Source: Glaciecola amylolytica
Lineage (GTDB): Bacteria > Bacteroidota > Bacteroidia > Flavobacteriales_D > Crocinitomicaceae
Reading direction: 5' to 3'
Assembly: GCA_003856375.1 (NCBI GenBank)
Contig: CP034120.1
Location: forward strand, 1,488,001-1,552,000
DNA length: 64,000 nucleotides
Shown here: piece after piece, positions 1 through 64,000 of the stretch
Layout of the letters: the number at the start of each line of letters is the position of its first letter
Numbering within the stretch: position 1 is the stretch's first letter
Translations under genes and position numbers: made by a program
Notes under the pieces: generated by a model
Told to the model about the DNA's origin: nothing
Seen by the model: the letters and a program-made list of their open reading frames with translations, nothing else
Databases searched by the model: none

Positions 1-1
1 G

Positions 2-1468
2 GTAAACGAACTTTTTCCGGTTTTTCTCAAAACCAATGAGTTGAATGTCTTGTTGGTAGGCGGGGGAAATGTGGCACTGGAAAAACTGAGGGCTTTATTG
101 ACGAATTCTCCCGAAACCAATATCTCGGTCGTTTCGAGAGAATATCAGGAAGCGTTTATAGACTTTGCAGAACGTCATGAAAACGTTTATCTGGAAACCC
201 GTGACTTCGAAAAAGAAGACATTCTGGATAAACAACTGATCATTACGGCCTTGAATGACGTGGATCTTTCAGAGGAAATCATGAATCTGGCAAGTGATTC
301 GGGAATTCTGTACAATGCAGCCGATAAACCTGATTTGTGTACATTTTACCTCGGATCGGTAGTTCGGAAAGGACATCTGAAGATTGGAATTTCGACCAAT
401 GGAAAGTCGCCGACTTTAGCCCGGCGGCTCAAAGAAATCCTGGACGAAAATTTACCGGATGAACTGAATGAGTCTGCTGTTCAGCTGAATTCCCTGCGAA
501 GCTTTCTGAAAGGAGATTTCAGGAAGAAAGTCCGGAAAATGAATAAAGCCACAGCAGGTTTGTTGGTTCGGGCGGAAAGGCCCTGGTATTTTTTTTCTCC
601 ATGGAAATTACTGGCATATCTGGTCAGTATTTTGGGAGTAATGTTAGCCGGACATTTGATCTTCACATTGATTCCGCTGGAAACAATCTGGATTTCCGCT
701 TCCGGTGCACTTGATTCATTGACCATTGATTTTGCGTACTTCATATTGGCTGGTTTCATTGCACAATTGATCGATGGTGCATTGGGAATGGCTTACGGAA
801 TCAGCGCAACAACTTTTTTACTTTCGTTTGGAATTTCTCCGGCGATTTCCAGTATGGCGGTTCATGCTTCGGAGATTTTTACCAGCGGCGTATCCGGAAT
901 TATGCACCTGCGCTTTGGAAACGTCAATAACCGCTTGTTCAAATCAATCCTGATTCCGGGTGTTTTAGGAGCGATCGTGGGAGCATACGTCTTGTCGGAA
1001 TTTGAATCTTACAACAACATCATCAAACCTGTTGTAAGTGCATATACTTTGTTTCTGGGAGCTTTGATCATTTATAAAGTGATCCGGAAAAAACAAACCC
1101 GGAAAAAGGTCACTAAAGTTGGTTGGTTGGGATTGCTTGGCGGTTTTCTTGATTCTATCGGCGGTGGTGGCTGGGGACCGGTTGTTTCTTCGACATTGAT
1201 TGCCAGAGGAAAACATCCGAGAATGATTGTCGGATCGGTGAATCTGGCGGAATTTTTTGTTTCGCTGGCCAGTTCTTTCACCTTTTTCACGGTTTTGGGA
1301 GCAAGTTCTGTTTGGCAGCCGATTGTCGGGTTGATTCTTGGTGGAGTTTGTGCAGCACCGATCGCTGCTTATCTGGCATCGAAGTTAAATATCAAAGCCT
1401 TGATGCTTTTTGTGGGAATTGTAGTTGTGATAGTGAGTTTACGCAACTTTTTAACCTTGTTATTCTAG
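2..1468 (+). CDS. Siroheme synthase (precorrin-2 dehydrogenase/ferrochelatase-like) fused to TSUP transporter, 5' edge at window start
   Basis: The reading frame is open from the first codon of the window (V-N-E-L-F-P at nt 2). Since nt 1 is g, the ATG may be only two bases outside. The N-terminal ~150 residues look like the Met8p/CysG-N fold: a GGGNVALEK dinucleotide-binding loop, NAADKPDLCTF (probably containing the catalytic Asp) and the GISTNGKSPTLARRL motif. This family makes sirohydrochlorin and inserts iron to give siroheme. A hydrophobic helix follows near residue 200. The last ~245 residues form a TSUP (TauE/SafE) membrane domain with two similar halves, the second marked by GGGGWGPV. 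It is the first gene of a cys operon, with cysH four bases downstream. The TTG at nt 41 would cut into the conserved N-terminus, so it is not the start. Inference: siroheme supply for sulfite reductase is joined to sulfate or sulfite-type anion transport. Confidence 0.85.
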   Translation, partial: VNELFPVFLKTNELNVLLVGGGNVALEKLRALLTNSPETNISVVSREYQEAFIDFAERHENVYLETRDFEKEDILDKQLIITALNDVDLSEEIMNLASDSGILYNAADKPDLCTFYLGSVVRKGHLKIGISTNGKSPTLARRLKEILDENLPDELNESAVQLNSLRSFLKGDFRKKVRKMNKATAGLLVRAERPWYFFSPWKLLAYLVSILGVMLAGHLIFTLIPLETIWISASGALDSLTIDFAYFILAGFIAQLIDGALGMAYGISATTFLLSFGISPAISSMAVHASEIFTSGVSGIMHLRFGNVNNRLFKSILIPGVLGAIVGAYVLSEFESYNNIIKPVVSAYTLFLGALIIYKVIRKKQTRKKVTKVGWLGLLGGFLDSIGGGGWGPVVSSTLIARGKHPRMIVGSVNLAEFFVSLASSFTFFTVLGASSVWQPIVGLILGGVCAAPIAAYLASKLNIKALMLFVGIVVVIVSLRNFLTLLF

Positions 1469-1472
1469 AAAA

Positions 1473-2159
1473 ATGATTGAGAAAATAAAAGAAATCACGT
1501 ACGACACGCTGGAGGATTACCTGCTTCGCTTATCGGAAATAAAAGATGTGAATATTGCTTTTTCAAGCAGTTTGAGCTGGGAAGATCAGGTAATCACGCA
1601 CGCTATTTTTAGTCAGAATTTACCGATCCGGGTTTTTACCTTGGATACGGGAAGATTGTTTCCTGAAACTTACAGCGTGATTGAATCGACACGTCAGCGT
1701 TATCAAAAATCGTTGGAAGTTTATTTTCCGAAGCACGAAGCTGTTGAGGATTTGTTGACCAGGAAAGGACCAATCAGCTTCTATGAATCGATTGAAAACA
1801 GAAAAGAGTGCTGTTTTATTCGAAAAGTGGAACCTCTGAACCGTGCTTTGGAATATGTCGATGTTTGGATCACCGGATTGAGAGCGGAGCATTCCGAAAA
1901 CAGAAACGATCTGAGCCTGGTTGAGCTTGATCCGGGAAGAGGAATCGTGAAAGTAAATCCTTTGGCTTTCTGGAGTCTGGAAGACGTGAAATCATACGTC
2001 GAAAAACACAACATTCCGAGTAATGTACTTCAGGATCGCGGATTTGTGAGTTTGGGCTGCCAGCCTTGTACAAGAGCAATCCGTGAAGGAGAACCGTTCC
2101 GCGCCGGAAGATGGTGGTGGGAAGACAACTCGAAGAAAGAATGTGGTTTGCATAGTTAA
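1473..2159 (+). CDS. cysH: Adenylyl-sulfate (APS) reductase, CysH family
   Basis: Reduces activated sulfate to sulfite with thioredoxin or glutaredoxin as donor, in the cytoplasm. The 228-residue protein has the PP-loop-type start FSSSLSWEDQ (30-39) and LDTGRLFPETY. Cysteine pairs at 113-114 (KECCFIRKVEPL) and 196/199 (GCQPC) are the known ligands of a [4Fe-4S] cluster. The catalytic cysteine is Cys224 in the C-terminal ECGLH. The two pairs mark the APS-using bacterial type, as opposed to the cluster-free PAPS reductase of E. coli. No CysC kinase is visible nearby, which fits direct use of APS. It starts 4 nt after the upstream fusion gene, so the two are surely co-transcribed. Confidence 0.95.
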   Translation: MIEKIKEITYDTLEDYLLRLSEIKDVNIAFSSSLSWEDQVITHAIFSQNLPIRVFTLDTGRLFPETYSVIESTRQRYQKSLEVYFPKHEAVEDLLTRKGPISFYESIENRKECCFIRKVEPLNRALEYVDVWITGLRAEHSENRNDLSLVELDPGRGIVKVNPLAFWSLEDVKSYVEKHNIPSNVLQDRGFVSLGCQPCTRAIREGEPFRAGRWWWEDNSKKECGLHS

Positions 2160-2163
2160 CTAA

Positions 2164-2199
2164 TTTCCTCCCTCAAGGGGAGACTAAGAGAGGGGTAAA
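2164..2199. repeat. Intergenic G/C-block repeat, copy 1 (CCCTC-GAGGG type)
   Basis: Between cysH and cysD, the sequence reads ttcctccctcaaggggagac followed by taagagagggg. A pyrimidine block, a short spacer and two purine blocks are also seen at 3171-3204 and, diverged, at 12142-12172. The pyrimidine block can pair with either purine block, giving a small hairpin. Similar elements are common between genes in Bacteroidota; their function is not known to me. Confidence 0.55.
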
Positions 2200-2229
2200 C
2201 GAATTCTATTAATAGAATAAAGAATAAAA

Positions 2230-3129
2230 ATGAAAGATTATTTAGACGAATTAGAGGCGGAAGCCATTTACATTTTACGCGAAGTAGCGGGACAGTTTGA
2301 TAGACCGGCTTTACTTTTTTCAGGAGGAAAAGACAGCATTTGTCTGGTACATCTGGCTTTGAAAGCATTTCGCCCGGGGAAATTCCCTTTTCCTTTAGTT
2401 CATATCGATACCGGACATAATTTTCCGGAAGCATTGGATTTCAGAGATCATTTGGCCGTTGAGCTTGGAGAGCGTTTGATTGTCCGAAAAGTAGAAGATA
2501 CGATCGCCAGAAACCGGCTTCAGGATGCACGTGGGAAGTTTCCGAGCAGAAATGCACTTCAAACCAATACTTTGTTGGAAACAATTGAAGAATTTGAGTT
2601 TGATGCCTGTATCGGCGGAGCGCGAAGGGACGAGGAAAAAGCAAGAGCGAAAGAACGGGTTTTCTCTGTGCGTGATGAGTTCGGACAATGGGATCCGAAA
2701 CTGCAAAGACCGGAATTGTGGAATATCTACAACGGGAAGATTCACAAGGGAGAAAACGTACGCGTCTTTCCGATCAGCAACTGGACGGAACTCGATGTGT
2801 GGAATTACATCAAACGGGAAAACATTCAGCTTCCGGAAATTTACTTTACACACGAACGCGAATGTGTTTTGACGGAAAGCGGTCAGCTCATGGCAAACAA
2901 CGAATTCCTGAATCTGGATGAAAACGATGTGTTGGTAACGCGAAAAGTGCGCTACAGAACGGTTGGAGATATGACTTGTACTGCCGCAGTGGAAAGTGAA
3001 GCCTTCACAGTCGAAGATATTATCGCAGAAATTCGTGAAGCGAAGATTTCCGAGCGTGGAGCCACGCGCATGGACGACCGGATTTCTGAAGCCGCGATGG
3101 AAGACAGAAAAAAAGGAGGATATTTTTAA
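2230..3129 (+). CDS. cysD: Sulfate adenylyltransferase subunit 2 (ATP sulfurylase small subunit)
   Basis: Catalytic subunit of the CysDN ATP sulfurylase, which makes APS from ATP and sulfate. The 299 residues match the usual length (E. coli ~302). The PP-loop SGGKDS lies at residues 31-36. Family blocks follow: HIDTGHNFPEALDFRD, GGARRDEEKARAKER and the region ending RATRMDDR-type (GATRMDDRISEAAMEDRKKGGYF end). The ATG at 2230 follows an A-rich stretch without a clear ribosome binding site, as usual for this phylum. It lies in the cys operon between cysH and cysN. Confidence 0.97.
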   Translation: MKDYLDELEAEAIYILREVAGQFDRPALLFSGGKDSICLVHLALKAFRPGKFPFPLVHIDTGHNFPEALDFRDHLAVELGERLIVRKVEDTIARNRLQDARGKFPSRNALQTNTLLETIEEFEFDACIGGARRDEEKARAKERVFSVRDEFGQWDPKLQRPELWNIYNGKIHKGENVRVFPISNWTELDVWNYIKRENIQLPEIYFTHERECVLTESGQLMANNEFLNLDENDVLVTRKVRYRTVGDMTCTAAVESEAFTVEDIIAEIREAKISERGATRMDDRISEAAMEDRKKGGYF

Positions 3130-3170
3130 TTATTAATTAGCAATTATCAATGTTGAAAGAGGATCAGGCT

Positions 3171-3204
3171 TCCCCCCTTGGAGGGGGATTGAGGGGGAGG
3201 ATTC
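3171..3204. repeat. Intergenic G/C-block repeat, copy 2
   Basis: The sequence ttccccccttggagggggat followed by tgagggggagga sits between cysD and cysN. It has the same build as the copy at 2164-2199. The pyrimidine run at 3172-3178 can pair with either of the two G-runs. An open frame runs through it (ATG at 3150) and would add 27 glycine-rich residues to CysN. I read this as repeat, not protein. Confidence 0.6.
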
Positions 3205-3230
3205 AACAGAATAATTCATCATTCAGCAAA

Positions 3231-4472
3231 ATGGATTTATTACGATTTTTTACAGCAGGAAACGTAGATGACGGGAAAAGCACTTTGATCGGTCGTCTGC
3301 TTTACGATAGTCAGTCAATATCAACGGATATTATTGAAACACTTACGCGTCAGAGCAAAACGACGGGTGAATATGCCGACATTGATCTGGCACTTTTAAC
3401 TGATGGTTTGAGAGCCGAACGCGAGCAGGGAATTACCATTGATGTGGCCTACAAATATTTTTCGACAGATAAACGAAAATTCATCATTGCGGATACTCCC
3501 GGACATGCTCAGTACACACGAAATATGTTCACCGGAGCTTCAACGGCTCAGCTGGCAATTATTTTAGTTGATGCGCGAAATGGAATCACGGATCAGACAA
3601 AACGCCACAGTATTATTTCTGCTACACTTGGAATTCCAAAGGTTTTGGTGTGTATCAATAAGATGGATCTGGTGGAATACAGCGAAGAAAGATTCAATGA
3701 AATCGCAGCAGCATACCGCGATTTTGCTGAACTGATCGGACTTAAGAGTGTTGATTTCATTCCGACATCGGCGCTCGTTGGAGACAATGTTGTTCATAGC
3801 AGCGAACGATTCGGATGGTACAAAGGATTGCCTTTGCTTCAATATCTCGAAAGTGTTGAAGTGGAAGAAGCAGAATCCTCCGATGAAGCCCGCTTTCAGG
3901 TGCAGTTGGTTATCCGTCCTCAAACCGATGAATTACATGATTACAGAGGATATGCAGGAAGTGTTTTAAGCGGAACGTTTCAATTGGGAGATGAGGTTAC
4001 GGTTTTACCTTCCGGACAGCAAAGTAAAATTGCACGGATAGAATACAACCTGTCAGATGTTGACGAAGCTTCGAAAAACCAGCCGGTGGTGCTTCATCTG
4101 GAAGATGATCTGGATGTGAGCAGGGGAGATTCCATTGTTTTGTCTTCTGCATTGCCTCTCTCTGAAAAGGAAATAAATGCTACTGTCTGCTGGATGGATA
4201 ATCAGCCATTTCAAGCCGGTCAGAAATTATTATTGCAGCAAAACAGCTTCAGAACAAAAGCTTCCATCCGTGTGATTACGTCGAAAATAGATATTCACAA
4301 CTTTCAGGAATTGGAAAGTGACGGAGAATTAAAGCTGAATGAATTGGCAAAGGTTCAGATCCGGACAGCAGAAGCAGTCAGTTATGATGCTTTCAAAAAA
4401 CAAGCAAAAACAGGAGCTTTTATCCTGATTAATGAGAATACGAATCAAACCGTTGCAGCGGGAGTCATTTAG
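3231..4472 (+). CDS. cysN: Sulfate adenylyltransferase subunit 1 (GTPase)
   Basis: GTPase subunit of ATP sulfurylase; GTP hydrolysis drives APS formation by CysD. Starting at 3231 the protein begins MDLLRFFTAGNVDDGKST, the classic CysN start, and has 413 residues. Visible motifs are G1 GNVDDGKS (10-17), switch I EREQGITI (63-70), G3 DTPGH (88-92) and G4 NKMDL (143-147), then two beta-barrel domains. The C-terminus (TVAAGVI) is intact and carries no CysC kinase domain, in keeping with an APS reductase upstream. An in-frame ATG at 3150 exists but reads through an intergenic repeat, so 3231 is preferred. Confidence 0.95.
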   Translation: MDLLRFFTAGNVDDGKSTLIGRLLYDSQSISTDIIETLTRQSKTTGEYADIDLALLTDGLRAEREQGITIDVAYKYFSTDKRKFIIADTPGHAQYTRNMFTGASTAQLAIILVDARNGITDQTKRHSIISATLGIPKVLVCINKMDLVEYSEERFNEIAAAYRDFAELIGLKSVDFIPTSALVGDNVVHSSERFGWYKGLPLLQYLESVEVEEAESSDEARFQVQLVIRPQTDELHDYRGYAGSVLSGTFQLGDEVTVLPSGQQSKIARIEYNLSDVDEASKNQPVVLHLEDDLDVSRGDSIVLSSALPLSEKEINATVCWMDNQPFQAGQKLLLQQNSFRTKASIRVITSKIDIHNFQELESDGELKLNELAKVQIRTAEAVSYDAFKKQAKTGAFILINENTNQTVAAGVI

Positions 4473-4527
4473 AGAGTTCAAAAGTTAAAATATAATTGAA
4501 CTGATTTATTAAAAACAAAATAAAACC

Positions 4528-5538
4528 ATGATTGAAACAGATATCGTTATTATCGGAGCAGGTCCGGTTGGACTTTTTACCGTGTTTGAAGCAGGATTAT
4601 TAAAACTGCGTTGTCATTTAATCGATTCATTGCCTCAACCCGGAGGACAATGTTCTGAAATCTATCCGAAGAAGCCGATTTATGATATTCCGGGCTTTCC
4701 ATCCGTATTGGCAGGTGATCTGATTGATAATCTGATGGAACAGGCAGCGCCTTTCAAACCCGGATTTACTTTGGGAGAAGCCGCAACCGATATTGAGAAA
4801 GAAGCTGACGGTACATTCATCGTTTCAACCATTAAAGGAACGAAACACAAAGCGAAAGTGGTGATTATTGCCGGAGGTTTGGGAGTGTTCGAACCGCGTA
4901 AGCCGCCCATCGAAAGTATCGGACTGTTTGAAGAAAAAGGAGTTGATTATATGATCAAGGATCCGGAAGTGTTTCGCGGTAAAAAATGCGTCATAGCCGG
5001 AGGTGGCGATTCTGCTTTGGATTGGTCGATTTATCTGGCAGAAAACAACATTGCTTCTGAAATAACCCTTGTTCATCGAAGTGCTTCTTTCCGTGGTCAT
5101 CTGGATTCGGTGCAAAAAGTCATTCACATGGCTGAAACCGGAAAAATAGCACTCATTACGGAAGCTGAAGTTGTTGATCTGAAAGGAGGAACAAATCTGG
5201 AGGAAGTGGTGATCAGTCATTCGAAAAACGGAGAGATTATCACAAAAGCAGATCACTTTATTCCTTTGTTCGGGTTGAAACCTGCTCTTGGACCAATTGC
5301 TGATTGGGGATTGGAGATTGAGAAGAGCGCCATCAAAGTTGATACCCTGGATTATTCTACCAATATTCCCGGAATATATGCCATTGGCGATGTAAATACA
5401 TATGAAAACAAACTGAAGTTGATTTTGTGCGGTTTTCACGAAGGAACATTGGCAGTTCAATCTGCATTTGCCCGCATTCATCCGGACAAAAAGAATATCC
5501 TGAAGTATACAACGGTAAATGGGGTAAACGGATTCTAG
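4528..5538 (+). CDS. Ferredoxin--NADP(+) reductase, thioredoxin-reductase-like (YumC type)
   Basis: FAD- and NADPH-binding flavoprotein of 336 residues. The FAD loop GAGPVG is at 10-15, the GGQCSEIYP block at 39-47, the NADPH loop GGGDSALDW at 158-166, and the C-terminal FAD-binding GDVNTYENKLKLI near 293. There is no CxxC redox pair at the position used by thioredoxin reductases, so this belongs to the TrxR-like ferredoxin reductases. It is last in the cys operon, 55 nt after cysN. Inference: it passes electrons from NADPH through ferredoxin to the sulfite reductase or the APS reduction step. A bidirectional terminator follows at 5611. Confidence 0.88.
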   Translation: MIETDIVIIGAGPVGLFTVFEAGLLKLRCHLIDSLPQPGGQCSEIYPKKPIYDIPGFPSVLAGDLIDNLMEQAAPFKPGFTLGEAATDIEKEADGTFIVSTIKGTKHKAKVVIIAGGLGVFEPRKPPIESIGLFEEKGVDYMIKDPEVFRGKKCVIAGGGDSALDWSIYLAENNIASEITLVHRSASFRGHLDSVQKVIHMAETGKIALITEAEVVDLKGGTNLEEVVISHSKNGEIITKADHFIPLFGLKPALGPIADWGLEIEKSAIKVDTLDYSTNIPGIYAIGDVNTYENKLKLILCGFHEGTLAVQSAFARIHPDKKNILKYTTVNGVNGF

Positions 5539-5545
5539 AAATGGG

Positions 5546-5572
5546 GAGGCGAGTATTTATCTGTGCATCTGT
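5546..5572 (-). repeat. Dispersed repeat, short copy of the 20575-20672 palindrome arm
   Basis: The 27 bases here (gaggcgagtatttatctgtg then catctgt) are, apart from one base, the reverse complement of the arm at 20579-20605 next to the M14 peptidase gene. It starts directly after the reductase stop codon. A single arm without its partner suggests a remnant of a palindromic element. Confidence 0.65.
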
Positions 5573-5610
5573 TGAAGATCACCGGCATTCTCATACAAAA
5601 CCATAAAATA

Positions 5611-5643
5611 AAAAGCCCCGGCAATATATGTCGGGGCTTTTTT
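5611..5643. terminator. Bidirectional intrinsic terminator
   Basis: A 10-bp stem AAAAGCCCCG / CGGGGCTTTT (5611-5620 with 5632-5641) encloses an 11-nt loop. It is flanked by A and T runs, so it can end transcription both from the cys operon (+) and from the His-rich gene (-). Confidence 0.9.
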
Positions 5644-5656
5644 GAAAGAGTTTATC

Positions 5657-6109
5657 TTAATGACTGTGATTGTGACCTTCACCTTCTTTGTGTTCATGGT
5701 CATGATCATGTCCTTCGGTTTCAGAACAAAGCCCTACGATTTGATGAAATACATCATGCAATTCGGAAATTGCTTTCGTAATTTTCTTATCACTTGCTCC
5801 GCCTTTGATAGCTTTTTGTAATTTCTCACTATCCGTTACCAATTGAGCAACTGCTTTTCTTACTTTCTCATTATCAAAATCAGCCGGGAATTTAGAAGCT
5901 TGCAATGTTTTTGCTTTTTCTACCATTTCACCGATTCGTGTTTTGATCGGCTCCAAATTTCCTTCTTCACTCGGGTGGAATGTCTGAGCCATTACTTTAT
6001 GAAAGTCCTTCAGTTCGTTCCAGTCTTGAAGTTTACTCTGTGCAGAGGCCTGACTCATTAAAGCTGAGATACCAAAACCTACTAATAGTAATAAAGCGAT
6101 TTTTTTCAT
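5657..6109 (-). CDS. Periplasmic helical protein with His-rich C-terminal tail, function unknown
   Basis: A 150-residue protein with a clear signal peptide (MKKIALLLLVGFGISALMSQ, cleavage probably after ASA at 21-23). The body is almost all predicted amphipathic helix, compatible with a four-helix bundle. The last 17 residues contain seven histidines in HDHDHEH and HNHSH, plus a single Cys128 just before. Such tails usually bind Zn, Ni, Cu or Co; here that is inference. The gene stands alone between the cys operon (convergent, shared terminator) and the M1 peptidase gene. I do not recognise a named family; a cytochrome b562-like fold without haem ligands is one possibility. Confidence 0.8.
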   Translation of the reverse strand: MKKIALLLLVGFGISALMSQASAQSKLQDWNELKDFHKVMAQTFHPSEEGNLEPIKTRIGEMVEKAKTLQASKFPADFDNEKVRKAVAQLVTDSEKLQKAIKGGASDKKITKAISELHDVFHQIVGLCSETEGHDHDHEHKEGEGHNHSH

Positions 6110-6186
6110 GAATTGTTTTTTAGTCCCGTAAATTTAGGGAGGATTTTCTGACGGAAGAGATAATTTAAAACAAAATTAACTGAAAT

Positions 6187-6219
6187 TAAAAAAGCACCCT
6201 TCGGTTTGAAGAGTGCTTT
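6187..6219 (-). terminator. Intrinsic terminator of the M1 peptidase gene
   Basis: AAAGCAC-CCTTC (6191-6202) pairs with GAAG-AGTGCTTT (6208-6219) with one mismatch. On the minus strand a run of T follows, just downstream of the gene ending at 6240. Confidence 0.75.
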
Positions 6220-6239
6220 CGGGTATAAATCATGTAATA

Positions 6240-8204
6240 TTATCGCTTGATCAACTTGCTGTATCGCTCTCCGCTAACCAGATTTCGTACTTGTAAAATA
6301 TACGTTCCGGAAGCGTAATCTTTCAGATCCAAAGTCGCAGAATGATCAAATTTTTGAGAAAGTAAAGAACGGCCTTTACTGTCCAAAAGAATCAATTCAT
6401 AGTTTTCTGCCGCATTTTTCATTTCGATCGTAACATACGAACTTGTTGGATTCGGATAAACGGAAATGTTTGATGAATGCGCATTTTCGGAAATTCCGGC
6501 TGTGAAATTGTTATCTCTTACAATTCCCGTCGACTTGTTGCAAATCCAGTTGTTCGGATCAATTTTGGTAATGTTCACGTAGTTTGAAGCATTCGGGATG
6601 ATAAACTGATTCTGAGCTCCGGTAATTTCGAAACGAATAGTTGTATCCGCAACACCCGTACGGTCGAACAACAATTCCAGATCATTGGTGAAAACCGGAG
6701 TAATAAGCGGTTTGGATGTTGTCTGATTAATTTCCAGAAGCAAATCGCTTCCTACCAGATTCCAACGAGCGGAATAAGTCGGATATCCTTCTCCGAAATA
6801 CCATTCTTCTGCAAAATTGGAGAAATCCTTACCACTTTCGTTTTCGAATACTTCAATAATATCCATTCCGGAAGCAACCGAATCGGCATATAGAATCTGA
6901 GCATTTTTCAAAGCCTGATAAAAAACAGCATCGTCTCCGATTAAGAAACGAAGCGTATGTACAATAGCAGCTCCTTTGTTGTAAACCAAACGACTGGAGA
7001 AAATATCTCCGTCATCCAGAGAATCCAACACCCAAACAGATCCGCCTGTTTGCTGCATGATATCCGAATGTCTGTCCAGCATATCCTGAAGTTGATCACC
7101 CGGATACAATGCTTCCAGCATCATGTATTCTGCGTAGGAAGCAAAACCTTCGTTCACCCAGATATCTGCCCAGGAAGAACAGGTAATGTGATCTCCGAAC
7201 CATTGATGTGCCAATTCGTGAGCTGTAAGTGTCGGGTTAAAAAAACCTTGCGTGGTCATGGTTTGGTGTTCCATTCCTCCGGAAATCGGAGCCATGCAGT
7301 GTCCGTATTTTTCATCTGCAAACGGATAAGGACCAAACAAATCTGCAAACAGTTCCATGAAGTCTACCGTTTCATTGATATCATCCTGAAAATTCGGCAG
7401 CGTTCCCGGATTGTCGTAAATGAAATTCTGGATCAGAACCGGACCGGAACCTGCCGGATTTGCCGTTACGTTGTATTCTACATATTTCGCCACAGCAACC
7501 GAGATCAGATAATAATCAATCGGATGACGGTGTTTCCACTCAAACCTGTGAGTTCCGTTTCCAAGATCAACCACTTGCTGCAAAAGTCCATTTGAACCTG
7601 CTTTACAATTCGTAGGAACTGTAACCCAAACGGAACAGCTGTCTGCTTTGTCTTTCAACGATTGTTTTACAGGAAACCACTCATAAGCTGCGAAAGGTTC
7701 TGACAAAGACCAGGTAACCTGATTTCCCCAGGATGGAGAATTGTCGTTGGTCATTCCACCTCCGCCAAGAGGATTGGTAGCTGAAGTAGGAGGAGTTCCA
7801 CTGTAGTTCACATGAATCACAAAGTTTTCTCCCTGCAATTTGTTTACGGGAATTTTCAAAGCACTGTTCAGTCGGTTGTAATTCACGGGAGTTCCGTTCA
7901 CTTCAATGGAAGAAATAATGAAGGTGTTGAAGAATTCCACTAAAGCCGTATCGAGATTTACCCGTGCTTTTGCATGAATTTCACCGAAACCGGATAAGGC
8001 CGTTGAAGTATTGGTCATGTTCAGATTCAGGAAATAATAATGAACATCATACTTTTCCGTTTCAGTGATTTGTGTAACATTAAACGTGTTACTTTTGAGC
8101 TGTGAATTTTGGTGTTTTTTTACGGAAGAACAACTCCCGTGGGAGTCTTGAGCAAAGTGGAATAGTGGAAGGATAAGGAAAGAGAGGAGAATTTTGTTTT
8201 TCAT
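6240..8204 (-). CDS. Secreted M1-family aminopeptidase with T9SS type A sorting domain
   Basis: Zinc aminopeptidase of 654 residues that removes N-terminal residues from peptides outside the cell. The signal peptide is at the N-terminus. The substrate motif GGMEH is at 309-313, the zinc site HELAH at 329-333, and the third ligand Glu352 in NEGFASY, the exact M1 spacing. The N-terminal ~220 residues form the beta-sandwich typical of the family. The last ~80 residues (from about SVYPNPTSSYV) are a T9SS type A C-terminal domain, so the protein is exported through PorSS and probably anchored or released at the cell surface. It is a single gene with its own terminator at 6187. Confidence 0.93.
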   Translation of the reverse strand: MKNKILLSFLILPLFHFAQDSHGSCSSVKKHQNSQLKSNTFNVTQITETEKYDVHYYFLNLNMTNTSTALSGFGEIHAKARVNLDTALVEFFNTFIISSIEVNGTPVNYNRLNSALKIPVNKLQGENFVIHVNYSGTPPTSATNPLGGGGMTNDNSPSWGNQVTWSLSEPFAAYEWFPVKQSLKDKADSCSVWVTVPTNCKAGSNGLLQQVVDLGNGTHRFEWKHRHPIDYYLISVAVAKYVEYNVTANPAGSGPVLIQNFIYDNPGTLPNFQDDINETVDFMELFADLFGPYPFADEKYGHCMAPISGGMEHQTMTTQGFFNPTLTAHELAHQWFGDHITCSSWADIWVNEGFASYAEYMMLEALYPGDQLQDMLDRHSDIMQQTGGSVWVLDSLDDGDIFSSRLVYNKGAAIVHTLRFLIGDDAVFYQALKNAQILYADSVASGMDIIEVFENESGKDFSNFAEEWYFGEGYPTYSARWNLVGSDLLLEINQTTSKPLITPVFTNDLELLFDRTGVADTTIRFEITGAQNQFIIPNASNYVNITKIDPNNWICNKSTGIVRDNNFTAGISENAHSSNISVYPNPTSSYVTIEMKNAAENYELILLDSKGRSLLSQKFDHSATLDLKDYASGTYILQVRNLVSGERYSKLIKR

Positions 8205-8400
8205 AGTTTTGTTTTATGCTGTCGAATTTAACGAAGTTTTATCAGAAACTTGTTTATTTAGTAAATTCAGGTAGCCAAGTAGCTGATCTATTTAGTGTAA
8301 GGCACATTCTGGACATTTATTCCGCCTTTCAGCAGTGAACCGCATTTCGGAGTCGGAAAATAATCCTTAACTTCACATTAATTGGCTGTAATTCAAACTC

Positions 8401-11400
8401 ATGAAGGGGACTTTGGAAAGGAATATCTTCTTGGCAAAACTTCTTGTTTTAGGAGGTGTATTTCTTTTAAACAGCGGGTTCTCGTATGCCGATTCAATTC
8501 CTGAAAACAATCCCCCGGTTCAGTCATTGATCCAAAGAGCTGCCGAATTAAAGGATTCGGATGTTCGTGAAAGTATCCGGCTTCTGACGATTGCAAATCG
8601 ATCGGAGGAAATCAAACAAAAGAAAGACTTCAAATACACGGTATTGAGTCGTCTGAGTGCCTATGAACAACAGAGCGGAGATTTGAAATCTGCAATTGAT
8701 TTTTCTTATCAGGCACTGACTGTTGCAGAACAGCTGAATGATTCCAAACTGATCGGCGAAACGGAATATCAGATCGGTTACATTTTCAAAAACCTGAAAG
8801 TGCATTTGAAAGCTGCCAGTCATTTCGAACGATCACTGATCGAATTCCGGAAAGTGAAGGAGATTTTTTCCTATTTCAGAAGTAAAAGTTTTGTGGGACA
8901 TTGTTTAACGGATTACGGACTGGAAAACAAAAATGTCTGGTATTTGGATAAAGCAAGAGCGATTTACAAATCAGTGCTTCTGGAGGCGAAAACGAAAAAA
9001 CGTCAAGATTACGTATTGGCTTCGAATAACAACTTGTCGAATCTTTACCTGATTTATTATCAGGTTCGGAAAGGAGACGATGATCTGAGAATAAGCAGGG
9101 AATATGCCCAAAAAGTGATCGTCAATTCATTGATTTTAAAAGATACCTTGAGTTACGCAGTCGGTTTGGCCAATTATGGTGAAGCTTACGGTTTGGAGGG
9201 GAATGTTGACAGCTTGAAGAAATATACTAAACAGGCACTGAAAATCTATGTCAGATTGAAAATGCCGGATTATATTTTCAATGCATCCAAATTAACGATC
9301 AGAACATATCTGGATCTGAAGATGCAGAAAGAAGCCGAAGAAGCGTTGAGGGATTACGAAAAAAACATCAATCGCTTTCAGTTTCTGGGAGAGTATAAAA
9401 ACTATTATGAATTCTATTCGGAGCTGGAAAGCCAGAGAGGAAACTACAAAGCTGCTTATGAGTATCGCTTACTGTACAATCAAAAATTTGAAGAATACAG
9501 CGTAGAGGAAAATGCAAAAGAATTGGTGAGGTTGCAGTTTCTCTATGACCTGAATAAGAAGAATGAGGAAATTGCCATTCTGAACCGAAACAGAAAGCTT
9601 CAGAACGACAATAACATCAATCAGATGACGATCCAGAATTTGTTGATGGGAAGTATTGCTTTGTTGATTGTTCTTTTGATTTTTATTTATGCCCGTTACA
9701 AAGACCGTGTTTCGTCCAACAAAGTGATTCTTTCGAAAAACAAGGAATTGGAGCGCTTGTCAATTGTGGCGAGTAATACCAATAACGGAATCACGATTAC
9801 GAACCCACAGGGAATTATTTCCTGGATGAATGAAGGTTTTGTGAGATTATACGGCTGGAATTCATCGGAGGAATTTCTTTCCGCAAAAGGAACGAGCATT
9901 TACGATGTCAGCGGATTAACGCGGGCCGAGATTTCCTCGTTTATAGAAAAGTCGGTTGAAACAAAGGAATCGATCGTTTTTCAGGCATTTAAAGAATTGA
10001 AAAATCAGGAGCAGAAATACATTCAAACGTCTTTGACACCGGTTTTCGACGAACAGAACGAATTGAAGTTCCTTGTTTTCGTAGATACGGATATCACGGA
10101 TTTATTAGAGGCAAGAGAATTGGCGATCCGGGAGAAACGAAAGGCAGAAAATGCGCTTAAAACTCAGGAATTGTTTCTGGCAAACGTCAGTCACGAAATC
10201 CGGACTCCGATGAATGGAATCATTGGTTTGACCCGGCAGTTGAATGATGAAAACTTATCTGAAAACCAACGGGAAATTGCACATACGCTGAATCTTTCTG
10301 CAAACGGATTGTTGCATGTGGTGAATGATTTACTGGATGTTTCCAAAATCAGAGCGGGTAAAATGTCTTTTGAATATGTGCGTTTTTCCCTGAAAGACTT
10401 TCTGTCCAATTTCGTTAATTCCATTGCATACCGGATAGAAGAGAAAGGTTTGAGTCTGCATTTGGATTTTCATCAGAACCTGCCTGATTTTGTAATCGGA
10501 GATCCGGTTCGTTTGAATCAGATTTTGTTGAATATTGTCGGAAATTCGATCAAATTCACCATCGATGGAAGTATTACGTTGCGTGTTCATTCCATTCTCC
10601 ATAAAAAAAGCATGGAGCGGATTTCTTTCGAAGTAAAAGATACGGGAATCGGAATTCCTGAAAACAAGCAGGAATTTGTCTTTGAAAATTTCACGCAGTT
10701 GGAAGATCATCGCACGCGCACTGTTTCCGGAACCGGATTGGGGCTGGGAATTGCAAAATCCCTGGTTGAAGCGATGGGAGGAAATGTAGGGCTGACGAGT
10801 AAACAAGGCTGGGGAACCACTTTGTCGTTTGAACTGGATTTTGAGCTCCATAACGTTCAGTTCGAAACAAAAAAAGCGGATCAGGAAGACATCGTTTTAG
10901 TTAAAGATTTGAGCGGACTTCGTGTTTTGCTGGTCGAAGACAATTCGATCAACCAACGCGTCATTTTGTACGATCTGAATAAGTGGAATGCCGAAGTTGT
11001 TGCGGTAAGTAATGCTTTGGATGCCATTGCAATCTTAAAAGATCAACCGTTCGATGTGATTTTGATGGATTACTACATGCCGAGAATGGACGGAATGGAA
11101 GCAACCAGATTTATCCGTTCGAAATTTCCGGAACCGACCTGTTCCATTCCGATTATTGCAATTACGGCTTCTGCGATGGTTGGAGATCAGAATAAATTCA
11201 TCAATGCGGGAATGAACGATTATATTTCGAAACCTTTTAATCCCGAAAGATTGTATCAATTACTGATCAAATGGGGATATCAGAACAATCTGGCATTCTC
11301 CGAAACGAAACAAACAGAGCAGGCCGCGGAAGGATTACTGGATTTGAGTCTGCTGGAAGAACGCGCAGAAGGAAACGAAGAATACCTGCAGGAAATGTAC

Positions 11401-11682
11401 GGAGCTTATCTTGAAATGATGCCGGAATATTCCATTGAGCTGATTCACTTTTTTGAAGATGAAAATTGGGTTGAGCTCCGCAAACAAGCGCATCAGATCT
11501 TAAGCCCGGCGCGTCTTTTCGGAATGCATGCCACGGCTGAATTGCTGCTGAAACTGGAGAAAGATCTGCAATTGAGCAAAAGTGAGATAAAGACCTTGGT
11601 TTCGCAGATAGTCGATCAGATTCAGATTTGCGGGAAATTGATTCGCGATGAATTGAGACGCATCGAATCGAAAGAGAATTAG
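8401..11682 (+). CDS. TPR-PAS hybrid sensor histidine kinase with receiver and Hpt domains
   Basis: A 1093-residue membrane sensor. A signal peptide is followed by TPR-like helices (about 50-400) facing the periplasm, a membrane helix near 413-435, a PAS domain (about 443-570), HisKA with the phospho-acceptor His598 in NVSHEIRTPMNG, and HATPase (DTGIGIP, GTGLGLGIAKSL). A receiver domain has Asp890 in VILMDYYMP and the conserved Lys in ISKPF. The C-terminal Hpt domain has His1031 in QAHQILSPARLFG. All sites for a His-Asp-His relay are thus in one chain, but no output regulator lies beside it. In the Hpt motif the usual LKG is ILS. It is a lone gene; its stop overlaps the convergent GNAT gene by 4 bp. 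Confidence 0.93.
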   Translation: MKGTLERNIFLAKLLVLGGVFLLNSGFSYADSIPENNPPVQSLIQRAAELKDSDVRESIRLLTIANRSEEIKQKKDFKYTVLSRLSAYEQQSGDLKSAIDFSYQALTVAEQLNDSKLIGETEYQIGYIFKNLKVHLKAASHFERSLIEFRKVKEIFSYFRSKSFVGHCLTDYGLENKNVWYLDKARAIYKSVLLEAKTKKRQDYVLASNNNLSNLYLIYYQVRKGDDDLRISREYAQKVIVNSLILKDTLSYAVGLANYGEAYGLEGNVDSLKKYTKQALKIYVRLKMPDYIFNASKLTIRTYLDLKMQKEAEEALRDYEKNINRFQFLGEYKNYYEFYSELESQRGNYKAAYEYRLLYNQKFEEYSVEENAKELVRLQFLYDLNKKNEEIAILNRNRKLQNDNNINQMTIQNLLMGSIALLIVLLIFIYARYKDRVSSNKVILSKNKELERLSIVASNTNNGITITNPQGIISWMNEGFVRLYGWNSSEEFLSAKGTSIYDVSGLTRAEISSFIEKSVETKESIVFQAFKELKNQEQKYIQTSLTPVFDEQNELKFLVFVDTDITDLLEARELAIREKRKAENALKTQELFLANVSHEIRTPMNGIIGLTRQLNDENLSENQREIAHTLNLSANGLLHVVNDLLDVSKIRAGKMSFEYVRFSLKDFLSNFVNSIAYRIEEKGLSLHLDFHQNLPDFVIGDPVRLNQILLNIVGNSIKFTIDGSITLRVHSILHKKSMERISFEVKDTGIGIPENKQEFVFENFTQLEDHRTRTVSGTGLGLGIAKSLVEAMGGNVGLTSKQGWGTTLSFELDFELHNVQFETKKADQEDIVLVKDLSGLRVLLVEDNSINQRVILYDLNKWNAEVVAVSNALDAIAILKDQPFDVILMDYYMPRMDGMEATRFIRSKFPEPTCSIPIIAITASAMVGDQNKFINAGMNDYISKPFNPERLYQLLIKWGYQNNLAFSETKQTEQAAEGLLDLSLLEERAEGNEEYLQEMYGAYLEMMPEYSIELIHFFEDENWVELRKQAHQILSPARLFGMHATAELLLKLEKDLQLSKSEIKTLVSQIVDQIQICGKLIRDELRRIESKEN

Positions 11683-12116
11683 GTCAATCCGTCTTCATTC
11701 AGAATTTTCACAAAATGAAAGCCTTTGGGAGAATATCCCTGATTGTAATAAAAACGGTGCGCTTTAAAATTACTGGTATAGGCATCCAAAGCCATGATGT
11801 TGCAATCTAATGCAGCAGCCTTTTCTTCCAGATAATGTTGAATGAGTTTCCCGGCCCCTGTACCTCTCGCACTTTGGGAAACGATCACATTATCGAGTTC
11901 CAGATATGAACCGCACCAAAGTTTTGTTCCAAGCCAGTAGCCGCTGATTGCAATACATGTTTCCTGCTCAAAAACTGCCACTTGTGCATAATTATTCGGA
12001 AGCATTTCCAACAGCATTTTCCGGTAATTTTCCGCAGTCAGCTCCGGGTAAAGTTCCTGCAAAACGGAAAGATGAGGTAACATTTCGTCGATGGTCTTTA
12101 ATTCACGAACTTCCAT
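11679..12116 (-). CDS. GNAT family N-acetyltransferase
   Basis: A 145-residue GCN5-related acetyltransferase. The acetyl-CoA pyrophosphate loop is SARGTGAGKLIQHYLEEKA, preceded by the beta-strand LELDNVIVS and followed by the typical C-terminal NFKAHRFYYNQGY helix-strand. The substrate cannot be told from sequence. The stop codon shares four bases (ttag) with the stop of the hybrid kinase gene on the other strand. Confidence 0.9.
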   Translation of the reverse strand: MEVRELKTIDEMLPHLSVLQELYPELTAENYRKMLLEMLPNNYAQVAVFEQETCIAISGYWLGTKLWCGSYLELDNVIVSQSARGTGAGKLIQHYLEEKAAALDCNIMALDAYTSNFKAHRFYYNQGYSPKGFHFVKILNEDGLT

Positions 12117-12141
12117 AGTTTTGATTTAGTATTTTAATTAT

Positions 12142-12172
12142 TTCCCTTTGAAGGTGGATAAAGGGGCGGAAA
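12142..12172. repeat. Intergenic G/C-block repeat, diverged copy 3
   Basis: The sequence ttccctttgaaggtggataa followed by aggggcggaaa resembles the elements at 2164 and 3171: a pyrimidine block, then two purine blocks with a short spacer. It lies between the GNAT gene and the end of the S9 peptidase gene. Confidence 0.4.
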
Positions 12173-12205
12173 TTTCTGGTTCTTCACAATTCAGATCATT
12201 GACAG

Positions 12206-14536
12206 TTAGCGTAAGTTCATTTCAAACAGCTCCAAAATTCTTCTGTATTCGTCGATCCATGCAGGAGTGAACGTAAATCCGTGTGCTTCGGTTGGATAAA
12301 TACTTAGTTGAAAGTTGGTTTTACCCAATTCGATAAAACGCTGGTTCAAACGCACGATATCCTGAAATTGTACGTTGTCATCGACCATTCCATGCAGCAT
12401 CAACAGCGGTTTCTTGAGATTTTGAGCAAAGTAAATCGGGCTGCTTCTTTTGTAAGCCACAGGATCTGTTGAAGGGTAATTCAGAATATTACTCGTGTAT
12501 TCGTGATTGTAATGAGCCCAATCCGTTACAGCTCTCAATGCAGCTCCGCAATTGAATGCATCTGGAGTTTTCAGTAAGCTCATTAAGGTGATGAAACCTC
12601 CGTAGCTTCCGCCGTAAATCCCGATTCTGTTCGAATCTACTGCATGATTTTTTACCAGAAAACCTTTCGCGTCAATGTAATCCTGCAGATCACGGTTGCC
12701 CATATCGCGGTAAATATCCGTTCTCCAATCACGACCATATCCTTCGCTGGCTCTGTAATCGACATCCAGAACCGTGTATCCCTTTTCAATCAGCAATTGA
12801 TGGAAAAGCATCTCGCGCTGGTAATAACTCCAGTAATGATGTGCATTTTGCAGATAGCCCGCTCCATGAACGAACAACACTGCCGCACCATTCGATTTTG
12901 CAGGCTTGTAGATACGGGAATAGATGGTTTTTCCGTCAGAAGAAGGAATCTGAATGATCTCAGGAGCTTGAAGTTTCAGTTGATCAAATTCAGGCAATGT
13001 GCTTTTCGTAACAGGAACAATTTTTTGATTCGGGAGATTCGGTGCAAAACATAATTCCCAGGGTTTAGTGGTCGTTGAATAACGGATTGCCCATGTTTTT
13101 TCATCAGGAGACAAAGACCATTCAATTCCGAAATTTCCTTCAAACAAAGGTGTGATCTGATTGGATTTCAAATCCAGTTTGTAGCCGTTTCGAACTCCCG
13201 GATGAATCTTGTTCGCAATGAAATAGATCGATTTTTTATCATGAGAAAAAAAACAATTGTGTACTTCCCAATTTCCGGAAGTCAAACCCTTTTTCTTTTG
13301 TGAAAGGGCATCCATCGAGTATAAGTGCGAATAACCACTTTTTTCGCTTTGATAGATGAATTCCGCCGGATTGATCCACTCCAAAGTACCATCATCTTCA
13401 TTCCACTCAGAAATTCCGGGACCACCGATCCACGCTTCGTCGTGTTGATGATCCAATTCGTTTAGAGTTCCTGTTTCCAGATTCAGAAGACAAATCCATC
13501 GATCTTTGTTGTCGAAGGCACGAATATCGACCAAGGCAATGTTTTTCTCCGGATTCATGATTGCCTGATGAAAACAAAGTTCTCTGTCATTCGGAAACGA
13601 ACCGTTGGAGCCGTATTCTGCCAGATAAGCAGGTTTTTTACGAATGTCACTCAACGAGGAAGCACTCACAAAATAAACACTGTCTTTTTCGACGTCAAAA
13701 ATTCCCATACGTGTATTGGGCTCCTGATTGCTCACTTTTGGTCGTGCCTGACGGTTTTGTGTAAATCCATCCTGAGTAATGTGAGCCTCATAATTGGTAT
13801 TCGGAACATCTGAATCTGTTGTGAGAACAAATGAGATATATCGTCCGTTTTCGCTGATGCTTATTTTGGAAAGATATTCGCTTTTAGAATAGTAAATTCC
13901 GAAAGGAAGCTTTCGCTTTGGCTGCTTTTGATTCCAGTCTTTTTTTGCACTTTGCCACTGAATATACGTGAACAATTCTTTCTGCTGCTGAATCAAAAAA
14001 CTGGAATCGGTTTTTTCTACAGGTTTACTTCCCTGTACAAAATTGGTGACTTGTGTAATGCTTCCGGCAAGAGCGTTGTAGGAAAAAAGATTGGAGCGAA
14101 GCATAAAATAGATCAGCGGAGAATTCTTCCGTTGAAATACTTCTTCAACAGGATCACTTCCCGAATAGATAAGTGTTTTTTCTTTGGTCTTGAGAATATA
14201 TCTGAATAAGTTTCCGTTTTCAATAAAATACTGAATAGCATTTTGTTGTGAGTGATTACTTAAAGTTGGAGTCCAGGAATATTCGCCGTTTACCACCGGA
14301 ATTTTTACTGCTTTTTGTTGCTTCAGATTATAAGCATACAAACTTCTTCCGGGTTCTTTGTCCGGATTCCAGTCAAAAACCACCGATTCATTGTCGATTG
14401 CCCAACGGATATTCTGTGGAGAAAATCCCACGAATTCTTCTCCTTTCATGATTTCTTCCAAACGGATGGTTTGGGAAATGCTTTGATGAACGAAACAAAG
14501 CAGAAGAATGAGAAGTGAGAAGAATTTAGTATTCAT
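12206..14536 (-). CDS. S9 family (DPP4-like) prolyl oligopeptidase, exported
   Basis: A serine peptidase of about 776 residues. The N-terminus MNTKFFSLLILLLCFVHQ is a signal peptide. The first two thirds form a beta-propeller with many WD/PD40-like strands. The C-terminal alpha/beta-hydrolase domain has the nucleophile Ser644 in GGSYGG, an Asp in HGMVDDNVQ and a His in TEAHGF. The family cleaves dipeptides, often after proline, from peptide N-termini, here probably in the periplasm. I chose the ATG at 14536; the longer frame needs a TTG at 14566 and puts ten residues in front of the signal peptide. The start overlaps the end of the upstream HEAT-like gene by 11 bp, so they are probably co-transcribed. 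Confidence 0.9.
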   Translation of the reverse strand: MNTKFFSLLILLLCFVHQSISQTIRLEEIMKGEEFVGFSPQNIRWAIDNESVVFDWNPDKEPGRSLYAYNLKQQKAVKIPVVNGEYSWTPTLSNHSQQNAIQYFIENGNLFRYILKTKEKTLIYSGSDPVEEVFQRKNSPLIYFMLRSNLFSYNALAGSITQVTNFVQGSKPVEKTDSSFLIQQQKELFTYIQWQSAKKDWNQKQPKRKLPFGIYYSKSEYLSKISISENGRYISFVLTTDSDVPNTNYEAHITQDGFTQNRQARPKVSNQEPNTRMGIFDVEKDSVYFVSASSLSDIRKKPAYLAEYGSNGSFPNDRELCFHQAIMNPEKNIALVDIRAFDNKDRWICLLNLETGTLNELDHQHDEAWIGGPGISEWNEDDGTLEWINPAEFIYQSEKSGYSHLYSMDALSQKKKGLTSGNWEVHNCFFSHDKKSIYFIANKIHPGVRNGYKLDLKSNQITPLFEGNFGIEWSLSPDEKTWAIRYSTTTKPWELCFAPNLPNQKIVPVTKSTLPEFDQLKLQAPEIIQIPSSDGKTIYSRIYKPAKSNGAAVLFVHGAGYLQNAHHYWSYYQREMLFHQLLIEKGYTVLDVDYRASEGYGRDWRTDIYRDMGNRDLQDYIDAKGFLVKNHAVDSNRIGIYGGSYGGFITLMSLLKTPDAFNCGAALRAVTDWAHYNHEYTSNILNYPSTDPVAYKRSSPIYFAQNLKKPLLMLHGMVDDNVQFQDIVRLNQRFIELGKTNFQLSIYPTEAHGFTFTPAWIDEYRRILELFEMNLR

Positions 14537-15065
14537 AATAAGGATGTTTGCGGTATTTTTTTTCAAAATTTCGGGCCATTGCCTGCATAGAAGGTTTCGG
14601 GTGAGTTGAAATCACTTCGAAAACCGTTCGCAATTCCCGAACCAGTTCCGGGTACGCTTTCAGGTAATGCTTTTCGATCATGCGCAAGGCGTGGTATTTC
14701 AATGCCGGAAGGGCTTCAGAATCATGAAGGAACAAGAAGAGTTTATCCAGTAATTCTCCGTTTTCAGAACAAGGAAAAGGAGAATAAACCAGGGTGTTGG
14801 ACAAATTGCGCTGAACGGAATGATTGCTTGTGTTGATCAGTGTATGAACCATTAAATCAAAGAGTTCCCTTGTCATGAGTTTCCGTTTTCTTTCGAAGAA
14901 ATGATACGCAATCCACGAAGAGTACTCCGGAAAAGGATATTGATCGGAAGCGATTTCTTCAAAAATGGCTGTCCGGAGCTGTTCATCTTTTGCCAAAAGT
15001 GTCGTCGCCGACTTAAAATTCCGGTGTGTTTTGAATTCTGTTAGAAATTCCTGTGCTGCATTCAT
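14526..15065 (-). CDS. Helical-repeat (HEAT/ARM-like) protein, function unknown
   Basis: A 179-residue protein, predicted all helical, without signal peptide or membrane segment. Paired helices and phrases such as LPALKYHALRMIEKHYLKAYPEL and the ending SMQAMARNFEKKYRK suggest HEAT-like repeats used for protein binding. It lies between the EEP-family gene (14 nt upstream) and the S9 peptidase gene (11 bp overlap) in a minus-strand set. No named family recognised. Confidence 0.75.
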   Translation of the reverse strand: MNAAQEFLTEFKTHRNFKSATTLLAKDEQLRTAIFEEIASDQYPFPEYSSWIAYHFFERKRKLMTRELFDLMVHTLINTSNHSVQRNLSNTLVYSPFPCSENGELLDKLFLFLHDSEALPALKYHALRMIEKHYLKAYPELVRELRTVFEVISTHPKPSMQAMARNFEKKYRKHPYYEY

Positions 15066-15079
15066 CTTTTAGAGGAAAA

Positions 15080-16042
15080 TTATTTCTCGTTCAAACTCAA
15101 ATAAACAGGTAAATGATCGGAATAACCACCCTGATAAAAATCGCCGCCATAACTGGAATTCGGTTTTTGATTCCCGTCTTCGAATGTGTATAAAAGTTTC
15201 GGATTCCGGACGATAAATGCATTGTTCCGTTCAATTTCAAGCCCGGATTGACCTTGCAGTAAACCCTGAGAAACAATTAACTGATCAAAAACATCCCATT
15301 GACGTTCATGAACCACCGTTCCTTCTCCTTTTTTGTGTTCTTCAACCAATAAGTTGATCAAATCTCCGGATTTTTGTTCGTGTTGTCCTTTTGCGCGAAG
15401 AATTTCCCGGATGCTGAGATCTTCCGGAGTATCGTTGAAATCGCCCATCACAATGATGTTTGCATCTTCATTGAAGTCCAGAATTTCATCAATTTCAGCC
15501 CGAAGTAACTGTGCGGCTGTATGTCTGCGGTTTTCAGATTCTCTGATTCCTTCTCTTCGCGATGGCCAGTGGTTTACAAAGAAATGAATTTCATGACCTG
15601 AAATAAGGCCTTTAATGTGCAGAATATCGCGTGTTCTGAAATGTGGTTCGTCTTCCACCTGAACGATCAGTTTTGTTTCCAGCTGCGTCTTCAGAAAACG
15701 ACTGTCATAAACAAAAACGCAATCAATTCCGCGTCTGTCCTCCGAATCGAAATGCACAATTTTGTAAGGAACAGCGCTCAGTTTTTCCGTCCGGATCAAA
15801 TCTTCGATCACTTTCCGGTTCTCAATTTCTGCCATTCCGAAAGCGAGAGGAGTAGACCCGTTTGCCAAAAGCAATGCTTCCGAAAGCCGGTTTAATTTTT
15901 CAACATATCGTTCGTGATTCCATTCTTTATCTCCTTCGGGAGTGAATTCCTCGTTTCCCTGAAGTTTCGGGTCGTCGATCGTGTCAAACAGATTTTCGAC
16001 GTTGTAAAAAATGACTGGATGTTTACTTAAAGGCTGCGACAT
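15080..16042 (-). CDS. Endonuclease/exonuclease/phosphatase (EEP) family protein
   Basis: Mg-dependent phosphodiesterase fold of 320 residues. The opening strand VIFYNVENLFD carries the Asn, AEIENR the metal-binding Glu, NHWPSRR the His/Asn pair, IVMGDFNDTPED the Asp-x-Asn motif, and GGYSDHLPVYLSL the final catalytic Asp-His. There is no signal peptide, so it is probably cytoplasmic; whether it acts on DNA, RNA or phospholipid head groups cannot be told. The first ATG is at 16042; the longer frame to 16066 uses TTG. It heads a probable operon with the HEAT-like and S9 genes. Confidence 0.85.
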   Translation of the reverse strand: MSQPLSKHPVIFYNVENLFDTIDDPKLQGNEEFTPEGDKEWNHERYVEKLNRLSEALLLANGSTPLAFGMAEIENRKVIEDLIRTEKLSAVPYKIVHFDSEDRRGIDCVFVYDSRFLKTQLETKLIVQVEDEPHFRTRDILHIKGLISGHEIHFFVNHWPSRREGIRESENRRHTAAQLLRAEIDEILDFNEDANIIVMGDFNDTPEDLSIREILRAKGQHEQKSGDLINLLVEEHKKGEGTVVHERQWDVFDQLIVSQGLLQGQSGLEIERNNAFIVRNPKLLYTFEDGNQKPNSSYGGDFYQGGYSDHLPVYLSLNEK

Positions 16043-16200
16043 ACGTTTGTAATGAATCAAAATCAAATATAAGCAATGTCATTTGAATCAATCCACCGGA
16101 TAGAAGAGAGGTGAAACAAAAAAGCCAGGATATTCCTGACTTTTCTCAATGTGTTTTGTTTCGTAGGTAATGTACAAAACAGAGGTGATTTTTTTTAATG

Positions 16201-16284
16201 GCCCGCTGATAACGCAGACTCACCAAAGGTGAACGCAGATTATGAACTTATTTAATATCTGCGTAATCCGCGCAATCTGCGGGG
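16201..16284. repeat. Imperfect palindromic intergenic repeat (CGCAGAT type)
   Basis: The element starts gcccgctgataacgcagact, has a second cgcagat block at 16233-16240, and ends with atctgcgtaatccgcgcaat then ctgcgggg. The two ends are imperfect reverse complements, so the element can fold into a long hairpin. It sits between the divergent region of the EEP gene and the end of the small lipoprotein gene. Repeats with this wording are common between genes in Bacteroidota. Confidence 0.6.
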
Positions 16285-16296
16285 AAAAATAATGTA

Positions 16297-16686
16297 TCAC
16301 GGATCTACGTAAAATCTTCTTGAATTGGTTGTTGATTTACCGGATTTATCAATCGCTTTGATGTACATATAGAAAGCCCCAAGAGTATCGGGAATGTAAG
16401 TTTGGAGCTTTAGGTTGATGCGTTTTTCCTTGTTTTCAAGGCTGCTTTCCTCACTGCTGGAGAAGCCGAACACAGCATTTCCGGCTTCGTCGCCTACATA
16501 AAAATCATAGGAATCAAGTGCCCGGTCGTCCGAAATTTCCACTTGAAAGGACAAACTCTGTCCAACATTTTTATGAACGTTTTCTTCAGGGGAGATAAAT
16601 TCGATCTCGGGGTTTTTCTTGTCTTTGCAGGAACCGAATCCAAGTGCCAGAAAAGCAAAGAGTGTTAATTGGATAGTCTTTTTCAT
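16297..16686 (-). CDS. Small Ig-like/DUF4625-like lipoprotein
   Basis: A 129-residue lipoprotein. Its signal peptide ends in the lipobox LGFGSC, with Cys at residue 20. The mature part starts KDKKNPEIEFISPEENV and looks like one Ig/cadherin-type beta domain with the phrase VEISDDRALDSYDFYVGDE. This resembles the DUF4625 and Big_3-like lipoproteins of Bacteroidota, but the match is by eye only. It is probably anchored in the outer membrane or facing the periplasm; its role is unknown. Confidence 0.8.
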   Translation of the reverse strand: MKKTIQLTLFAFLALGFGSCKDKKNPEIEFISPEENVHKNVGQSLSFQVEISDDRALDSYDFYVGDEAGNAVFGFSSSEESSLENKEKRINLKLQTYIPDTLGAFYMYIKAIDKSGKSTTNSRRFYVDP

Positions 16687-16721
16687 AGAATAGTTAGTTA
16701 CTCTAAATCAAGTATAACAAT

Positions 16722-17123
16722 TTATTTTTGAATTTTTCGCACTTTTTTGATAATCAATAAGATCCCAAAATGGAGAACAAATAAAATTCCGAGTAGAATT
16801 ACCTGAGCACCTAATCCTGCGAAATTCAACGGATAACCATCATTAAAAAAAGCTCCCCAAATAATAATTAAAATCCAGAAAAGACTGAGAACATTGCAAA
16901 CCACGAGTGAAACAGTTCGTTTGTTGACAAGTAATAGGCAGGAGAGGGAATAGGCCATAAAACCTCCTGCTCCAATTAGTTTGAAAATATTCGCAAACGG
17001 CCAATGCATGAATTTAAACAGGTATCCGATGAAGAACAACAAACCCCAAATGAGTATGGTTTCCCAACGGAATTGAAGTGTTTTTTTCTTGGGAGTGGTA
17101 GCTTGATCCAGTAATTCTTCCAT
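16722..17123 (-). CDS. GldL-related four-helix membrane protein
   Basis: A 133-residue membrane protein with about four hydrophobic helices and a basic C-terminus (IIKKVRKIQK). The phrase YLFKFMHWPFANIFKLIGAG in the first hairpin strongly recalls the KxMHWP motif of GldL, the T9SS/gliding motor subunit. The long cytoplasmic part of true GldL is missing, and no gldM, N or K lies nearby, so this is a related stand-alone protein and not the motor subunit. Function unknown. Confidence 0.75.
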   Translation of the reverse strand: MEELLDQATTPKKKTLQFRWETILIWGLLFFIGYLFKFMHWPFANIFKLIGAGGFMAYSLSCLLLVNKRTVSLVVCNVLSLFWILIIIWGAFFNDGYPLNFAGLGAQVILLGILFVLHFGILLIIKKVRKIQK

Positions 17124-17154
17124 GATGTGTTAGCTCGTTTTTTAAGTTGATGAT

Positions 17155-17763
17155 TTATTCTACAATGGTTCTGAATGTCAGATTAACCCGTGGTTTCTTG
17201 TTTAATTTGGTTGGAGGAAGCCGGTGCAGCCAATGAGTTTGTGTTGTCCCTTTCATCACGAGCAAACTTCCGTGTTCGAGAATCAATTCTACTTTTTCCT
17301 TGGTCTGTTTGTGCTTGAAAGCAAATTTACGTTCGCTCCCGAAACTGAGAGAACCGATCGCTCCGTTTTTCAGCAGGTCTTTTTCTCCGTCACTGTGCCA
17401 GGCCATTCCTTCACTGCCGTCGTGATACAAATTCAATAAACAGGAATTAAAGGTTTCACCTGTTTGCTGTTCAATAGCTGATTTCAGTTCCAGAAGTTCT
17501 TTTGTCCACGGAAGTGCCTGTTTGGTCGTATTTGAATAGGTGTATTCGAAGGCTTTTTCACCATACCACGCCACTTTTCGCTTGGTAATGATCCGTTTTC
17601 CGAAGATTACAGCTTCATCGTTTCTCCATTCAATAGCGTTTAATAAGGTTTCCAGGAAAAAATCGGCTTGCTGTCTGGAGAAAATAACGCCGTAATAATT
17701 CACAATTCCGTCTTTCGGAAGGAGGTTTGTTGAAGCATTTAGTGAGTTTCCGAATAGATCCAT
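17155..17763 (-). CDS. alkB: Alpha-ketoglutarate-dependent DNA dioxygenase AlkB (ALKBH2/3-like)
   Basis: Fe(II)/2-oxoglutarate enzyme that removes alkyl groups such as 1-methyladenine and 3-methylcytosine from DNA. The 202-residue chain has NLYHDGSEGMAWHSDGEKDL with the iron ligands His123 and Asp125, the distal His180 in HWLHRLP, and the 2-oxoglutarate arginines in PRVNLTFR. The wording is closer to human ALKBH2/3 than to E. coli AlkB. It is a lone gene; a terminator for the upstream gene lies in its promoter region. Confidence 0.93.
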   Translation of the reverse strand: MDLFGNSLNASTNLLPKDGIVNYYGVIFSRQQADFFLETLLNAIEWRNDEAVIFGKRIITKRKVAWYGEKAFEYTYSNTTKQALPWTKELLELKSAIEQQTGETFNSCLLNLYHDGSEGMAWHSDGEKDLLKNGAIGSLSFGSERKFAFKHKQTKEKVELILEHGSLLVMKGTTQTHWLHRLPPTKLNKKPRVNLTFRTIVE

Positions 17764-17802
17764 GGTGTTGAGAAACCTTGTTTTCGCGAAGATACGAAAT
17801 AC

Positions 17803-17836
17803 AAAAAGCGAATATAGAAAAATCCGTATTCGCTTT
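17803..17836 (-). terminator. Intrinsic terminator downstream of the 17909-18691 gene
   Basis: A 10-bp stem AAAGCGAATA (17805-17814) with TATTCGCTTT (17827-17836) and a 12-nt loop. On the minus strand it is followed by TTG and T-rich sequence, 73 nt after the stop at 17909. Confidence 0.75.
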
Positions 17837-17908
17837 CCGATGAATCAGAGGATTCGTTATTGGAAAGAATAAGTCTCTGTGAGGAATTGTTTCAGAAAAG
17901 ATCGCAGT

Positions 17909-18691
17909 TTAACGACTGTTTTCATCGGTAGGTTTGCTAAACGAAATCCATTCGGTTTTGCCGCCTGCAGCATTTCCCGAATTATCCAAAAGCTCAAACT
18001 GAACCTCGTATTCGTTCCCATCATTCAACTGAAATGCTCCGGAACACATTCCGTGACCGATGGAAACACCTTCTCCGCTATAAACCAGCAGGTAGGTGGT
18101 CGTTATGCCGGTATCCCTGCTTTTTACAGTGGTTCGAACCAACACATTGGAATCGTCCGAAACGTCGAAACCAAATTCCACATGAATGGAAGGACCACAG
18201 CCGAAATGAGCCAATGATTTACTTTTTTCCTGTGGAAGATTCGTCAGCTTGGGTGAAGCTAAATCGTCCGGAAGATTTACCAAATAGGTAATCGGGTCGT
18301 ATTTTTGTGTTTTTGAATTGTAGTTTCCGAAGTATTCGTATTCCGGCAAATGCTCAATAACCAAAAGGTATTCTTTGCCGAGAGTTAAAGGTTTTTCAGG
18401 CTTCAAAAGAGCTTGCGTCACATAAAATTGCCCCGTATTGACTTCCGTAACTTCCAGTTTGATGATCTCTTTTCCTGATTTCAGATAAATCGGAAATTCC
18501 TTGTTCAGACCAGCAATTACATGTTGACTTTGAGCATAACCTTCCAGCAAAAAAAGGTTGTTTGTGCGAATTTCTTTTTGAGACGGAAAAACATGCAAAC
18601 CAGTTCCGGCGCAATCGGCGAAACTTTTGGAAGCGAAAAGAACGAAAGTCAGAATTAAGAAAAATACGGGTTTCATGTTACTTTTTTTCAT
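17909..18691 (-). CDS. Secreted protein of unknown function
   Basis: A protein of about 260 residues with a signal peptide (MKKSNMKPVFFLILTFVLFA, cleavage near SFA-D). The mature part is rich in beta strands. It has a few cysteines (near the mature N-terminus, in FGCGPSIHVEFGFD and in GHGMCSGAFQL) that may form disulfides. No family recognised. The start at 18691 is the first ATG before the signal peptide; the longer frame begins with TTG at 18763. It is divergent from the M14 peptidase gene at 18792 and has its own terminator. Confidence 0.75.
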   Translation of the reverse strand: MKKSNMKPVFFLILTFVLFASKSFADCAGTGLHVFPSQKEIRTNNLFLLEGYAQSQHVIAGLNKEFPIYLKSGKEIIKLEVTEVNTGQFYVTQALLKPEKPLTLGKEYLLVIEHLPEYEYFGNYNSKTQKYDPITYLVNLPDDLASPKLTNLPQEKSKSLAHFGCGPSIHVEFGFDVSDDSNVLVRTTVKSRDTGITTTYLLVYSGEGVSIGHGMCSGAFQLNDGNEYEVQFELLDNSGNAAGGKTEWISFSKPTDENSR

Positions 18692-18791
18692 TGGTACATT
18701 TTGGAAAAGATATCGTTCAATTTCTGAAGAAGTCAGACACTTAATCCGAAATGAAACTAGCAAATTCTACTACATTGATTATTTTTAAAAC

Positions 18792-20486
18792 ATGAAAACG
18801 ACGATTACCTTTTTGTTTTTTCCTTTGTTTCTGTTTGCTCAGTGGGATAAGAATCAAACTCCGACTTATCCTGAATTGATTGAGATTTACAAAAAACTGG
18901 ATGTTCAACATGCCGAAATTGAATTGTTTCAGATGGGAGCTTCCGATACGGAATGCCCGATTTACCTCGTGGTAATTAACGGAGCACAGGATTCATTGAA
19001 GACTTTTGAGAAAGCAAGAGCGAAAACAACAGTTTTGATCAATAATGCCATTCATGCCGGCGAACCGGATGGCGTAAATGCCTGTTTGCTGTGGATTGAT
19101 GAATGGATCAAAAAAGGAAAAAAAACGAGCAATCTGCCAGTTATAGCAATTATTCCGGCTTACAATATCGGGGGAATGCTCAATCGGTCTTCCACGAGCA
19201 GAGCCAATCAGGATGGACCTGCAGAATACGGTTTCAGAGGAAATGCGCAAAATCTGGATTTGAACCGTGATTTCATCAAAATGGATTCTCCGAATGCGAA
19301 GACCTTTGCGAGGATCTACCATGCACTCGATCCCGATGTTTTTGTAGATACACACGTTTCGAATGGCGCAGATTATCAATATACCCTGACGTTGATTCAT
19401 TCGATGAAAGAACGGATAGATCCGGGACTTGACCGCCTGATGACTCAGAAATACATTCCATATCTGACGGAAACACTCCAAAAGAAAGGCTGGGATTGGT
19501 CGCCGTATGTGGAAACAATGGAAGAAACTCCTGAATCCGGTTTGCAGGCATTCAATGATCTGCCGAGGTATGCTCAGGGTTACGGAACGTTGTTTCATGC
19601 TTTGAGTGTTACGATTGAAACACATATGCTGAAACCCTTTCCACAGCGCGTTCAGGCAACGAAAGATTATCTGGATTTCTTGATCGGGTGGGCTCAAGGT
19701 GCTTCTCAAGGTTTGGAACACGCGCGTTCGGATGCTTTCAGACGAGATGTAAATAAAGCTTATTATCCGATCAATTATGAGCTGACCTCGAAGAAAGATT
19801 CGATCTTGTTTAAAGGATTTGCGCACGAATACAAACCAAGTCAGGTGAGTGGAGAAAAGCGTTTGTTTTATGACCGGACGAAACCTTTCACGAAATACAT
19901 TCCTTATTACAAAACGTATCAGGCGAAAGATTCCGTGCGAATTCCAAGCGGATATTATGTTTCAGCGGAGGCAACGGAGATTATTGAACGCTTGAAATTA
20001 AACGGGGTCGAAATGCAGCAAACAGCCGATCGTACGGAAAAGGAAGTAAGTACTCTCCGTATTCTTAAATTTGAATCGGGTTCAAAACCGTATGAAGGGC
20101 ATTATCTGCACAGAGGAGTTGAAGTCAGCGAACAGACAGAACGGGTTTCTTTGCCGAAAGGAAGTGTCTGGATTCCGACCAATCAGTCGAAACGAAACTT
20201 TATCATATCGGTACTCGAGCCCGAAAGCGAAGATTCCTATTTTGCATGGAATTTCATGGACAGTTACGTGCAGGAGAAAGAATACTTCTCCGCATATGTT
20301 TTTGAAGATGCGGCGGCAAAGTTGCTGGAAGAAAATCCGGATCTGAAAAAACGTTTTCTGGCTAAAAAACAAGAAGATGCGGAGTTCGCGAAAAATCCGA
20401 GAGCACAATTGTTCTTTATCTATCAGAACAGCCCGAATTTTGAAAGCAGAACATTTAACAGACTTCCTGTTTTTAAGGTCTATTAA
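18792..20486 (+). CDS. M14 family metallocarboxypeptidase, secreted
   Basis: A zinc carboxypeptidase of 564 residues with a short signal peptide (MKTTITFLFFPLFLFA). The zinc ligands are His88 and Glu91 in NAIHAGEPDG and His188 in FVDTHVSNG. A substrate-binding Arg lies in DLNRDF and the general base Glu276 in TIETHML. The catalytic domain fills roughly residues 20-300; the remaining ~260 residues are mixed beta and of unknown role. There is no T9SS sorting domain, so it is likely periplasmic. It is a single gene, with a repeat-bearing spacer behind it. Confidence 0.9.
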   Translation: MKTTITFLFFPLFLFAQWDKNQTPTYPELIEIYKKLDVQHAEIELFQMGASDTECPIYLVVINGAQDSLKTFEKARAKTTVLINNAIHAGEPDGVNACLLWIDEWIKKGKKTSNLPVIAIIPAYNIGGMLNRSSTSRANQDGPAEYGFRGNAQNLDLNRDFIKMDSPNAKTFARIYHALDPDVFVDTHVSNGADYQYTLTLIHSMKERIDPGLDRLMTQKYIPYLTETLQKKGWDWSPYVETMEETPESGLQAFNDLPRYAQGYGTLFHALSVTIETHMLKPFPQRVQATKDYLDFLIGWAQGASQGLEHARSDAFRRDVNKAYYPINYELTSKKDSILFKGFAHEYKPSQVSGEKRLFYDRTKPFTKYIPYYKTYQAKDSVRIPSGYYVSAEATEIIERLKLNGVEMQQTADRTEKEVSTLRILKFESGSKPYEGHYLHRGVEVSEQTERVSLPKGSVWIPTNQSKRNFIISVLEPESEDSYFAWNFMDSYVQEKEYFSAYVFEDAAAKLLEENPDLKKRFLAKKQEDAEFAKNPRAQLFFIYQNSPNFESRTFNRLPVFKVY

Positions 20487-20574
20487 AATAATGACTTGCC
20501 CGGGAGTTTAGTTGACGATTTCTCAGAATAAGGATGTTTACACACTAATCATTTACATCAAAACAGGATGTAAA

Positions 20575-20672
20575 ACCCCACAGATGTACAGATAAATACT
20601 CGCCTACCGGGCTCGCCGGTTGAATTGTGGCGACCGATAAGCGCCGCCAATATCTGCACATCTGTGGAAAAA
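20575..20672. repeat. Long palindromic intergenic repeat (ACAGATGTACAGATA type)
   Basis: The left arm ccccacagatgtacagata (20576-20594) pairs, with one mismatch, with the right arm tatctgcacatctgtgg (20650-20666). The inner part is GC-rich (ctcgcc, ccgggctcgccgg, gcgccgcc) and can fold further. Part of the left arm recurs in inverted direction at 5546-5572, so this is a dispersed, possibly mobilised element. Confidence 0.75.
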
Positions 20673-20882
20673 TCAACAGAATTCTCGTGCAAAACCTAAG
20701 TTTATGATTTGCGCTTACCAAAGAGGGAGCCTGTATTATAAGCGTGTCATTAAAAATCACTTATATTTTCATGCAACATCTAAAATGAAGGTGTTTTAGG
20801 GGTAGAAATCCGGTCAAATCGCTGATAATTAGTTAGCATTACAAGATAATAAGAGAATTGTCCCTTAAATGTCGCAAAAACG

Positions 20883-20915
20883 TTGTAGTCGAACCTTTTC
20901 TTTCGGTTATCTTTA
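20883..20915 (+). promoter_or_regulatory. Candidate promoter of the LamG/PNGase F-like gene
   Basis: TTGT at 20883-20886 and TATCTTTA at 20908-20915, 21 nt apart, fit the Bacteroidota -33/-7 pattern. The ATG follows 19 nt later at 20935, which supports that start over the in-frame ATG at 20869, inside or upstream of the promoter. Confidence 0.5.
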
Positions 20916-20934
20916 CGGACCTATACGAATAATT

Positions 20935-23900
20935 ATGAAAAGACTGATTCTCTCTGCTTTCTTTGGGGTATTTGCATTGCTTTCCTTTGCTCAGGATACC
21001 ACGTGGGTGCAAACCTATACGTTTGACACGATTTCAACAAGAAGAGCCAATTTCCAATTTCCTGCAAGTTTAGACAACAAACGCTTCGAAAAAGTGTTGA
21101 TGTACTACAAACTGAAGTGTTCTCCGCTGACAACATGGGATCAATACAATTGTGGCGAATGGGATTACTTGACATATACACGAATCTTTGATCATACCAA
21201 TATTTGGGATTCTGTGAAAGTTGAAGGACCGAAGTTTAAAGTGAACACGCAAGCGCCGGTTTCTTATGCCTATTCAAATCAGGTGTATTTCGATCAGCAA
21301 TATCGTCCGGTTTCAAGAAGAGCAGCACAAACTTCGAATATGCATGCTGTTTCGGGGACTGCTGCATCTACTGTTGATTTTGTGAGATCAGGATCTAACG
21401 GTGCAAAAATGCAATGGGTTGTTTCGGCGGCAGATCTTGCTGCAAATGGAGTTACAACCGGAAATATTCAGGCTTTGCAATTGATGTTCTCACAGGGACT
21501 TTCCGAATTGGAAAATGTAACGATTAAAATCAAACACACAGCTTTATCTGCTTTAACGGCTTGGGAAACAACCGGATTCAGTTCTGTTTTCAATGATGAT
21601 GTGGCGAATATTGTCAACGGAGCAAATGTGTTTCACTTTTCTGCACCGTTTGCTTATAATGGAGCAGACAATATCATTATTGAAGTGACTTATGAAGATG
21701 CGCATCTGGCTGCAACAACCAGCGCTCTTTCCATGCAGACTCTTGGTTCAAATAATTCCTTGTTTTATAATAATGCAGGAGGAGTTTTGAGAGCAGCGGG
21801 CTCCAATTTTGCCGATGTTAATTTGAGCAATGTAGATTTGGGAGGTGACGTAACAGTTGCATTCTGGACAAAAGGAAATGGGAACTCAGGAACGAATACA
21901 TCGATCCTGGAAGCATTGGATTCATTAGGAAACAGAGTATTCAATATTCACATGCCGTGGTCCGACAACACGATTTATTTCGATGCGGGATCAGGTTCCG
22001 GTTACGACCGGATTTCAAAAGCTGCAACAGCTACTGAGATCGACAATGTTTGGCATCACTGGGCGTTTGTGAAGAAAACCTCTACCGGACAAATGTTTAT
22101 TTATAAGGATGGCGTTTTATGGCATTCCGGAACGGGAAAAACCCGTCCTGTAGGAAAAATCGCGCGATTTGTATTGGGTGCAAATGCTTTCGAAGGGAAT
22201 TTCTATAAAGGAGATCTGGATGAATTCAGTGTTTGGTCGACAGCAATCAATGCCGCGGATATCACTTCCTGGATGAACAAAAAAATCACTGCGTCTCACC
22301 CGAATTATGCGGATCTTGAAGTGTATTACGACTTTGACGGAGAAAGAGCTTGTATTGACCGATCGACTCACAACCGCCTGGCAATGGCTTCAACGGTTAA
22401 TACTGTCGTTTCATCCAACACAGCTTTCCTTCCGGGAACAGTTTCTTCCGGTGATGTTCCTGTTTTTTCACTGGATCAGGGAAGTTACAATGCAGCGACT
22501 TCAGATTCAGTACTGACGGCTTTGTTTCCTGCGGTTTCAGTTAAGTTCAATTACGCTGCAAGTGATAATAGTTTCGTAGTTTCTTCGAATCAGAAAACAT
22601 ACACACAGGGAACAATTGATACGCTTTCCTCTTCAGGATCAAATCTTGGTTCAGGGCCAAGTGTAGTGGATGCAACAGAATTGAATGACACGATTTTTTA
22701 CTATAAAGAACCATTCGAATTGGTCAATGACGTGGAAATAGGCCGCTACATTACGCCTTACGGAATCGGATTTGATTTGGGGCCGCAAGGATTTACATGG
22801 ATTTATGATGTAACGGATTATCAGAAGTATCTAAGCGGAATGGTCGATCTGGCTGCGCATAACACACAGGAATTAATCGACTTGAAATTTGCCTTTGTGG
22901 AAGGAATTCCGGCAAGAGATGTACACGATATTCAACCGATCTGGCAAAACTGGACTTCCTATAACTATGCAGAAATGGCAAATGATGTTGTTTTGCAGGC
23001 GAAAGATGTGGTGCTTTCGGATACTTCTCAAAACTTTAAGATCAGAACCCGTTTGACCGGGCACGGACAAGTTGGAAATGGAGCATGCTGCGAATGGCAG
23101 GACAAACAACATAAAATCATTATTGACGGAGTAGAACGCTTCAGCTGGAGTATCTGGAGAGATGATTGTGGAAAGAACCCGAATATTGCTCAGGGAGGAA
23201 CATGGCCGTATGCGCGTGAAGGCTGGTGCCCGGGAGACATGGTAAGAGAATTTGATCACGAATTGTCTTCTTTTGTACAACCGGGAGATACAATTTCTGT
23301 AGATTACGATATCAGCGATGTGCCTTCAAATGATCAGGGGCAAGCAGGAGGAAACTTTATCACTGCGATCGATTTGGTTTCATACTCAGCACCGAATTTC
23401 CAGCATGATGCCGCTATTTTGGATATTTTGAATCCGAATAGCTATGAATATTACAAAAAATGGAATCCGACTTGTTCTAATCCGCGGGTAATTTTGCAAA
23501 ACAACGGAGCTTTGCCTCTGACATCTTGTAAGATCCGCATCTGGGTTACCTACGGAAATTTCGTTGATTATGTATGGAGTGGGAATTTAGGATTCCTTCA
23601 AAAAGAAATCGTGGAGATTCCGATTACAGACCAGAATTTCTGGTTGGGAGCAAATCCTACAAACGGATTCTATGCCCGTGTCATTGAAATCGACGGTTCA
23701 TCTTCAGTAGATGAATATCCGAATAACAATGAATTCAAAACAAAATACACCGCTCCGGAAGTCATCAACAGCCCGTTCTTCGTTTGGTTGGTTACAAACA
23801 ATAAAGCGGCAGAAAACAAGTGGAGATTGGTAGATCAAAGCGGAAACATCATTTTCCAGCGCACATCTTTAACAAACTCAACAGACTACAAAGACACATT

Positions 23901-24372
23901 TAATTTAGCTCCGGGCTGCTATTCCATTATCGTGGAAGACAGCGACGATGATGGTTTGGCTTTTTGGTATTCTTCGCAAACAGAAGGAGAAACTGCCGGT
24001 TCCATGCGTATTCGTAAAGTAGGAGGGTCAATTATTGAAACATTCCCGTCGGATTTCGGATCGTATCACCGCTACAATTTCTCTGTTGGTTTTGCTTTAG
24101 GGTTGGATGAGAAAGTTCTTAGCAATGAGCTGATGGTTTTCCCGAACCCGTCTTCGGATAAGATCAGAGTGGAGTTAGTTGGAAATGTGGGATCGAATGC
24201 TCTGGCAGAGATCGTAGATATGAACGGACGCGTTGTAAAACGCCAGTCTGTAAATAACAACAATCAAAGCTACGGTGTGGATTTCCAGATCAATGATTTG
24301 CAGAACGGATATTATCTGGTTCGCATCAGCGGAGATGAAGGATCGGAAACGGTTCCGTTTATCAAGCAGTAA
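20935..24372 (+). CDS. Large T9SS-secreted protein with LamG and peptide-N-glycosidase F-like domains
   Basis: A protein of 1145 residues with a signal peptide (MKRLILSAFFGVFALLSFA). Residues about 290-455 form a LamG/concanavalin-like domain (VTVAFWTKGNG, WHHWAFVKK, LDEFSVWSTAIN). Residues about 605-825 resemble the C-terminal jelly roll of peptide-N-glycosidase F (ITPYGIGFDLGPQGFTWIYD, TGHGQVGNGACCEWQ, SIWRDDCG). The last ~80 residues are a T9SS type A sorting domain. PNGase F releases N-glycans from glycoproteins. Here only the fold is visible and the catalytic residues were not confirmed, so the activity is open. A strong terminator follows at 24394. Confidence 0.85.
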   Translation: MKRLILSAFFGVFALLSFAQDTTWVQTYTFDTISTRRANFQFPASLDNKRFEKVLMYYKLKCSPLTTWDQYNCGEWDYLTYTRIFDHTNIWDSVKVEGPKFKVNTQAPVSYAYSNQVYFDQQYRPVSRRAAQTSNMHAVSGTAASTVDFVRSGSNGAKMQWVVSAADLAANGVTTGNIQALQLMFSQGLSELENVTIKIKHTALSALTAWETTGFSSVFNDDVANIVNGANVFHFSAPFAYNGADNIIIEVTYEDAHLAATTSALSMQTLGSNNSLFYNNAGGVLRAAGSNFADVNLSNVDLGGDVTVAFWTKGNGNSGTNTSILEALDSLGNRVFNIHMPWSDNTIYFDAGSGSGYDRISKAATATEIDNVWHHWAFVKKTSTGQMFIYKDGVLWHSGTGKTRPVGKIARFVLGANAFEGNFYKGDLDEFSVWSTAINAADITSWMNKKITASHPNYADLEVYYDFDGERACIDRSTHNRLAMASTVNTVVSSNTAFLPGTVSSGDVPVFSLDQGSYNAATSDSVLTALFPAVSVKFNYAASDNSFVVSSNQKTYTQGTIDTLSSSGSNLGSGPSVVDATELNDTIFYYKEPFELVNDVEIGRYITPYGIGFDLGPQGFTWIYDVTDYQKYLSGMVDLAAHNTQELIDLKFAFVEGIPARDVHDIQPIWQNWTSYNYAEMANDVVLQAKDVVLSDTSQNFKIRTRLTGHGQVGNGACCEWQDKQHKIIIDGVERFSWSIWRDDCGKNPNIAQGGTWPYAREGWCPGDMVREFDHELSSFVQPGDTISVDYDISDVPSNDQGQAGGNFITAIDLVSYSAPNFQHDAAILDILNPNSYEYYKKWNPTCSNPRVILQNNGALPLTSCKIRIWVTYGNFVDYVWSGNLGFLQKEIVEIPITDQNFWLGANPTNGFYARVIEIDGSSSVDEYPNNNEFKTKYTAPEVINSPFFVWLVTNNKAAENKWRLVDQSGNIIFQRTSLTNSTDYKDTFNLAPGCYSIIVEDSDDDGLAFWYSSQTEGETAGSMRIRKVGGSIIETFPSDFGSYHRYNFSVGFALGLDEKVLSNELMVFPNPSSDKIRVELVGNVGSNALAEIVDMNGRVVKRQSVNNNNQSYGVDFQINDLQNGYYLVRISGDEGSETVPFIKQ

Positions 24373-24393
24373 AAAAAGTATCTGAATAAAAAG

Positions 24394-24428
24394 AAACGCG
24401 GTTTGTCAATAAGATAAACCGCGTTTTT
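24394..24428. terminator. Intrinsic terminator, bidirectional
   Basis: A perfect 11-bp stem AAACGCGGTTT (24394-24404) with AAACCGCGTTT (24416-24426) and an 11-nt loop, followed by T. It ends the LamG gene; a preceding A run also allows use from the minus strand, after the gene ending at 24475. Confidence 0.9.
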
Positions 24429-24474
24429 TGTTGCTTGAATGTCAACTTTAAAGAAGAGTACTCCAAACGATCAA

Positions 24475-24957
24475 TTACTTTTTGTCCGCAAGTTTGATGA
24501 ATTGGGATATGGTCATCGTTTTCCGTTTTGGTTTCTCATTCGTCACTCTGTTTTCATTGATTCTTTCAAAGTGCTGCCTGATTGAATCGGAGCTAAGCGT
24601 ATAACTATCCATCAGTTTATACTTTTCATCCAAAAGGACCAATACAGCATAATCAAAAGGAGTATCGTATTTTTTGTCCAACAAAGGGCCCGTCAAAGCC
24701 GACTTAACACCTTTGTACCTTCTTGTTTTTATTTGAACCCGTTTACCTTCCTGGTCCAAAGCATCAAAACCTTCATTGATATCGTCGACCATCAGTTTTA
24801 AATTGTGAACTCTACAAGCGAGAACTTCACCGACGATACTTGTGATATTGAGTTGCTTTTTGGTCAATTGCTCGAAATCCAATGAGGTTTCGATGGCGCT
24901 GTTTAATTTTTCAATGATCTCGTCTGAGATCGTAATCGGTGGGATGTCTTTTTTCAT
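24475..24957 (-). CDS. Unknown protein with a PD-(D/E)xK nuclease-like pattern
   Basis: A cytoplasmic protein of 160 residues (start ATG 24957; the longer frame uses TTG). Its middle reads SIVGEVLACRVHNL, then NEGFDALDQEGKRVQIKTRR. This gives Glu44, Asp65/Asp68 and Q75-I-K77 in the order and spacing of the E...D...(E/Q)xK nuclease core, and it resembles the DUF6998-type proteins. I see no methyltransferase or toxin partner. It is the last gene of the queE-maf operon, 42 nt after the CYTH gene. Whether it cleaves nucleic acid is unknown. Confidence 0.65.
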   Translation of the reverse strand: MKKDIPPITISDEIIEKLNSAIETSLDFEQLTKKQLNITSIVGEVLACRVHNLKLMVDDINEGFDALDQEGKRVQIKTRRYKGVKSALTGPLLDKKYDTPFDYAVLVLLDEKYKLMDSYTLSSDSIRQHFERINENRVTNEKPKRKTMTISQFIKLADKK

Positions 24958-24999
24958 AATTTGGATGTTCAATCAATTGATTGGGGATTGCTTCGGGTA

Positions 25000-25521
25000 T
25001 TATTTTTCAAGCTCTAAAATCAGGTCGCTGTATGATTTATCAATGAGGTTTTTCTGAGTCAATTCAAAGAAGTTGAAATAGTAGTCACATTGCTCCTTTA
25101 ATTCTTCTGAGGTAAATTCATCTTTACTATCAATTGCTTCAACCTCTATAAATGTGCCCAGGTCTTTAACAAGATCAAAGTGAAATTTCACATTGTTTAA
25201 AAAATAGATTTTCCGTTTTTTGTCAACAATGATTTTTACTCCAAGCTGCTTGGTCAATATGGCTTTCAAAGCATCGTTCGGATTGTGTTGATACAAGATA
25301 ACCTGTGATTCTTTTGAGCCCGAAATATTCTTTCTGTCATAATTGATTAATGAATTTTCGATGTTTCCTTCCCGCAGCTTTAATCTGCCATGCTGAACAT
25401 TGAAATAGGTGTCGATTTGGTGGTCTAAACCCTGAAACACGGGATTCAGAGCCAATAATTTGGTTTCATATGTTTCAAATTCTTCCACTTTCGCTTTGAA
25501 TTCAAAATTTTTGATATTCAT
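25000..25521 (-). CDS. CYTH domain protein (class IV adenylate cyclase / thiamine triphosphatase-like)
   Basis: A 173-residue protein beginning MNIKNFEFKAKV, with the EFKAK form of the ExExK motif that defines the CYTH triphosphate tunnel. Further matches are QIDTYFN, RLKLREG, the basic strand KKRKIYF and FIEVEAID near the end. Members hydrolyse or cyclise triphosphates (cAMP, thiamine triphosphate, tripolyphosphate). Sequence alone does not say which. The start at 25521 is the first ATG; the frame before it opens with TTG. It is in the queE-maf operon, 60 nt after maf. Confidence 0.82.
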   Translation of the reverse strand: MNIKNFEFKAKVEEFETYETKLLALNPVFQGLDHQIDTYFNVQHGRLKLREGNIENSLINYDRKNISGSKESQVILYQHNPNDALKAILTKQLGVKIIVDKKRKIYFLNNVKFHFDLVKDLGTFIEVEAIDSKDEFTSEELKEQCDYYFNFFELTQKNLIDKSYSDLILELEK

Positions 25522-25581
25522 AATGGTGTTATTTACTAATTGATTAAAAGTCGGGGTGAACGATTTTTCGCCCAACTGCTT

Positions 25582-26154
25582 TTATCGAATAAACTTCTGA
25601 ATTTCCTTGTAAAGCCGATGAGTGGGCAATCCCATGACATTGGTGTACGTTCCGTTCATGTGTTTTACGGCAACATAACCGATCCATTCCTGAACGCCGT
25701 AAGATCCGGCCTTGTCGAATGGTTTGTATTGATTGATGTAGAAGGTAATTTCTTCTTCCGTTAAGGATTCAAATTGAACTTCTGTCCGGTCGGAAAAGGA
25801 AACCGTTTTAGCGGATGAGCCGATAAAAACACCGGTTATAACTGTATGCGTTTGCCCGGAAAGTTTCCGAAGCATTTCTTTCGCATCTTCGAAATCGACA
25901 GGTTTTCCCAAAATCTCACCATTTAAGATCACAACTGTATCCGCACAGATAACAGCTTCGTTTTCCTGTAAATCAGGGAGTAGCGCTTTTGCTTTCAAGG
26001 CAGCCAGAAATTCGGGGACGTCTTCTGCGGCAAGTGTTTCAGGATAGATTTCTTCCGTGTCTTTGGTACGGACTTCAAATTCAATTCCGATTCCGGCCAA
26101 TAATTCTTTTCTTCTAGGCGACTGAGAGCCTAAAATCCATTTGATGCGATTCAT
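25582..26154 (-). CDS. maf: Maf family nucleotide pyrophosphatase
   Basis: House-cleaning enzyme that hydrolyses non-canonical or pyrimidine nucleoside triphosphates to monophosphates. The 190 residues match the family. The start ILGSQSPRRKELL has the SxSPRR loop, CADTVVILNGEILGKP the catalytic Asp and Lys, and LSGQTHTVITGV the next block. The ATG overlaps the stop of the UbiA gene by 4 bp (26151-26154), a sign of translational coupling. Confidence 0.95.
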   Translation of the reverse strand: MNRIKWILGSQSPRRKELLAGIGIEFEVRTKDTEEIYPETLAAEDVPEFLAALKAKALLPDLQENEAVICADTVVILNGEILGKPVDFEDAKEMLRKLSGQTHTVITGVFIGSSAKTVSFSDRTEVQFESLTEEEITFYINQYKPFDKAGSYGVQEWIGYVAVKHMNGTYTNVMGLPTHRLYKEIQKFIR

Positions 26155-27119
26155 AAAAAATACCAGTAAAAAGGCATAGAGCAGCCAATTGCCATTAAGA
26201 TTTTAAGTAACAAATCTGCTCGTCTCAGGTTCTTTTCCGCCTGCATACTCAACAATCCGATGACAAATAATATTCCAACCGGAATGAGGAAAATAGGGGC
26301 AAAGGCACGTAAAAACTCCATTTTATAGATGAAATAACCGTCGACCAAAAAAGGAACGGAAGTAAGCAGCAGTAAAACCAACAAAATACTGGCAATCACT
26401 TTGGTTTTCCGCTTACCCAGAACGATCGGAAGAGTTTTTGCTCTTAAAATCAAATCTCCCTGCACATCTTCAATGTCTTTGATGATTTCTCGAATCAGGT
26501 TCAAAGTGCCGGCATAGAAGGCAAAAACCAATACCACGAATGTGTTGAAATAAGATCCGAATGCCCAGCCCGTATGAAGTGGAGTTTCAATGGTCCAGCT
26601 GTTATGAAGATCGATGTGCTGACTTTGAATAAATTCCAGAAAGTGGATGCCGCAAAGAATCGGAACCAATGCCGTTAATCCGGCAATCATCAGGTTTCCG
26701 ATCAGGAATCTGCGTTTGAAATACATGGAATAGAACCAAAGCACATTGATGCTCAGCAAATGGATGAAGACATACCAGAATGTTTCATAGCGCCAGCTCA
26801 GATAACAGGCAATTGCAAAAGCAACGAAGTTCATCATCCAATGCAAAACAATGGCCCAGCGCGGCTTGATGAATTTCCCGATAATGACTTTCTGCGGTTT
26901 ATTGATCTTGTCGGCTTTTACATCAAAGTAGTCATTGATAATGTTTCCTGCAGCAGCAATCAATACGGTGGAAAAAACAAGCAGGAAAAAATCGAAAGGT
27001 TCCGAACTTCCCTGATTGGAGTTTACCTGAATCCGTGGAATGAAGTACACACGCATTCCGTACATTGTTAAAGCAATGACGAGTAGATTGATAGGCCGTA
27101 TGAGTCGAAGAAGATGCAT
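26151..27119 (-). CDS. UbiA-family prenyltransferase
   Basis: A membrane enzyme of 322 residues with about eight to nine helices. The first aspartate-rich motif is NDYFDVKADKINKP, which binds Mg-prenyl diphosphate; the second is in REIIKDIEDVQGD. The C-terminal half has the KRKTKVIASILLVLLLLT segment. Its closest type is the geranylgeranylglycerol-phosphate synthase/menA-like group often found beside maf in Flavobacteria. The prenyl acceptor is not predictable. The ATG overlaps the stop of the OmpA gene by one base, and its own stop overlaps maf by four. Confidence 0.88.
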   Translation of the reverse strand: MHLLRLIRPINLLVIALTMYGMRVYFIPRIQVNSNQGSSEPFDFFLLVFSTVLIAAAGNIINDYFDVKADKINKPQKVIIGKFIKPRWAIVLHWMMNFVAFAIACYLSWRYETFWYVFIHLLSINVLWFYSMYFKRRFLIGNLMIAGLTALVPILCGIHFLEFIQSQHIDLHNSWTIETPLHTGWAFGSYFNTFVVLVFAFYAGTLNLIREIIKDIEDVQGDLILRAKTLPIVLGKRKTKVIASILLVLLLLTSVPFLVDGYFIYKMEFLRAFAPIFLIPVGILFVIGLLSMQAEKNLRRADLLLKILMAIGCSMPFYWYFL

Positions 27120-29134
27120 TACTTCACAATCTTATATTCCGTTCTACGGTTTTCCTGGTGCGCCTTCTCTTTTTCTTTCTCGGTAGCCATTTTCGCAATG
27201 ACTTCGTCAGAGTAGATCGGCAGGGTTTCTCCATAGCCCTTCGATGACAAACGAGCCGCTTCAATTCCTTGCTGGATCAGATAATCTTTCACTGATTTAG
27301 CACGAGCGTCCGACAACTTTAAGTTTTCAGCAGCATCACCGCGCGTATCCGTATGTCCACCGATCTCAATTTTAATGGTCGGATTGGCCTTCAGGAAGTC
27401 GCGCAATTTGTTCAATTCCACAAAAGATTCCGGACGTAATGTTGCTTTTGCCAAATCGAAGAAAACATTCTTCAATGCAACCGGATTCACCGTATTCGAA
27501 ACCGAAACCATCGGAACATCCATGTGGAAAGATTCCTGATTATCGGCAAGCGTCATGTTGAAGTTCTGTGAAAAGAACGTATAGCCCGGATAACTTACCG
27601 ATAAAGCGTATTCTTCGTTAATCGGCAGGGAAACCGTAAACGATCCGGTTACCTGATCAGCTTCAGATTTAATGACTTCTTTTCCTGTTTTGATATTAAC
27701 CAGAGAGAATTTCCCCGGAATCGGTTTTTTAGTCACGGCATCGAATACCAAACCGTCAAAGTAAAGTGTTTTTACCGGTCTGAACTTTTCCGGCATAATG
27801 AAATAGTAAAGATCCAGTTTTCCGAACCCGCCTTCGCGATCGGATGCGAAGAAAGCAATTTCACCGTCGGCACTAACGAGCAGCGAGTTTTCATCAGCAC
27901 TTGTATTGATCGGATATCCCAGGTTTTCAGGTTTTCCCCAAACTCCGTGTTCATCCATTCTGGAAACGAAAATATCCAAACCGCCCATACCTTGATGTCC
28001 TTGAGAAGAAAAATAAAGTGTTTTCCCGTCGGGGTGAATCAAAACGGATTCCTCCATGTAAGGAGTGTTGATTGTATTTGGTAAACGAACCGGGGTATCC
28101 CACGAACCGTCTTCTTTTAAAGTCGAAAAATAAATATCGGAATCAGGTCTTCCGCCGCGGGTCATTACTTTGCGAACAAAGTACAGGGTTTTTCCGTCAG
28201 CAGATAAAGATGGTTGAGATTCCCAGCTACCTGTATTGATCGCTCCGGGAAGATTCGTCGGATCAATCCATTGATTTCCCAAACGCTTGGTGTAGAATAG
28301 ATCACAGCTTCCTTTTCCGTTGCGATTATCACCATAACTTCCCGATTCATCCGCACAGGCCACGAAAATCAATGTTCTTCCATCGGCTGCAATAGTGGGA
28401 GCACCTTCGTTGTTTAAGGTATTGATGTTTTTGGGCATTGGAATCGCCGCTTCCCAGGTATTGAACGTACTTAAATTGGAAACGTAAAAATCTTCCTGTT
28501 CTCCATAAACCTGAACTCGTTTGTCTTCAATTCGTCGTGTAAATAACAATGTTTTTCCGTCAACGGTAATGGTCGGAAAATATTCGGAATCTTTCGTGTT
28601 TACTCCCGGGCCGAGGTTAATCGGTTTAAACTGATTCGGATTTTTCATCGCCTCAACTGCAAAGTCACAATCATTGATGATTTGTTTTGCACGGGCTACA
28701 TTATCCGGATGCGCACCTTTTGCCTGCGTAAACGTAGTTAAGTTTTTCCGGGCATTTTCATATTCTCCTACGCTGTATTCCAGTGTTCCGAGGTAAAAAT
28801 ATGTCGAGCCACCCGAAGTAGGACTTGGATTAATTGCCAGAGCTTTTCGACATTGTTCTATTGCTTTGTAGGGCTGATTCAGCAATTCATACATTTCAGC
28901 TTCCACCATATGAGCTTCCCAAAAAGCCGGATCTTTCTCCAATGCTTTTTCCAAAAGTGCAATTCCGCCGGCATAATTAGGGCCATGCGTTCTGGGATCT
29001 ACCGATTTACCCGGTTCGTCTCTTCCTTGTTCAAATAAGGCAATTGCTTTTTTGTTTTTTGATGAGTAAGTCATTTGTGCCGTAGAGCAGGATGCTGTAG
29101 CCAAAATGAATAATGCCAATAAGAGGTTTCTCAT
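27119..29134 (-). CDS. OmpA-family lipoprotein with TPR and PD40 propeller
   Basis: An envelope protein of 671 residues. The signal sequence ends in the lipobox-like ATASC (Cys16). TPR helices cover about 28-150. A WD40/PD40 beta-propeller follows (about 170-440, with repeated DGKTLYF/SADGKTL phrases), then a carboxypeptidase-regulatory-like strand domain (about 455-545). The C-terminal OmpA domain has IEIGGHTDTRGDAAENLKLS and ARAKSVKDYL and binds peptidoglycan. Proteins of this build occur in many Bacteroidota and include the T9SS component PorE. No T9SS genes lie nearby, so that role is not claimed. It sits 4 nt behind queE. Confidence 0.9.
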   Translation of the reverse strand: MRNLLLALFILATASCSTAQMTYSSKNKKAIALFEQGRDEPGKSVDPRTHGPNYAGGIALLEKALEKDPAFWEAHMVEAEMYELLNQPYKAIEQCRKALAINPSPTSGGSTYFYLGTLEYSVGEYENARKNLTTFTQAKGAHPDNVARAKQIINDCDFAVEAMKNPNQFKPINLGPGVNTKDSEYFPTITVDGKTLLFTRRIEDKRVQVYGEQEDFYVSNLSTFNTWEAAIPMPKNINTLNNEGAPTIAADGRTLIFVACADESGSYGDNRNGKGSCDLFYTKRLGNQWIDPTNLPGAINTGSWESQPSLSADGKTLYFVRKVMTRGGRPDSDIYFSTLKEDGSWDTPVRLPNTINTPYMEESVLIHPDGKTLYFSSQGHQGMGGLDIFVSRMDEHGVWGKPENLGYPINTSADENSLLVSADGEIAFFASDREGGFGKLDLYYFIMPEKFRPVKTLYFDGLVFDAVTKKPIPGKFSLVNIKTGKEVIKSEADQVTGSFTVSLPINEEYALSVSYPGYTFFSQNFNMTLADNQESFHMDVPMVSVSNTVNPVALKNVFFDLAKATLRPESFVELNKLRDFLKANPTIKIEIGGHTDTRGDAAENLKLSDARAKSVKDYLIQQGIEAARLSSKGYGETLPIYSDEVIAKMATEKEKEKAHQENRRTEYKIVK

Positions 29135-29138
29135 TTTT

Positions 29139-29753
29139 TTATGGAATTTCTAAATATTTATGAGTCTGTAAGGAAATCTTCCATTTCGGGTGATTTTTCA
29201 CATACTCAATGATGGTTGGCAATAATTGTTCCCTTTTTGACCATTCCGGTTGGAGGTAAAGGACACAATCAGCCGATACTTTTTTAGCGTGTTCTTCAGC
29301 CCATGCCAAATCCGATTTGTGAAAGATAACAATTTTTAGCTCAGAAGCTTTCTCATATGCTTCATTAACCGGGGCTTTAAATTTTTTCGGAGAAAAAGTA
29401 TACCAATCCACATTTCCGACCAGGTCACTGGTTCCCGAAGTTTCTATTGCAACATATTTTCCAGCCGAATGAAGCGCATTTACCAAAACACTCAGATCAT
29501 ACATCGCGGGTTCTCCGCCGGTAATAACGACCAAATCTCCCGGATATTGAGAAACAATGTTTTTTAGTTCTTCCACACTCATTTTAGGATGAACGTCGGC
29601 ATCCCAGGATTCCTTGACGTCGCACCAAACACATCCCACATCACAACCTCCAAGCCGAATGAAATAGGCTGATGTGCCCGTATACTTTCCTTCACCCTGC
29701 AAGGTGTAGAAATGTTCCATAATCGGATATAAGGTAGAACCATCTGTTGTCAT
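29139..29753 (-). CDS. queE: 7-carboxy-7-deazaguanine synthase (radical SAM)
   Basis: Radical SAM enzyme of queuosine synthesis that rearranges 6-carboxytetrahydropterin to 7-carboxy-7-deazaguanine. In 204 residues the cluster ligands are Cys37, Cys41 and Cys44 (GGCDVGCVWCDVK). The family words FYTLQGEGKYTG, VVITGGEPAMYDL, IETSGT and YTFSPKKFK are also present. It is the first gene of the operon queE-ompA-ubiA-maf-CYTH-nuclease-like, with a -7 box five bases before its ATG. queC, D and F are not in the window. Confidence 0.95.
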   Translation of the reverse strand: MTTDGSTLYPIMEHFYTLQGEGKYTGTSAYFIRLGGCDVGCVWCDVKESWDADVHPKMSVEELKNIVSQYPGDLVVITGGEPAMYDLSVLVNALHSAGKYVAIETSGTSDLVGNVDWYTFSPKKFKAPVNEAYEKASELKIVIFHKSDLAWAEEHAKKVSADCVLYLQPEWSKREQLLPTIIEYVKNHPKWKISLQTHKYLEIP

Positions 29754-29757
29754 ACTT

Positions 29758-29765
29758 CAAAGGTA
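29758..29765 (-). promoter_or_regulatory. -7 promoter box of the queE operon
   Basis: TACCTTTG on the minus strand ends four bases before the queE ATG and matches TAnnTTTG. Such a position implies a very short or absent leader. A clear -33 box was not found. Confidence 0.5.
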
Positions 29766-29866
29766 ATTACTAATTGCGAATTCCGAATTAGGAATTTCGA
29801 ATTGAAGAGCTATTTTGTATCTCCCGACTTTATCGGATGTCAGCTTGTAATATCATTAATTCGTAA

Positions 29867-30808
29867 TTAGGATAGGGGTTCCAAATCACTTATTTCATGA
29901 ATATTGAGAACAATTGTTCCGTTTTCATCCGCACTGAAATTCTTTTTGAATTTTACTCCGCTGACCCATTGATGTTCTGCATAGGAATGTTTTCTGACAA
30001 CCGTTTGCGAGTAGGTTTCATCAAATGCCTCAATGAGAATAAGCAATTCGGCCAGTTTTTCTTTGATTTCAGATAAATTCAGATCATACAGCGGGGAATC
30101 CTCATCAATTACGTGCACAAGTGTCCAGGTGAGTGGGAAATAACGTACAAAATCCAATTCCAGAGGGAGGTCGTAGTATTTCCGGGTGACCATGTTAAAG
30201 GAAGAACCTTCATCGATAAGGGAAAGCATGACATGAACTTTTGTATTCAATAAAACACTGTTCCGTTGATTAACGATTTTAAACATCAAAGCCATTTTGT
30301 CTTTGTGCGGCGTGATGATGACATTGTGAGAGAAAGCAATTTTGGTGGAAGGTCTTGAAAATCTTCCGTAGATCAGACCGGTTGCGATGGCAAAAGCAAT
30401 CAACCCGATAAAGGCTTCCATAGCTGCAATAAAGGAAATCAGGTTTCCTCTGGGTGCAATTGCTCCGTAACCAACAGTGGTAAATGTTTGAGCACTGAAA
30501 TAATAGGCAGCGATAAAGCTGTTTTGATTGGGATTGATTCCGTGTAAATATTCCGTTCCGATCCAGCAATAAATTCCGGCGAAAAACAGATTTGCCACGA
30601 GAAAACTTCCCACCAGAAAAACTCCGAACCACCAGGAATTGAGATCGACCAGGTATTTATAGAAATCTTTGAGCATCCGGATAGCGCCAACACGTTTGAT
30701 GTTGTAAGATCCGTCTTCGTTCAGGATTCGTTTTACAGACTTTTGATATGTTGTGCCTAATCCCGGGTCCTGTGATTCATATTGTTCCAATTTGCGCTGC
30801 TTGCCCAT
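29867..30808 (-). CDS. Inward-rectifier type potassium channel (KirBac)
   Basis: A channel of 313 residues. An amphipathic slide helix (LKDFYKYLVDLNSWWFGVFL) leads into helix 1, followed by a pore loop with the K-selectivity filter TVGYG in FTTVGYGAIAPRG, helix 2 (FIAAMEAFIGLIAFAIATGL) and a cytoplasmic Ig-like Kir domain (SHNVIITPHKDKMALMFKIV, NLSEI). It conducts K+ across the inner membrane and is gated by lipids or ligands. The ATG at 30808 was chosen because the longer frame starts with TTG. It is a single gene. Confidence 0.93.
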   Translation of the reverse strand: MGKQRKLEQYESQDPGLGTTYQKSVKRILNEDGSYNIKRVGAIRMLKDFYKYLVDLNSWWFGVFLVGSFLVANLFFAGIYCWIGTEYLHGINPNQNSFIAAYYFSAQTFTTVGYGAIAPRGNLISFIAAMEAFIGLIAFAIATGLIYGRFSRPSTKIAFSHNVIITPHKDKMALMFKIVNQRNSVLLNTKVHVMLSLIDEGSSFNMVTRKYYDLPLELDFVRYFPLTWTLVHVIDEDSPLYDLNLSEIKEKLAELLILIEAFDETYSQTVVRKHSYAEHQWVSGVKFKKNFSADENGTIVLNIHEISDLEPLS

Positions 30809-30881
30809 GTCGTTTCGTCTGTCCAAATAATGATAAGCTGAAAGTAATGAATTCGGTGGGATTTAAGTTGAATTTTTGAGT

Positions 30882-30917
30882 CAAAAAAAATCCCGTTCAT
30901 CGGCAGACAAACGGGAT
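30882..30917 (-). terminator. Intrinsic terminator of sucD
   Basis: ATCCCGTT (30890-30897) pairs with AACGGGAT (30910-30917) over a 12-nt loop. On the minus strand eight T follow, 23 nt after the sucD stop. Confidence 0.9.
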
Positions 30918-30939
30918 CTTGTAGTATTAATTAGAGCGA

Positions 30940-31818
30940 TTACGCTGTAACTCCTAAAATTTCTGCCATTTTCGCACCGATGTGAGCAGGAGAATCAACT
31001 ACGTGGATTCCACACTCACGCATAATGCGTTTTTTAGCTTCTGCAGTATCGTCATCACCACCAACGATTGCACCTGCGTGCCCCATTGTACGTCCTTTCG
31101 GAGCAGTTTCACCCGCGATGAATCCAACAACTGGTTTTGTACCGTTTTCTTTAATCCAGCGAGCAGCGATTGCTTCCAGGCTACCACCGATTTCACCGAT
31201 CATTACGATACCTTCTGTTTCCGGATCGTTCATTAACAATTCTACAGCTTCCTTAGTAGTTGTTCCGATAATCGGGTCACCACCAATTCCGATTGCAGTT
31301 GTAATTCCCAATCCTGCTTTAGCAACCTGGTCAGCTGCTTCGTAAGTTAACGTTCCCGATTTGGAAACGATACCGATTTTTCCTTTTTTGAATACGAATC
31401 CTGGCATAATTCCCACTTTCGCTTCTCCCGCAGTGATTACTCCCGGACAGTTAGGACCGATTAAACGAGCTCCCGAACCTTTCAAGTATTCTTTTGCTTT
31501 TACCATGTCGTTTACCGGAATACCTTCCGTAATACAAACGATCACTTTAATTCCTGCATTTGCCGCTTCCATAATTGCATCAGCTGCGAAAGCCGGCGGA
31601 ACGAAAATAATTGAAACATCAGCACCAGTTTTTGCTACCGCATCAGCAACTGTGTTGAAAACAGGACGATCCAAGTGAGTAGAACCTCCTTTTCCCGGAG
31701 TTACACCACCTACAACGTTTGTTCCATATTCAATCATTTGACCTGCATGGAAAGTACCTTCACTTCCTGTGAATCCTTGTACAATTACTTTAGAGTTTTT
31801 ATTAACTAGAACACTCAT
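30940..31818 (-). CDS. sucD: Succinate--CoA ligase subunit alpha
   Basis: TCA-cycle enzyme subunit that carries CoA and the phospho-histidine. The 292 residues start [21 protein letters not shown], as in the family. Visible blocks are [38 protein letters not shown] and the active-site His in [11 protein letters not shown]. The ATG at 31818 is supported by a well-formed promoter at 31855-31886; the longer frame uses TTG inside that promoter. sucC is not adjacent, which is usual for this phylum. It is monocistronic with its own terminator. Confidence 0.97.
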
Positions 31819-31854
31819 GTTTGAGAATTTAGATTTCGTTTTTAAAATGCGCTT

Positions 31855-31886
31855 CAAAAATAGGGGTTTCTTTTCGTTTTAGCAAT
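31855..31886 (-). promoter_or_regulatory. sucD promoter
   Basis: On the minus strand, ATTG (31883-31886) as -33, a 20-nt spacer, and TATTTTTG (31855-31862) as -7 box, a near-perfect Bacteroidota sigma-A promoter. It implies a leader of about 30 nt before the ATG at 31818. Confidence 0.75.
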
Positions 31887-32100
31887 GTTTTGACAGATTT
31901 TATCTTGCTAATTTGACTTATTTCTCATGCTTGTCTTAAGCCATTGAAAATGAGTAGTTAGATTGCTGAATATTCGCTGTTCTGTTTATTGGATTCTTTT
32001 GAATCCTATCCGGAATTTCGGAGCCTGAAAGCACTGATTTTGTGGTTTAAAGCAATAAATAAGCTTTAAACTTGTTATTGTAGACACTAAAAAATGTTTT

Positions 32101-32994
32101 ATGAAAACCTACATCCAATATTTATTTGTACTACTCTCCGGTTTTAGTTTTGCACAGCAAAAGGATTCTGTCAGGCAAAAAGTTCCTGCGTTTATTATCA
32201 AATTCACCCACGGAATGAATAACAGCAGTGAGTTTGACTTCTCCAATTCGGATTGGGAAAGAATGACCCCGGATTTTCAGGTTTCGGATTCGTTAATCCC
32301 TTCCGGTCTTGGAAATTATATAGATGGCACTGATAATATCCATTCTGTTACAAATGATTCATACTACATGTTGTCTTTTTCGTTGATCAACAATAAGGAA
32401 AAGCAGGCAGGCAAAAAGTACCGAACGACGACTACTTTTCATCTGGGATATGGTCCTCAACTGAGGTCAGATAAGCGCTGGTATCACGAAGAGCGAAAGG
32501 TTATCGATACGCTGACTTCCAGTCAAAACGGGAATTCCTATTATGTAACAGCGAACAGAAGACAAGATCTGGTTAAAACATATCGTTCTCAAAGCATTGT
32601 TTTTGGAGTAGGGCAGCATTTTTCAACTAATCCGGATCGTATTTTTCAATTCGAAACAGGAGTAGACCTGTTATGCTTTATGAGCATCGTCAGTGAGGTC
32701 AAATTGGCTTTTGTAGATACTTATACGGTTGAAAATGTTCCTGATGGTTATGGTTACCAATATCCGGTACTGAATGATCCGGTTCACAGAAATTACGACG
32801 GTAAATTTGCTGCAGGAATGATTATGCGGATTCCATTGGATATGAGTTTCAAATTGTCGAGAAAAAATCCGGTGTTAAGCAATATGCGTTTGGGAGCGGA
32901 GTTAAATCCGGGAGTGACCATGCACTTTAATCAATCATTAATCACATCGAATTTCAATATAAGCGGAGGAGTTAATTTCCGTTATCAGTTTTGA
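32101..32994 (+). CDS. Outer-membrane beta-strand protein of unknown function
   Basis: A 297-residue protein with a signal peptide (MKTYIQYLFVLLSGFSFAQ). The mature part alternates polar and hydrophobic residues and ends ISGGVNFRYQF, with a terminal Phe as is typical for outer-membrane barrels. Strands such as TTTFHLGYGPQLRS and MRIPLDMSFKLSR support a barrel of about eight strands. No named family. It is a lone gene ended by the palindromic terminator at 33015. Confidence 0.75.
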   Translation: MKTYIQYLFVLLSGFSFAQQKDSVRQKVPAFIIKFTHGMNNSSEFDFSNSDWERMTPDFQVSDSLIPSGLGNYIDGTDNIHSVTNDSYYMLSFSLINNKEKQAGKKYRTTTTFHLGYGPQLRSDKRWYHEERKVIDTLTSSQNGNSYYVTANRRQDLVKTYRSQSIVFGVGQHFSTNPDRIFQFETGVDLLCFMSIVSEVKLAFVDTYTVENVPDGYGYQYPVLNDPVHRNYDGKFAAGMIMRIPLDMSFKLSRKNPVLSNMRLGAELNPGVTMHFNQSLITSNFNISGGVNFRYQF

Positions 32995-33014
32995 TAGTTG
33001 AATAGTTTGGGAAC

Positions 33015-33053
33015 AAAAAGGCCGGGCGGAAAATTTTCCGCCCGGCCTTTTTT
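33015..33053. terminator. Loopless palindromic bidirectional terminator
   Basis: A perfect 38-bp palindrome centred between 33033 and 33034 (left arm 33015-33033, right arm 33034-33052) with A and T ends and core ggccgggcgg/ccgcccggcc. It lies between two convergent genes. The centre AAAATTTT and flanking GGCGG/CCGCC resemble the element at 59372-59413. Confidence 0.92.
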
Positions 33054-33070
33054 ATTTCTTTTTCAAACGT

Positions 33071-33526
33071 TTAAATAACCTTTTCAATCGTAATCTCGAA
33101 AACAAGCGTAGAATTAGCCGGAATTTTGTCCAGATTATCGTCTCCGTAACCCAATTGCGGCGGAATTACCAAACGCAGTTTTGTTCCGGCTACCTGATTG
33201 AGCAAACCGAGTTGAAATCCGCCGATAAGCCCTTTTAGGTTGGCTTCGAAAGGTTTTCCGGGTTCTGTCTGATCAAATTTTCTTCCGTTTGTCAAGGTTC
33301 CTTTATAGGAAAGTGCTACTTCACTTCCTGCCTGAATTTTTTCTGTTCCGGAACCCTTTTCCAATACTTCGAGGATCAAACCTCCATCCAGCTTTTCGTA
33401 GTTCCAATGATGCTTTTTGGCATAATTTTCTGCTTCGGAGTTAAAACTGTGTGTTTGTTCTTCCGAATACGTGTTACATGCAGTTGCAAGCAGAGCACTA
33501 ACTAATAAAAGTGTAAAATTTCGCAT
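33071..33526 (-). CDS. FKBP-type peptidyl-prolyl isomerase lipoprotein
   Basis: A 151-residue lipoprotein with lipobox LLATAC (Cys17) that folds or chaperones envelope proteins. The FKBP domain fills residues about 55-151, with EVALSYKGTLTNGRKFDQT, GFQLGL, KLRLVIPPQLGYGD and the end STLVFEITIEKV. Active-site Tyr, Asp and Phe positions look kept, although VIPGF-type wording is IGGFQ here. It is downstream of the TraB gene by 5 nt in a minus-strand set of three genes. Confidence 0.92.
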   Translation of the reverse strand: MRNFTLLLVSALLATACNTYSEEQTHSFNSEAENYAKKHHWNYEKLDGGLILEVLEKGSGTEKIQAGSEVALSYKGTLTNGRKFDQTEPGKPFEANLKGLIGGFQLGLLNQVAGTKLRLVIPPQLGYGDDNLDKIPANSTLVFEITIEKVI

Positions 33527-33531
33527 GAGAA

Positions 33532-34377
33532 TTAGTATCGAACCGGTGTTACTTCATATCCTTTTTGACGAAGCAATTGAATGACTCCGTTTGGACCGCC
33601 TAAATGTCCTGCACCAACAGCAAAAAAACAAGATTTCGTTTTCATCAGCTCTTCCATTTTAGGAATCCAGTTCTGATTTCGTTTATCCAGTAATTCATCT
33701 GCAGAGCTTCCCAACTGATCACTTTCCAAAATCAATTTGGCCAATGATTCCAGGTCTTGCTTGTGGTAAGACTGCACCAGTTTTTGAAACGTTTCTTCTC
33801 CTTCATTCGGGTTTCTGATCAGATCCATGATCATTTCCGCCATTTCGGATGAAGGCATTTTGTCGAAGATAGATAATTGATATTCGACTGTTTCAAGTCC
33901 TGAAACCGGAATTTTGTTTTGTTTCGCTTTGTTTTCGATTTCCATATCAACCATTTTGATCTTTCCGGAAATCATTTTTTGAAAACTCAACTGAAGAAGG
34001 GTGAAGGGCTTTCTTTTTTCAAAGCCTTTTTCAAACAACTCTGGTTTGATTCCCAATAAAGTTGCTCCCCAGTTGATGACAGAATCTTTTTGCTGCGGAG
34101 TAAAAATATCGAAGCAGGATCCCGAATCCAGAACAAGCAATCTCATTACACTGCTTTGATCCGAAAGGTTTGCTACTTCGAGAATAATCTCTTCCGATTT
34201 GGAAACAATTTTATCCAGTTTGCCCGGGAAATAGTAAAGCGAATCGGGAATCATGTGGATTGTTCCGAACAGGTAGGACACTTTTTTGTCCTTTCCCTTG
34301 ATTTGATACAAGAGGGAATTGTCCTGTCCGAATGCAAGCCCGTTGAGAAATAAAAAGGTGATTAAGATAAATCTCAT
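33532..34377 (-). CDS. TraB/GumN family protein, exported
   Basis: A 281-residue protein with a signal peptide (MRFILITFLFLNGLAFG). It has the TraB/GumN marks: SYLFGTIHMIPDSLYY with Gly38/His41 near the start, paired Glu in EEIILEVANL, the GLETVEYQLSIFDKMP block, and the C-terminal GAGHLGGPNGVIQLLRQKGYEV. The family belongs to the EreA/ChaN/Tiki fold and is thought to include metalloproteases. It sits between the methyltransferase gene (1 base) and the FKBP gene (5 bases). Confidence 0.9.
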   Translation of the reverse strand: MRFILITFLFLNGLAFGQDNSLLYQIKGKDKKVSYLFGTIHMIPDSLYYFPGKLDKIVSKSEEIILEVANLSDQSSVMRLLVLDSGSCFDIFTPQQKDSVINWGATLLGIKPELFEKGFEKRKPFTLLQLSFQKMISGKIKMVDMEIENKAKQNKIPVSGLETVEYQLSIFDKMPSSEMAEMIMDLIRNPNEGEETFQKLVQSYHKQDLESLAKLILESDQLGSSADELLDKRNQNWIPKMEELMKTKSCFFAVGAGHLGGPNGVIQLLRQKGYEVTPVRY

Positions 34378-34378
34378 A

Positions 34379-35098
34379 CTATTTCTCCAATGTTATTTCA
34401 GCCAGATAATGATCGTCTTCTTCGTACACTCTGATTGCTTTCAAGCCTACATTTTTGGACGCTTTGAACAAATTGTCGAAATCAACATACAACCAATCGA
34501 ACCAAGGCCCTTTTTGCTTTTTGTATTTCATTTGGAAACGGAAATTTCCGTAGTATTCCGTGTTTAAGTCTACCCAAAGAGCTCCGTCTTCATCTTCATA
34601 AAGCGAATGAATATCTGAGGAATCACAAAGAATTTTCCCTCCCGGATTCAACAATGATTTTGCGTGCTCCAGAGTTTTTTCCAGATTCGACAATTTACCT
34701 GCAATACCAATACCATTCATCAACATCAAAATCGTGTCGTACTTCTTATCAGTCAAAGAAAAGAAGTTGATTCGTTCGGCATTCAGTTCATTGCTTTTCA
34801 AGTATTCAACCGCACCTTCAGAAATGTCGATGCAATCCACTTTAAAGCCAAGATCCTGTAAATAAGTAGCGTGAGTTCCGGCACCGGATCCCACATCTAA
34901 AACATGACCTCTTGCCAATGCGAGCGCTTTTTGCTCAATCACAGGCATTTCGTCGTACTTTCTGAAAAGAACTTCCAATGGAATAATGTCATCCTCACAA
35001 ATGTCAGAGGAAACGATAATATCTTCCGGTCTTCTTTTATCGGCGTATTCTCTGATAGCATGCCCAATCGGGTCGCCGTATTTTTTTTCTGTGCTCAT
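34379..35098 (-). CDS. Class I SAM-dependent methyltransferase
   Basis: A 239-residue cytoplasmic methyltransferase. Motif I is VLDVGSGAGTHATYLQDLG, motif II VDCIDISEGAV, and motif IV YDTILMLMNGIGIAG. The substrate is unknown; the later LLNPGGKILCDSSDIHSLYE block suits small-molecule methyltransferases. It is the first of the MTase-TraB-FKBP set, with the next gene only one base away. Confidence 0.88.
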   Translation of the reverse strand: MSTEKKYGDPIGHAIREYADKRRPEDIIVSSDICEDDIIPLEVLFRKYDEMPVIEQKALALARGHVLDVGSGAGTHATYLQDLGFKVDCIDISEGAVEYLKSNELNAERINFFSLTDKKYDTILMLMNGIGIAGKLSNLEKTLEHAKSLLNPGGKILCDSSDIHSLYEDEDGALWVDLNTEYYGNFRFQMKYKKQKGPWFDWLYVDFDNLFKASKNVGLKAIRVYEEDDHYLAEITLEK

Positions 35099-35142
35099 AT
35101 TTTCTTTTTAGACTGAGAGACTTCGGAGGGCCAGGAGTCTAG

Positions 35143-35685
35143 TTAATATTCGTATTCTTCGTAACCTGATAAATCTTCGTCGTCGTATCCGTCTCCGAAA
35201 TCTTCATCAAAATCGTTCATATCGTCTTCATCTTCGTCTCCGTAGAAAGCATCATCCTGAATCATTTTTGAATCCTCGGGCGGAGCAATTCCTACAGCCA
35301 GATCCACTTTTGGTTTGTCCAATGTTTCTTCCGTGCGTTCCTGCAGTTCAATCAGGAAAATCCACATTCTCAGGAAATCATATACCAAAATGACTTTTTG
35401 ATCGGGAGCTTCCATGAAATCTGCCAGTTTTGCTTCTGACATGACGCTGGTTACTTCCTGATCTTCATCGGAATAACTCATATCCATCAAGCTGATTTCA
35501 TGTCCTTTGTCCCACTCGTCGTTTGACATAAAGAATGAACCGATTTCCTGCCCTTCAAAATTGAAAGCATTCAAAATCGTTCTATATAAAGATTCGAAGT
35601 TGTCTTCTTCATTAATGCTGATATCCCGAAAAATCTCCTGATCTTTCTCAGAATCTAATAACACGCGAAATTTAAGCGTACCCAT
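35143..35685 (-). CDS. pRiA4b ORF-3-like protein with acidic tail
   Basis: A 180-residue protein. Its first ~135 residues (LKFRVLLDSEKDQEIFRDI, LYRTILNAFNF, GSFFMSNDEWDKGHEISL, VILVYDFLRMWIFLIEL) fit the IS1096-passenger/pRiA4b ORF-3 fold. The last ~40 residues are almost all Asp, Glu, Tyr and Gly. Such proteins were first seen on plasmids and transposons, but the gene here is in ordinary chromosomal context without transposase. A TATCTTTG -7 box lies 14 nt before the ATG. Function unknown. Confidence 0.82.
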   Translation of the reverse strand: MGTLKFRVLLDSEKDQEIFRDISINEEDNFESLYRTILNAFNFEGQEIGSFFMSNDEWDKGHEISLMDMSYSDEDQEVTSVMSEAKLADFMEAPDQKVILVYDFLRMWIFLIELQERTEETLDKPKVDLAVGIAPPEDSKMIQDDAFYGDEDEDDMNDFDEDFGDGYDDEDLSGYEEYEY

Positions 35686-35698
35686 GCAGTTTTTTTTA

Positions 35699-35706
35699 CA
35701 AAGATA
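35699..35706 (-). promoter_or_regulatory. -7 promoter box of the pRiA4b ORF-3-like gene
   Basis: TATCTTTG on the minus strand, ending 13 bases before the ATG at 35685, matches TAnnTTTG. Confidence 0.5.
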
Positions 35707-35782
35707 ATGTTAATTGAAAATTGAAAATGTAAAAGTGAAAAGGGATCTAAAATATGTTCAAATAGTTCCGGTGTTCAAATTG

Positions 35783-37225
35783 TTAAACGGTTGAACCCTT
35801 TTGATCTTTTTGAACCTTCAAACCCAGTTCTTCACCAATTGTCAGCATCAATTTCTTTGCCGTTTCGAAATCATTTGGAATTTCGCCTTCTAAAATGGCT
35901 TCTTTGATGCGTGATTTGATGATGCCTATTTCCTCACAAGGTTTGAGATCAAAGGTTTGCATGATCAATTCGCCTGAAACTGGCGGTTGAAAATTCCGCA
36001 CATGATCTTTTTCCTCTACGGCTTTTATTTTTTCAATAACGAGTTCGAAGTTCTTTTTGTATTTCTTGACCTTGAATTCGTTTTTGGAAGTAATGTCGGC
36101 ATTACACAAAGTCATCAGATCGTCAATGTCATCTCCGGCTTCAAAAAGCAGGCGTCTCACAGCTGAGTCGGTAACATTGCTTTTCACCAATGAAATCGGT
36201 CTCAAATGAAGTCGAACCAGTTTTTGAACGTATTTCATTTTCAAATCGAGCGGTAATCTTAGTCGCGCGAATATTTTAGGGACCATGCGTGCTCCCAGTT
36301 CTTCGTGTCCGTGAAAAGTCCACCCAACCTGTGTATCGAATTTTTTTGTCGGAGGTTTGGCAATATCATGAAGAATAGCTGCCCATCTTAACCACAGATT
36401 ATCCGAGTTCTTAGCCACGTTGTCCAAAACTTCCAATGTGTGGTAGAAATTGTCTTTATGACTTTTCCCTTCACGGGTTTCCACGCCGTGCAATGCAATC
36501 ATTTCAGGGAAAAACTGATGCAGTAATTTGGTTGAATTCAAAAGCTCAAATCCACGGGATGGTGTTTCCGCCAAAATGATTTTATTGAGCTCATCCATGA
36601 TTCGTTCTTTGGAAATGATTTCCAGTCGGGATGAATTCTCCAGAATCGACTGAAGGCTTTTTAATTCAATTTGAAAATCGAGCTGCGTTGCAAAACGAAT
36701 GGCACGCATCATGCGCAGCGGATCATCTGAATAGGTTGTATCCGGATCAAGCGGTGTGCGCAGAATTCCTTTTTCAAGATCCGCCAATCCGTTGAACGGG
36801 TCAATGAGATTTCCGAAAGTTTCAGCTCGTAAGTCCAATGCAAGTGCGTTGATGGTGAAATCTCTGCGCTTTTGATCGTCGCTCAGCGTTCCGTCTTCGA
36901 CAATGGGTTTACGTGAATCTCTTTGGTAGGATTCTTTTCGGGCTCCGACAAATTCTACATCCAGGTCTTTGTAATTGAACTGAGCCGTTCCGAAATTTTT
37001 GAACAGGTTGACTTTTTTAACCCGCAGTTTTTCTCCTGCAGCCTGAGCAAGTTCCATTCCGTTTCCTACAACAACAATGTCGATATCCTTGGAAGGGCGT
37101 TCAAGTAATAAATCCCGCACAAATCCACCGATAACATAGGCTTCCAAACCTTTTTCAGAAATGATTTGAGAAACAACCTTAAAAACAGGGTGTTTGAGTT
37201 TGTGAGCGAAATTTTGTGTGTGCAT
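35783..37225 (-). CDS. cca: CCA tRNA nucleotidyltransferase with HD domain
   Basis: Adds or repairs the 3' CCA end of tRNA. The 480 residues have the class II nucleotidyltransferase start AYVIGGFVRDLLLERPSKDI with the metal-binding Asp47/Asp49. RRDFTINAL and the RMMRAIRFATQL motif (DDPLRMMRA) follow. A C-terminal HD domain (HDIAKPPTK, HEELGARM) probably acts as phosphatase or phosphodiesterase. The tail after residue 440 is basic. A TAACTTTG promoter box lies seven bases before the ATG. Confidence 0.94.
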   Translation of the reverse strand: MHTQNFAHKLKHPVFKVVSQIISEKGLEAYVIGGFVRDLLLERPSKDIDIVVVGNGMELAQAAGEKLRVKKVNLFKNFGTAQFNYKDLDVEFVGARKESYQRDSRKPIVEDGTLSDDQKRRDFTINALALDLRAETFGNLIDPFNGLADLEKGILRTPLDPDTTYSDDPLRMMRAIRFATQLDFQIELKSLQSILENSSRLEIISKERIMDELNKIILAETPSRGFELLNSTKLLHQFFPEMIALHGVETREGKSHKDNFYHTLEVLDNVAKNSDNLWLRWAAILHDIAKPPTKKFDTQVGWTFHGHEELGARMVPKIFARLRLPLDLKMKYVQKLVRLHLRPISLVKSNVTDSAVRRLLFEAGDDIDDLMTLCNADITSKNEFKVKKYKKNFELVIEKIKAVEEKDHVRNFQPPVSGELIMQTFDLKPCEEIGIIKSRIKEAILEGEIPNDFETAKKLMLTIGEELGLKVQKDQKGSTV

Positions 37226-37232
37226 GCGGGTA

Positions 37233-37240
37233 CAAAGTTA
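37233..37240 (-). promoter_or_regulatory. -7 promoter box of cca
   Basis: TAACTTTG on the minus strand, ending seven bases before the cca ATG. The same octamer stands before tsaC and trmD. Confidence 0.5.
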
Positions 37241-37255
37241 CTGAATTTGGAAAAA

Positions 37256-37813
37256 TCAGCTTCTGATTACTTTTATTGAACTGTCCAATCCGATTTTAAT
37301 GATTTGGGAAGGTGTTGTAAGTTCTTCATTGATACGTTCTTCCAAAATAGCATCTACCTGATCTTTGATCCGGGAATCAATGTTTTTGAAATTCGTTGGA
37401 AAAGGGTTTCCTGAAAGATTTGCAGAGGTAGAAACCAACGGTTTGCGGATACTTCTGATCAAGGCCAGACAAAGAGGATCTTTCGTCAGACGAATTCCTA
37501 CGGAACCATCTTCGGCCAAAACACTCGGAGCTAATCCAGTTGCATTGGGATAAATGATGGTTAATGGTTTTTCGGATAGATCTGCCAAATCGTAACAAAC
37601 AGGAGGGAAGTCCGGAATGTATTTCTCAATCATCTGAAAACTGTCGACCAACAGAATAAAACTTTTGTTTTCCGGACGCTGTTTGATCTCCAGAATGCGT
37701 TTGCATGCTTCTTCATTCGTAGCATCACAACCAAGACCCCAAATGGTATCCGACGGATACAAAATAGTTTTACCATTTTTAAGTGCTTCGATGACAGCGG
37801 AATCTAATTGCAT
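37256..37813 (-). CDS. tsaC: L-threonylcarbamoyladenylate synthase (Sua5/YrdC/TsaC)
   Basis: Makes threonylcarbamoyl-AMP, the first step to the t6A base of ANN-decoding tRNAs. The 185 residues contain GKTILYPSDTIWGLGCDA, the KRPENKSF-like block IKQRPENKSFILLV, the VGIRLTKDP strand and PLVSTSANLSG near the end. It is the short form without the Sua5 extra domain. The start at 37813 is the first ATG; the longer frame uses TTG at 37834, which lies inside the -7 box. Placed between cca and an ArsR-like gene. Confidence 0.93.
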   Translation of the reverse strand: MQLDSAVIEALKNGKTILYPSDTIWGLGCDATNEEACKRILEIKQRPENKSFILLVDSFQMIEKYIPDFPPVCYDLADLSEKPLTIIYPNATGLAPSVLAEDGSVGIRLTKDPLCLALIRSIRKPLVSTSANLSGNPFPTNFKNIDSRIKDQVDAILEERINEELTTPSQIIKIGLDSSIKVIRS

Positions 37814-37831
37814 ACTGTTAAAATTGAATCG

Positions 37832-37839
37832 CAAAGTTA
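37832..37839 (-). promoter_or_regulatory. -7 promoter box of tsaC
   Basis: TAACTTTG on the minus strand, 18 bases before the ATG at 37813. It overlaps the TTG at 37834 and so argues for the later start. Confidence 0.5.
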
Positions 37840-37841
37840 GT

Positions 37842-38177
37842 TTAAATTACCCCCAAATGAAATCCGTCTTTTCGATCAAAAGTAAAAAGTGCTGCCAAAA
37901 GCATGTATTTTTCAACTTGACTTTCGGAGATGGACGCAATGGTTGCTCCTTGTTCTGAAGCGATATGGATAATATCAGCCTGCCAAAGTTTCACCAGGTG
38001 ATCATGAATGGTGGAGCGCGTCATTCCAAAATAGTCTGCAAATTCCTGGTTGTTTAATTTTTTTCTCTCAAGAAGTAATTCCATGATTTTTACACGACAG
38101 GGATGTGCAAGTGCTCTTCCTACCATGGAAATCGAAAGTGTTTGAGGAGAATAGTCAAAGTATTTAATTACGCCCAT
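37842..38177 (-). CDS. ArsR-type winged-helix transcriptional regulator
   Basis: A 111-residue DNA-binding protein. The winged helix covers about residues 20-85: LAHPCRVKIMELLLERKKLN, then the recognition part FADYFGMTRSTIHDHLVKLW and the wing DIIHIASEQG. The C-terminus (LAALFTFDRKDGFHLGVI) is short. No metal-binding cysteines are seen, so it may sense something else or act by protein contacts. It is upstream of tsaC on the same strand and 226 bp from the divergent two-component genes. Target unknown. Confidence 0.85.
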   Translation of the reverse strand: MGVIKYFDYSPQTLSISMVGRALAHPCRVKIMELLLERKKLNNQEFADYFGMTRSTIHDHLVKLWQADIIHIASEQGATIASISESQVEKYMLLAALFTFDRKDGFHLGVI

Positions 38178-38403
38178 AAAATAGTGATGTTTAAAGGGTT
38201 AAAAATGTATGTTCTCTATTTAAGTTAGTTGAAAAGGGCGTATGTTCCAAATTTTTGAGGAGGTTTTTGGGGATTTTGGAAAAACCCAAAAACCCAATTT
38301 CCCAATATTGGGACGAGCCTGTAAATTAATAAGTTAACTCATTTTACATGTCCTGAAACCATCTTTCTTTTTTTTGCTAATTTTAGCCTTCAATCAAATT
38401 TCA

Positions 38404-39087
38404 GTGAAAAAAATATTGATTATTGAGGATGATCCGCAGATTAGTTCCCTGGTTCAAAAAGGACTTACGGAAGAAAACTTTGAAACGAAAGTTTCCAACG
38501 ACGGACTTAGGGGCCTGGATGAATTTTATTTCTGGAATCCGGATCTGATCATTTTGGATATTATGTTGCCCGGAATGAATGGCCTGCAGGTTTGTTCGAA
38601 AATCCGGGAAACGAGTCAGGTTCCGATTTTGATGCTTACCGCTTTGGGAACGGCTGAAAATGTTGCTTTGGGATTGGATTCAGGAGCAGATGATTATTTA
38701 CCCAAACCGTTTAAGTTTATCGAATTGAATGCACGGGTGAAATCTTTACTGCGCAGAATGGAGAATTTGAATCCGGTTCAGAATACGATTTTCCAGTTTG
38801 ATGATCTGGTGATTGATGATAATCAGAAAACGGTTATGAGGGCTGGAAATCCGATTAGTTTGACGTCTACCGAATATCGCCTTTTGTTGTTGTTTGTAAT
38901 GAATCCCAAAAAGGTACTTTCACGGATCGATATTCTGGAGGACGTCTGGGGAATTGATTTTGAGTCAGGAACCAACGTGGTGGATGTTTACGTAAACTAT
39001 CTGCGCAAAAAGCTGGTGCAATTCGGCGGTTCCAAATTGATTCATACCGTAATTGGAATGGGATATGTAATGCGCGAAGAAGAATGA
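38404..39087 (+). CDS. OmpR/PhoB-family response regulator
   Basis: A 227-residue regulator. The receiver domain has the acidic pair in IIEDDPQ, phospho-acceptor Asp52 in LIILDIMLPG and Lys101 in LPKPF. The C-terminal winged helix (NPISLTSTEYRLLLLFVMNP, then SRIDILEDVWG and VDVYVNYLRKKL) is of OmpR/PhoB type, known to bind direct repeats of about 11 nt. GTG at 38404 is the likely start, since VKKILIIEDDP matches the family start; the longer frame uses TTG. Its stop overlaps the kinase start by 4 bp (39084-39087). Confidence 0.93.
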   Translation: MKKILIIEDDPQISSLVQKGLTEENFETKVSNDGLRGLDEFYFWNPDLIILDIMLPGMNGLQVCSKIRETSQVPILMLTALGTAENVALGLDSGADDYLPKPFKFIELNARVKSLLRRMENLNPVQNTIFQFDDLVIDDNQKTVMRAGNPISLTSTEYRLLLLFVMNPKKVLSRIDILEDVWGIDFESGTNVVDVYVNYLRKKLVQFGGSKLIHTVIGMGYVMREEE

Positions 39088-40454
39088 AAATCAGAACACG
39101 GATTATTTGGTTGCTGAGCACTACATTTGCTTTTTTGGTACTGGTCTTCAGTACGTTTGTATATGTTCTGTCTTCCAATTACGTGTTCAATGATTTTTAC
39201 GACCGCTTAAAGACGCGCACTACGACGACTATTCGTATTGAATTGGATGATCATCGTGACGACCGGGAATTTGTAAAAGATTTCAAACAGGAATACCTTG
39301 AAAAACTGCCGGAAGAGAAAAGTGTGATTGTCCCGCTGAATAACCATTTCAAACCCATCGATTCAAACTGGAAGATCAAGACTGACAAAGAATTTGTTCA
39401 AAAGGTTATCCGCAATCATTTTGCTCAGGAACGAAAAAACAACCTGTTAAAGTACGGAATCCTGTATGAGGCAAAAGACGGAAAGAAGTACGTGGTTTAC
39501 ACTTCTGCAAAGAATATGTACTATACCAAGTACAAACATTACCTTGGAGGCTTACTGATTTCGATGTTTCTGGTTGCGGTAGTATTGATCTTCGGAGTTT
39601 CGCTCTGGTTGTCCAAAAGACTCATCAAACCGATTAGTGATCTGAGTTCCAGTGTTCATAAGATCGGGACGGAAAACCTGCATTTTCGCATTGAAAATAA
39701 GCAGGAAGGCGATGAATTAGGAGAATTGATCCAAACGATGAACAATATGCTGGATCGTCTGGAAACGAGTTTTGAGACTCAAAACAACTTCATCAGCAAT
39801 GCCTCACACGAATTAAATACGCCGCTTACGAGTATTATCGGACAAGCAGATCTAATGCTCAGCAAAGAACGAAGTACGGAAGATTATAAAACAGCATTGA
39901 ATAATATTTTGGAGCAGGCTGAGAAATTGAATAAGAAAACGAAGGCTTTGTTGTTTTTGGCTCAAACCGGTTTCGACGGTAAGAAAATGACGATCGAAAA
40001 GCTGCGGATCGATGAATTGATCTTCGAAACAATGGAAACAGTCGACAGGATCATTCCCGGAAACAAAATCAAATTTGCTTTTGAAACATTACCTGATAAT
40101 CTGAACTTGCTTGAGGTCATGGGAAATTCTCAATTGCTGCAATTAGCCCTTTCGAATGTTCTTTTGAATGCAACCAAGTATTCTGAAAATAAGGAAGTAC
40201 GGATTTATTTAAGTCACACTTCCGAATACCTTTCGATTCATGTAAAAGATCAGGGAATTGGAATTCCGCCCAAAGATCTGAGTCATATTTACGATCCTTT
40301 TTTCAGGGCTTCAAATACTACTTCCTTCGAAGGATATGGAATTGGACTACCCTTGACAAGAAACATTATGCGCCAGCATAAAGGAAAGATTATCGTACAT
40401 TCCGAAGAGAACTCGGGCACTTTGGTAAGCTTGCTTTTGCCCTATAAATCCTAA
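39084..40454 (+). CDS. HAMP-domain sensor histidine kinase
   Basis: Partner kinase of the response regulator, 456 residues. Membrane helix 1 is at about 8-30, followed by a periplasmic sensor region of ~120 residues rich in Lys, Asp and Arg, helix 2 at about 154-177, HAMP (to ~230), and HisKA with His242 in NASHELNTPLTSI. The HATPase has DQGIGIPPKD and GYGIGLPLTRNI. The signal is unknown. Transcription is coupled to the regulator gene; a repeat-bearing regulatory region follows the kinase gene. Confidence 0.93.
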   Translation: MKIRTRIIWLLSTTFAFLVLVFSTFVYVLSSNYVFNDFYDRLKTRTTTTIRIELDDHRDDREFVKDFKQEYLEKLPEEKSVIVPLNNHFKPIDSNWKIKTDKEFVQKVIRNHFAQERKNNLLKYGILYEAKDGKKYVVYTSAKNMYYTKYKHYLGGLLISMFLVAVVLIFGVSLWLSKRLIKPISDLSSSVHKIGTENLHFRIENKQEGDELGELIQTMNNMLDRLETSFETQNNFISNASHELNTPLTSIIGQADLMLSKERSTEDYKTALNNILEQAEKLNKKTKALLFLAQTGFDGKKMTIEKLRIDELIFETMETVDRIIPGNKIKFAFETLPDNLNLLEVMGNSQLLQLALSNVLLNATKYSENKEVRIYLSHTSEYLSIHVKDQGIGIPPKDLSHIYDPFFRASNTTSFEGYGIGLPLTRNIMRQHKGKIIVHSEENSGTLVSLLLPYKS

Positions 40455-40471
40455 ATAAAAGTTAAAACTAA

Positions 40472-40526
40472 AATTTTAATCTGGTTCTAATCCGGTTCTT
40501 ATACCGTCCTTATACCCGTGCTCTAA
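40472..40526 (+). promoter_or_regulatory. Five contiguous 11-nt direct repeats, probable response-regulator box
   Basis: Consecutive units read AATTTTAATCT (40472), GGTTCTAATCC (40483), GGTTCTTATAC (40494), CGTCCTTATAC (40505) and CCGTGCTCTAA (40516). The three middle ones are clearest; the consensus is about GGTTCTTATac. The strict 11-nt period is one DNA helix turn, as in boxes of OmpR/PhoB regulators. They cover the -33 zone of a likely promoter (TAATTTTA, 40524-40531) for the USP-like gene at 40548. Binding by the regulator encoded at 38404 is inference. Confidence 0.65.
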
Positions 40527-40547
40527 TTTTACCAAAAAATATTAGAG

Positions 40548-41030
40548 ATGGCAGCAACAATTTTAATACCGACAGATTTCAAAGTGTCTTCAATTGAGTC
40601 ACTAAAAGCTTTACTTCAATTCCAAAATGAGGACTCGTTGAACGTGCTTCTGGTTCATGGAATTTATTTATCCAATTCAATTTCCGATTTGTTGTTTTTT
40701 GATCAAAGCGATTTGAAAATTGAAATGGCAGGGAAGGAGTTCTTGAACAAATTGACGGATCTTGAAAAGGAACTGGGTTCAAAAGTAAAATCCATTCAGG
40801 TAACTTTCTTCAGCGGACTCAGACAAAACTCCTTTGATCAGTTTGCGGAAGCAAATAAAGTGAATCGGATCATTATTCCTTATGAATTGGAATTCGATTG
40901 GTCACATAAAAAGAGCATGGATATTCTGCCTTTCCTTCACAAATCAAAAATTACGAAACAGTTAGTCGCTTGGGATAACAATCATTACTCCAGTGAAGCG
41001 AATCAAACATATGTAACAGCATTAGTATGA
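40548..41030 (+). CDS. Universal-stress-protein-like protein
   Basis: A 160-residue cytoplasmic protein. The start ATILIPTDFKVSSIESLKAL, the strand LNVLLVHGIY and the later NRIIIPYELEFDW follow the order of the USP (HUP) alpha/beta fold. The ATP-binding GxxGxG(S) loop is absent, so it is probably a non-nucleotide-binding relative. It starts 94 nt after the kinase gene behind the 11-nt repeats and overlaps the next gene by 4 bp. It is probably a target of the neighbouring two-component system. Confidence 0.7.
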   Translation: MAATILIPTDFKVSSIESLKALLQFQNEDSLNVLLVHGIYLSNSISDLLFFDQSDLKIEMAGKEFLNKLTDLEKELGSKVKSIQVTFFSGLRQNSFDQFAEANKVNRIIIPYELEFDWSHKKSMDILPFLHKSKITKQLVAWDNNHYSSEANQTYVTALV

Positions 41031-41488
41031 ACAGAAAATTGATCATATCGTCATTAATTGCCCTGATAACGCTTAGTTCATTCGGATATTATGTTTTTAG
41101 CCATTCGTATTATCCTGAACGCGCTATTCTGGGAGAATGGAAAGAAGTTTCCTGGGTTTACGACAGAAATGATCTGAACCAAAAAGTGAAACAGGAGATC
41201 GATACCAATGAGCGTGCAGATATTGCAAATCATTTGGTGATCCACCAGTTTGAAAACTGGACTTTCAAAAAGGATTATTCGATTAAACTTCACGAAAGAA
41301 CTGGAAATGAGCACGTAGCCAAATGGCGTTTGAAAGATCGCGGACGAATTCTGACAATCATCAATGATGACGGAACGCATGAAGCGTATTCGGTCGAATC
41401 AATGAAGAAAGACGAACTTGTTTTGCATTTCGACACAGATGTTCACGCACGTGGAATTGTAAAAATCACACTTAAAAAAGTGAACTAA
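41027..41488 (+). CDS. Membrane-anchored lipocalin-like protein, unknown function
   Basis: A 153-residue protein with one N-terminal hydrophobic helix (IISSLIALITLSSFGYYVF) that is either an anchor or an uncleaved signal. The rest resembles the small beta-barrel 'lipocalin-like' domains of Bacteroidota, as shown by ILGEWKEVSWVY, FENWTFKKDYS, KWRLKDRGRILTIIND and LVLHFDTD. The ATG overlaps the upstream stop by 4 bp (ATGA). No enzymatic motif seen. Confidence 0.7.
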   Translation: MNRKLIISSLIALITLSSFGYYVFSHSYYPERAILGEWKEVSWVYDRNDLNQKVKQEIDTNERADIANHLVIHQFENWTFKKDYSIKLHERTGNEHVAKWRLKDRGRILTIINDDGTHEAYSVESMKKDELVLHFDTDVHARGIVKITLKKVN

Positions 41489-41490
41489 AA

Positions 41491-41517
41491 GAAAGTAGCG
41501 CTTTCGATATCGTAAAG
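41491..41517. repeat. Short hairpin repeat GAAAG-N5-CTTTCGAT, copy 1
   Basis: The sequence gaaagtagcgctttcgatat cgtaaag directly follows the 41027-41488 gene. It matches, with few changes, the sequence at 59026-59053 directly behind carB. A second small palindrome, taaagcattgcttta, follows at 41513-41527. Confidence 0.45.
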
Positions 41518-41574
41518 CATTGCTTTAAATAAACAGATCATCCCAACGGATGATAACACATTAAATATAACAGT

Positions 41575-42396
41575 ATGTTACGCAGATTTAGTCATAGCAG
41601 ATCTTTTCAGGATAATTTGAAATTGGGAATCTTCACAGCAATCATTGCCGGAATGGTGAACGTTGCGTCCTTGGTTTTGTTTTATTCCTTTACATCGAAT
41701 TTGACCGGACATTTTGCCATTTTGGCTCAGGAAATTGCTGATGGAAAGTGGTTTCAGATGTTGATCGTTCTTTTTTGGATCTTATTATTCTTTGCAGGAA
41801 GTTTCCTGTCCAATAACCTCATTATAAACAGTACGAAGAAAAATGCATTCATTTCTCACAGTATTCCGATGATTCTGGAAATCCTGTGCTTCGTCTTCGT
41901 GGGAATTTACGGACAGTTTTTCTACACGGAAACCTTGACACAAACAGAGATTCTGGTTTCAGTGTTGTTGTTTTCCATGGGACTTCAAAACGGTTTGACG
42001 GCAAGTATTTCCAACTTTCAGGTGAAAACAACCCATTTAACGGGTTTAACAACTGATTTGGCGATTCATCTTTCGATGTTAACGAAGAAAAAATACCGTT
42101 TGAATAAGCAAGTGGTTGAAAAAACGAAATTGATGGCTGCAATTATGGGATCTTATCTGGTAGGTGGAATTCTTTCAGGATTGATTATTCACTATGTGCA
42201 TTTTCAGGTATTCTACGCTATTTCTGCTGCAATGTTGGGAGTTTTGGCTTATGATTTCATCAAAACATATGTTCCTTTCTTTGTGAATAAAAAGAAACAC
42301 GATAATCGATTGAAAACGAATCTGGAAAAGATTCAGGAATCAATCAAAAGCAATACATCCAGAAATGGGAATGTTCTTTCAGAAAGCAAGAGGTAG
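41575..42396 (+). CDS. DUF1275 (YoaK) family membrane protein
   Basis: A 273-residue inner-membrane protein with about six helices. The start DNLKLGIFTAIIAGMVNVAS and SNLTGHFAILAQEIADGKW are the typical DUF1275 words, as are QNGLTASISN and TTHLTGLTTDLAI. The C-terminal ~40 residues are basic and cytoplasmic. The function of the family is unknown. It is third in the set behind the 11-nt repeats, after an 86-nt gap holding a hairpin repeat. It is convergent with trmD, five bases away. Confidence 0.88.
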   Translation: MLRRFSHSRSFQDNLKLGIFTAIIAGMVNVASLVLFYSFTSNLTGHFAILAQEIADGKWFQMLIVLFWILLFFAGSFLSNNLIINSTKKNAFISHSIPMILEILCFVFVGIYGQFFYTETLTQTEILVSVLLFSMGLQNGLTASISNFQVKTTHLTGLTTDLAIHLSMLTKKKYRLNKQVVEKTKLMAAIMGSYLVGGILSGLIIHYVHFQVFYAISAAMLGVLAYDFIKTYVPFFVNKKKHDNRLKTNLEKIQESIKSNTSRNGNVLSESKR

Positions 42397-42401
42397 GCGA
42401 T

Positions 42402-43094
42402 TTAGTCTTCGCCATTAAATTTCTTGTATAAATCAGGCCTTCTGACCTTTGTACGTTCGATTGCTTGTTGTTCTCTCCATTGCTCAATTTTTCCAAAGTC
42501 CCCGGATAACAAAACTTCGGGGACTTTCCATCCGTTAAATTCCGGTGGACGGGTGTAAACCGGCGGGGAAAGCAAATCATCCTGAAAACTATCCGTCAAA
42601 GCAGACGTTTCATCGTTCATCACTCCGGGAATCAATCTCCCGATGCTGTCAACAACGACCGCTGCAGCTAATTCACCTCCTGTCAAAACGTAAGACCCGA
42701 TAGAAATTTCCTTCGTAATGTAATGTTCTCTGATTCGTTCGTCAACACCTTTGTAGTGTCCGCACAAAATCATGATATTCTCTTTCAAACTCCAGTTGTT
42801 ACTGTGACGCTGCTCCAGTAATTCACCGTCAGGAGTCATGTAAATGATTTCGTCGTAAGCACGTTCTGCTTTCAGCTTTTCGATCAGAGTTACGATCGGT
42901 TCGATTGCCATGACCATTCCCGCACCGCCGCCATATTGATAATCATCTACATTTTTGTGTTTTGAAGTCGAATAATCGCGGATGTTGTGTACATGAATTT
43001 CCAGTAAGCCTCGTTCCTGTGCACGTTTCATGATCGAAACATTGAAGGGGCCTTCTAGTAATTCCGGGAGAATGGTCAAAATATCAAATCGCAT
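42402..43094 (-). CDS. trmD: tRNA (guanine37-N1)-methyltransferase
   Basis: SpoU/TrmD (SPOUT) enzyme that makes m1G37 in tRNA and prevents frameshifting. The 230 residues start [17 protein letters not shown], with the knot-forming words [36 protein letters not shown] and [12 protein letters not shown]. It stands alone, not in the usual rpsP-rimM-trmD-rplS set. A TAACTTTG box lies only four bases before the ATG. Confidence 0.97.
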
Positions 43095-43098
43095 GGAG

Positions 43099-43133
43099 CA
43101 AAGTTAGTCAAATTAAACAGCAGAGCTCACGAA
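43099..43133 (-). promoter_or_regulatory. trmD promoter with very short leader
   Basis: On the minus strand TAACTTTG (43099-43106) ends four bases before the ATG; TTCG (43130-43133) may be the -33 box at 23 nt. Transcription would start at or just inside the start codon, giving a leaderless or nearly leaderless mRNA. Confidence 0.5.
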
Positions 43134-43231
43134 TTTATCCGTTTATTAACCGTTAAAAACCTTTAGAGGTCCGCTATCATTGGGTTTCAGCAAATCACTT
43201 GATTTTTTAGAATTGATTCCGTCAATCGCTC

Positions 43232-44341
43232 TTATTTTCGTTTCGCTTTGAAATAAGTAAAAACGCTGATCAGTAAAATCATACTTGTCAAACCGATCCA
43301 CAACATGGAACGATCGGATTTTGGATCTTTCTTCACAACAGCCGTCTTTTCGATTATTTCCGGATTGTTTTCATCGGCAATTTCCGGTTTCATTTCTTCC
43401 ACGCGCTTTAAGCCGATTAGTTCCAGTAATTGATCAGGATCGGTGAGAATATCCGACCAATTGATCTGAACATTGCCTGAATTCGGATCCTTGAGATAAG
43501 ATTTATAAGGAACACCGCTCACTTTGCTGACCATTCCCATATCAATTTCTTCCCGCCGGCTTTCATCCGGATGAAGATTGGCATATTTTTCCCGGAGTTT
43601 TCGTACTTCGTCTATTTTCTGGTCGATATCTGCTCTCGAAGATTGGTAATAGATCTTGGCGATCTGATACAGGCCTTTTGCGTGTTCGAATGAAATCGAA
43701 TGCAGGTAGCAATCACCCAAATCGACAAACAAATCAGCCATCACCGGATCCGGTCCTTTGCAAAACGGAAAGCGTTCCTGCAATTGAGTGTACAGTTGTT
43801 TTCGAATCTTTTCCGATTCTTCCTGTTTTGTATCCAGATTCAAAACGGTGTGATTGCTCAGGTAATCGGGATCTTTATCCAATGCAATTTTGGCAAGCAG
43901 AACTTTGACATGAATCCATTCACTTCCATTATGGGAATCGGGATTCAATTTTAATCCTTTTCGAATGTATTCCAATGCTTTTTCATTGTTTCCACTCAGT
44001 TCATAGGTAGTTCCGAGATTGGCAATAATGCTGTATTCGTTCGGATAAGCCTGGGCAAGTGCTTCGAAAATGACCAATGCTTCCTTCACTTTTCCACCTT
44101 TTACCAAATACAATCCGTAATCCGAAAGGAGTTTGTAATCGGCTTGGGTTTGAAGCTTTTTTCCAAGTTTTCGCAATTGTTTTTCGATTTTTTGCTGATC
44201 AAAATTTTGTTGAAAGCGGATAGCACCTATTTCCATCTGATGGAAGTGACCTTTTGAATCGAGGCTGTAATATTCGTTGTAGCAGGCGAAACCGGAAGAA
44301 TAAATCAGGGCCGTCAGCAGGAATGAGATGTAGTATTTCAT
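43232..44341 (-). CDS. Exported TPR protein with C-terminal membrane helix
   Basis: A 369-residue protein with a signal peptide (MKYYISFLLTALIYSSGFA). TPR helices at about 45-155 contain YSIIANLGTTYELSGNNEKALEYI. A helical middle region follows, and a single hydrophobic helix near the end (SMLWIGLTSMILLISVFTYF) is followed by KAKRK. The C-terminal anchor puts the TPR part in the periplasm. Homologues appear in Bacteroidota without known function, and no partner gene is next to it. Confidence 0.82.
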   Translation of the reverse strand: MKYYISFLLTALIYSSGFACYNEYYSLDSKGHFHQMEIGAIRFQQNFDQQKIEKQLRKLGKKLQTQADYKLLSDYGLYLVKGGKVKEALVIFEALAQAYPNEYSIIANLGTTYELSGNNEKALEYIRKGLKLNPDSHNGSEWIHVKVLLAKIALDKDPDYLSNHTVLNLDTKQEESEKIRKQLYTQLQERFPFCKGPDPVMADLFVDLGDCYLHSISFEHAKGLYQIAKIYYQSSRADIDQKIDEVRKLREKYANLHPDESRREEIDMGMVSKVSGVPYKSYLKDPNSGNVQINWSDILTDPDQLLELIGLKRVEEMKPEIADENNPEIIEKTAVVKKDPKSDRSMLWIGLTSMILLISVFTYFKAKRK

Positions 44342-44456
44342 GTTGATGTTTTTGGGTTCGCATCAAATTACAAAAAACTGGTTAACAGTAAACTACAATT
44401 GTGTATATTCGCCCGATTATTGATTTAACGGTATAGCCGGAACCAACACAATTCAC

Positions 44457-44660
44457 ATGAAACTGATTTTTATATTTCTCTTATTTTGTACATTTTCCGG
44501 CGCAGACGGGAACGTTTTTATCTGTGATTCACCCAATTCTGTTGCATATCATTACAAACGGGATTGCCGCGGATTGAATAATTGCAAACACGAGATAAAG
44601 AAAACAACCGTTTCCGAAGCAGAGAAAATCGGTTTGAGAATTTGCGGTTGGGAGGATTAA
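44457..44660 (+). CDS. Small secreted cysteine protein (CRGL-CxH type)
   Basis: A 67-residue protein with a signal peptide (MKLIFIFLLFCTFSGADG). The mature ~48 residues contain VAYHYKRDCRGLNNCKHEI and a final RICGWE, with four cysteines in all in the mature part, likely paired. The phrase H-x(4)-C-RGL-x(2)-C-x-H is a pattern I associate with small exported proteins of Bacteroidota of unknown role. A TATATTCG box about 45 nt upstream may be the promoter. Its stop shares four bases (ttaa) with the EamA gene on the other strand. Confidence 0.75.
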   Translation: MKLIFIFLLFCTFSGADGNVFICDSPNSVAYHYKRDCRGLNNCKHEIKKTTVSEAEKIGLRICGWED

Positions 44661-45538
44661 ATATTCTTTTTCCGGCTATTCATGAAAATAACGGTGAGCA
44701 AGATCAGAAATACTCCAAACCATTGAACCAGAGAGATTTGTTCATTTAAAACAAAATGTGCCGAAAGAATCGAAACCGGGATTTCCAAAGCAACTAAAAT
44801 TCCCGCAAGACCCAATCCGATAAGCGGGATGCCGCGTGTAAACATGATCGGTGGAATAACCGTACCGAAAATTCCCAAAACGATTCCGAATTTCAGGAGA
44901 ACCATCCAATCCAGATGTTCAAGGATCTGAATGTTCCAAAATGCGGTAACAGTGAGCAAACTTCCCAAAATCAGGTAGAAACTTCTGGTGATACTCGGAA
45001 CCTGCTTTTCCACATGATTGGAAGCGTGTAAACTCACGGTGTAGGATAATGCGGCCGAAAGACCATATAACAATCCTGTGAATGAAATCTGAATATCCTG
45101 CTGAATCAGGTTTGTAGCGAATACTGTTCCGACCAATACTGCCAAACTTCCGGCCAATTTACTCCAATGAGCCAGTTTTCGTTGCTGAATCATTTCCCAC
45201 ACAACGCTCATCCAAATGGATTGCATCAAGAGAATAATTCCGATTGAAACCGAAACGTATTGAATGGAAATGTAATACAAACAACTGGTCAAACCCATGG
45301 AGATTCCGAAAAGCACAAGCTTTATCTTGGATTTAGACTTTGGTTTTACCAAATCGGGTTGTTTGCGGGATTGAATCGACATCAAAATGAAAAGCGAAAC
45401 AACTCCGATCAGGGATTGATAGAAGGTGAGTACGCTGGTGTGAGCACCGGAATTGTTTGCAAATTTGACGATTGTGGCTAAAATCCCGTAGCTTGCTGCT
45501 CCAAATCCCACTAAAAACACACCTCTCAGCTTACTCAT
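44657..45538 (-). CDS. EamA/DMT-family transporter
   Basis: A 293-residue inner-membrane protein with ten hydrophobic helices in two EamA repeats (first about 5-140, second about 150-288). Typical words are GAASYGILATIVK, YISIQYVSVSIGIILLM, and in the second half LSAALSYTVSLHASNHV and VALEIPVSILSAHFVLNEQI. It exports metabolites or amino acids; the substrate is not predictable. It ends in the basic tail NSRKKNI. Confidence 0.92.
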   Translation of the reverse strand: MSKLRGVFLVGFGAASYGILATIVKFANNSGAHTSVLTFYQSLIGVVSLFILMSIQSRKQPDLVKPKSKSKIKLVLFGISMGLTSCLYYISIQYVSVSIGIILLMQSIWMSVVWEMIQQRKLAHWSKLAGSLAVLVGTVFATNLIQQDIQISFTGLLYGLSAALSYTVSLHASNHVEKQVPSITRSFYLILGSLLTVTAFWNIQILEHLDWMVLLKFGIVLGIFGTVIPPIMFTRGIPLIGLGLAGILVALEIPVSILSAHFVLNEQISLVQWFGVFLILLTVIFMNSRKKNI

Positions 45539-45762
45539 ATTCTTGTTTGAGGAGTAAAATTAGTTCTTTTTTCGAGGCGGAAAATGAATGAAAAAAGCTA
45601 AAGCGATATAGTACGAAAAATAATTTTCCACGAAGGGTTTATTCATCATTTATCCTTTTTCCAAACCGTTTAATCCGTTTCTGAAACTGTTAATCATAAA
45701 TGCAAGAACAGATAATGATTGATAAGTCAATTAAATTCATCTTTGTTTAAATTTCGAACTCA

Positions 45763-48183
45763 ATGAAAACGTTGCTACTCATTTGCTTACTTGTTTCCCT
45801 TCAAAGTTATTCTCAGGATAAAATGACGGTGAAAGGAAGCATCTTCAATCCGGAAAACACGCCTGTTCCGGATGCTGTTCTGTTTGTTTATACAGCAGAT
45901 TCAACGCTTTTGTCCATGGCAGTTTCTGAAAAAGACGGGAGCTTTGCAACGGAAGTTCTCAAAACGGATTCTGTTTTTATACGCGCCACTCACGATGATT
46001 TTTCGGAATTCATAACTGGAATATTGACTTCTGAGGCTTTGTCGGACTTAAAGCTTACGTTTAAAAGCACTCCGAAAGAAGTGGGAGAGGTAACGGTTAC
46101 CGCAACGAAACCTTTGATAGAACGAAAACCCGGAATGATGATTCTGAATGTGGAACAATCGCTAAGTGCAACAGGTTCTTCGGCTTTCGAAATCTTGGAA
46201 AAATCGCCCGGCGTGAGCATCAGTTCTTCTGACAATATCAGTTTGAACGGAAAGAGCGGAATCATCGTCCAGATTGACGGAAAAGCACAGCCGATGTCGG
46301 GAACGGATCTGGCGAATTTCTTAAGAGGAATCCCGTCATCTGCTATCGATAAAATAGAATTGATCAGCAATCCTTCCGCAAAATACGATGCTGCGGGTTC
46401 AGCCATTATCAATATCCGACTGAAAAAAGACACGCGTTTGGGAACCAATGGAACGGTTACGACCAGTTATGGACAAGGAATCTACCCGAAAGCCGGAGCC
46501 GGAATTTCCCTTAACCACCGAAATAAGAAAATGAATGTATTCGGAGCTTACAATTATGCTTATCGGAAAGGGTTTAATCATTTGGTTCTCGAACGGCGAT
46601 TTTACAAACAGGATACTTTTACCGGCGCTTATCTGCAGGATAATGATCTGAAATTCCCGGTTTCCAATCACAGTGCCCGTTTTGGAATGGATTTTCAAGT
46701 CAACAAAAAGAATGCTTTGAGTTTTGTGGTCAACGGAATGGGAAATAGTTTTCGGATCGATGGATTCAATCAGTCGAATGTAGAACAGCAGAACGGAGTG
46801 ACGGCTTCTCGTTTTACCACCTCAAATGACACGAAGGAAAAGTGGTTCAATGGCTCTGCAAATGTGAATTACAAACTGGTTTTGGATTCGCTGGGTTCTG
46901 AGTTTACAACGGATTTGGATTATGCGCAATATCAGCATCACAGCGATCAGCAGTTCTATACGGGGTATTATGATTTGAATGGAATGCAGTTTCAAAATCC
47001 GTACATTCTTTCAGGAGATTTGAACGGAAAACTTTCGATTCATGCAGCAAAAGTTGATTTACACCAGGTTCTGAATAAAAAGCACTTTCTGGATGCAGGC
47101 TTGAAATCCAGTTATGTCATTGCAGACAACGACCTGAAATTCTATGACAGAAGCAATGGTGGCGCGATTTACGATACAACCAAAAGCAATCATTATTTGT
47201 ATCAGGAAACGATTCATGCGGGATATCTGACCTGGAATTATGAAGGAGAACATTGGTCTGTTCAACTTGGAACGCGTGGAGAATATACGCATGTGAAAGG
47301 AACGCAGATGGCAACGTCTTCGGTTTCAAATACACGCTATTTCCAGCTTTTCCCAACGGCGTTCATTGGCTTCAATCCTTCGAAAAACCATCATTGGGAA
47401 CTTTCCATGAATCGCCGCATTGACCGCCCGAGTTACGATCAGCTGAATCCGTTTAAGTTTTACCTCGATCCATCGACATACAGAGCCGGAAACCCGTATT
47501 TGCGTCCGCAAACGACTTATACTTTTGAGTTGGGATATGCATGGAAGGATCAGCTTTTTGTGAATGCCGGAGTTGCTACCACAAAGAATAATATTACGGA
47601 TGTAATCGCTCCTTTGGTTCAAAATGAAATCGTGACGGTTCAAACGAATGTGAATCTGAAACGCGCTGATTTGATTTATGCGAATATTTCTGCTCCGATT
47701 CAGATCACGAAATGGTGGAACAGTGTGAACAACGTCAATGCTTATGTGGCTTTGTATTCCGGGAATGTGGCTCAGACAAACCTGCAAAACAGAGGATCCG
47801 GAGTGTTGATTTTAAGCACGGTGAATACGTTTTTACTCAAGAAAAACTGGTCGATCGAATGGACTGCATCTTATCATACGCCCGAAATTTATGCCTTCGA
47901 TCACATCAAAGAAATCTGGCATACGGGAATCGGAGTGCAGAAGAAGATTCTGGATAACAGAGGTGTAATCAAGTTTGCCTGGACTGATATTTTCTATACG
48001 AATTACATTCGCGCCAATGTGGCTTTCACCAATTACACAGAATATTTCGATGTGAAACGCGATACGCGGGTTGCCACGATGAGTTTTACGTACAAATTCG
48101 GGAAAACAAGTGTTGCTGGAGTGAGAAGAAGAGCTGGCGGAGCAGATGATTTGAAAGGACGGGTGAATACGGGAGGAGGATAA
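45763..48183 (+). CDS. Outer-membrane TonB-dependent receptor-like protein (OMP_b-brl_3)
   Basis: An 806-residue outer-membrane protein with a signal peptide. A carboxypeptidase-regulatory-like beta domain covers about 20-105, and a plug-like domain (about 110-230) contains EILEKSPGVSISSSDNISLN and LISNPSAKYDAAGSAIINI. A large barrel with many aromatic-ended strands follows. The barrel words RRIDRPSYDQLNPFKFYLDP and GNPYLRPQTTYTFELGYAW are typical of the OMP_b-brl_3 branch. There is no SusD partner, so it is not a glycan uptake pair. The ligand is unknown; no TonB box is clear by eye. The Gly-rich end (GRVNTGGG) is unusual for a barrel. Confidence 0.9.
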   Translation: MKTLLLICLLVSLQSYSQDKMTVKGSIFNPENTPVPDAVLFVYTADSTLLSMAVSEKDGSFATEVLKTDSVFIRATHDDFSEFITGILTSEALSDLKLTFKSTPKEVGEVTVTATKPLIERKPGMMILNVEQSLSATGSSAFEILEKSPGVSISSSDNISLNGKSGIIVQIDGKAQPMSGTDLANFLRGIPSSAIDKIELISNPSAKYDAAGSAIINIRLKKDTRLGTNGTVTTSYGQGIYPKAGAGISLNHRNKKMNVFGAYNYAYRKGFNHLVLERRFYKQDTFTGAYLQDNDLKFPVSNHSARFGMDFQVNKKNALSFVVNGMGNSFRIDGFNQSNVEQQNGVTASRFTTSNDTKEKWFNGSANVNYKLVLDSLGSEFTTDLDYAQYQHHSDQQFYTGYYDLNGMQFQNPYILSGDLNGKLSIHAAKVDLHQVLNKKHFLDAGLKSSYVIADNDLKFYDRSNGGAIYDTTKSNHYLYQETIHAGYLTWNYEGEHWSVQLGTRGEYTHVKGTQMATSSVSNTRYFQLFPTAFIGFNPSKNHHWELSMNRRIDRPSYDQLNPFKFYLDPSTYRAGNPYLRPQTTYTFELGYAWKDQLFVNAGVATTKNNITDVIAPLVQNEIVTVQTNVNLKRADLIYANISAPIQITKWWNSVNNVNAYVALYSGNVAQTNLQNRGSGVLILSTVNTFLLKKNWSIEWTASYHTPEIYAFDHIKEIWHTGIGVQKKILDNRGVIKFAWTDIFYTNYIRANVAFTNYTEYFDVKRDTRVATMSFTYKFGKTSVAGVRRRAGGADDLKGRVNTGGG

Positions 48184-48197
48184 AAAATGGGATGCAA

Positions 48198-48219
48198 ACG
48201 TAATTCCGCAATATTACGT
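48198..48219. other. Small hairpin downstream of the receptor gene
   Basis: ACGTAAT (48198-48204) pairs with ATTACGT (48213-48219) over eight bases. No T run follows, so it is not a clear terminator. Confidence 0.3.
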
Positions 48220-48338
48220 CCACCTCAAAACAGAAAACAGAAACCCTTATCTTTACTGGGCTAATAGATACAACTTGTCCTGCCAACACGGGATATCTAT
48301 TTGTCTTTTAACCTGCTTTCAGACTTCGAAAAGATCCG

Positions 48339-48824
48339 TTATTTCTTCCCCGAATTACCGCGCTTCTGATACAACTGCTGAATAGATTCCCATTGCGCTG
48401 CATTCACATCTTTTGCTGAAACGACATGCGTAACGAGTTTGTTTTGCCAGAATAAAATCAAACCGGCGCGCTTTCTCACAGCAATGATTTCACTCCATTT
48501 CACAGTGGAAGAATATCCTTCTTTGGAAATGGAAATGCCCTTATCTGAAAAATCATAAGTGGTTTCCTGCCGGATTCGTGGGTTGTTTTGATAATGTCTT
48601 TTCGCATTATTGTAAATGCTGAATGCAAACAAAGCGATGAACACAATACCAACAAAAACGAGCATATAAGCAGATTGATTGTGAAAAGCGAATATAGCGA
48701 TCAACGCTCCGATGATTAGTCCCAGAACGGCCAAAAGCAAAAATAAAACCTGAAGTCTTTTGAGTAATAAAATTCCTGTTAGTTTGGCGAATTCACCTTG
48801 TGTGAGTGTTGTTTTGATTTGCAT
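48339..48824 (-). CDS. YcxB-like membrane protein
   Basis: A 161-residue protein starting MQIKTTLTQGEFAKL. Two close membrane helices (about 25-70: LQVLFLLLAVLGLIIGALIA and MLVFVGIVFIALFAFSIY) are followed by a C-terminal PH-like YcxB domain (YDFSDKGISISKEGYSSTVK, WSEIIAVRKR, LILFWQNKL). I chose the ATG at 48824; the longer frame adds 22 residues not typical of the family. Function unknown. Confidence 0.82.
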   Translation of the reverse strand: MQIKTTLTQGEFAKLTGILLLKRLQVLFLLLAVLGLIIGALIAIFAFHNQSAYMLVFVGIVFIALFAFSIYNNAKRHYQNNPRIRQETTYDFSDKGISISKEGYSSTVKWSEIIAVRKRAGLILFWQNKLVTHVVSAKDVNAAQWESIQQLYQKRGNSGKK

Positions 48825-48914
48825 GGTCAAAGTTAATAATTTACTCATAGAGTCAAGACTGATAGAGACAAGAGTCAGGAAAAATAACATGATGGTCTTA
48901 CCTCTGTTTCATTG

Positions 48915-50000
48915 TCAATTAATCTTCAAAACCCAACACTCCACAAATTCCTGATCGCGCCAAACTGCTTTTCGTTTTGTTTTGGAAGAAGCAGGAGCAA
49001 CTTTTTTAGTCGTTTTTTGAACCAGAGAAAAGCGTTTTCGCTGTTTGATTTCAAATTGGATCGGGTGAATGAACTGAGAATCCATCAATCCGGCCAGATT
49101 AGAGAAAAGGAGAACGACCTGTCCGTCAGGATTCAAATGTTTCTTAGCCTCTTCAAAAAAGCGCGGGAACAATTCTTTATCATAATAAATGGCTAAATCA
49201 ATTCCGGAAACTTCCTTCGGAAGCGGAATCCATGGCGGATTGAAAACAATCAGATCGGATTTTTTCTTTGAATCAGCAAACAAATCACCGAAATACAAAT
49301 TGAATTTCTGATCGGTTTTTGTTTGTTCTTCCAACATTCCGATCAGGGCATTCGGGTTTATATCAGAAGCGTTAATCTCTTTAAAATCAAATTGATGAAG
49401 CAGTTTGCTTAAAATACCACTTCCGATCCCGATATCAAAAGCGCTTTCTTTTGAGCCTTGGTAGTTTTTCAGATAATTGACAAACAGTTCAATGTGCTCA
49501 AAACGGGTAGGGAAGTAAGTTCCGTAGAACGGATGGACGATTTGTTTCAACCCGGGAATCCGGATTCCTTTCTCGTACCACTGCCAGGCGCTGTTTAAAC
49601 CCTGAACATCTGTGAACGGCAACAAGAATTCCTGCATTTCGGGATACAAACGTTTCAACCAGCCAATTTCGGGAGATTTCCGAAGATGCAACTGATGATT
49701 GACAATTTCAACAACTAAGAACTGTGAAGCATCCCGAAATTGTTGTCGGTAATTTCGCTGTGAAGAAAAAGAAGCATCATGGGTGTTTTTCGAAAGCTGT
49801 TTTTTCAATGCTTCCAATACCGTCACTCCGCTGCTGAACTGATCTGCAACCAGAACATAAGAACCTTCAAGCAAAGCTTCCACAGCATATTTCGGATCAA
49901 TATTTTTGGAATATTCCAAAACAGAAATACTTTCCGTAATCGGTTCCGGACGATTGACCGTGAGATCTTTTGAATGAAGAATGGGTTTTCCTTGAATCAT
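48915..50000 (-). CDS. Class I methyltransferase of the NPPW type
   Basis: A 361-residue protein whose middle holds a HemK/RlmG-like methyltransferase: FDIGIGSGILSKLLHQFDF (motif I), INASDINPNALIGMLEEQ, and DLIVFNPPWIPLP (NPPW), which in this group methylates exocyclic nitrogens or Gln. The N-terminal ~170 residues are unrelated and probably bind the substrate. The target could be rRNA or a protein. It is a lone gene ending close to the YcxB gene on the same strand. Confidence 0.85.
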   Translation of the reverse strand: MIQGKPILHSKDLTVNRPEPITESISVLEYSKNIDPKYAVEALLEGSYVLVADQFSSGVTVLEALKKQLSKNTHDASFSSQRNYRQQFRDASQFLVVEIVNHQLHLRKSPEIGWLKRLYPEMQEFLLPFTDVQGLNSAWQWYEKGIRIPGLKQIVHPFYGTYFPTRFEHIELFVNYLKNYQGSKESAFDIGIGSGILSKLLHQFDFKEINASDINPNALIGMLEEQTKTDQKFNLYFGDLFADSKKKSDLIVFNPPWIPLPKEVSGIDLAIYYDKELFPRFFEEAKKHLNPDGQVVLLFSNLAGLMDSQFIHPIQFEIKQRKRFSLVQKTTKKVAPASSKTKRKAVWRDQEFVECWVLKIN

Positions 50001-50042
50001 GAATCGGCCAAATTACAAATCATTTCTGTATTGCCGGTGAAT

Positions 50043-50852
50043 CTACTTTTTTGTTTGCGCCTCCACAGCAGCTCTTACCGAGCCATATTTTAGCAACAAT
50101 TCATTGGCTTGTGATTCTTCCAGTCCGGTTGCTTCCATCACCATTTTGGTTCCCCGGTCAACCAACTTTTCATTTGAAAGTTGCATATCCACCATGCGGT
50201 TTCCTTTTACGCGGCCTAAGCGAATCATGATCGAAGTAGAAAGCATGTTCAAAACCAGTTTCTGAGCCGTTCCGCTTTTCATGCGCGTGCTTCCGGTAAC
50301 AAATTCCGGGCCTACGACAGGTGTTATTGCAATATCCGCCAACTGGCTCAAAGGTGAATGCGGATTACACGAAATTCCACCGGTCAGAATTCCTTTCGAC
50401 TTTGCAGTTTCCAATGCTCCAAGTACATAAGGTGTTGTTCCTGAAGCAGCAATTCCGACTACGATATCTTTTTCATTGATTTTGAATGTTTCCAGATCTT
50501 TCCAGCCTTGCAAACGATCGTCTTCAGCAAATTCCACTGCTTTTCGAATCGCCTGATCTCCACCGGCAATAATCCCGATGACCATTCCTTGCGGAACACC
50601 AAAGGTTGGAGGGCATTCGCTTGCATCCACGATTCCCAGACGTCCGCTGGTTCCTGCGCCCATGTAGAATAAACGTCCGCCTTCTTTCAAGCGTTCAACA
50701 CACGCGTCAACCAATTTTTCAATCTGCGGGATTTCTTTCTCAACAGCCAAAGGAACGGTATGATCTTCCTGATTGATTCCAATCAACAGGTCACGCGTTG
50801 ACATCTGATCTAAGCCCTGATGATTGCTTTCGGATTCTGTAATTCGTTTCAT
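50043..50852 (-). CDS. murQ: N-acetylmuramic acid 6-phosphate etherase
   Basis: Cleaves the lactyl ether of MurNAc-6-P to GlcNAc-6-P in cell-wall recycling. From the ATG at 50852 it has 269 residues and starts MKRITESESNHQGLDQMST as in the family. The SIS-domain words GRLFYMGAGTSGRLGIVDAS, ECPPTFGVPQ, GIAASGTTPYVLGAL and VTGSTRMKSGTAQK are all present. The longer frame uses TTG at 50876. The gene is directly downstream of a phosphoribosyltransferase gene. Confidence 0.95.
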   Translation of the reverse strand: MKRITESESNHQGLDQMSTRDLLIGINQEDHTVPLAVEKEIPQIEKLVDACVERLKEGGRLFYMGAGTSGRLGIVDASECPPTFGVPQGMVIGIIAGGDQAIRKAVEFAEDDRLQGWKDLETFKINEKDIVVGIAASGTTPYVLGALETAKSKGILTGGISCNPHSPLSQLADIAITPVVGPEFVTGSTRMKSGTAQKLVLNMLSTSIMIRLGRVKGNRMVDMQLSNEKLVDRGTKMVMEATGLEESQANELLLKYGSVRAAVEAQTKK

Positions 50853-50870
50853 AAGAATGCACAATGATGA

Positions 50871-50916
50871 ATGCAAAATTCAAAAATACCCTTGTTTTGA
50901 ATTTTTAATTTTGCAT
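50871..50916. other. Inverted repeat between phosphoribosyltransferase gene and murQ
   Basis: ATGCAAAATTCAAAAA (50871-50886) and TTTTTAATTTTGCAT (50902-50916) are inverted copies with one gap and a 15-nt loop. On the minus strand it lies seven bases after the upstream stop and 18 before the murQ ATG. It could be a weak terminator, a processing site or an operator. Confidence 0.45.
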
Positions 50917-50922
50917 GTTGAA

Positions 50923-51417
50923 TTATACTAAAAATGCTTCCAAAGCGCCGTTTGAAGGAACTACCTCAACACGTTCGCCTAAAGTTGTTGTCAGAGTCAT
51001 TCCTACAAAGTCACATTTAATAGGATATCTGCGGTGCATCCGATCTACCAGAGCAACTGTTTTCACACTTTTCACGGGCTTTTCCAAAATTTTCAAAACG
51101 CCGTATTGCATGGTTGTTCCGGAGTTGATCACATCATCAACCAAAATGATTGTATTTCCGCTGAACAGATTCGGATCGATCGAACAACTGATCTCCTGAT
51201 CAAGCGGATGATCTTTGTCCAGTTCGATTTTGAAGTAGTTTACCTTTTGAGAACTGTTTTTCTGAATAATCTCACAAATCTGCTGAGCAAAGGTTTCACC
51301 GTTTCCGGTAATTCCTCCGATAAATAATTCCGGAATTCCGTAAGTGTTTTCTAAAATTTCATGTGCCAGGCGCATGATTTTTTGCTCAATTTGATGCTGA
51401 TTCAAGACCAATTTCAT
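50923..51417 (-). CDS. PyrR-like phosphoribosyltransferase
   Basis: A 164-residue type I phosphoribosyltransferase. The PRPP-binding motif TIILVDDVINSGT is at 89-101, the flexible-loop region around 66-80, and the hood near the start contains ELFIGGITGNGETFA. In length and wording it sits near PyrR and the hypoxanthine/uracil enzymes. Whether it makes nucleotides or regulates pyrimidine genes is open. It lies upstream of murQ on the same strand. Confidence 0.82.
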   Translation of the reverse strand: MKLVLNQHQIEQKIMRLAHEILENTYGIPELFIGGITGNGETFAQQICEIIQKNSSQKVNYFKIELDKDHPLDQEISCSIDPNLFSGNTIILVDDVINSGTTMQYGVLKILEKPVKSVKTVALVDRMHRRYPIKCDFVGMTLTTTLGERVEVVPSNGALEAFLV

Positions 51418-51470
51418 GGAAAAACTATTTAAGTGTAAAGGTACTTTTTTCGTCCGGAAATGAACGACTA

Positions 51471-51575
51471 TTCATTGAAAAATCTTTGAGCGAATCACAC
51501 CGCTTTCCGGATTCACTAATTCCTTGATGTGTTACTTTGAATCAGTGAGGATTGATTTTTGACTTTCAATGAATT
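51471..51575. other. Inverted 11-mers in divergent spacer
   Basis: ATTCATTGAAA (51471-51481) and TTTCAATGAAT (51565-51575) are exact reverse complements 83 bases apart, between the phosphoribosyltransferase (-) and antiporter (+) genes. A TATTTTTG octamer at 51613-51620 may be the antiporter -7 box. Confidence 0.35.
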
Positions 51576-51640
51576 TTGAACCGATCAAATAAAAGATTCA
51601 AGCATAAAATAGTATTTTTGATTTCGTACAAATTACTCGG

Positions 51641-53251
51641 ATGCATCATACATTATTACTTATTCTCGGACTTTTATTCGCTGTTTTTTTATTGGTCATG
51701 CTGGCGCAGCGTTTCAAGATTGCCTATCCGATTTTTTTGGTTTTGTCCGGTTTGGGAATTAGTTTGATTCCCGGAGTTTCTTCGTTGCAGGTTGAACCTG
51801 AAGTCATTTTCATGATCTTTCTTCCTCCATTGCTTTATGAAGCGGCCTGGTATACGTCCTGGAATGATTTCTGGAAATGGAAACGCCCGATTTCTTTGCT
51901 GGCCTTCGGGTTGGTGTTTTTCACTTCTTTAGTGATTGCTTATGTTTCAAGTGCAATTATTCCCGGATTCACGTTGGCGTTGGGATTTTTATTGGGAGGA
52001 ATTATTTCGCCTCCGGATGCGGTAGCTGCAGCGACAGTTCTCAAAGGAATGAAAGTCCCAAAGAGGATTCTGACCATTCTGGAAGGTGAAAGTTTGGTGA
52101 ACGATGCCTCGTCGCTGATTGTTTTTCGCTTTGCTTTACTGGCTGTTTTAACCGGAACGTTTTCCTTTCAGGAAGCAGTCGGTCAGTTTTTCATTATGGC
52201 AGGAATGGGAGTAGTAGTTGGACTTGCAATAACGCATGTGTTTTATTTCATCCACCGCTTTTTGCCCACTACTCCGGCTATTGATGCGGCATTGACGGTG
52301 ATGACTCCTTACATTTTATTTCTGGTTGCGGAAGAATTTCATTTTTCCGGAATTATGGCGGTTGTGAGTGGAGGTTTGTTCATGTCTTACCGGGCGCATG
52401 AAGTATTTCAAACTGGAAGCACGCGTTTGAATATGCTGGGAGTCTGGACGACGATGATTTTTGTGATGAACGCTTTTGTGTTTGTCATTATCGGGTTGAA
52501 ATTACCGGAGATTATGGCCGGTTTGGGAGAATATTCGGTTTGGCAGGCTGTTAAATACGGGCTTTTAATTAGTCTGATCACCATTGTATTGCGCTTTTTG
52601 TGGGTTTATCCGGCAGCTTTTGTTCCAAGATGGCTAAGTGCCAGAGTGAGAAGAGATCCGTCGCCGGGTTGGAAAGGCCCTTTGGTTATTGGTTGGGCGG
52701 GAATGCGTGGAGTCGTTTCTCTTGCTACGGCGCTTTCCATTCCGATGTTGATGACAGACGGAACCTCGTTTCCTCACCGCAATCTGATTATTTTCATCAC
52801 GTTTGTAGTCATTTTGATCACCTTGGTTGTTCAGGGATTGACACTTCCGTTTATCATTAAGCTGATTAAACTCGAAGAAATCGACAACATTGCTCGAGAA
52901 GATGAACAGCAGGCCGGAATTCAATTACGCCTGGATAACATTGCACTTGATCATGCGCACAGAAGACATTCGGAGGAATTGGTCGATAATGAATTATTGG
53001 CTTTTTACAAGGAAAATATCAAGCTTCGGATGGAAAACACACGCATGCAGCTGAATTCTGTTGAATGCAGTGAAATGCAGTTGGTCGAAGTTAAAAAGTA
53101 TCAGCATGTATTAATGGAAATATATGCGCTGCAACGAAAGGAATTGTTTCAACTTCGAAGGGAAAAGTATTACAGCGACGAAGAAATCCGGAAAGCTGAG
53201 ATGCAGGTTGATCTGAATGAATTGAAGATTACCGGTTCTAAACATTTATAA
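51641..53251 (+). CDS. CPA1-family Na+(K+)/H+ antiporter
   Basis: A 536-residue inner-membrane antiporter with about 12 helices in the first 410 residues. Ion-site words are GIISPPDAVAAATVLKGM and EGESLVNDASSLIVFRFAL, both typical of CPA1/NhaP-type carriers, and GWAGMRGVVSLATALSIP in the core. The last ~120 residues are cytoplasmic, helical and charged (coiled-coil-like, LRMENTRMQLNSVECSEMQL) and probably regulate it. It exchanges Na+ or K+ for protons in pH and salt balance. The bestrophin gene follows 52 nt later on the same strand. Confidence 0.92.
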   Translation: MHHTLLLILGLLFAVFLLVMLAQRFKIAYPIFLVLSGLGISLIPGVSSLQVEPEVIFMIFLPPLLYEAAWYTSWNDFWKWKRPISLLAFGLVFFTSLVIAYVSSAIIPGFTLALGFLLGGIISPPDAVAAATVLKGMKVPKRILTILEGESLVNDASSLIVFRFALLAVLTGTFSFQEAVGQFFIMAGMGVVVGLAITHVFYFIHRFLPTTPAIDAALTVMTPYILFLVAEEFHFSGIMAVVSGGLFMSYRAHEVFQTGSTRLNMLGVWTTMIFVMNAFVFVIIGLKLPEIMAGLGEYSVWQAVKYGLLISLITIVLRFLWVYPAAFVPRWLSARVRRDPSPGWKGPLVIGWAGMRGVVSLATALSIPMLMTDGTSFPHRNLIIFITFVVILITLVVQGLTLPFIIKLIKLEEIDNIAREDEQQAGIQLRLDNIALDHAHRRHSEELVDNELLAFYKENIKLRMENTRMQLNSVECSEMQLVEVKKYQHVLMEIYALQRKELFQLRREKYYSDEEIRKAEMQVDLNELKITGSKHL

Positions 53252-53303
53252 TGAATTGCGAATTATTTTTCACTTTTAACGTCTCCCTTTTCAATTAAAA
53301 AAG

Positions 53304-54311
53304 ATGCACTCAGGAAAATCATATCGTTTGGAAGAGTTTCTGGTTTGGACCAGAAGAAATATTTATTGGCTGCTTGTGATTGGAGTGATTCCGGTGGTGC
53401 TTTTCGATCTGTTTCATTTTTATTGGATTGCCATTCCGTGGACTGTTGTTGCTTTGTTGGGAACGGCCACGGCGTTTATTGTCGGATTTAAAAACACACA
53501 GACGTATAACCGCACCTGGGAAGCACGCCAAATCTGGGGTTCTATCGTAAACAGCAGCCGATCCTGGGGAGCCATGTCAAAAAATGTCATTCCGGATGAT
53601 GAAGTGAGCAAAGAATTGATCTACCGTCATTTTGCATGGCTGACAGCTTTGCGTTATCAGTTGCGTGATTCCCGTTCATGGGAAACCATTACAAAGTCGT
53701 ATAATCGGGAGTATAAGCGCTTTTACAAAGTTCCGGAGCATGAAAGTCCACTGGAAGAAGAATTGGCGAAATATCTGAACGAGGATGAAATGGCATTTAT
53801 CCTGTCGAAAAAGAATCGTGCAACACAATTGCTGGCTATGCAAGCTGAAACACTGCGGGAAATGTTTGAAAGCAAACAAATTGATTCTTTTCAGTACATG
53901 GAAATGCAGCGTATCCTGAACGAATTTTTCGAACATCAGGGGAAGAGTGAACGGATTAAGAACTTTCCATATCCGCGTCAATTTGCTTCGATCAACACGT
54001 TTTTTATCCGCCTTTTTTGCTTTTTACTTCCCTTTGGAATGCTGCTGGAATTTGAAAAACTCAATGCCGTAGTTGAAGGACCGATGAAAGGACATATGGT
54101 TTGGTTAGTTTTGCCTTTCAGTGTGTTGATTTCGTGGGTTTATACCACTTTGGAGCAAGTAGGAGAGAGCACGGAAAATCCTTTTGAGGGAAGTGCAAAT
54201 GATGTTCCGATTTCACAAATCAGCCGCACGATTGAAATTGATTTGCGCGAAATGTTGGGAGAAACGGATTTGCCTGCGGCGATTACTCCGGTAAATAATA
54301 TTGTATTGTAA
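53304..54311 (+). CDS. Bestrophin-family ion channel (UPF0187)
   Basis: A 335-residue membrane channel of the bacterial bestrophin type. Family words are LVWTRRNIYWLLVIGVIP, TATAFIVGFKNTQTYNRTWE, ARQIWGSIVNSSRSWG and the C-terminal PFEGSANDVPISQISRTIE. Four hydrophobic helices form the pore with a cytoplasmic neck. Bacterial members carry small cations or anions. It probably forms an ion-balance pair with the antiporter upstream. Confidence 0.92.
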   Translation: MHSGKSYRLEEFLVWTRRNIYWLLVIGVIPVVLFDLFHFYWIAIPWTVVALLGTATAFIVGFKNTQTYNRTWEARQIWGSIVNSSRSWGAMSKNVIPDDEVSKELIYRHFAWLTALRYQLRDSRSWETITKSYNREYKRFYKVPEHESPLEEELAKYLNEDEMAFILSKKNRATQLLAMQAETLREMFESKQIDSFQYMEMQRILNEFFEHQGKSERIKNFPYPRQFASINTFFIRLFCFLLPFGMLLEFEKLNAVVEGPMKGHMVWLVLPFSVLISWVYTTLEQVGESTENPFEGSANDVPISQISRTIEIDLREMLGETDLPAAITPVNNIVL

Positions 54312-54493
54312 GAGTTGAGCATGAAAACACCATTTATCTGATAAACTACCAAAAAGTGTAGTTCGCAAACTAAATGAAACTGATTATTTTGCGGAATCCT
54401 GGTTCAGATACTACGATATTGCTTGTCACTTTTCGAATACTTCTTACACTCTCTAATGGTAAAACGATCCCGTAAATTCAAACAAATCAACTC

Positions 54494-55924
54494 ATGAAAA
54501 AATTTCTTTTCCTTGCATCTTTTTGTCTACTGATTCAAAGCTCTTTTGCGCAAAACGGCATCAGCTTCAAATTTAAGGTCAGTAAGCCATATTGCGTTTT
54601 TAACTTCATGGAAAGTGCGATTTATCATCATACGACTTCTTCGACTTTGCAAAAGTTTATTGATGAAAAAACGAAGACAAACAAGGAATTTGCAAAGCTA
54701 TGTAATGAGTTTGCTGCAATTCGTCTGGAATATACTTACACCCGGGATGAGTATCCTGTCGGCAGACGTCAAAATCGAACCACCTTTGATCTCATCAATA
54801 TTGCGTTGGTAAATTCAGGTAATATCGAAGAATTCGGACAGCGTATCATTGGGATTCTACCAAATGACGAAACGCAAAGGCTTTTGAATATTCTGGTGAA
54901 GGCAGAGGCAATTTACGATCAGTTGATCTGGAATGAAAACGAATCGAAGATTACAGCACAATTGTCTGCTTTGGAGTCATATGCAACTCAGTGTTCTGAA
55001 AACTTCTACAAAATCAAACAGTTCTACAATTCTGCCTGGTCCTCGGATATTCCGTTTCATGTGGCGCTTTACCCGATTCCGGTTATGAGTGGAAGCACAA
55101 CAGCAACGCCTTATGCGAACAGTTTGTGTGTCGGAGTACTTGCAGATGAAACCAATCATGTTGCCCGGATTGGTGTGGTATTACACGAAATGTGTCACGT
55201 ACTTTATGACGAACAATCTGCCGCATTTCAGCATACGCTGGATTCGTGGTTTGCAGAAAATCAGTCGCCATACAAATCCTTTGCCTATAATTTCTTTGAT
55301 GAAGGCCTGGCTACAGCTTTAGGAAATGGCTGGGCATATAAAAATCTGAGCGGGAAACTGGATCCGGATGCCTGGTACGACAATGAATACATCAATGGAT
55401 TTGCAAAAGCCTTGTACCCGATGATTGAAGAATATCTTTCAAACGGGAAACAGCTTGATCAAGAGTTTGTAAACAAGGCAATTGATCTTTTTGCAGCAAC
55501 ATTCCCGAATTCTCTGACGGATTATGCAATTCTGATGAATCGTGTTTCAATCTATAATGATGCGGAAACAGGTCCGGAAATTAATGCAATGCGGGATTTG
55601 ATCGGAAGGTATTTCCAAATGACCAACTCTAATTTTTCTGCACCTATTCTGGATCCGATCAGCGTTGAAATGTTGAAAAACAATGAATCGACACAATTGA
55701 TTGTGATTGATAAGAATCATGCTGCGACAATGAAAGAACTGAAGAAGGTATTTCCGCAACTTGCCAAAGTAAAACCAGTTTCCAACAGTGTTTTAAGTTT
55801 CCGGGATACCAAAAATCGCGCAGTGATCATAATTTATGCTGTGGATAAAAACGGCGTGGATCAACTTCTGAAGGAAATGAAAACGAAGAAGTACTTTGAT
55901 AAAACAACGGTTGTTCAGAAATAG
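54494..55924 (+). CDS. Secreted HExxH (gluzincin-like) protein, unrecognised family
   Basis: A 476-residue protein with a signal peptide (MKKFLFLASFCLLIQSSFAQ). The zinc motif HEMCH lies near residue 232 in VVLHEMCHVLYDEQ. About 45 residues on, FFDEGLATALGNGWAY has the Glu that would be the third ligand in gluzincins. The N-terminal half is helical, and the C-terminal ~80 residues resemble an alpha/beta domain. The first 230 residues match nothing I know. It is likely a periplasmic metallopeptidase, but activity is inference. It is a lone gene between the bestrophin and carB genes. Confidence 0.75.
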   Translation: MKKFLFLASFCLLIQSSFAQNGISFKFKVSKPYCVFNFMESAIYHHTTSSTLQKFIDEKTKTNKEFAKLCNEFAAIRLEYTYTRDEYPVGRRQNRTTFDLINIALVNSGNIEEFGQRIIGILPNDETQRLLNILVKAEAIYDQLIWNENESKITAQLSALESYATQCSENFYKIKQFYNSAWSSDIPFHVALYPIPVMSGSTTATPYANSLCVGVLADETNHVARIGVVLHEMCHVLYDEQSAAFQHTLDSWFAENQSPYKSFAYNFFDEGLATALGNGWAYKNLSGKLDPDAWYDNEYINGFAKALYPMIEEYLSNGKQLDQEFVNKAIDLFAATFPNSLTDYAILMNRVSIYNDAETGPEINAMRDLIGRYFQMTNSNFSAPILDPISVEMLKNNESTQLIVIDKNHAATMKELKKVFPQLAKVKPVSNSVLSFRDTKNRAVIIIYAVDKNGVDQLLKEMKTKKYFDKTTVVQK

Positions 55925-55948
55925 AGAGTTCGTAAATAATTATTGAGT

Positions 55949-56018
55949 TACTCTTAAAAAAGAACATGGTTTTATTAAGAGTACGGTTCTTTGCGCCCTT
56001 TGCTTCTTTGCGTTTCAT
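55949..56018. repeat. Pseudoknot-like inverted repeats followed by TTTGCG repeat
   Basis: TACTCTTAA (55949-55957) pairs with TTAAGAGTA (55975-55983), and AAAGAAC (55959-55965) pairs with GTTCTTT (55986-55992). The order makes an H-type pseudoknot possible. The next bases, ttctttgcgccctttgcttc then tttgcgtttcat, are a T-rich GCG-phased repeat known between genes in Bacteroidota. It lies just behind the HExxH gene. Confidence 0.4.
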
Positions 56019-56092
56019 TTATATAAAATTGACTGCTATTCCTGCGTTATAGGAAACGATCTGTTAATAACTCCATAAAAAACAAAATCGGT

Positions 56093-56126
56093 TTTGTAGA
56101 AATCCCGATTAAATTCCATAAATTTG
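56093..56126 (+). promoter_or_regulatory. carB promoter
   Basis: TTTG (56093-56096), a 22-nt spacer and TAAATTTG (56119-56126) match the phylum's -33/-7 pattern. Transcription would start near 56133, giving a leader of about 75 nt. Confidence 0.7.
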
Positions 56127-56129
56127 CGC

Positions 56130-56187
56130 TCAATTTGTAGTATAGGTAGAGCCATTTACCGTGTTGCAAAGATTAATTACAAATTGA
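56130..56187 (+). promoter_or_regulatory. Inverted repeat in the carB leader
   Basis: TCAATTTGTA (56130-56139) and TACAAATTGA (56178-56187) are exact reverse complements, with a G-U and a T-A pair extending inwards. The stem would close the leader 19 nt before the ATG at 56207. It could be an RNA switch, an attenuator-like structure or an operator. Confidence 0.5.
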
Positions 56188-56206
56188 ACTCTTAAAAAGC
56201 GCATAA

Positions 56207-59023
56207 ATGCCGAAAAACAATTCCATTAAGTCCGTACTAATCATCGGTTCAGGTCCTATCGTTATTGGTCAAGCATGTGAATTCGATTACTCAGGTTCCC
56301 AAGCAGCCCGCTCACTTCGTGAGGAAGGTATTGAGGTAACTTTGATCAATTCGAATCCTGCAACGATCATGACTGATAAAGTAGTTGCTGATAACGTTTA
56401 CCTGCAACCTCTTGAACCAGAAAGCATCATCGAAATTCTGAAAAACCACAAAATTGATGCTGTATTGCCTACAATGGGGGGACAAACTGCCTTAAACCTT
56501 GCAATCAAATGCGATGAAATGGGGATTTGGGAAGAATACGGTGTTGAAATCATTGGTGTAGACATTGCTGCGATCGAAATTACGGAGAACCGTGAGGCAT
56601 TCCGTTTGCTGATGGAAGAAATCGGTGTTCCGATGGCTCCGCAGGCAACAGCAAAATCATTCCTGGAAGGAAAAGAAATTGCTCAGGAATTCGGATTCCC
56701 GCTTTGTATCCGACCTTCTTATACGCTAGGAGGATCAGGAGCATCAATTGTATACGATCCGAAAGAATTTGACGGATTGTTGGAGCGAGGACTTCAATTG
56801 TCTCCGATCCACGAAGTCATGATCGACAAAGCTCTATTGGGCTGGAAAGAATACGAGTTGGAATTGTTGCGTGATGCAAACGACAATGTCGTGATCATCT
56901 GTTCAATCGAAAACTTCGACCCGATGGGAATCCACACGGGAGATTCTATTACGGTTGCACCGGCAATGACACTTTCCGATACGACTTTCCAAAGAATGCG
57001 CGACATGGCAATCATGATGATGCGTTCGATCGGAAACTTCGCAGGAGGATGTAACGTACAGTTCGCTGTTTCACCGGATGAAAAAGAAGACATCATTGCA
57101 ATTGAGATCAACCCGCGTGTATCCCGTTCATCAGCTTTAGCATCGAAAGCAACCGGTTATCCGATTGCAAAAATTGCTTCGAAACTGGCTATCGGATACC
57201 ATTTAAATGAATTGAACAATCAGATTACAAAAACAACTTCCGCTTTGTTTGAGCCGACTTTGGATTATGTAATCGTGAAAATACCTCGTTGGAATTTCAA
57301 TAAATTCCCGGGAACAGACCGCCGACTTGGATTACAAATGAAATCGGTTGGTGAAGTAATGGGAATCGGACGTTCGTTCCAGGAAGCATTACAAAAAGCT
57401 TGTCAGTCTTTAGAAATCAACAGAAATGGTTTGGGAGCTGACGGAAAAGAATTGACCAGTCAGGATGATATCTTACATTCTTTGGAAAATCCGAGCTGGA
57501 ACCGTTTGTTCCATGTTTACGATGCGATCAAACTGGGAATTCCATTCAAAACGATCTTCGAAAAAACAAAAATTGATACTTGGTTCCTGAAACAAATTGA
57601 GGATCTGATCAAATTGGAGCGCCGCGTAGAGAAATATCATTTGGGGAATATCCCGAAAGAATTGATGTTCGAAGCGAAGCAAAAAGGATACGCAGACCGT
57701 CAGGTTGCACATTTGTTGCGCTGCCTGGAATCGGAAGTGCACAACAAGCGTTCCGAGATGGGAATCAAACGAGTATTCAAACTGGTAGATACCTGTGCGG
57801 CAGAATTTGACGCAAAAACACCTTACTACTATTCCACATTCGAATATGAGAATGAAAGTACAGTAAGTGACAAGAAAAAAGTAGTTGTTTTAGGTTCAGG
57901 ACCAAACAGAATCGGTCAGGGAATCGAATTCGATTACTCTTGTGTACACGGAGTTTTGGCAGCGAAAGAATGCGGTTACGAAACGATCATGATCAACTGT
58001 AACCCGGAAACGGTTTCCACGGATTTCGATACAGCTGATAAATTGTACTTCGAACCTGTTTTCTGGGAACATATTTACGACATCATTCAGCACGAAAAGC
58101 CGGAAGGAGTTATTGTTCAGTTAGGTGGACAAACTGCTTTGAAGCTGGCTGAAAAACTGGAGCGTTACGGAATCAAGATCTTAGGAACGAGTTTCGATGC
58201 CCTGGATTTAGCTGAAGACCGCGGAAGATTCTCGAAAGTATTGGAGCAGCACAACATCCCATTCCCGAAATACGGAGTAGTGGAAAGTGCTGAGCAGGCG
58301 ATCGAATTGTCAAACGACTTAGGTTTCCCGTTATTGGTTCGCCCATCTTATGTATTGGGAGGACAAAAAATGAAAATCGTCATCAACAAAGAAGAATTGG
58401 AGCACCACGTAGTGGATATCATCAACGAAATGGGAAGCAACCAAATCTTGCTGGATCACTTCCTTGGCGGGGCGATTGAAGCAGAAGCTGATGCGATTTG
58501 TGACGGAAAAGACGTATACATTATCGGTGTGATGCAGCACATTGAACCGGCAGGAATTCACTCCGGTGATTCATACGCGGTTCTTCCTCCATACAACCTG
58601 GGAGACTTTGTGATGCAGCAGATCGAAGATATTACGAAGAAGATCGCAATCGAATTGAAAACGGTTGGTTTGATCAACATTCAGTTCGCGATCAAAGACG
58701 ATAAAGTATATGTAATCGAAGCAAATCCGAGAGCATCCCGTACAGTTCCTTTCATCGCCAAAGCATACGACGAACCGTATGTGAATTACGCAACGAAAGT
58801 GATGTTGGGAGAGAAGAAGGTGAAAGACTTCAACTTCAATCCGAAGAAAGAAGGATACGCGATCAAAATTCCGGTGTTCTCCTATGAGAAATTCCCGGAT
58901 GTGAAGAAAGAATTAGGACCTGAAATGAAATCTACCGGTGAAGCAATCCGTTTCATCAAGAATTTGAAAGATCCGTTCTTCACGAAGATCTATTCAGAAA
59001 GAAACATGCATTTGTCAAAGTAA
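56207..59023 (+). CDS. carB: Carbamoyl-phosphate synthase large subunit lacking the C-terminal allosteric domain
   Basis: Makes carbamoyl phosphate for arginine and pyrimidine synthesis. The 938 residues hold two ATP-grasp halves, each opening with a nucleotide loop (SVLIIGSGPIVIGQACEFDY and VVVLGSGPNRIGQGIEFDY) and each with EINPRVSRSSALASKATGYP-like words. The helical oligomerisation part lies between. The protein ends at about the place where the MGS allosteric domain (~130 residues) of E. coli CarB (~1073) begins; the end, RFIKNLKDPFFTKIY, is intact. Bacteroidota often have this form, from memory. carA is not adjacent. Confidence 0.96.
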   Translation: MPKNNSIKSVLIIGSGPIVIGQACEFDYSGSQAARSLREEGIEVTLINSNPATIMTDKVVADNVYLQPLEPESIIEILKNHKIDAVLPTMGGQTALNLAIKCDEMGIWEEYGVEIIGVDIAAIEITENREAFRLLMEEIGVPMAPQATAKSFLEGKEIAQEFGFPLCIRPSYTLGGSGASIVYDPKEFDGLLERGLQLSPIHEVMIDKALLGWKEYELELLRDANDNVVIICSIENFDPMGIHTGDSITVAPAMTLSDTTFQRMRDMAIMMMRSIGNFAGGCNVQFAVSPDEKEDIIAIEINPRVSRSSALASKATGYPIAKIASKLAIGYHLNELNNQITKTTSALFEPTLDYVIVKIPRWNFNKFPGTDRRLGLQMKSVGEVMGIGRSFQEALQKACQSLEINRNGLGADGKELTSQDDILHSLENPSWNRLFHVYDAIKLGIPFKTIFEKTKIDTWFLKQIEDLIKLERRVEKYHLGNIPKELMFEAKQKGYADRQVAHLLRCLESEVHNKRSEMGIKRVFKLVDTCAAEFDAKTPYYYSTFEYENESTVSDKKKVVVLGSGPNRIGQGIEFDYSCVHGVLAAKECGYETIMINCNPETVSTDFDTADKLYFEPVFWEHIYDIIQHEKPEGVIVQLGGQTALKLAEKLERYGIKILGTSFDALDLAEDRGRFSKVLEQHNIPFPKYGVVESAEQAIELSNDLGFPLLVRPSYVLGGQKMKIVINKEELEHHVVDIINEMGSNQILLDHFLGGAIEAEADAICDGKDVYIIGVMQHIEPAGIHSGDSYAVLPPYNLGDFVMQQIEDITKKIAIELKTVGLINIQFAIKDDKVYVIEANPRASRTVPFIAKAYDEPYVNYATKVMLGEKKVKDFNFNPKKEGYAIKIPVFSYEKFPDVKKELGPEMKSTGEAIRFIKNLKDPFFTKIYSERNMHLSK

Positions 59024-59025
59024 GA

Positions 59026-59053
59026 GAAAGCACTGCTTTCGATTCGCTACAGG
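59026..59053. repeat. Short hairpin repeat GAAAGCA-CTTTCGAT, copy 2
   Basis: The sequence gaaagcactgctttcgattc gctacagg lies three bases behind the carB stop. It contains the palindrome GAAAGCA/TGCTTTC and matches the copy at 41491-41517 well. A second small palindrome, gcgcgttagcgcg, follows at 59056-59069. Confidence 0.45.
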
Positions 59054-59099
59054 CAAGCGCGTTAGCGCGGTCAATATAAAAAGAATTAAGAGTGTTGAA

Positions 59100-59369
59100 A
59101 TGACATCAGATTCACAGATAGTAGAAGCAAGCATATCCGGTTTGTTCAAAACGATATTGATCCTGATCGGAGCATTGGTATTGCTCCGGTTTTTGGGTCG
59201 TGTAATGATCGCAAAACGCAATCTGGATCAGGAACGTGCCGATTTGGCTCGTGAAAAGGCTTTTGTAAAGGAACGAAACGAAAAATTGAAGAATTTCGGG
59301 AAGGTTTCAGTTACAAAATCCAGCCCGAAAGGTGAGGTTCAGGATGTGGAATATGAAGAAATCAATTAA
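59100..59369 (+). CDS. DUF4834-like small membrane protein
   Basis: An 89-residue protein with one N-terminal membrane helix (ISGLFKTILILIGALVLLRFLG). A charged helical cytoplasmic part follows (coiled-coil-like, AKRNLDQERADLAREKAF) and the tail KGEVQDVEYEEIN. The layout and the VEYEE end match DUF4834 proteins of Bacteroidota, of unknown function. It follows carB by 76 nt and ends just before a palindromic terminator. Confidence 0.78.
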   Translation: MTSDSQIVEASISGLFKTILILIGALVLLRFLGRVMIAKRNLDQERADLAREKAFVKERNEKLKNFGKVSVTKSSPKGEVQDVEYEEIN

Positions 59370-59371
59370 TG

Positions 59372-59413
59372 AAAATATGAAGGGGCGAAAAATTTTTCGC
59401 CCCTTCATATTTT
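59372..59413. terminator. Loopless palindromic bidirectional terminator
   Basis: A perfect 42-bp palindrome (left arm 59372-59392, right arm 59393-59413). The core gaaggggcg/cgccccttc is flanked by A/T, with centre AAAAATTTTT. It lies three bases behind the DUF4834 stop and 12 before the convergent hydrolase stop, and matches the build of 33015-33053. Confidence 0.92.
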
Positions 59414-59425
59414 ATCCCCTTTCAA

Positions 59426-60199
59426 CTATTGAACCTTTTCCATCCAATCCAACACATATCCAGCTACTTCTTCCCAACCTTTTTCTCCTGCAATAAAGTG
59501 ACTTCTTCCGGGGAAAGATTTGAAATCGACTGTGCTGTTTTTGTCTTGGTAAGATCCTGCAATCTTTTTTGTAAACGCTGCGGGGAAAATCGTGTCGTTT
59601 TCGCCACCAATGAATAATAAAGGATTGTGTGCTTTTTTGAAATCTATTTTTGCAAAAGACTTTAACAAGGTATCCCGAGCAATTTTACGGCTTTCCGGAA
59701 CTGCAATTTCATTGTAGAACAGATCACTTTCCGTACGGGTATAATTATTGAAAAACGCTTTGTGGTACCATTCTCTCGTACCCATGTAAGCAGAACCACC
59801 TTTGAACGGATTCACAACTGGCAGAACCGTTTTGATTGTTTGCCATGGAGCAAAGACGTTTTTGGGAGGTGCACCGTCAATACTGATTCCGGCAACAGCT
59901 TTATCCAATTCGATGAGCTTCTGAACGACCAAACCAGCTAATGAATGCCCGATCACGATTGGTTTCTCAGGAAGTGTGTCAATGAGTTTTACAATATTCG
60001 TTACCACATCTTCAAATCCTGTTTTGGTAAGATCCGCATGGATGTTTTTTCTAAGATCTGAAGGATTTCCTTCATGTCCGGGATTTGCAGGTGTGTGAAC
60101 GGTGTAGCCTTGATTTTCGAAATAGGTTTTCCAGTTTGTCCAGCTTGTGTTGTTTACGAATAATCCGTGGATCAGTACGATTGTTTTTGACGTTTTCAT
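59426..60199 (-). CDS. Alpha/beta hydrolase
   Basis: A 257-residue serine hydrolase. The opening strand TIVLIHGLFVNNTSWTNW has the oxyanion HG motif. The nucleophile is in VIGHSLAGLVVQ (GHSLAG), the catalytic Asp probably in GGENDTIFP and the His in PGRSHFIAG. There is no signal peptide, so it is cytoplasmic. The substrate is unknown. A Crp-like regulator gene lies upstream on the same strand at 105 nt and might control it. Confidence 0.92.
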   Translation of the reverse strand: MKTSKTIVLIHGLFVNNTSWTNWKTYFENQGYTVHTPANPGHEGNPSDLRKNIHADLTKTGFEDVVTNIVKLIDTLPEKPIVIGHSLAGLVVQKLIELDKAVAGISIDGAPPKNVFAPWQTIKTVLPVVNPFKGGSAYMGTREWYHKAFFNNYTRTESDLFYNEIAVPESRKIARDTLLKSFAKIDFKKAHNPLLFIGGENDTIFPAAFTKKIAGSYQDKNSTVDFKSFPGRSHFIAGEKGWEEVAGYVLDWMEKVQ

Positions 60200-60304
60200 G
60201 ACTTTTTCATTTAGTGCCCTGACTTTTAAGTATCAGTGGCTGTTTCTTATATGACAAAGTTGCATGGTTTAAATCGCAAATATTTTAACCTGGGTTAAAA
60301 TCGT

Positions 60305-60892
60305 CTATTTACCTGAAAGTCTTTTTCGAATCCGGCTTAAAGACGGGCCTTGAATACCCAGATACGAGGAAATATGGTACAAAGGAACATTATTCATAAT
60401 GCTCGGATGCTGCTTCATCAGATCCAGATAACGTTCTTCCGGTGTTTTGAAAAGAAAACTTTCACTGCGTTCCATGGCAATATTAAATGCCTCCTGTGCC
60501 AATAAACGCCCGAAACGTTCCCACGCATGCGATTTATGATACAAAGCCAGTAAATCAATGATATTGATGTATAAGATCGTAGAATCGGTGAGGGCTTGCG
60601 TGTGGTAATCACAAGGACTTTGATTGATGAAGCTCTTGAATGAAACCACGAATTGATCCGAAGAATAAAGGAAAACATTTTTCTCTTCACCGTTTCTTTC
60701 TTCAATAATGTAGGAACGAAAGGTGCCGTCAATGATAAACCCCAGATTTTTGCAAATATGGTGTCTTTCATTGTAGTATTCTCCTTTTTTGAAATTCCGC
60801 TGATGCCAGAAAGGAAGCGAATTCTGAAATTCTTCAGGACTCATTTTTGCGAAAGTAGTGATGGCGAATGCGAGTTTTTCGAGATCAGTCAT
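60305..60892 (-). CDS. Crp/Fnr-family regulator (cNMP-binding fold)
   Basis: A 195-residue regulator. The cyclic-nucleotide-type beta roll fills about residues 20-115 (FKKGEYYNERHHICKNLGFI, DGTFRSYIIE). The C-terminal winged helix is YHISSYLGIQGPSLSRIRKR. The canonical cAMP-binding residues (RxS-type) are not evident, so the ligand may differ. Such regulators are frequent in Bacteroidota beside small metabolic genes. It is transcribed in the same direction as the hydrolase gene. Confidence 0.88.
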   Translation of the reverse strand: MTDLEKLAFAITTFAKMSPEEFQNSLPFWHQRNFKKGEYYNERHHICKNLGFIIDGTFRSYIIEERNGEEKNVFLYSSDQFVVSFKSFINQSPCDYHTQALTDSTILYINIIDLLALYHKSHAWERFGRLLAQEAFNIAMERSESFLFKTPEERYLDLMKQHPSIMNNVPLYHISSYLGIQGPSLSRIRKRLSGK

Positions 60893-60901
60893 TGGTCAAT
60901 A

Positions 60902-61696
60902 TTAATGTTCCAGAACCAAAAGTTCTTTTAGCTCCGAAGGTATTTCTTTTCGAACGGTTTTGATGGTTTTATCAGTAGAATTGGCCAAACTGACACTTGA
61001 AACATACACGATCAGGCGCTTGCCTTTTTCTTTTAAACCGATAGACATGGTTTCAATATTGAATTCCTCGACCGTGAAATTTTTTAAGAGATACCAATAA
61101 TAGCCGTTTGAGGTTGGGGAAGTGAGATCCGGATCTTTTTCAATGGAAATATTGCTGAATGAAATGTTTTTCAGAAAATCGGCTTTGGTCATTTTGAGTT
61201 TAAATGATTCTTGAATCCAGTATTTCGGAGTAGAACCGTGTGCACCCAGATTTTTTGCTTTGGAAGTTGCAACAATGGCAAACAAACCCGTGAATAAAAG
61301 CGGAACTGCGGCCCATTTTACAGTGACCGGTTTTTGTGTTTCGGGATGATAAAAATAAAGCGGGATGAGTACCAAAAGACACCATAAATCTGAATAATCG
61401 ACTGTTCGTTCAAGTGGATAAAAGGTTATTGTTTGATTCCAGGCATCAATGAAAGATTCACTCCGCGTAGATTTCCACCAAACGAACAACAAAGCTGTTG
61501 TCAGATAAAGAACAATGCGAAATTTGCTTGCCAGTAAAGCTGAGAAAAAGAGCACAAAAACTACCAAACCGAAAACATCTGAGAGTTTTCCTGTCAAACC
61601 ATTCGAATACGTTTCCTTCCAATAAAAATCATTCAGCAAAAGGATAGTGAGTGCCGGAAGAAATAGTAGGTTTAATATGTAGGATCTGTTTTTCAC
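60902..61696 (-). CDS. Multi-helix membrane protein of unknown function
   Basis: A 264-residue protein with about five hydrophobic helices in the first 150 residues (YILNLLFLPALTILLLNDFY, VVFLVLF-type stretches, YSDLWCLLVLIPLYFY). A periplasmic or cytoplasmic C-terminal ~110 residues then start KAKNLGAHGSTPKYW. It starts with GTG at 61696. I know no family. It is nine bases upstream of the Crp gene, so co-transcription is likely. Confidence 0.7.
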   Translation of the reverse strand: MKNRSYILNLLFLPALTILLLNDFYWKETYSNGLTGKLSDVFGLVVFVLFFSALLASKFRIVLYLTTALLFVWWKSTRSESFIDAWNQTITFYPLERTVDYSDLWCLLVLIPLYFYHPETQKPVTVKWAAVPLLFTGLFAIVATSKAKNLGAHGSTPKYWIQESFKLKMTKADFLKNISFSNISIEKDPDLTSPTSNGYYWYLLKNFTVEEFNIETMSIGLKEKGKRLIVYVSSVSLANSTDKTIKTVRKEIPSELKELLVLEH

Positions 61697-61783
61697 AGAG
61701 TTAAGATAAAATTTTTCTTTGAAAATAAACGGCTTAAAACGAAATAGATTGAAATACCCTCTTTGAGTAATCCCGACTCCTGG

Positions 61784-61803
61784 AATACCCTAATTCAGGT
61801 ATT
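61784..61803 (+). promoter_or_regulatory. Candidate operator overlapping the iron-operon promoter
   Basis: AATACC (61784-61789) and GGTATT (61798-61803) form an inverted repeat with an AATT centre; 16 of 20 bases are symmetric. It overlaps the -33 box. The decamer GGAATACCCT at 61781 has a direct copy, GAAATACCCT, 30 bases upstream at 61751. Confidence 0.5.
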
Positions 61804-61832
61804 GAAGGTGCGCGGTTAAAAAACTAGATTTG
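61801..61832 (+). promoter_or_regulatory. Promoter of the DUF3325/DUF3649/PepSY operon
   Basis: ATTG (61801-61804), a 20-nt spacer and TAGATTTG (61825-61832) match the phylum's promoter. The first ATG (61867) is 34 nt after the -7 box. Confidence 0.72.
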
Positions 61833-61866
61833 CGGGAAATTTGAGAAACTCCTCATTATTCGTAAA

Positions 61867-62169
61867 ATGGTTTTTGGTCTTTTTTTACTAAAGTTTATAG
61901 GATTTTACCTGCTTTACATCAATTCGCGTAAAACGAATTATGTATTGGTGAACTGGGAACAAAGAATCCGGAAACAAAAGAATTTTGCATTAAGTCTCGG
62001 CGGCTTTTTGATCGGAGCAACATGTGTCGGATTCATGTTTGTTTTTGGTTTGGCCGGCGGATTTTTCTACTCCTTGACCTTATTGATGTTCATTGCAAGT
62101 TTGACCGTTATCCTAAGACCTTTGATGACCAAAGAACAAGCAAAACACACTTCTCATGCCGGCAAATAA
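61867..62169 (+). CDS. Small membrane protein, DUF3325-like
   Basis: A 100-residue protein with three hydrophobic helices (FLLKFIGFYLLYI, LSLGGFLIGATCVGFMFVFG, YSLTLLMFIASLTVIL) and a short polar end. Size, helix order and the ending ASLTVILRPL recall DUF3325 proteins that stand in iron-uptake operons next to DUF3649 and PepSY-TM genes. It overlaps the next gene by 14 bp. The family match is by eye. Confidence 0.7.
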   Translation: MVFGLFLLKFIGFYLLYINSRKTNYVLVNWEQRIRKQKNFALSLGGFLIGATCVGFMFVFGLAGGFFYSLTLLMFIASLTVILRPLMTKEQAKHTSHAGK

Positions 62170-62440
62170 AAAATATCTTTCTTCCGGATGGCAGCGTTTT
62201 GCGAAAGTAACGGCTGCAATTTTGGGAAGTCTTCTGATCAGTTCGTTTTTGTTTGCAGCTCTGGCATTCTGGCTTCCGGATTACAAAACTGCGGTAGTGA
62301 CTTCCGTTTATGGACTATTTCCCATTTGGATCACTTTGATGGTTGTTCCGTTTTTATTTGAAAACGGCTGGAAATGCTGGCTTTATTATTTATTGATCCT
62401 GATTCTTCTTTATATTTTGATTCATTTCGGAAGAAACTGA
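62156..62440 (+). CDS. Small membrane protein, DUF3649-like
   Basis: A 94-residue protein with a basic start and three hydrophobic helices. The phrase RFAKVTAAILGSLLISSFLF, then ALAFWLPDYKTAVVTSVYGL, is like DUF3649. That family is found with PepSY-TM proteins beside siderophore receptors. It is in the middle of the three-gene operon, 14-bp overlap upstream, 18 nt before the PepSY gene. Confidence 0.75.
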   Translation: MPANKKYLSSGWQRFAKVTAAILGSLLISSFLFAALAFWLPDYKTAVVTSVYGLFPIWITLMVVPFLFENGWKCWLYYLLILILLYILIHFGRN

Positions 62441-62458
62441 TTCCTTCACTCTCTTTGC

Positions 62459-64000
62459 ATGAACAATAGAAATTACAATATCTTTTTTCATTTACACACC
62501 GTTAGTGGAATTACGATCACGGTCGGATTATTCATTATTTTTTTCGGGGGAGCTTTTGCATTGTTTCGTCAGGAAATAGGCGAGTGGGAATCGGGAACGT
62601 ACCAAAAGGAACAGGTTGCTGTTTCTAAGTCGGGCAAGATTGATTACAACCGGATCATGGATTCAATAGCCGGACACGTTCCCTCACTTTACGGACGAAA
62701 TGTGTACGTTTACTCCGAAGGAAACTCCGAAAAACAATCAATCTATATTTCCGGTTCGGATGATCCGAAGACGGATTCTTTGGGTAAAATCGTTTATGAA
62801 TACGAAGTCGATCCGAAAAACTACGAGCTGAAAAGCCATGAAAGTGCCTTCAGTTTTGGAGAATTGTTGTACATGCTTCATTTCTATTATCAGTTAGATC
62901 GCATCGGATATTACATTTCCGGATTCGTGGCCTTGTTTTTCTTTTTGGCGATCGTAACCGGGGTTTTGGTTCATTGGGAGAAGATCAAATCGAATTTTTA
63001 CCTTTTCCGGCCAAGGCAAAAAATGAAAACGGTTTGGACGGATGCGCATACGGCATTGGGTGTGATCGGACTTCCTTTTCAGTTTATCTATGCACTTACG
63101 GGCTGCATGTTTGGTCTCGGAATTGTGGTAGCAAGTTCCAATGCTATTTGGGTTTACAATGGTGACACCAACAAAATGTACGACGATGTGATTCGTGGAG
63201 AGAACAAGGATACATTAGGAAAACAACAAACCTACGTGGTTGATTACAACCAGATGGTGGAGAAAACATCCGGAAAATGGCCCGATTTTAAAGTAGATCG
63301 TCTGCACCTGGAATTTTACGGAAGCCAAACCATGAAGGTCGATGTCAGTGGTTCCGAACACATCAGTGAACGTTTCTTAGGACAAGGTTCTGTTCTTTTT
63401 GATGCGAAAACAGGAAAGGAGAAAGCTGTTCAAAAACCGGGCGAAATGAGCTATTACGACAATGTTTGGTCTTCGGTACGCAGATTGCATTACGCACAAT
63501 TCGGTGAAATCGGGACGTTCAGTACTTACTTATTGAAAGTTGTTTACTTCCTGATGGCATTTCTAACTTGTTTCGTCATTATTTCCGGAGTGTTGATCTG
63601 GCTCGAAGCAAGAAATAAGAAGAACATTCCGGAGAAAAAGAAACGTTACAACAGACGTGTCGGATCAATTTATCTTGCTTTATGTTTGTCCATGCTTCCG
63701 ATTACGGCGGCGAGTTTCATCGTTTCAAAACTGCTTCCGGCTTCAGTAGCAGAATCACGTGAATCTATTTTGAATTACTCTTTCTTCCTTGGCTGGCTGG
63801 TATTAAGCATTCTGCTGAGTCTGAAGAAAGATAAAAACTTCACGAACAAATTCACCTTGCTTTCGGGAGGTCTTTTGGGAATTTTGATTCCGGTAGTAAA
63901 CGGAGTGAGCTCCGGAAATTGGTTCTGGAGAACATGGAACAATGGCGAGTACGGAATCCTCTCTGTTGACCTGATCTGGCTTTGTACGGGAATCATCTGT
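62459..64000 (+). CDS. PepSY-TM domain protein (siderophore/ferric-reductase type), 3' end outside window
   Basis: The open frame from ATG 62459 (MNNRNYNIFFHLHTVSGITI) runs to the window end, 514 codons without stop. It has a first helix at about 18-38 (GITITVGLFIIFFGGAFALF), a periplasmic PepSY-like part, and paired helices with His residues: GYYISGFVALFFFLAIVTGV ending in LVHW, and DAHTALGVIGLPFQF. Further helices lie at about 360-385 and 405-430. This is the PepSY_TM family, thought to take part in iron release from siderophores (FpvG-like). With the two small genes upstream it forms a probable iron-uptake operon; its receptor gene should lie beyond the window or elsewhere. Confidence 0.85.
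   Translation, partial: MNNRNYNIFFHLHTVSGITITVGLFIIFFGGAFALFRQEIGEWESGTYQKEQVAVSKSGKIDYNRIMDSIAGHVPSLYGRNVYVYSEGNSEKQSIYISGSDDPKTDSLGKIVYEYEVDPKNYELKSHESAFSFGELLYMLHFYYQLDRIGYYISGFVALFFFLAIVTGVLVHWEKIKSNFYLFRPRQKMKTVWTDAHTALGVIGLPFQFIYALTGCMFGLGIVVASSNAIWVYNGDTNKMYDDVIRGENKDTLGKQQTYVVDYNQMVEKTSGKWPDFKVDRLHLEFYGSQTMKVDVSGSEHISERFLGQGSVLFDAKTGKEKAVQKPGEMSYYDNVWSSVRRLHYAQFGEIGTFSTYLLKVVYFLMAFLTCFVIISGVLIWLEARNKKNIPEKKKRYNRRVGSIYLALCLSMLPITAASFIVSKLLPASVAESRESILNYSFFLGWLVLSILLSLKKDKNFTNKFTLLSGGLLGILIPVVNGVSSGNWFWRTWNNGEYGILSVDLIWLCTGIIC

Follow-up and report, generated by a model that had tools for sequence, protein, structure and literature searches.

A tandem array of TTCTAAT-type boxes as the putative operator of an OmpR/PhoB-type two-component system and a conserved three-gene set in Bacteroidota

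The pho box of Escherichia coli, the target of PhoB, consists of 11-bp direct repeats which replace the -35 element at class II promoters. PhoP of Mycobacterium tuberculosis is described as recognising, as a tandem dimer, 7-bp direct repeats with a strict 4-bp spacer, three or four repeats in a row resulting in higher affinity (PMC4832192). Here, I describe an array of boxes in a Bacteroidota genome which shares with the PhoB system the 11-bp direct repeats in place of an upstream promoter element, and differs from it in box sequence and regulon; membership of the PhoB/Pho system was rejected on NCBIfam scores (191.8, below 296.2, for TIGR02154; 158.9, below 270, for NF053854). With M. tuberculosis PhoP it has in common the OmpR/PhoB family and the 7-bp motif with 4-bp spacer, in boxes set head to tail, and the best match of its regulator among solved sequences is PhoP itself (3r0j/5ed4, 9ji3). 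Box sequence, target genes and phylum are different, and the site is a four-box array anchored on the -7 element of Bacteroidota. The regulator and the adjoining kinase also resemble those of the CusR/CzcR heavy-metal systems (TIGR01387 and TIGR01386), and similar arrays stand before outer-membrane efflux genes in other members of the class; unlike in those systems, a family search found no metal-efflux gene among the three genes downstream of the array, and membership of CusRS/CzcRS was likewise rejected (202, below 279.2, and 209.9, below 292.55, for TIGR01387 and TIGR01386).

By analogy with the 7 bp plus 4 bp of PhoP, the mechanism is likely an ordinary one, that of an OmpR/PhoB tandem operator. 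The features of the direct-repeat mode of this family are found together, namely a receiver and a Trans_reg_C domain in the protein, and head-to-tail boxes of about 7 bp with an 11-bp period in a promoter. The five-gene module around the array appears to be conserved and, in the literature searched, undescribed: searches returned no description of the module or of a TTCTAAT code, the matches to bare TTCTAAT having been only sampled.

The window, i.e. the whole 64,000-nucleotide stretch analysed, covers positions 1488001-1552000 of a 4.6-Mb single-contig genome (hereafter G000), and coordinates below are those of the window. The original prediction placed an OmpR/PhoB-type regulator 1.4 kb upstream of the array; the domains of the product agree, with PF00072 at 92.9 bits and PF00486 (Trans_reg_C, the winged helix) at 82.1 bits, both above cut-off, in a gene on the forward strand at 38404..39087 (likely GTG start at 38404). 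D53 and the stretch TNVVDVYVNYLRKK are invariant among seven aligned sequences of the regulator. Divergent from this gene lies a small gene of ArsR-type HTH (37842-38177, reverse strand). The sensor histidine kinase gene (39084..40454, forward), with HAMP, HisKA and HATPase_c domains, overlaps the regulator gene by 4 nt.

Downstream of the array, on the same strand, are the genes of a USP-like protein (40548..41030), of a lipocalin-like protein with an N-terminal helix (41027..41488) and of a DUF1275 membrane protein (41575..42396). All three labels had been given in the original prediction and hold, the first two by weak profile matches and predicted fold. PF00582 does not match the USP-like protein of the window, and matches 23 of 47 members of its family at E <= 0.1 (best 8e-6). 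Its AlphaFold model (pLDDT 86) has as best solved match 2dum, the hypothetical protein PH0823 (E 3.3e-7), with named USP structures from rank 4 onwards (3hgm, E 3.5e-6). Lipocalin_4 (PF13648) gives the lipocalin-like protein 19.7 bits, below the cut-off of 22.4, and matches 37 of 47 family members at E <= 0.1 (best 3.1e-6); the eight-stranded model (pLDDT 88) is closest to 4qrl, a Bacteroides lipocalin-like protein (E 1.1e-4, TMq 0.46, TMt 0.62). The models thus predict a universal-stress-protein fold for the first product and a lipocalin-like beta barrel for the second, both assignments being at the level of fold only on account of TM-scores of about 0.4-0.6. The modelled helix at residues 3-25 of the lipocalin-like protein may perhaps act as a membrane anchor. 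The third product is a clear member of PF06912 (105.4 bits, cut-off 25.4), a family whose function is described as unidentified in PMC12316277.

Shortly after the stop codon of the kinase gene, positions 40474-40513 read on the forward strand as four T-rich 7-bp boxes of the form YYYTWAT, with 4-bp spacers. Sequence reading and genus comparison give TTTTAAT (40474..40480), TTCTAAT (40485..40491) and TTCTTAT (40496..40502) as boxes 1 to 3, and the proximal box 4, TCCTTAT (40507..40513), starts 17 nt upstream of the -7 element, at the -33 position. The predicted 11-nt period is exact, with starts at 40474, 40485, 40496 and 40507. The number of boxes had been put at five, as tandem 11-mers over 40472-40526; all five strings are present as placed and four are true repeats, whereas the fifth (40516-40526) is not a box, its in-register heptamer GTGCTCT agreeing with TTCTAAT at 2 of 7 positions. 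The CTCTAAT string found there was rejected as well: box 4 is 14 nt away, and the TAAT forms part of the -7 element.

In the 93-nt gap between the kinase and USP-like genes, the best lag-11 self-identity over 29 columns is 24, a value that none of 1000 dinucleotide shuffles reached, all lags between 5 and 25 being allowed, and in a scan of the 64-kb window the top lag-11 score is the box array. Genome-wide, a three-box pattern with up to two mismatches gives 18 matches against 17 with the reversed-pattern control; with 0 or 1 mismatch there are two matches, both of them the array.

The -7 box suspected behind the array was recognised as TAATTTTA (40524..40531, forward) from genus alignment and published consensus; it opens with the last three bases of the claimed fifth box, and reads TAnnTTTG in the seven other genus members with the module. 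For the primary sigma factor in Bacteroides fragilis, TAnnTTTG is described as the -7 consensus, and Flavobacterium johnsoniae is said to show it too (PMC7366714). In a survey of 81 gaps (74 kinase-USP gaps from the phylum and 7 from the order set), the element is present with at least five of six consensus positions in 75. With a looser box pattern, boxes start 17, 28 and 39 nt upstream of the TA of the -7 element in 38, 38 and 41 cases, smaller sets being found at 18 (16), 29 (11), 3 (11), and 19 and 27 (6 each). The phase was judged in the 31 of 46 non-redundant gaps that have a perfect TAnnTTTG: a box stands at 17/28/39 in 21, at 18/29/40 in two and at neither in eight, seven of which have a box at 50, i.e. 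in the same phase as 17/28/39. The eighth (L143) has boxes at 3, 14, 25 and 36, and its -7 element may be mis-picked. At the operon promoter in the window no TTTG is found at the -33 place, where the boxes sit instead; this layout is probably that of a promoter under class II activation.

Within the order, 13 of 59 relatives were matched when the USP-like protein was used as a single query sequence, so the module is patchy or diverged there (L013-L015, weak matches to other USP proteins, were left out). At all 12 order loci inspected, the kinase, USP-like, lipocalin-like and DUF1275 genes stand in the same order; the regulator lies within 11 of the 12 stretches and was also found in the twelfth genome. 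In the genus its presence is patchy too (8 of 14 genomes), and all eight members with the module have four boxes at steps of 11, 11 and 11. Four loci from other genera or families have 2, 2, 3 and 4 relaxed 11-nt pairs, some of them separated by steps of 14, 19, 22 or 41 nt. The box pattern is reached by at most 1 in 1000 shuffles in any of the 12 loci; the lag-11 self-similarity of G001, G007, G023 and G031 is reached by 10-42 in 1000, any lag being allowed.

Beyond the order, named genomes were scanned with the DUF1275 alignment, and the best 80 of the 150 relatives obtained were analysed; they belong to Bacteroidota as far as record titles tell. The five genes stand in order at 65 of these best 80 loci. 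Nine of the remaining 15 are truncated where a contig or stretch ends (L081, L099, L123 and six Sphingobacterium loci), four (L080, L086, L102 and L116) are without regulator, kinase or USP-like gene, L106 is without the USP-like gene, and L147 is without a lipocalin-like match. The kinase gene lies just upstream of the USP-like gene in 74 loci, the other six having no such gap in the stretch. The period, the loss of which in relatives had been named as evidence against the prediction, is kept in all of these gaps: each of the 74 has at least one relaxed 11-nt pair and up to seven (one in 15 gaps, two in 33, three to seven in 26), and box-to-box distances peak at 11, 22 and 33. The pooled box is TTCTAAT followed by a weak CTCA, part of this consensus being fixed by the search pattern. 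After removal of near-duplicates, all 46 gaps left have a pair, 115 in total, whereas 300 shuffles gave 0.55 on average and 3 at most; in 18 of the 46, two 11-nt pairs start 28-32 nt apart.

The 80 loci, 960,831 bases in all, contain 95 stricter pairs (two TTYTAAT boxes), and 70 lie in the kinase-USP gaps, which total 11,734 bases. Another USP-like gene follows 13 of the rest and the regulator gene 8, so that 91 precede one of these two kinds of gene; 3 are found elsewhere and 1 on the opposite strand. In G000 itself, no TTYTWAT pair is found upstream of the regulator gene. The array accompanies the output gene, duplicated USP-like genes having arrays of their own. In six Sphingobacterium loci (L135, L138, L140, L141, L142 and L144; at about 400-5000) a second USP-like gene stands behind an array of its own, some 4.4 kb further along in the two loci read completely, and in L110 arrays precede the regulator gene, the USP-like gene and a second USP-like gene. 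Between the two USP-like copies of L135 are genes matching the ABC_membrane, HlyD and OEP families. In L106, from which the USP-like gene is missing, boxes still stand at 50, 39 and 17 nt before TAACTTTG; no pair of the relaxed pattern is found there, the upstream box GTCTAAT falling outside it. It is the location of the strict pairs, the duplication of the USP-like gene and the loss in L106 that would carry the link between array and regulator. The four loci clearly without regulator and kinase (L080, L086, L102 and L116) have no strict pair, one relaxed T-rich pair being present in L116; this lends weak support to the link, since strict pairs are also missing from 21 of 75 kinase-bearing loci, which have relaxed boxes only (54 have a strict pair). 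L081, cut 110 nt before its lipocalin-like gene, decides nothing on array absence.

The boxes, their period and their conservation are observed, and so are the phase which they keep to the -7 element and their occurrence beside the regulator/kinase pair. From these the following reading is proposed, with a probability of about 0.85 as judged from the sequences: the array would be the operator of the USP-like/lipocalin-like/DUF1275 operon, bound by the adjacent regulator as a tandem oligomer which activates transcription. Given a signal, for which envelope or ion stress would be a guess, the kinase would phosphorylate the regulator, whose monomers would then line up head to tail on the array, one to each of its four 7-bp boxes and so one every 11 bp, as a cooperative oligomer. 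Such binding would be phosphorylation-dependent. With box 4 beginning 17 nt before the -7 element, at the -33 place, the bound regulator would recruit RNA polymerase (class II activation), its effect being presumably activation rather than repression. The recurrence of this layout in many relatives makes the array the likely switch from the sensor to the three genes.

That the repeat arose by chance or from low complexity in a T-rich stretch, or belongs to a transcribed leader or terminator, is suggested by its base composition and by its place just behind a stop codon, and is nevertheless scarcely credible: the array is kept in distant relatives, and low complexity was rejected on the shuffles, which did not reproduce the repeat in the window gap or in the 46 gaps of relatives. 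Lying upstream of the -7 element, the array is probably not in the leader; an RNA element was rejected too, no Rfam match at gathering score being found within the window. The regulator might also repress the operon from an operator that overlaps the promoter, as boxes over the -33 region would suit this too. Boxes in the -33 place are, however, the layout typical of activators in the OmpR/PhoB family, and the missing TTTG, together with a spacing kept in most relatives, makes repression improbable.

Another objection is that a different regulator, an OmpR-type paralogue or a shared CusR-like factor, binds the array, the neighbouring pair being merely adjacent. G000 has eight near-full-length OmpR-type matches, the adjacent regulator included, and in the class as a whole 15 of 395 genomes carry three-box TTYTAAT arrays (23 matches; reversed control, 2). 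Fifteen of these 23 places were read, one locus per genome; 11 gave no clear picture, three (L155, L163 and L164) precede OEP-family outer-membrane efflux genes and one an MgtC-family gene, and at L155 and L163 a related kinase adjoins the array. Judging from these sequences, related regulators probably use this box code as well. The same type of box before genes of other systems means that a related regulator could share the site, and this is the main caution against giving every site to the adjacent regulator. Yet the array lies between kinase and output gene in 74/74 such gaps and before the regulator gene itself in eight cases; no paralogue is more than 40% identical to the regulator, as against the 53-57% of its orthologues in other genera and families; and G000 offers no second three-box place at 0-1 mismatch for a paralogue to serve. 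A different binder is hence quite improbable, the adjacent regulator being the likely one.

The regulon had been called self-contained, which is only mostly true: no other place in G000 has three boxes at 0-1 mismatch, while weaker two-box sites are found at other loci of the genus. The exact pair of TTYTWAT boxes has 6 matches in G000 (reversed control, 3), two of which are the array, and the TTYTAAT pair has 35 in 14 genus genomes (reversed control, 15), eight being the main array; locus context was obtained for 30 of the 35, plus one of the other five. Three sites recur, and may be regarded, from sequence comparison, as candidate regulon members. A two-box site lies in the intergenic region before a putative sucC, a label read from the sequence without family search, in G000, G013 and G008 (L175, L192 and L257). 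A reversed pair, TTCTAATCTCATTTTAAT, stands about 88 nt upstream of a DUF2147 gene (L178, L184, L191, L206 and L239), the strict pair being present in 5 of 8 genus genomes with the regulator and 0 of 4 without it, two without a DUF2147 match excluded.

The third site precedes a gene of the Na_H_Exchanger (antiporter) family, and its strict two-box pair is again seen in 5 of the 8 regulator-bearing genomes and in none of 4 others; a looser pattern, chosen after seeing the sequences, gives 8/8 and 1/4. The count excludes G010 and G004, which have distant matches only, and the match in G003 is split in two pieces. Each time the first box lies 39 nt from TAATTTTA, in the phase of the main array. 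The two-box site is seen in L208-L215 and is degenerate in L216; in G005, without the regulator, a degenerate pair is kept before the antiporter gene.

As for the paralogues of G000, their regions (L064-L069) were scanned for lag-11 self-similarity alone, the top two windows of each being considered. Near OmpR-type paralogues, 11-nt repeats of a different sequence lie at about 8026 in L067 and at about 9595-9704 in L065; they are perhaps the operators of those paralogues.

To sum up in terms of biology, the module may be a dedicated envelope or ion-stress module of several Bacteroidota orders, where the gain of a tandem-oligomer switch would depend on how many TTCTAAT boxes there are and how they are phased, and whose regulator would also reach antiporter-family and DUF2147 genes; this wider picture is offered tentatively, and as a whole it is rather unlikely to be right. 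In many Bacteroidota, TTCTAAT N4 would be a readable binding code for a two-component system that stands beside three uncharacterised genes, making its targets predictable in those genomes, and the module may offer a handle on the DUF1275 membrane family.
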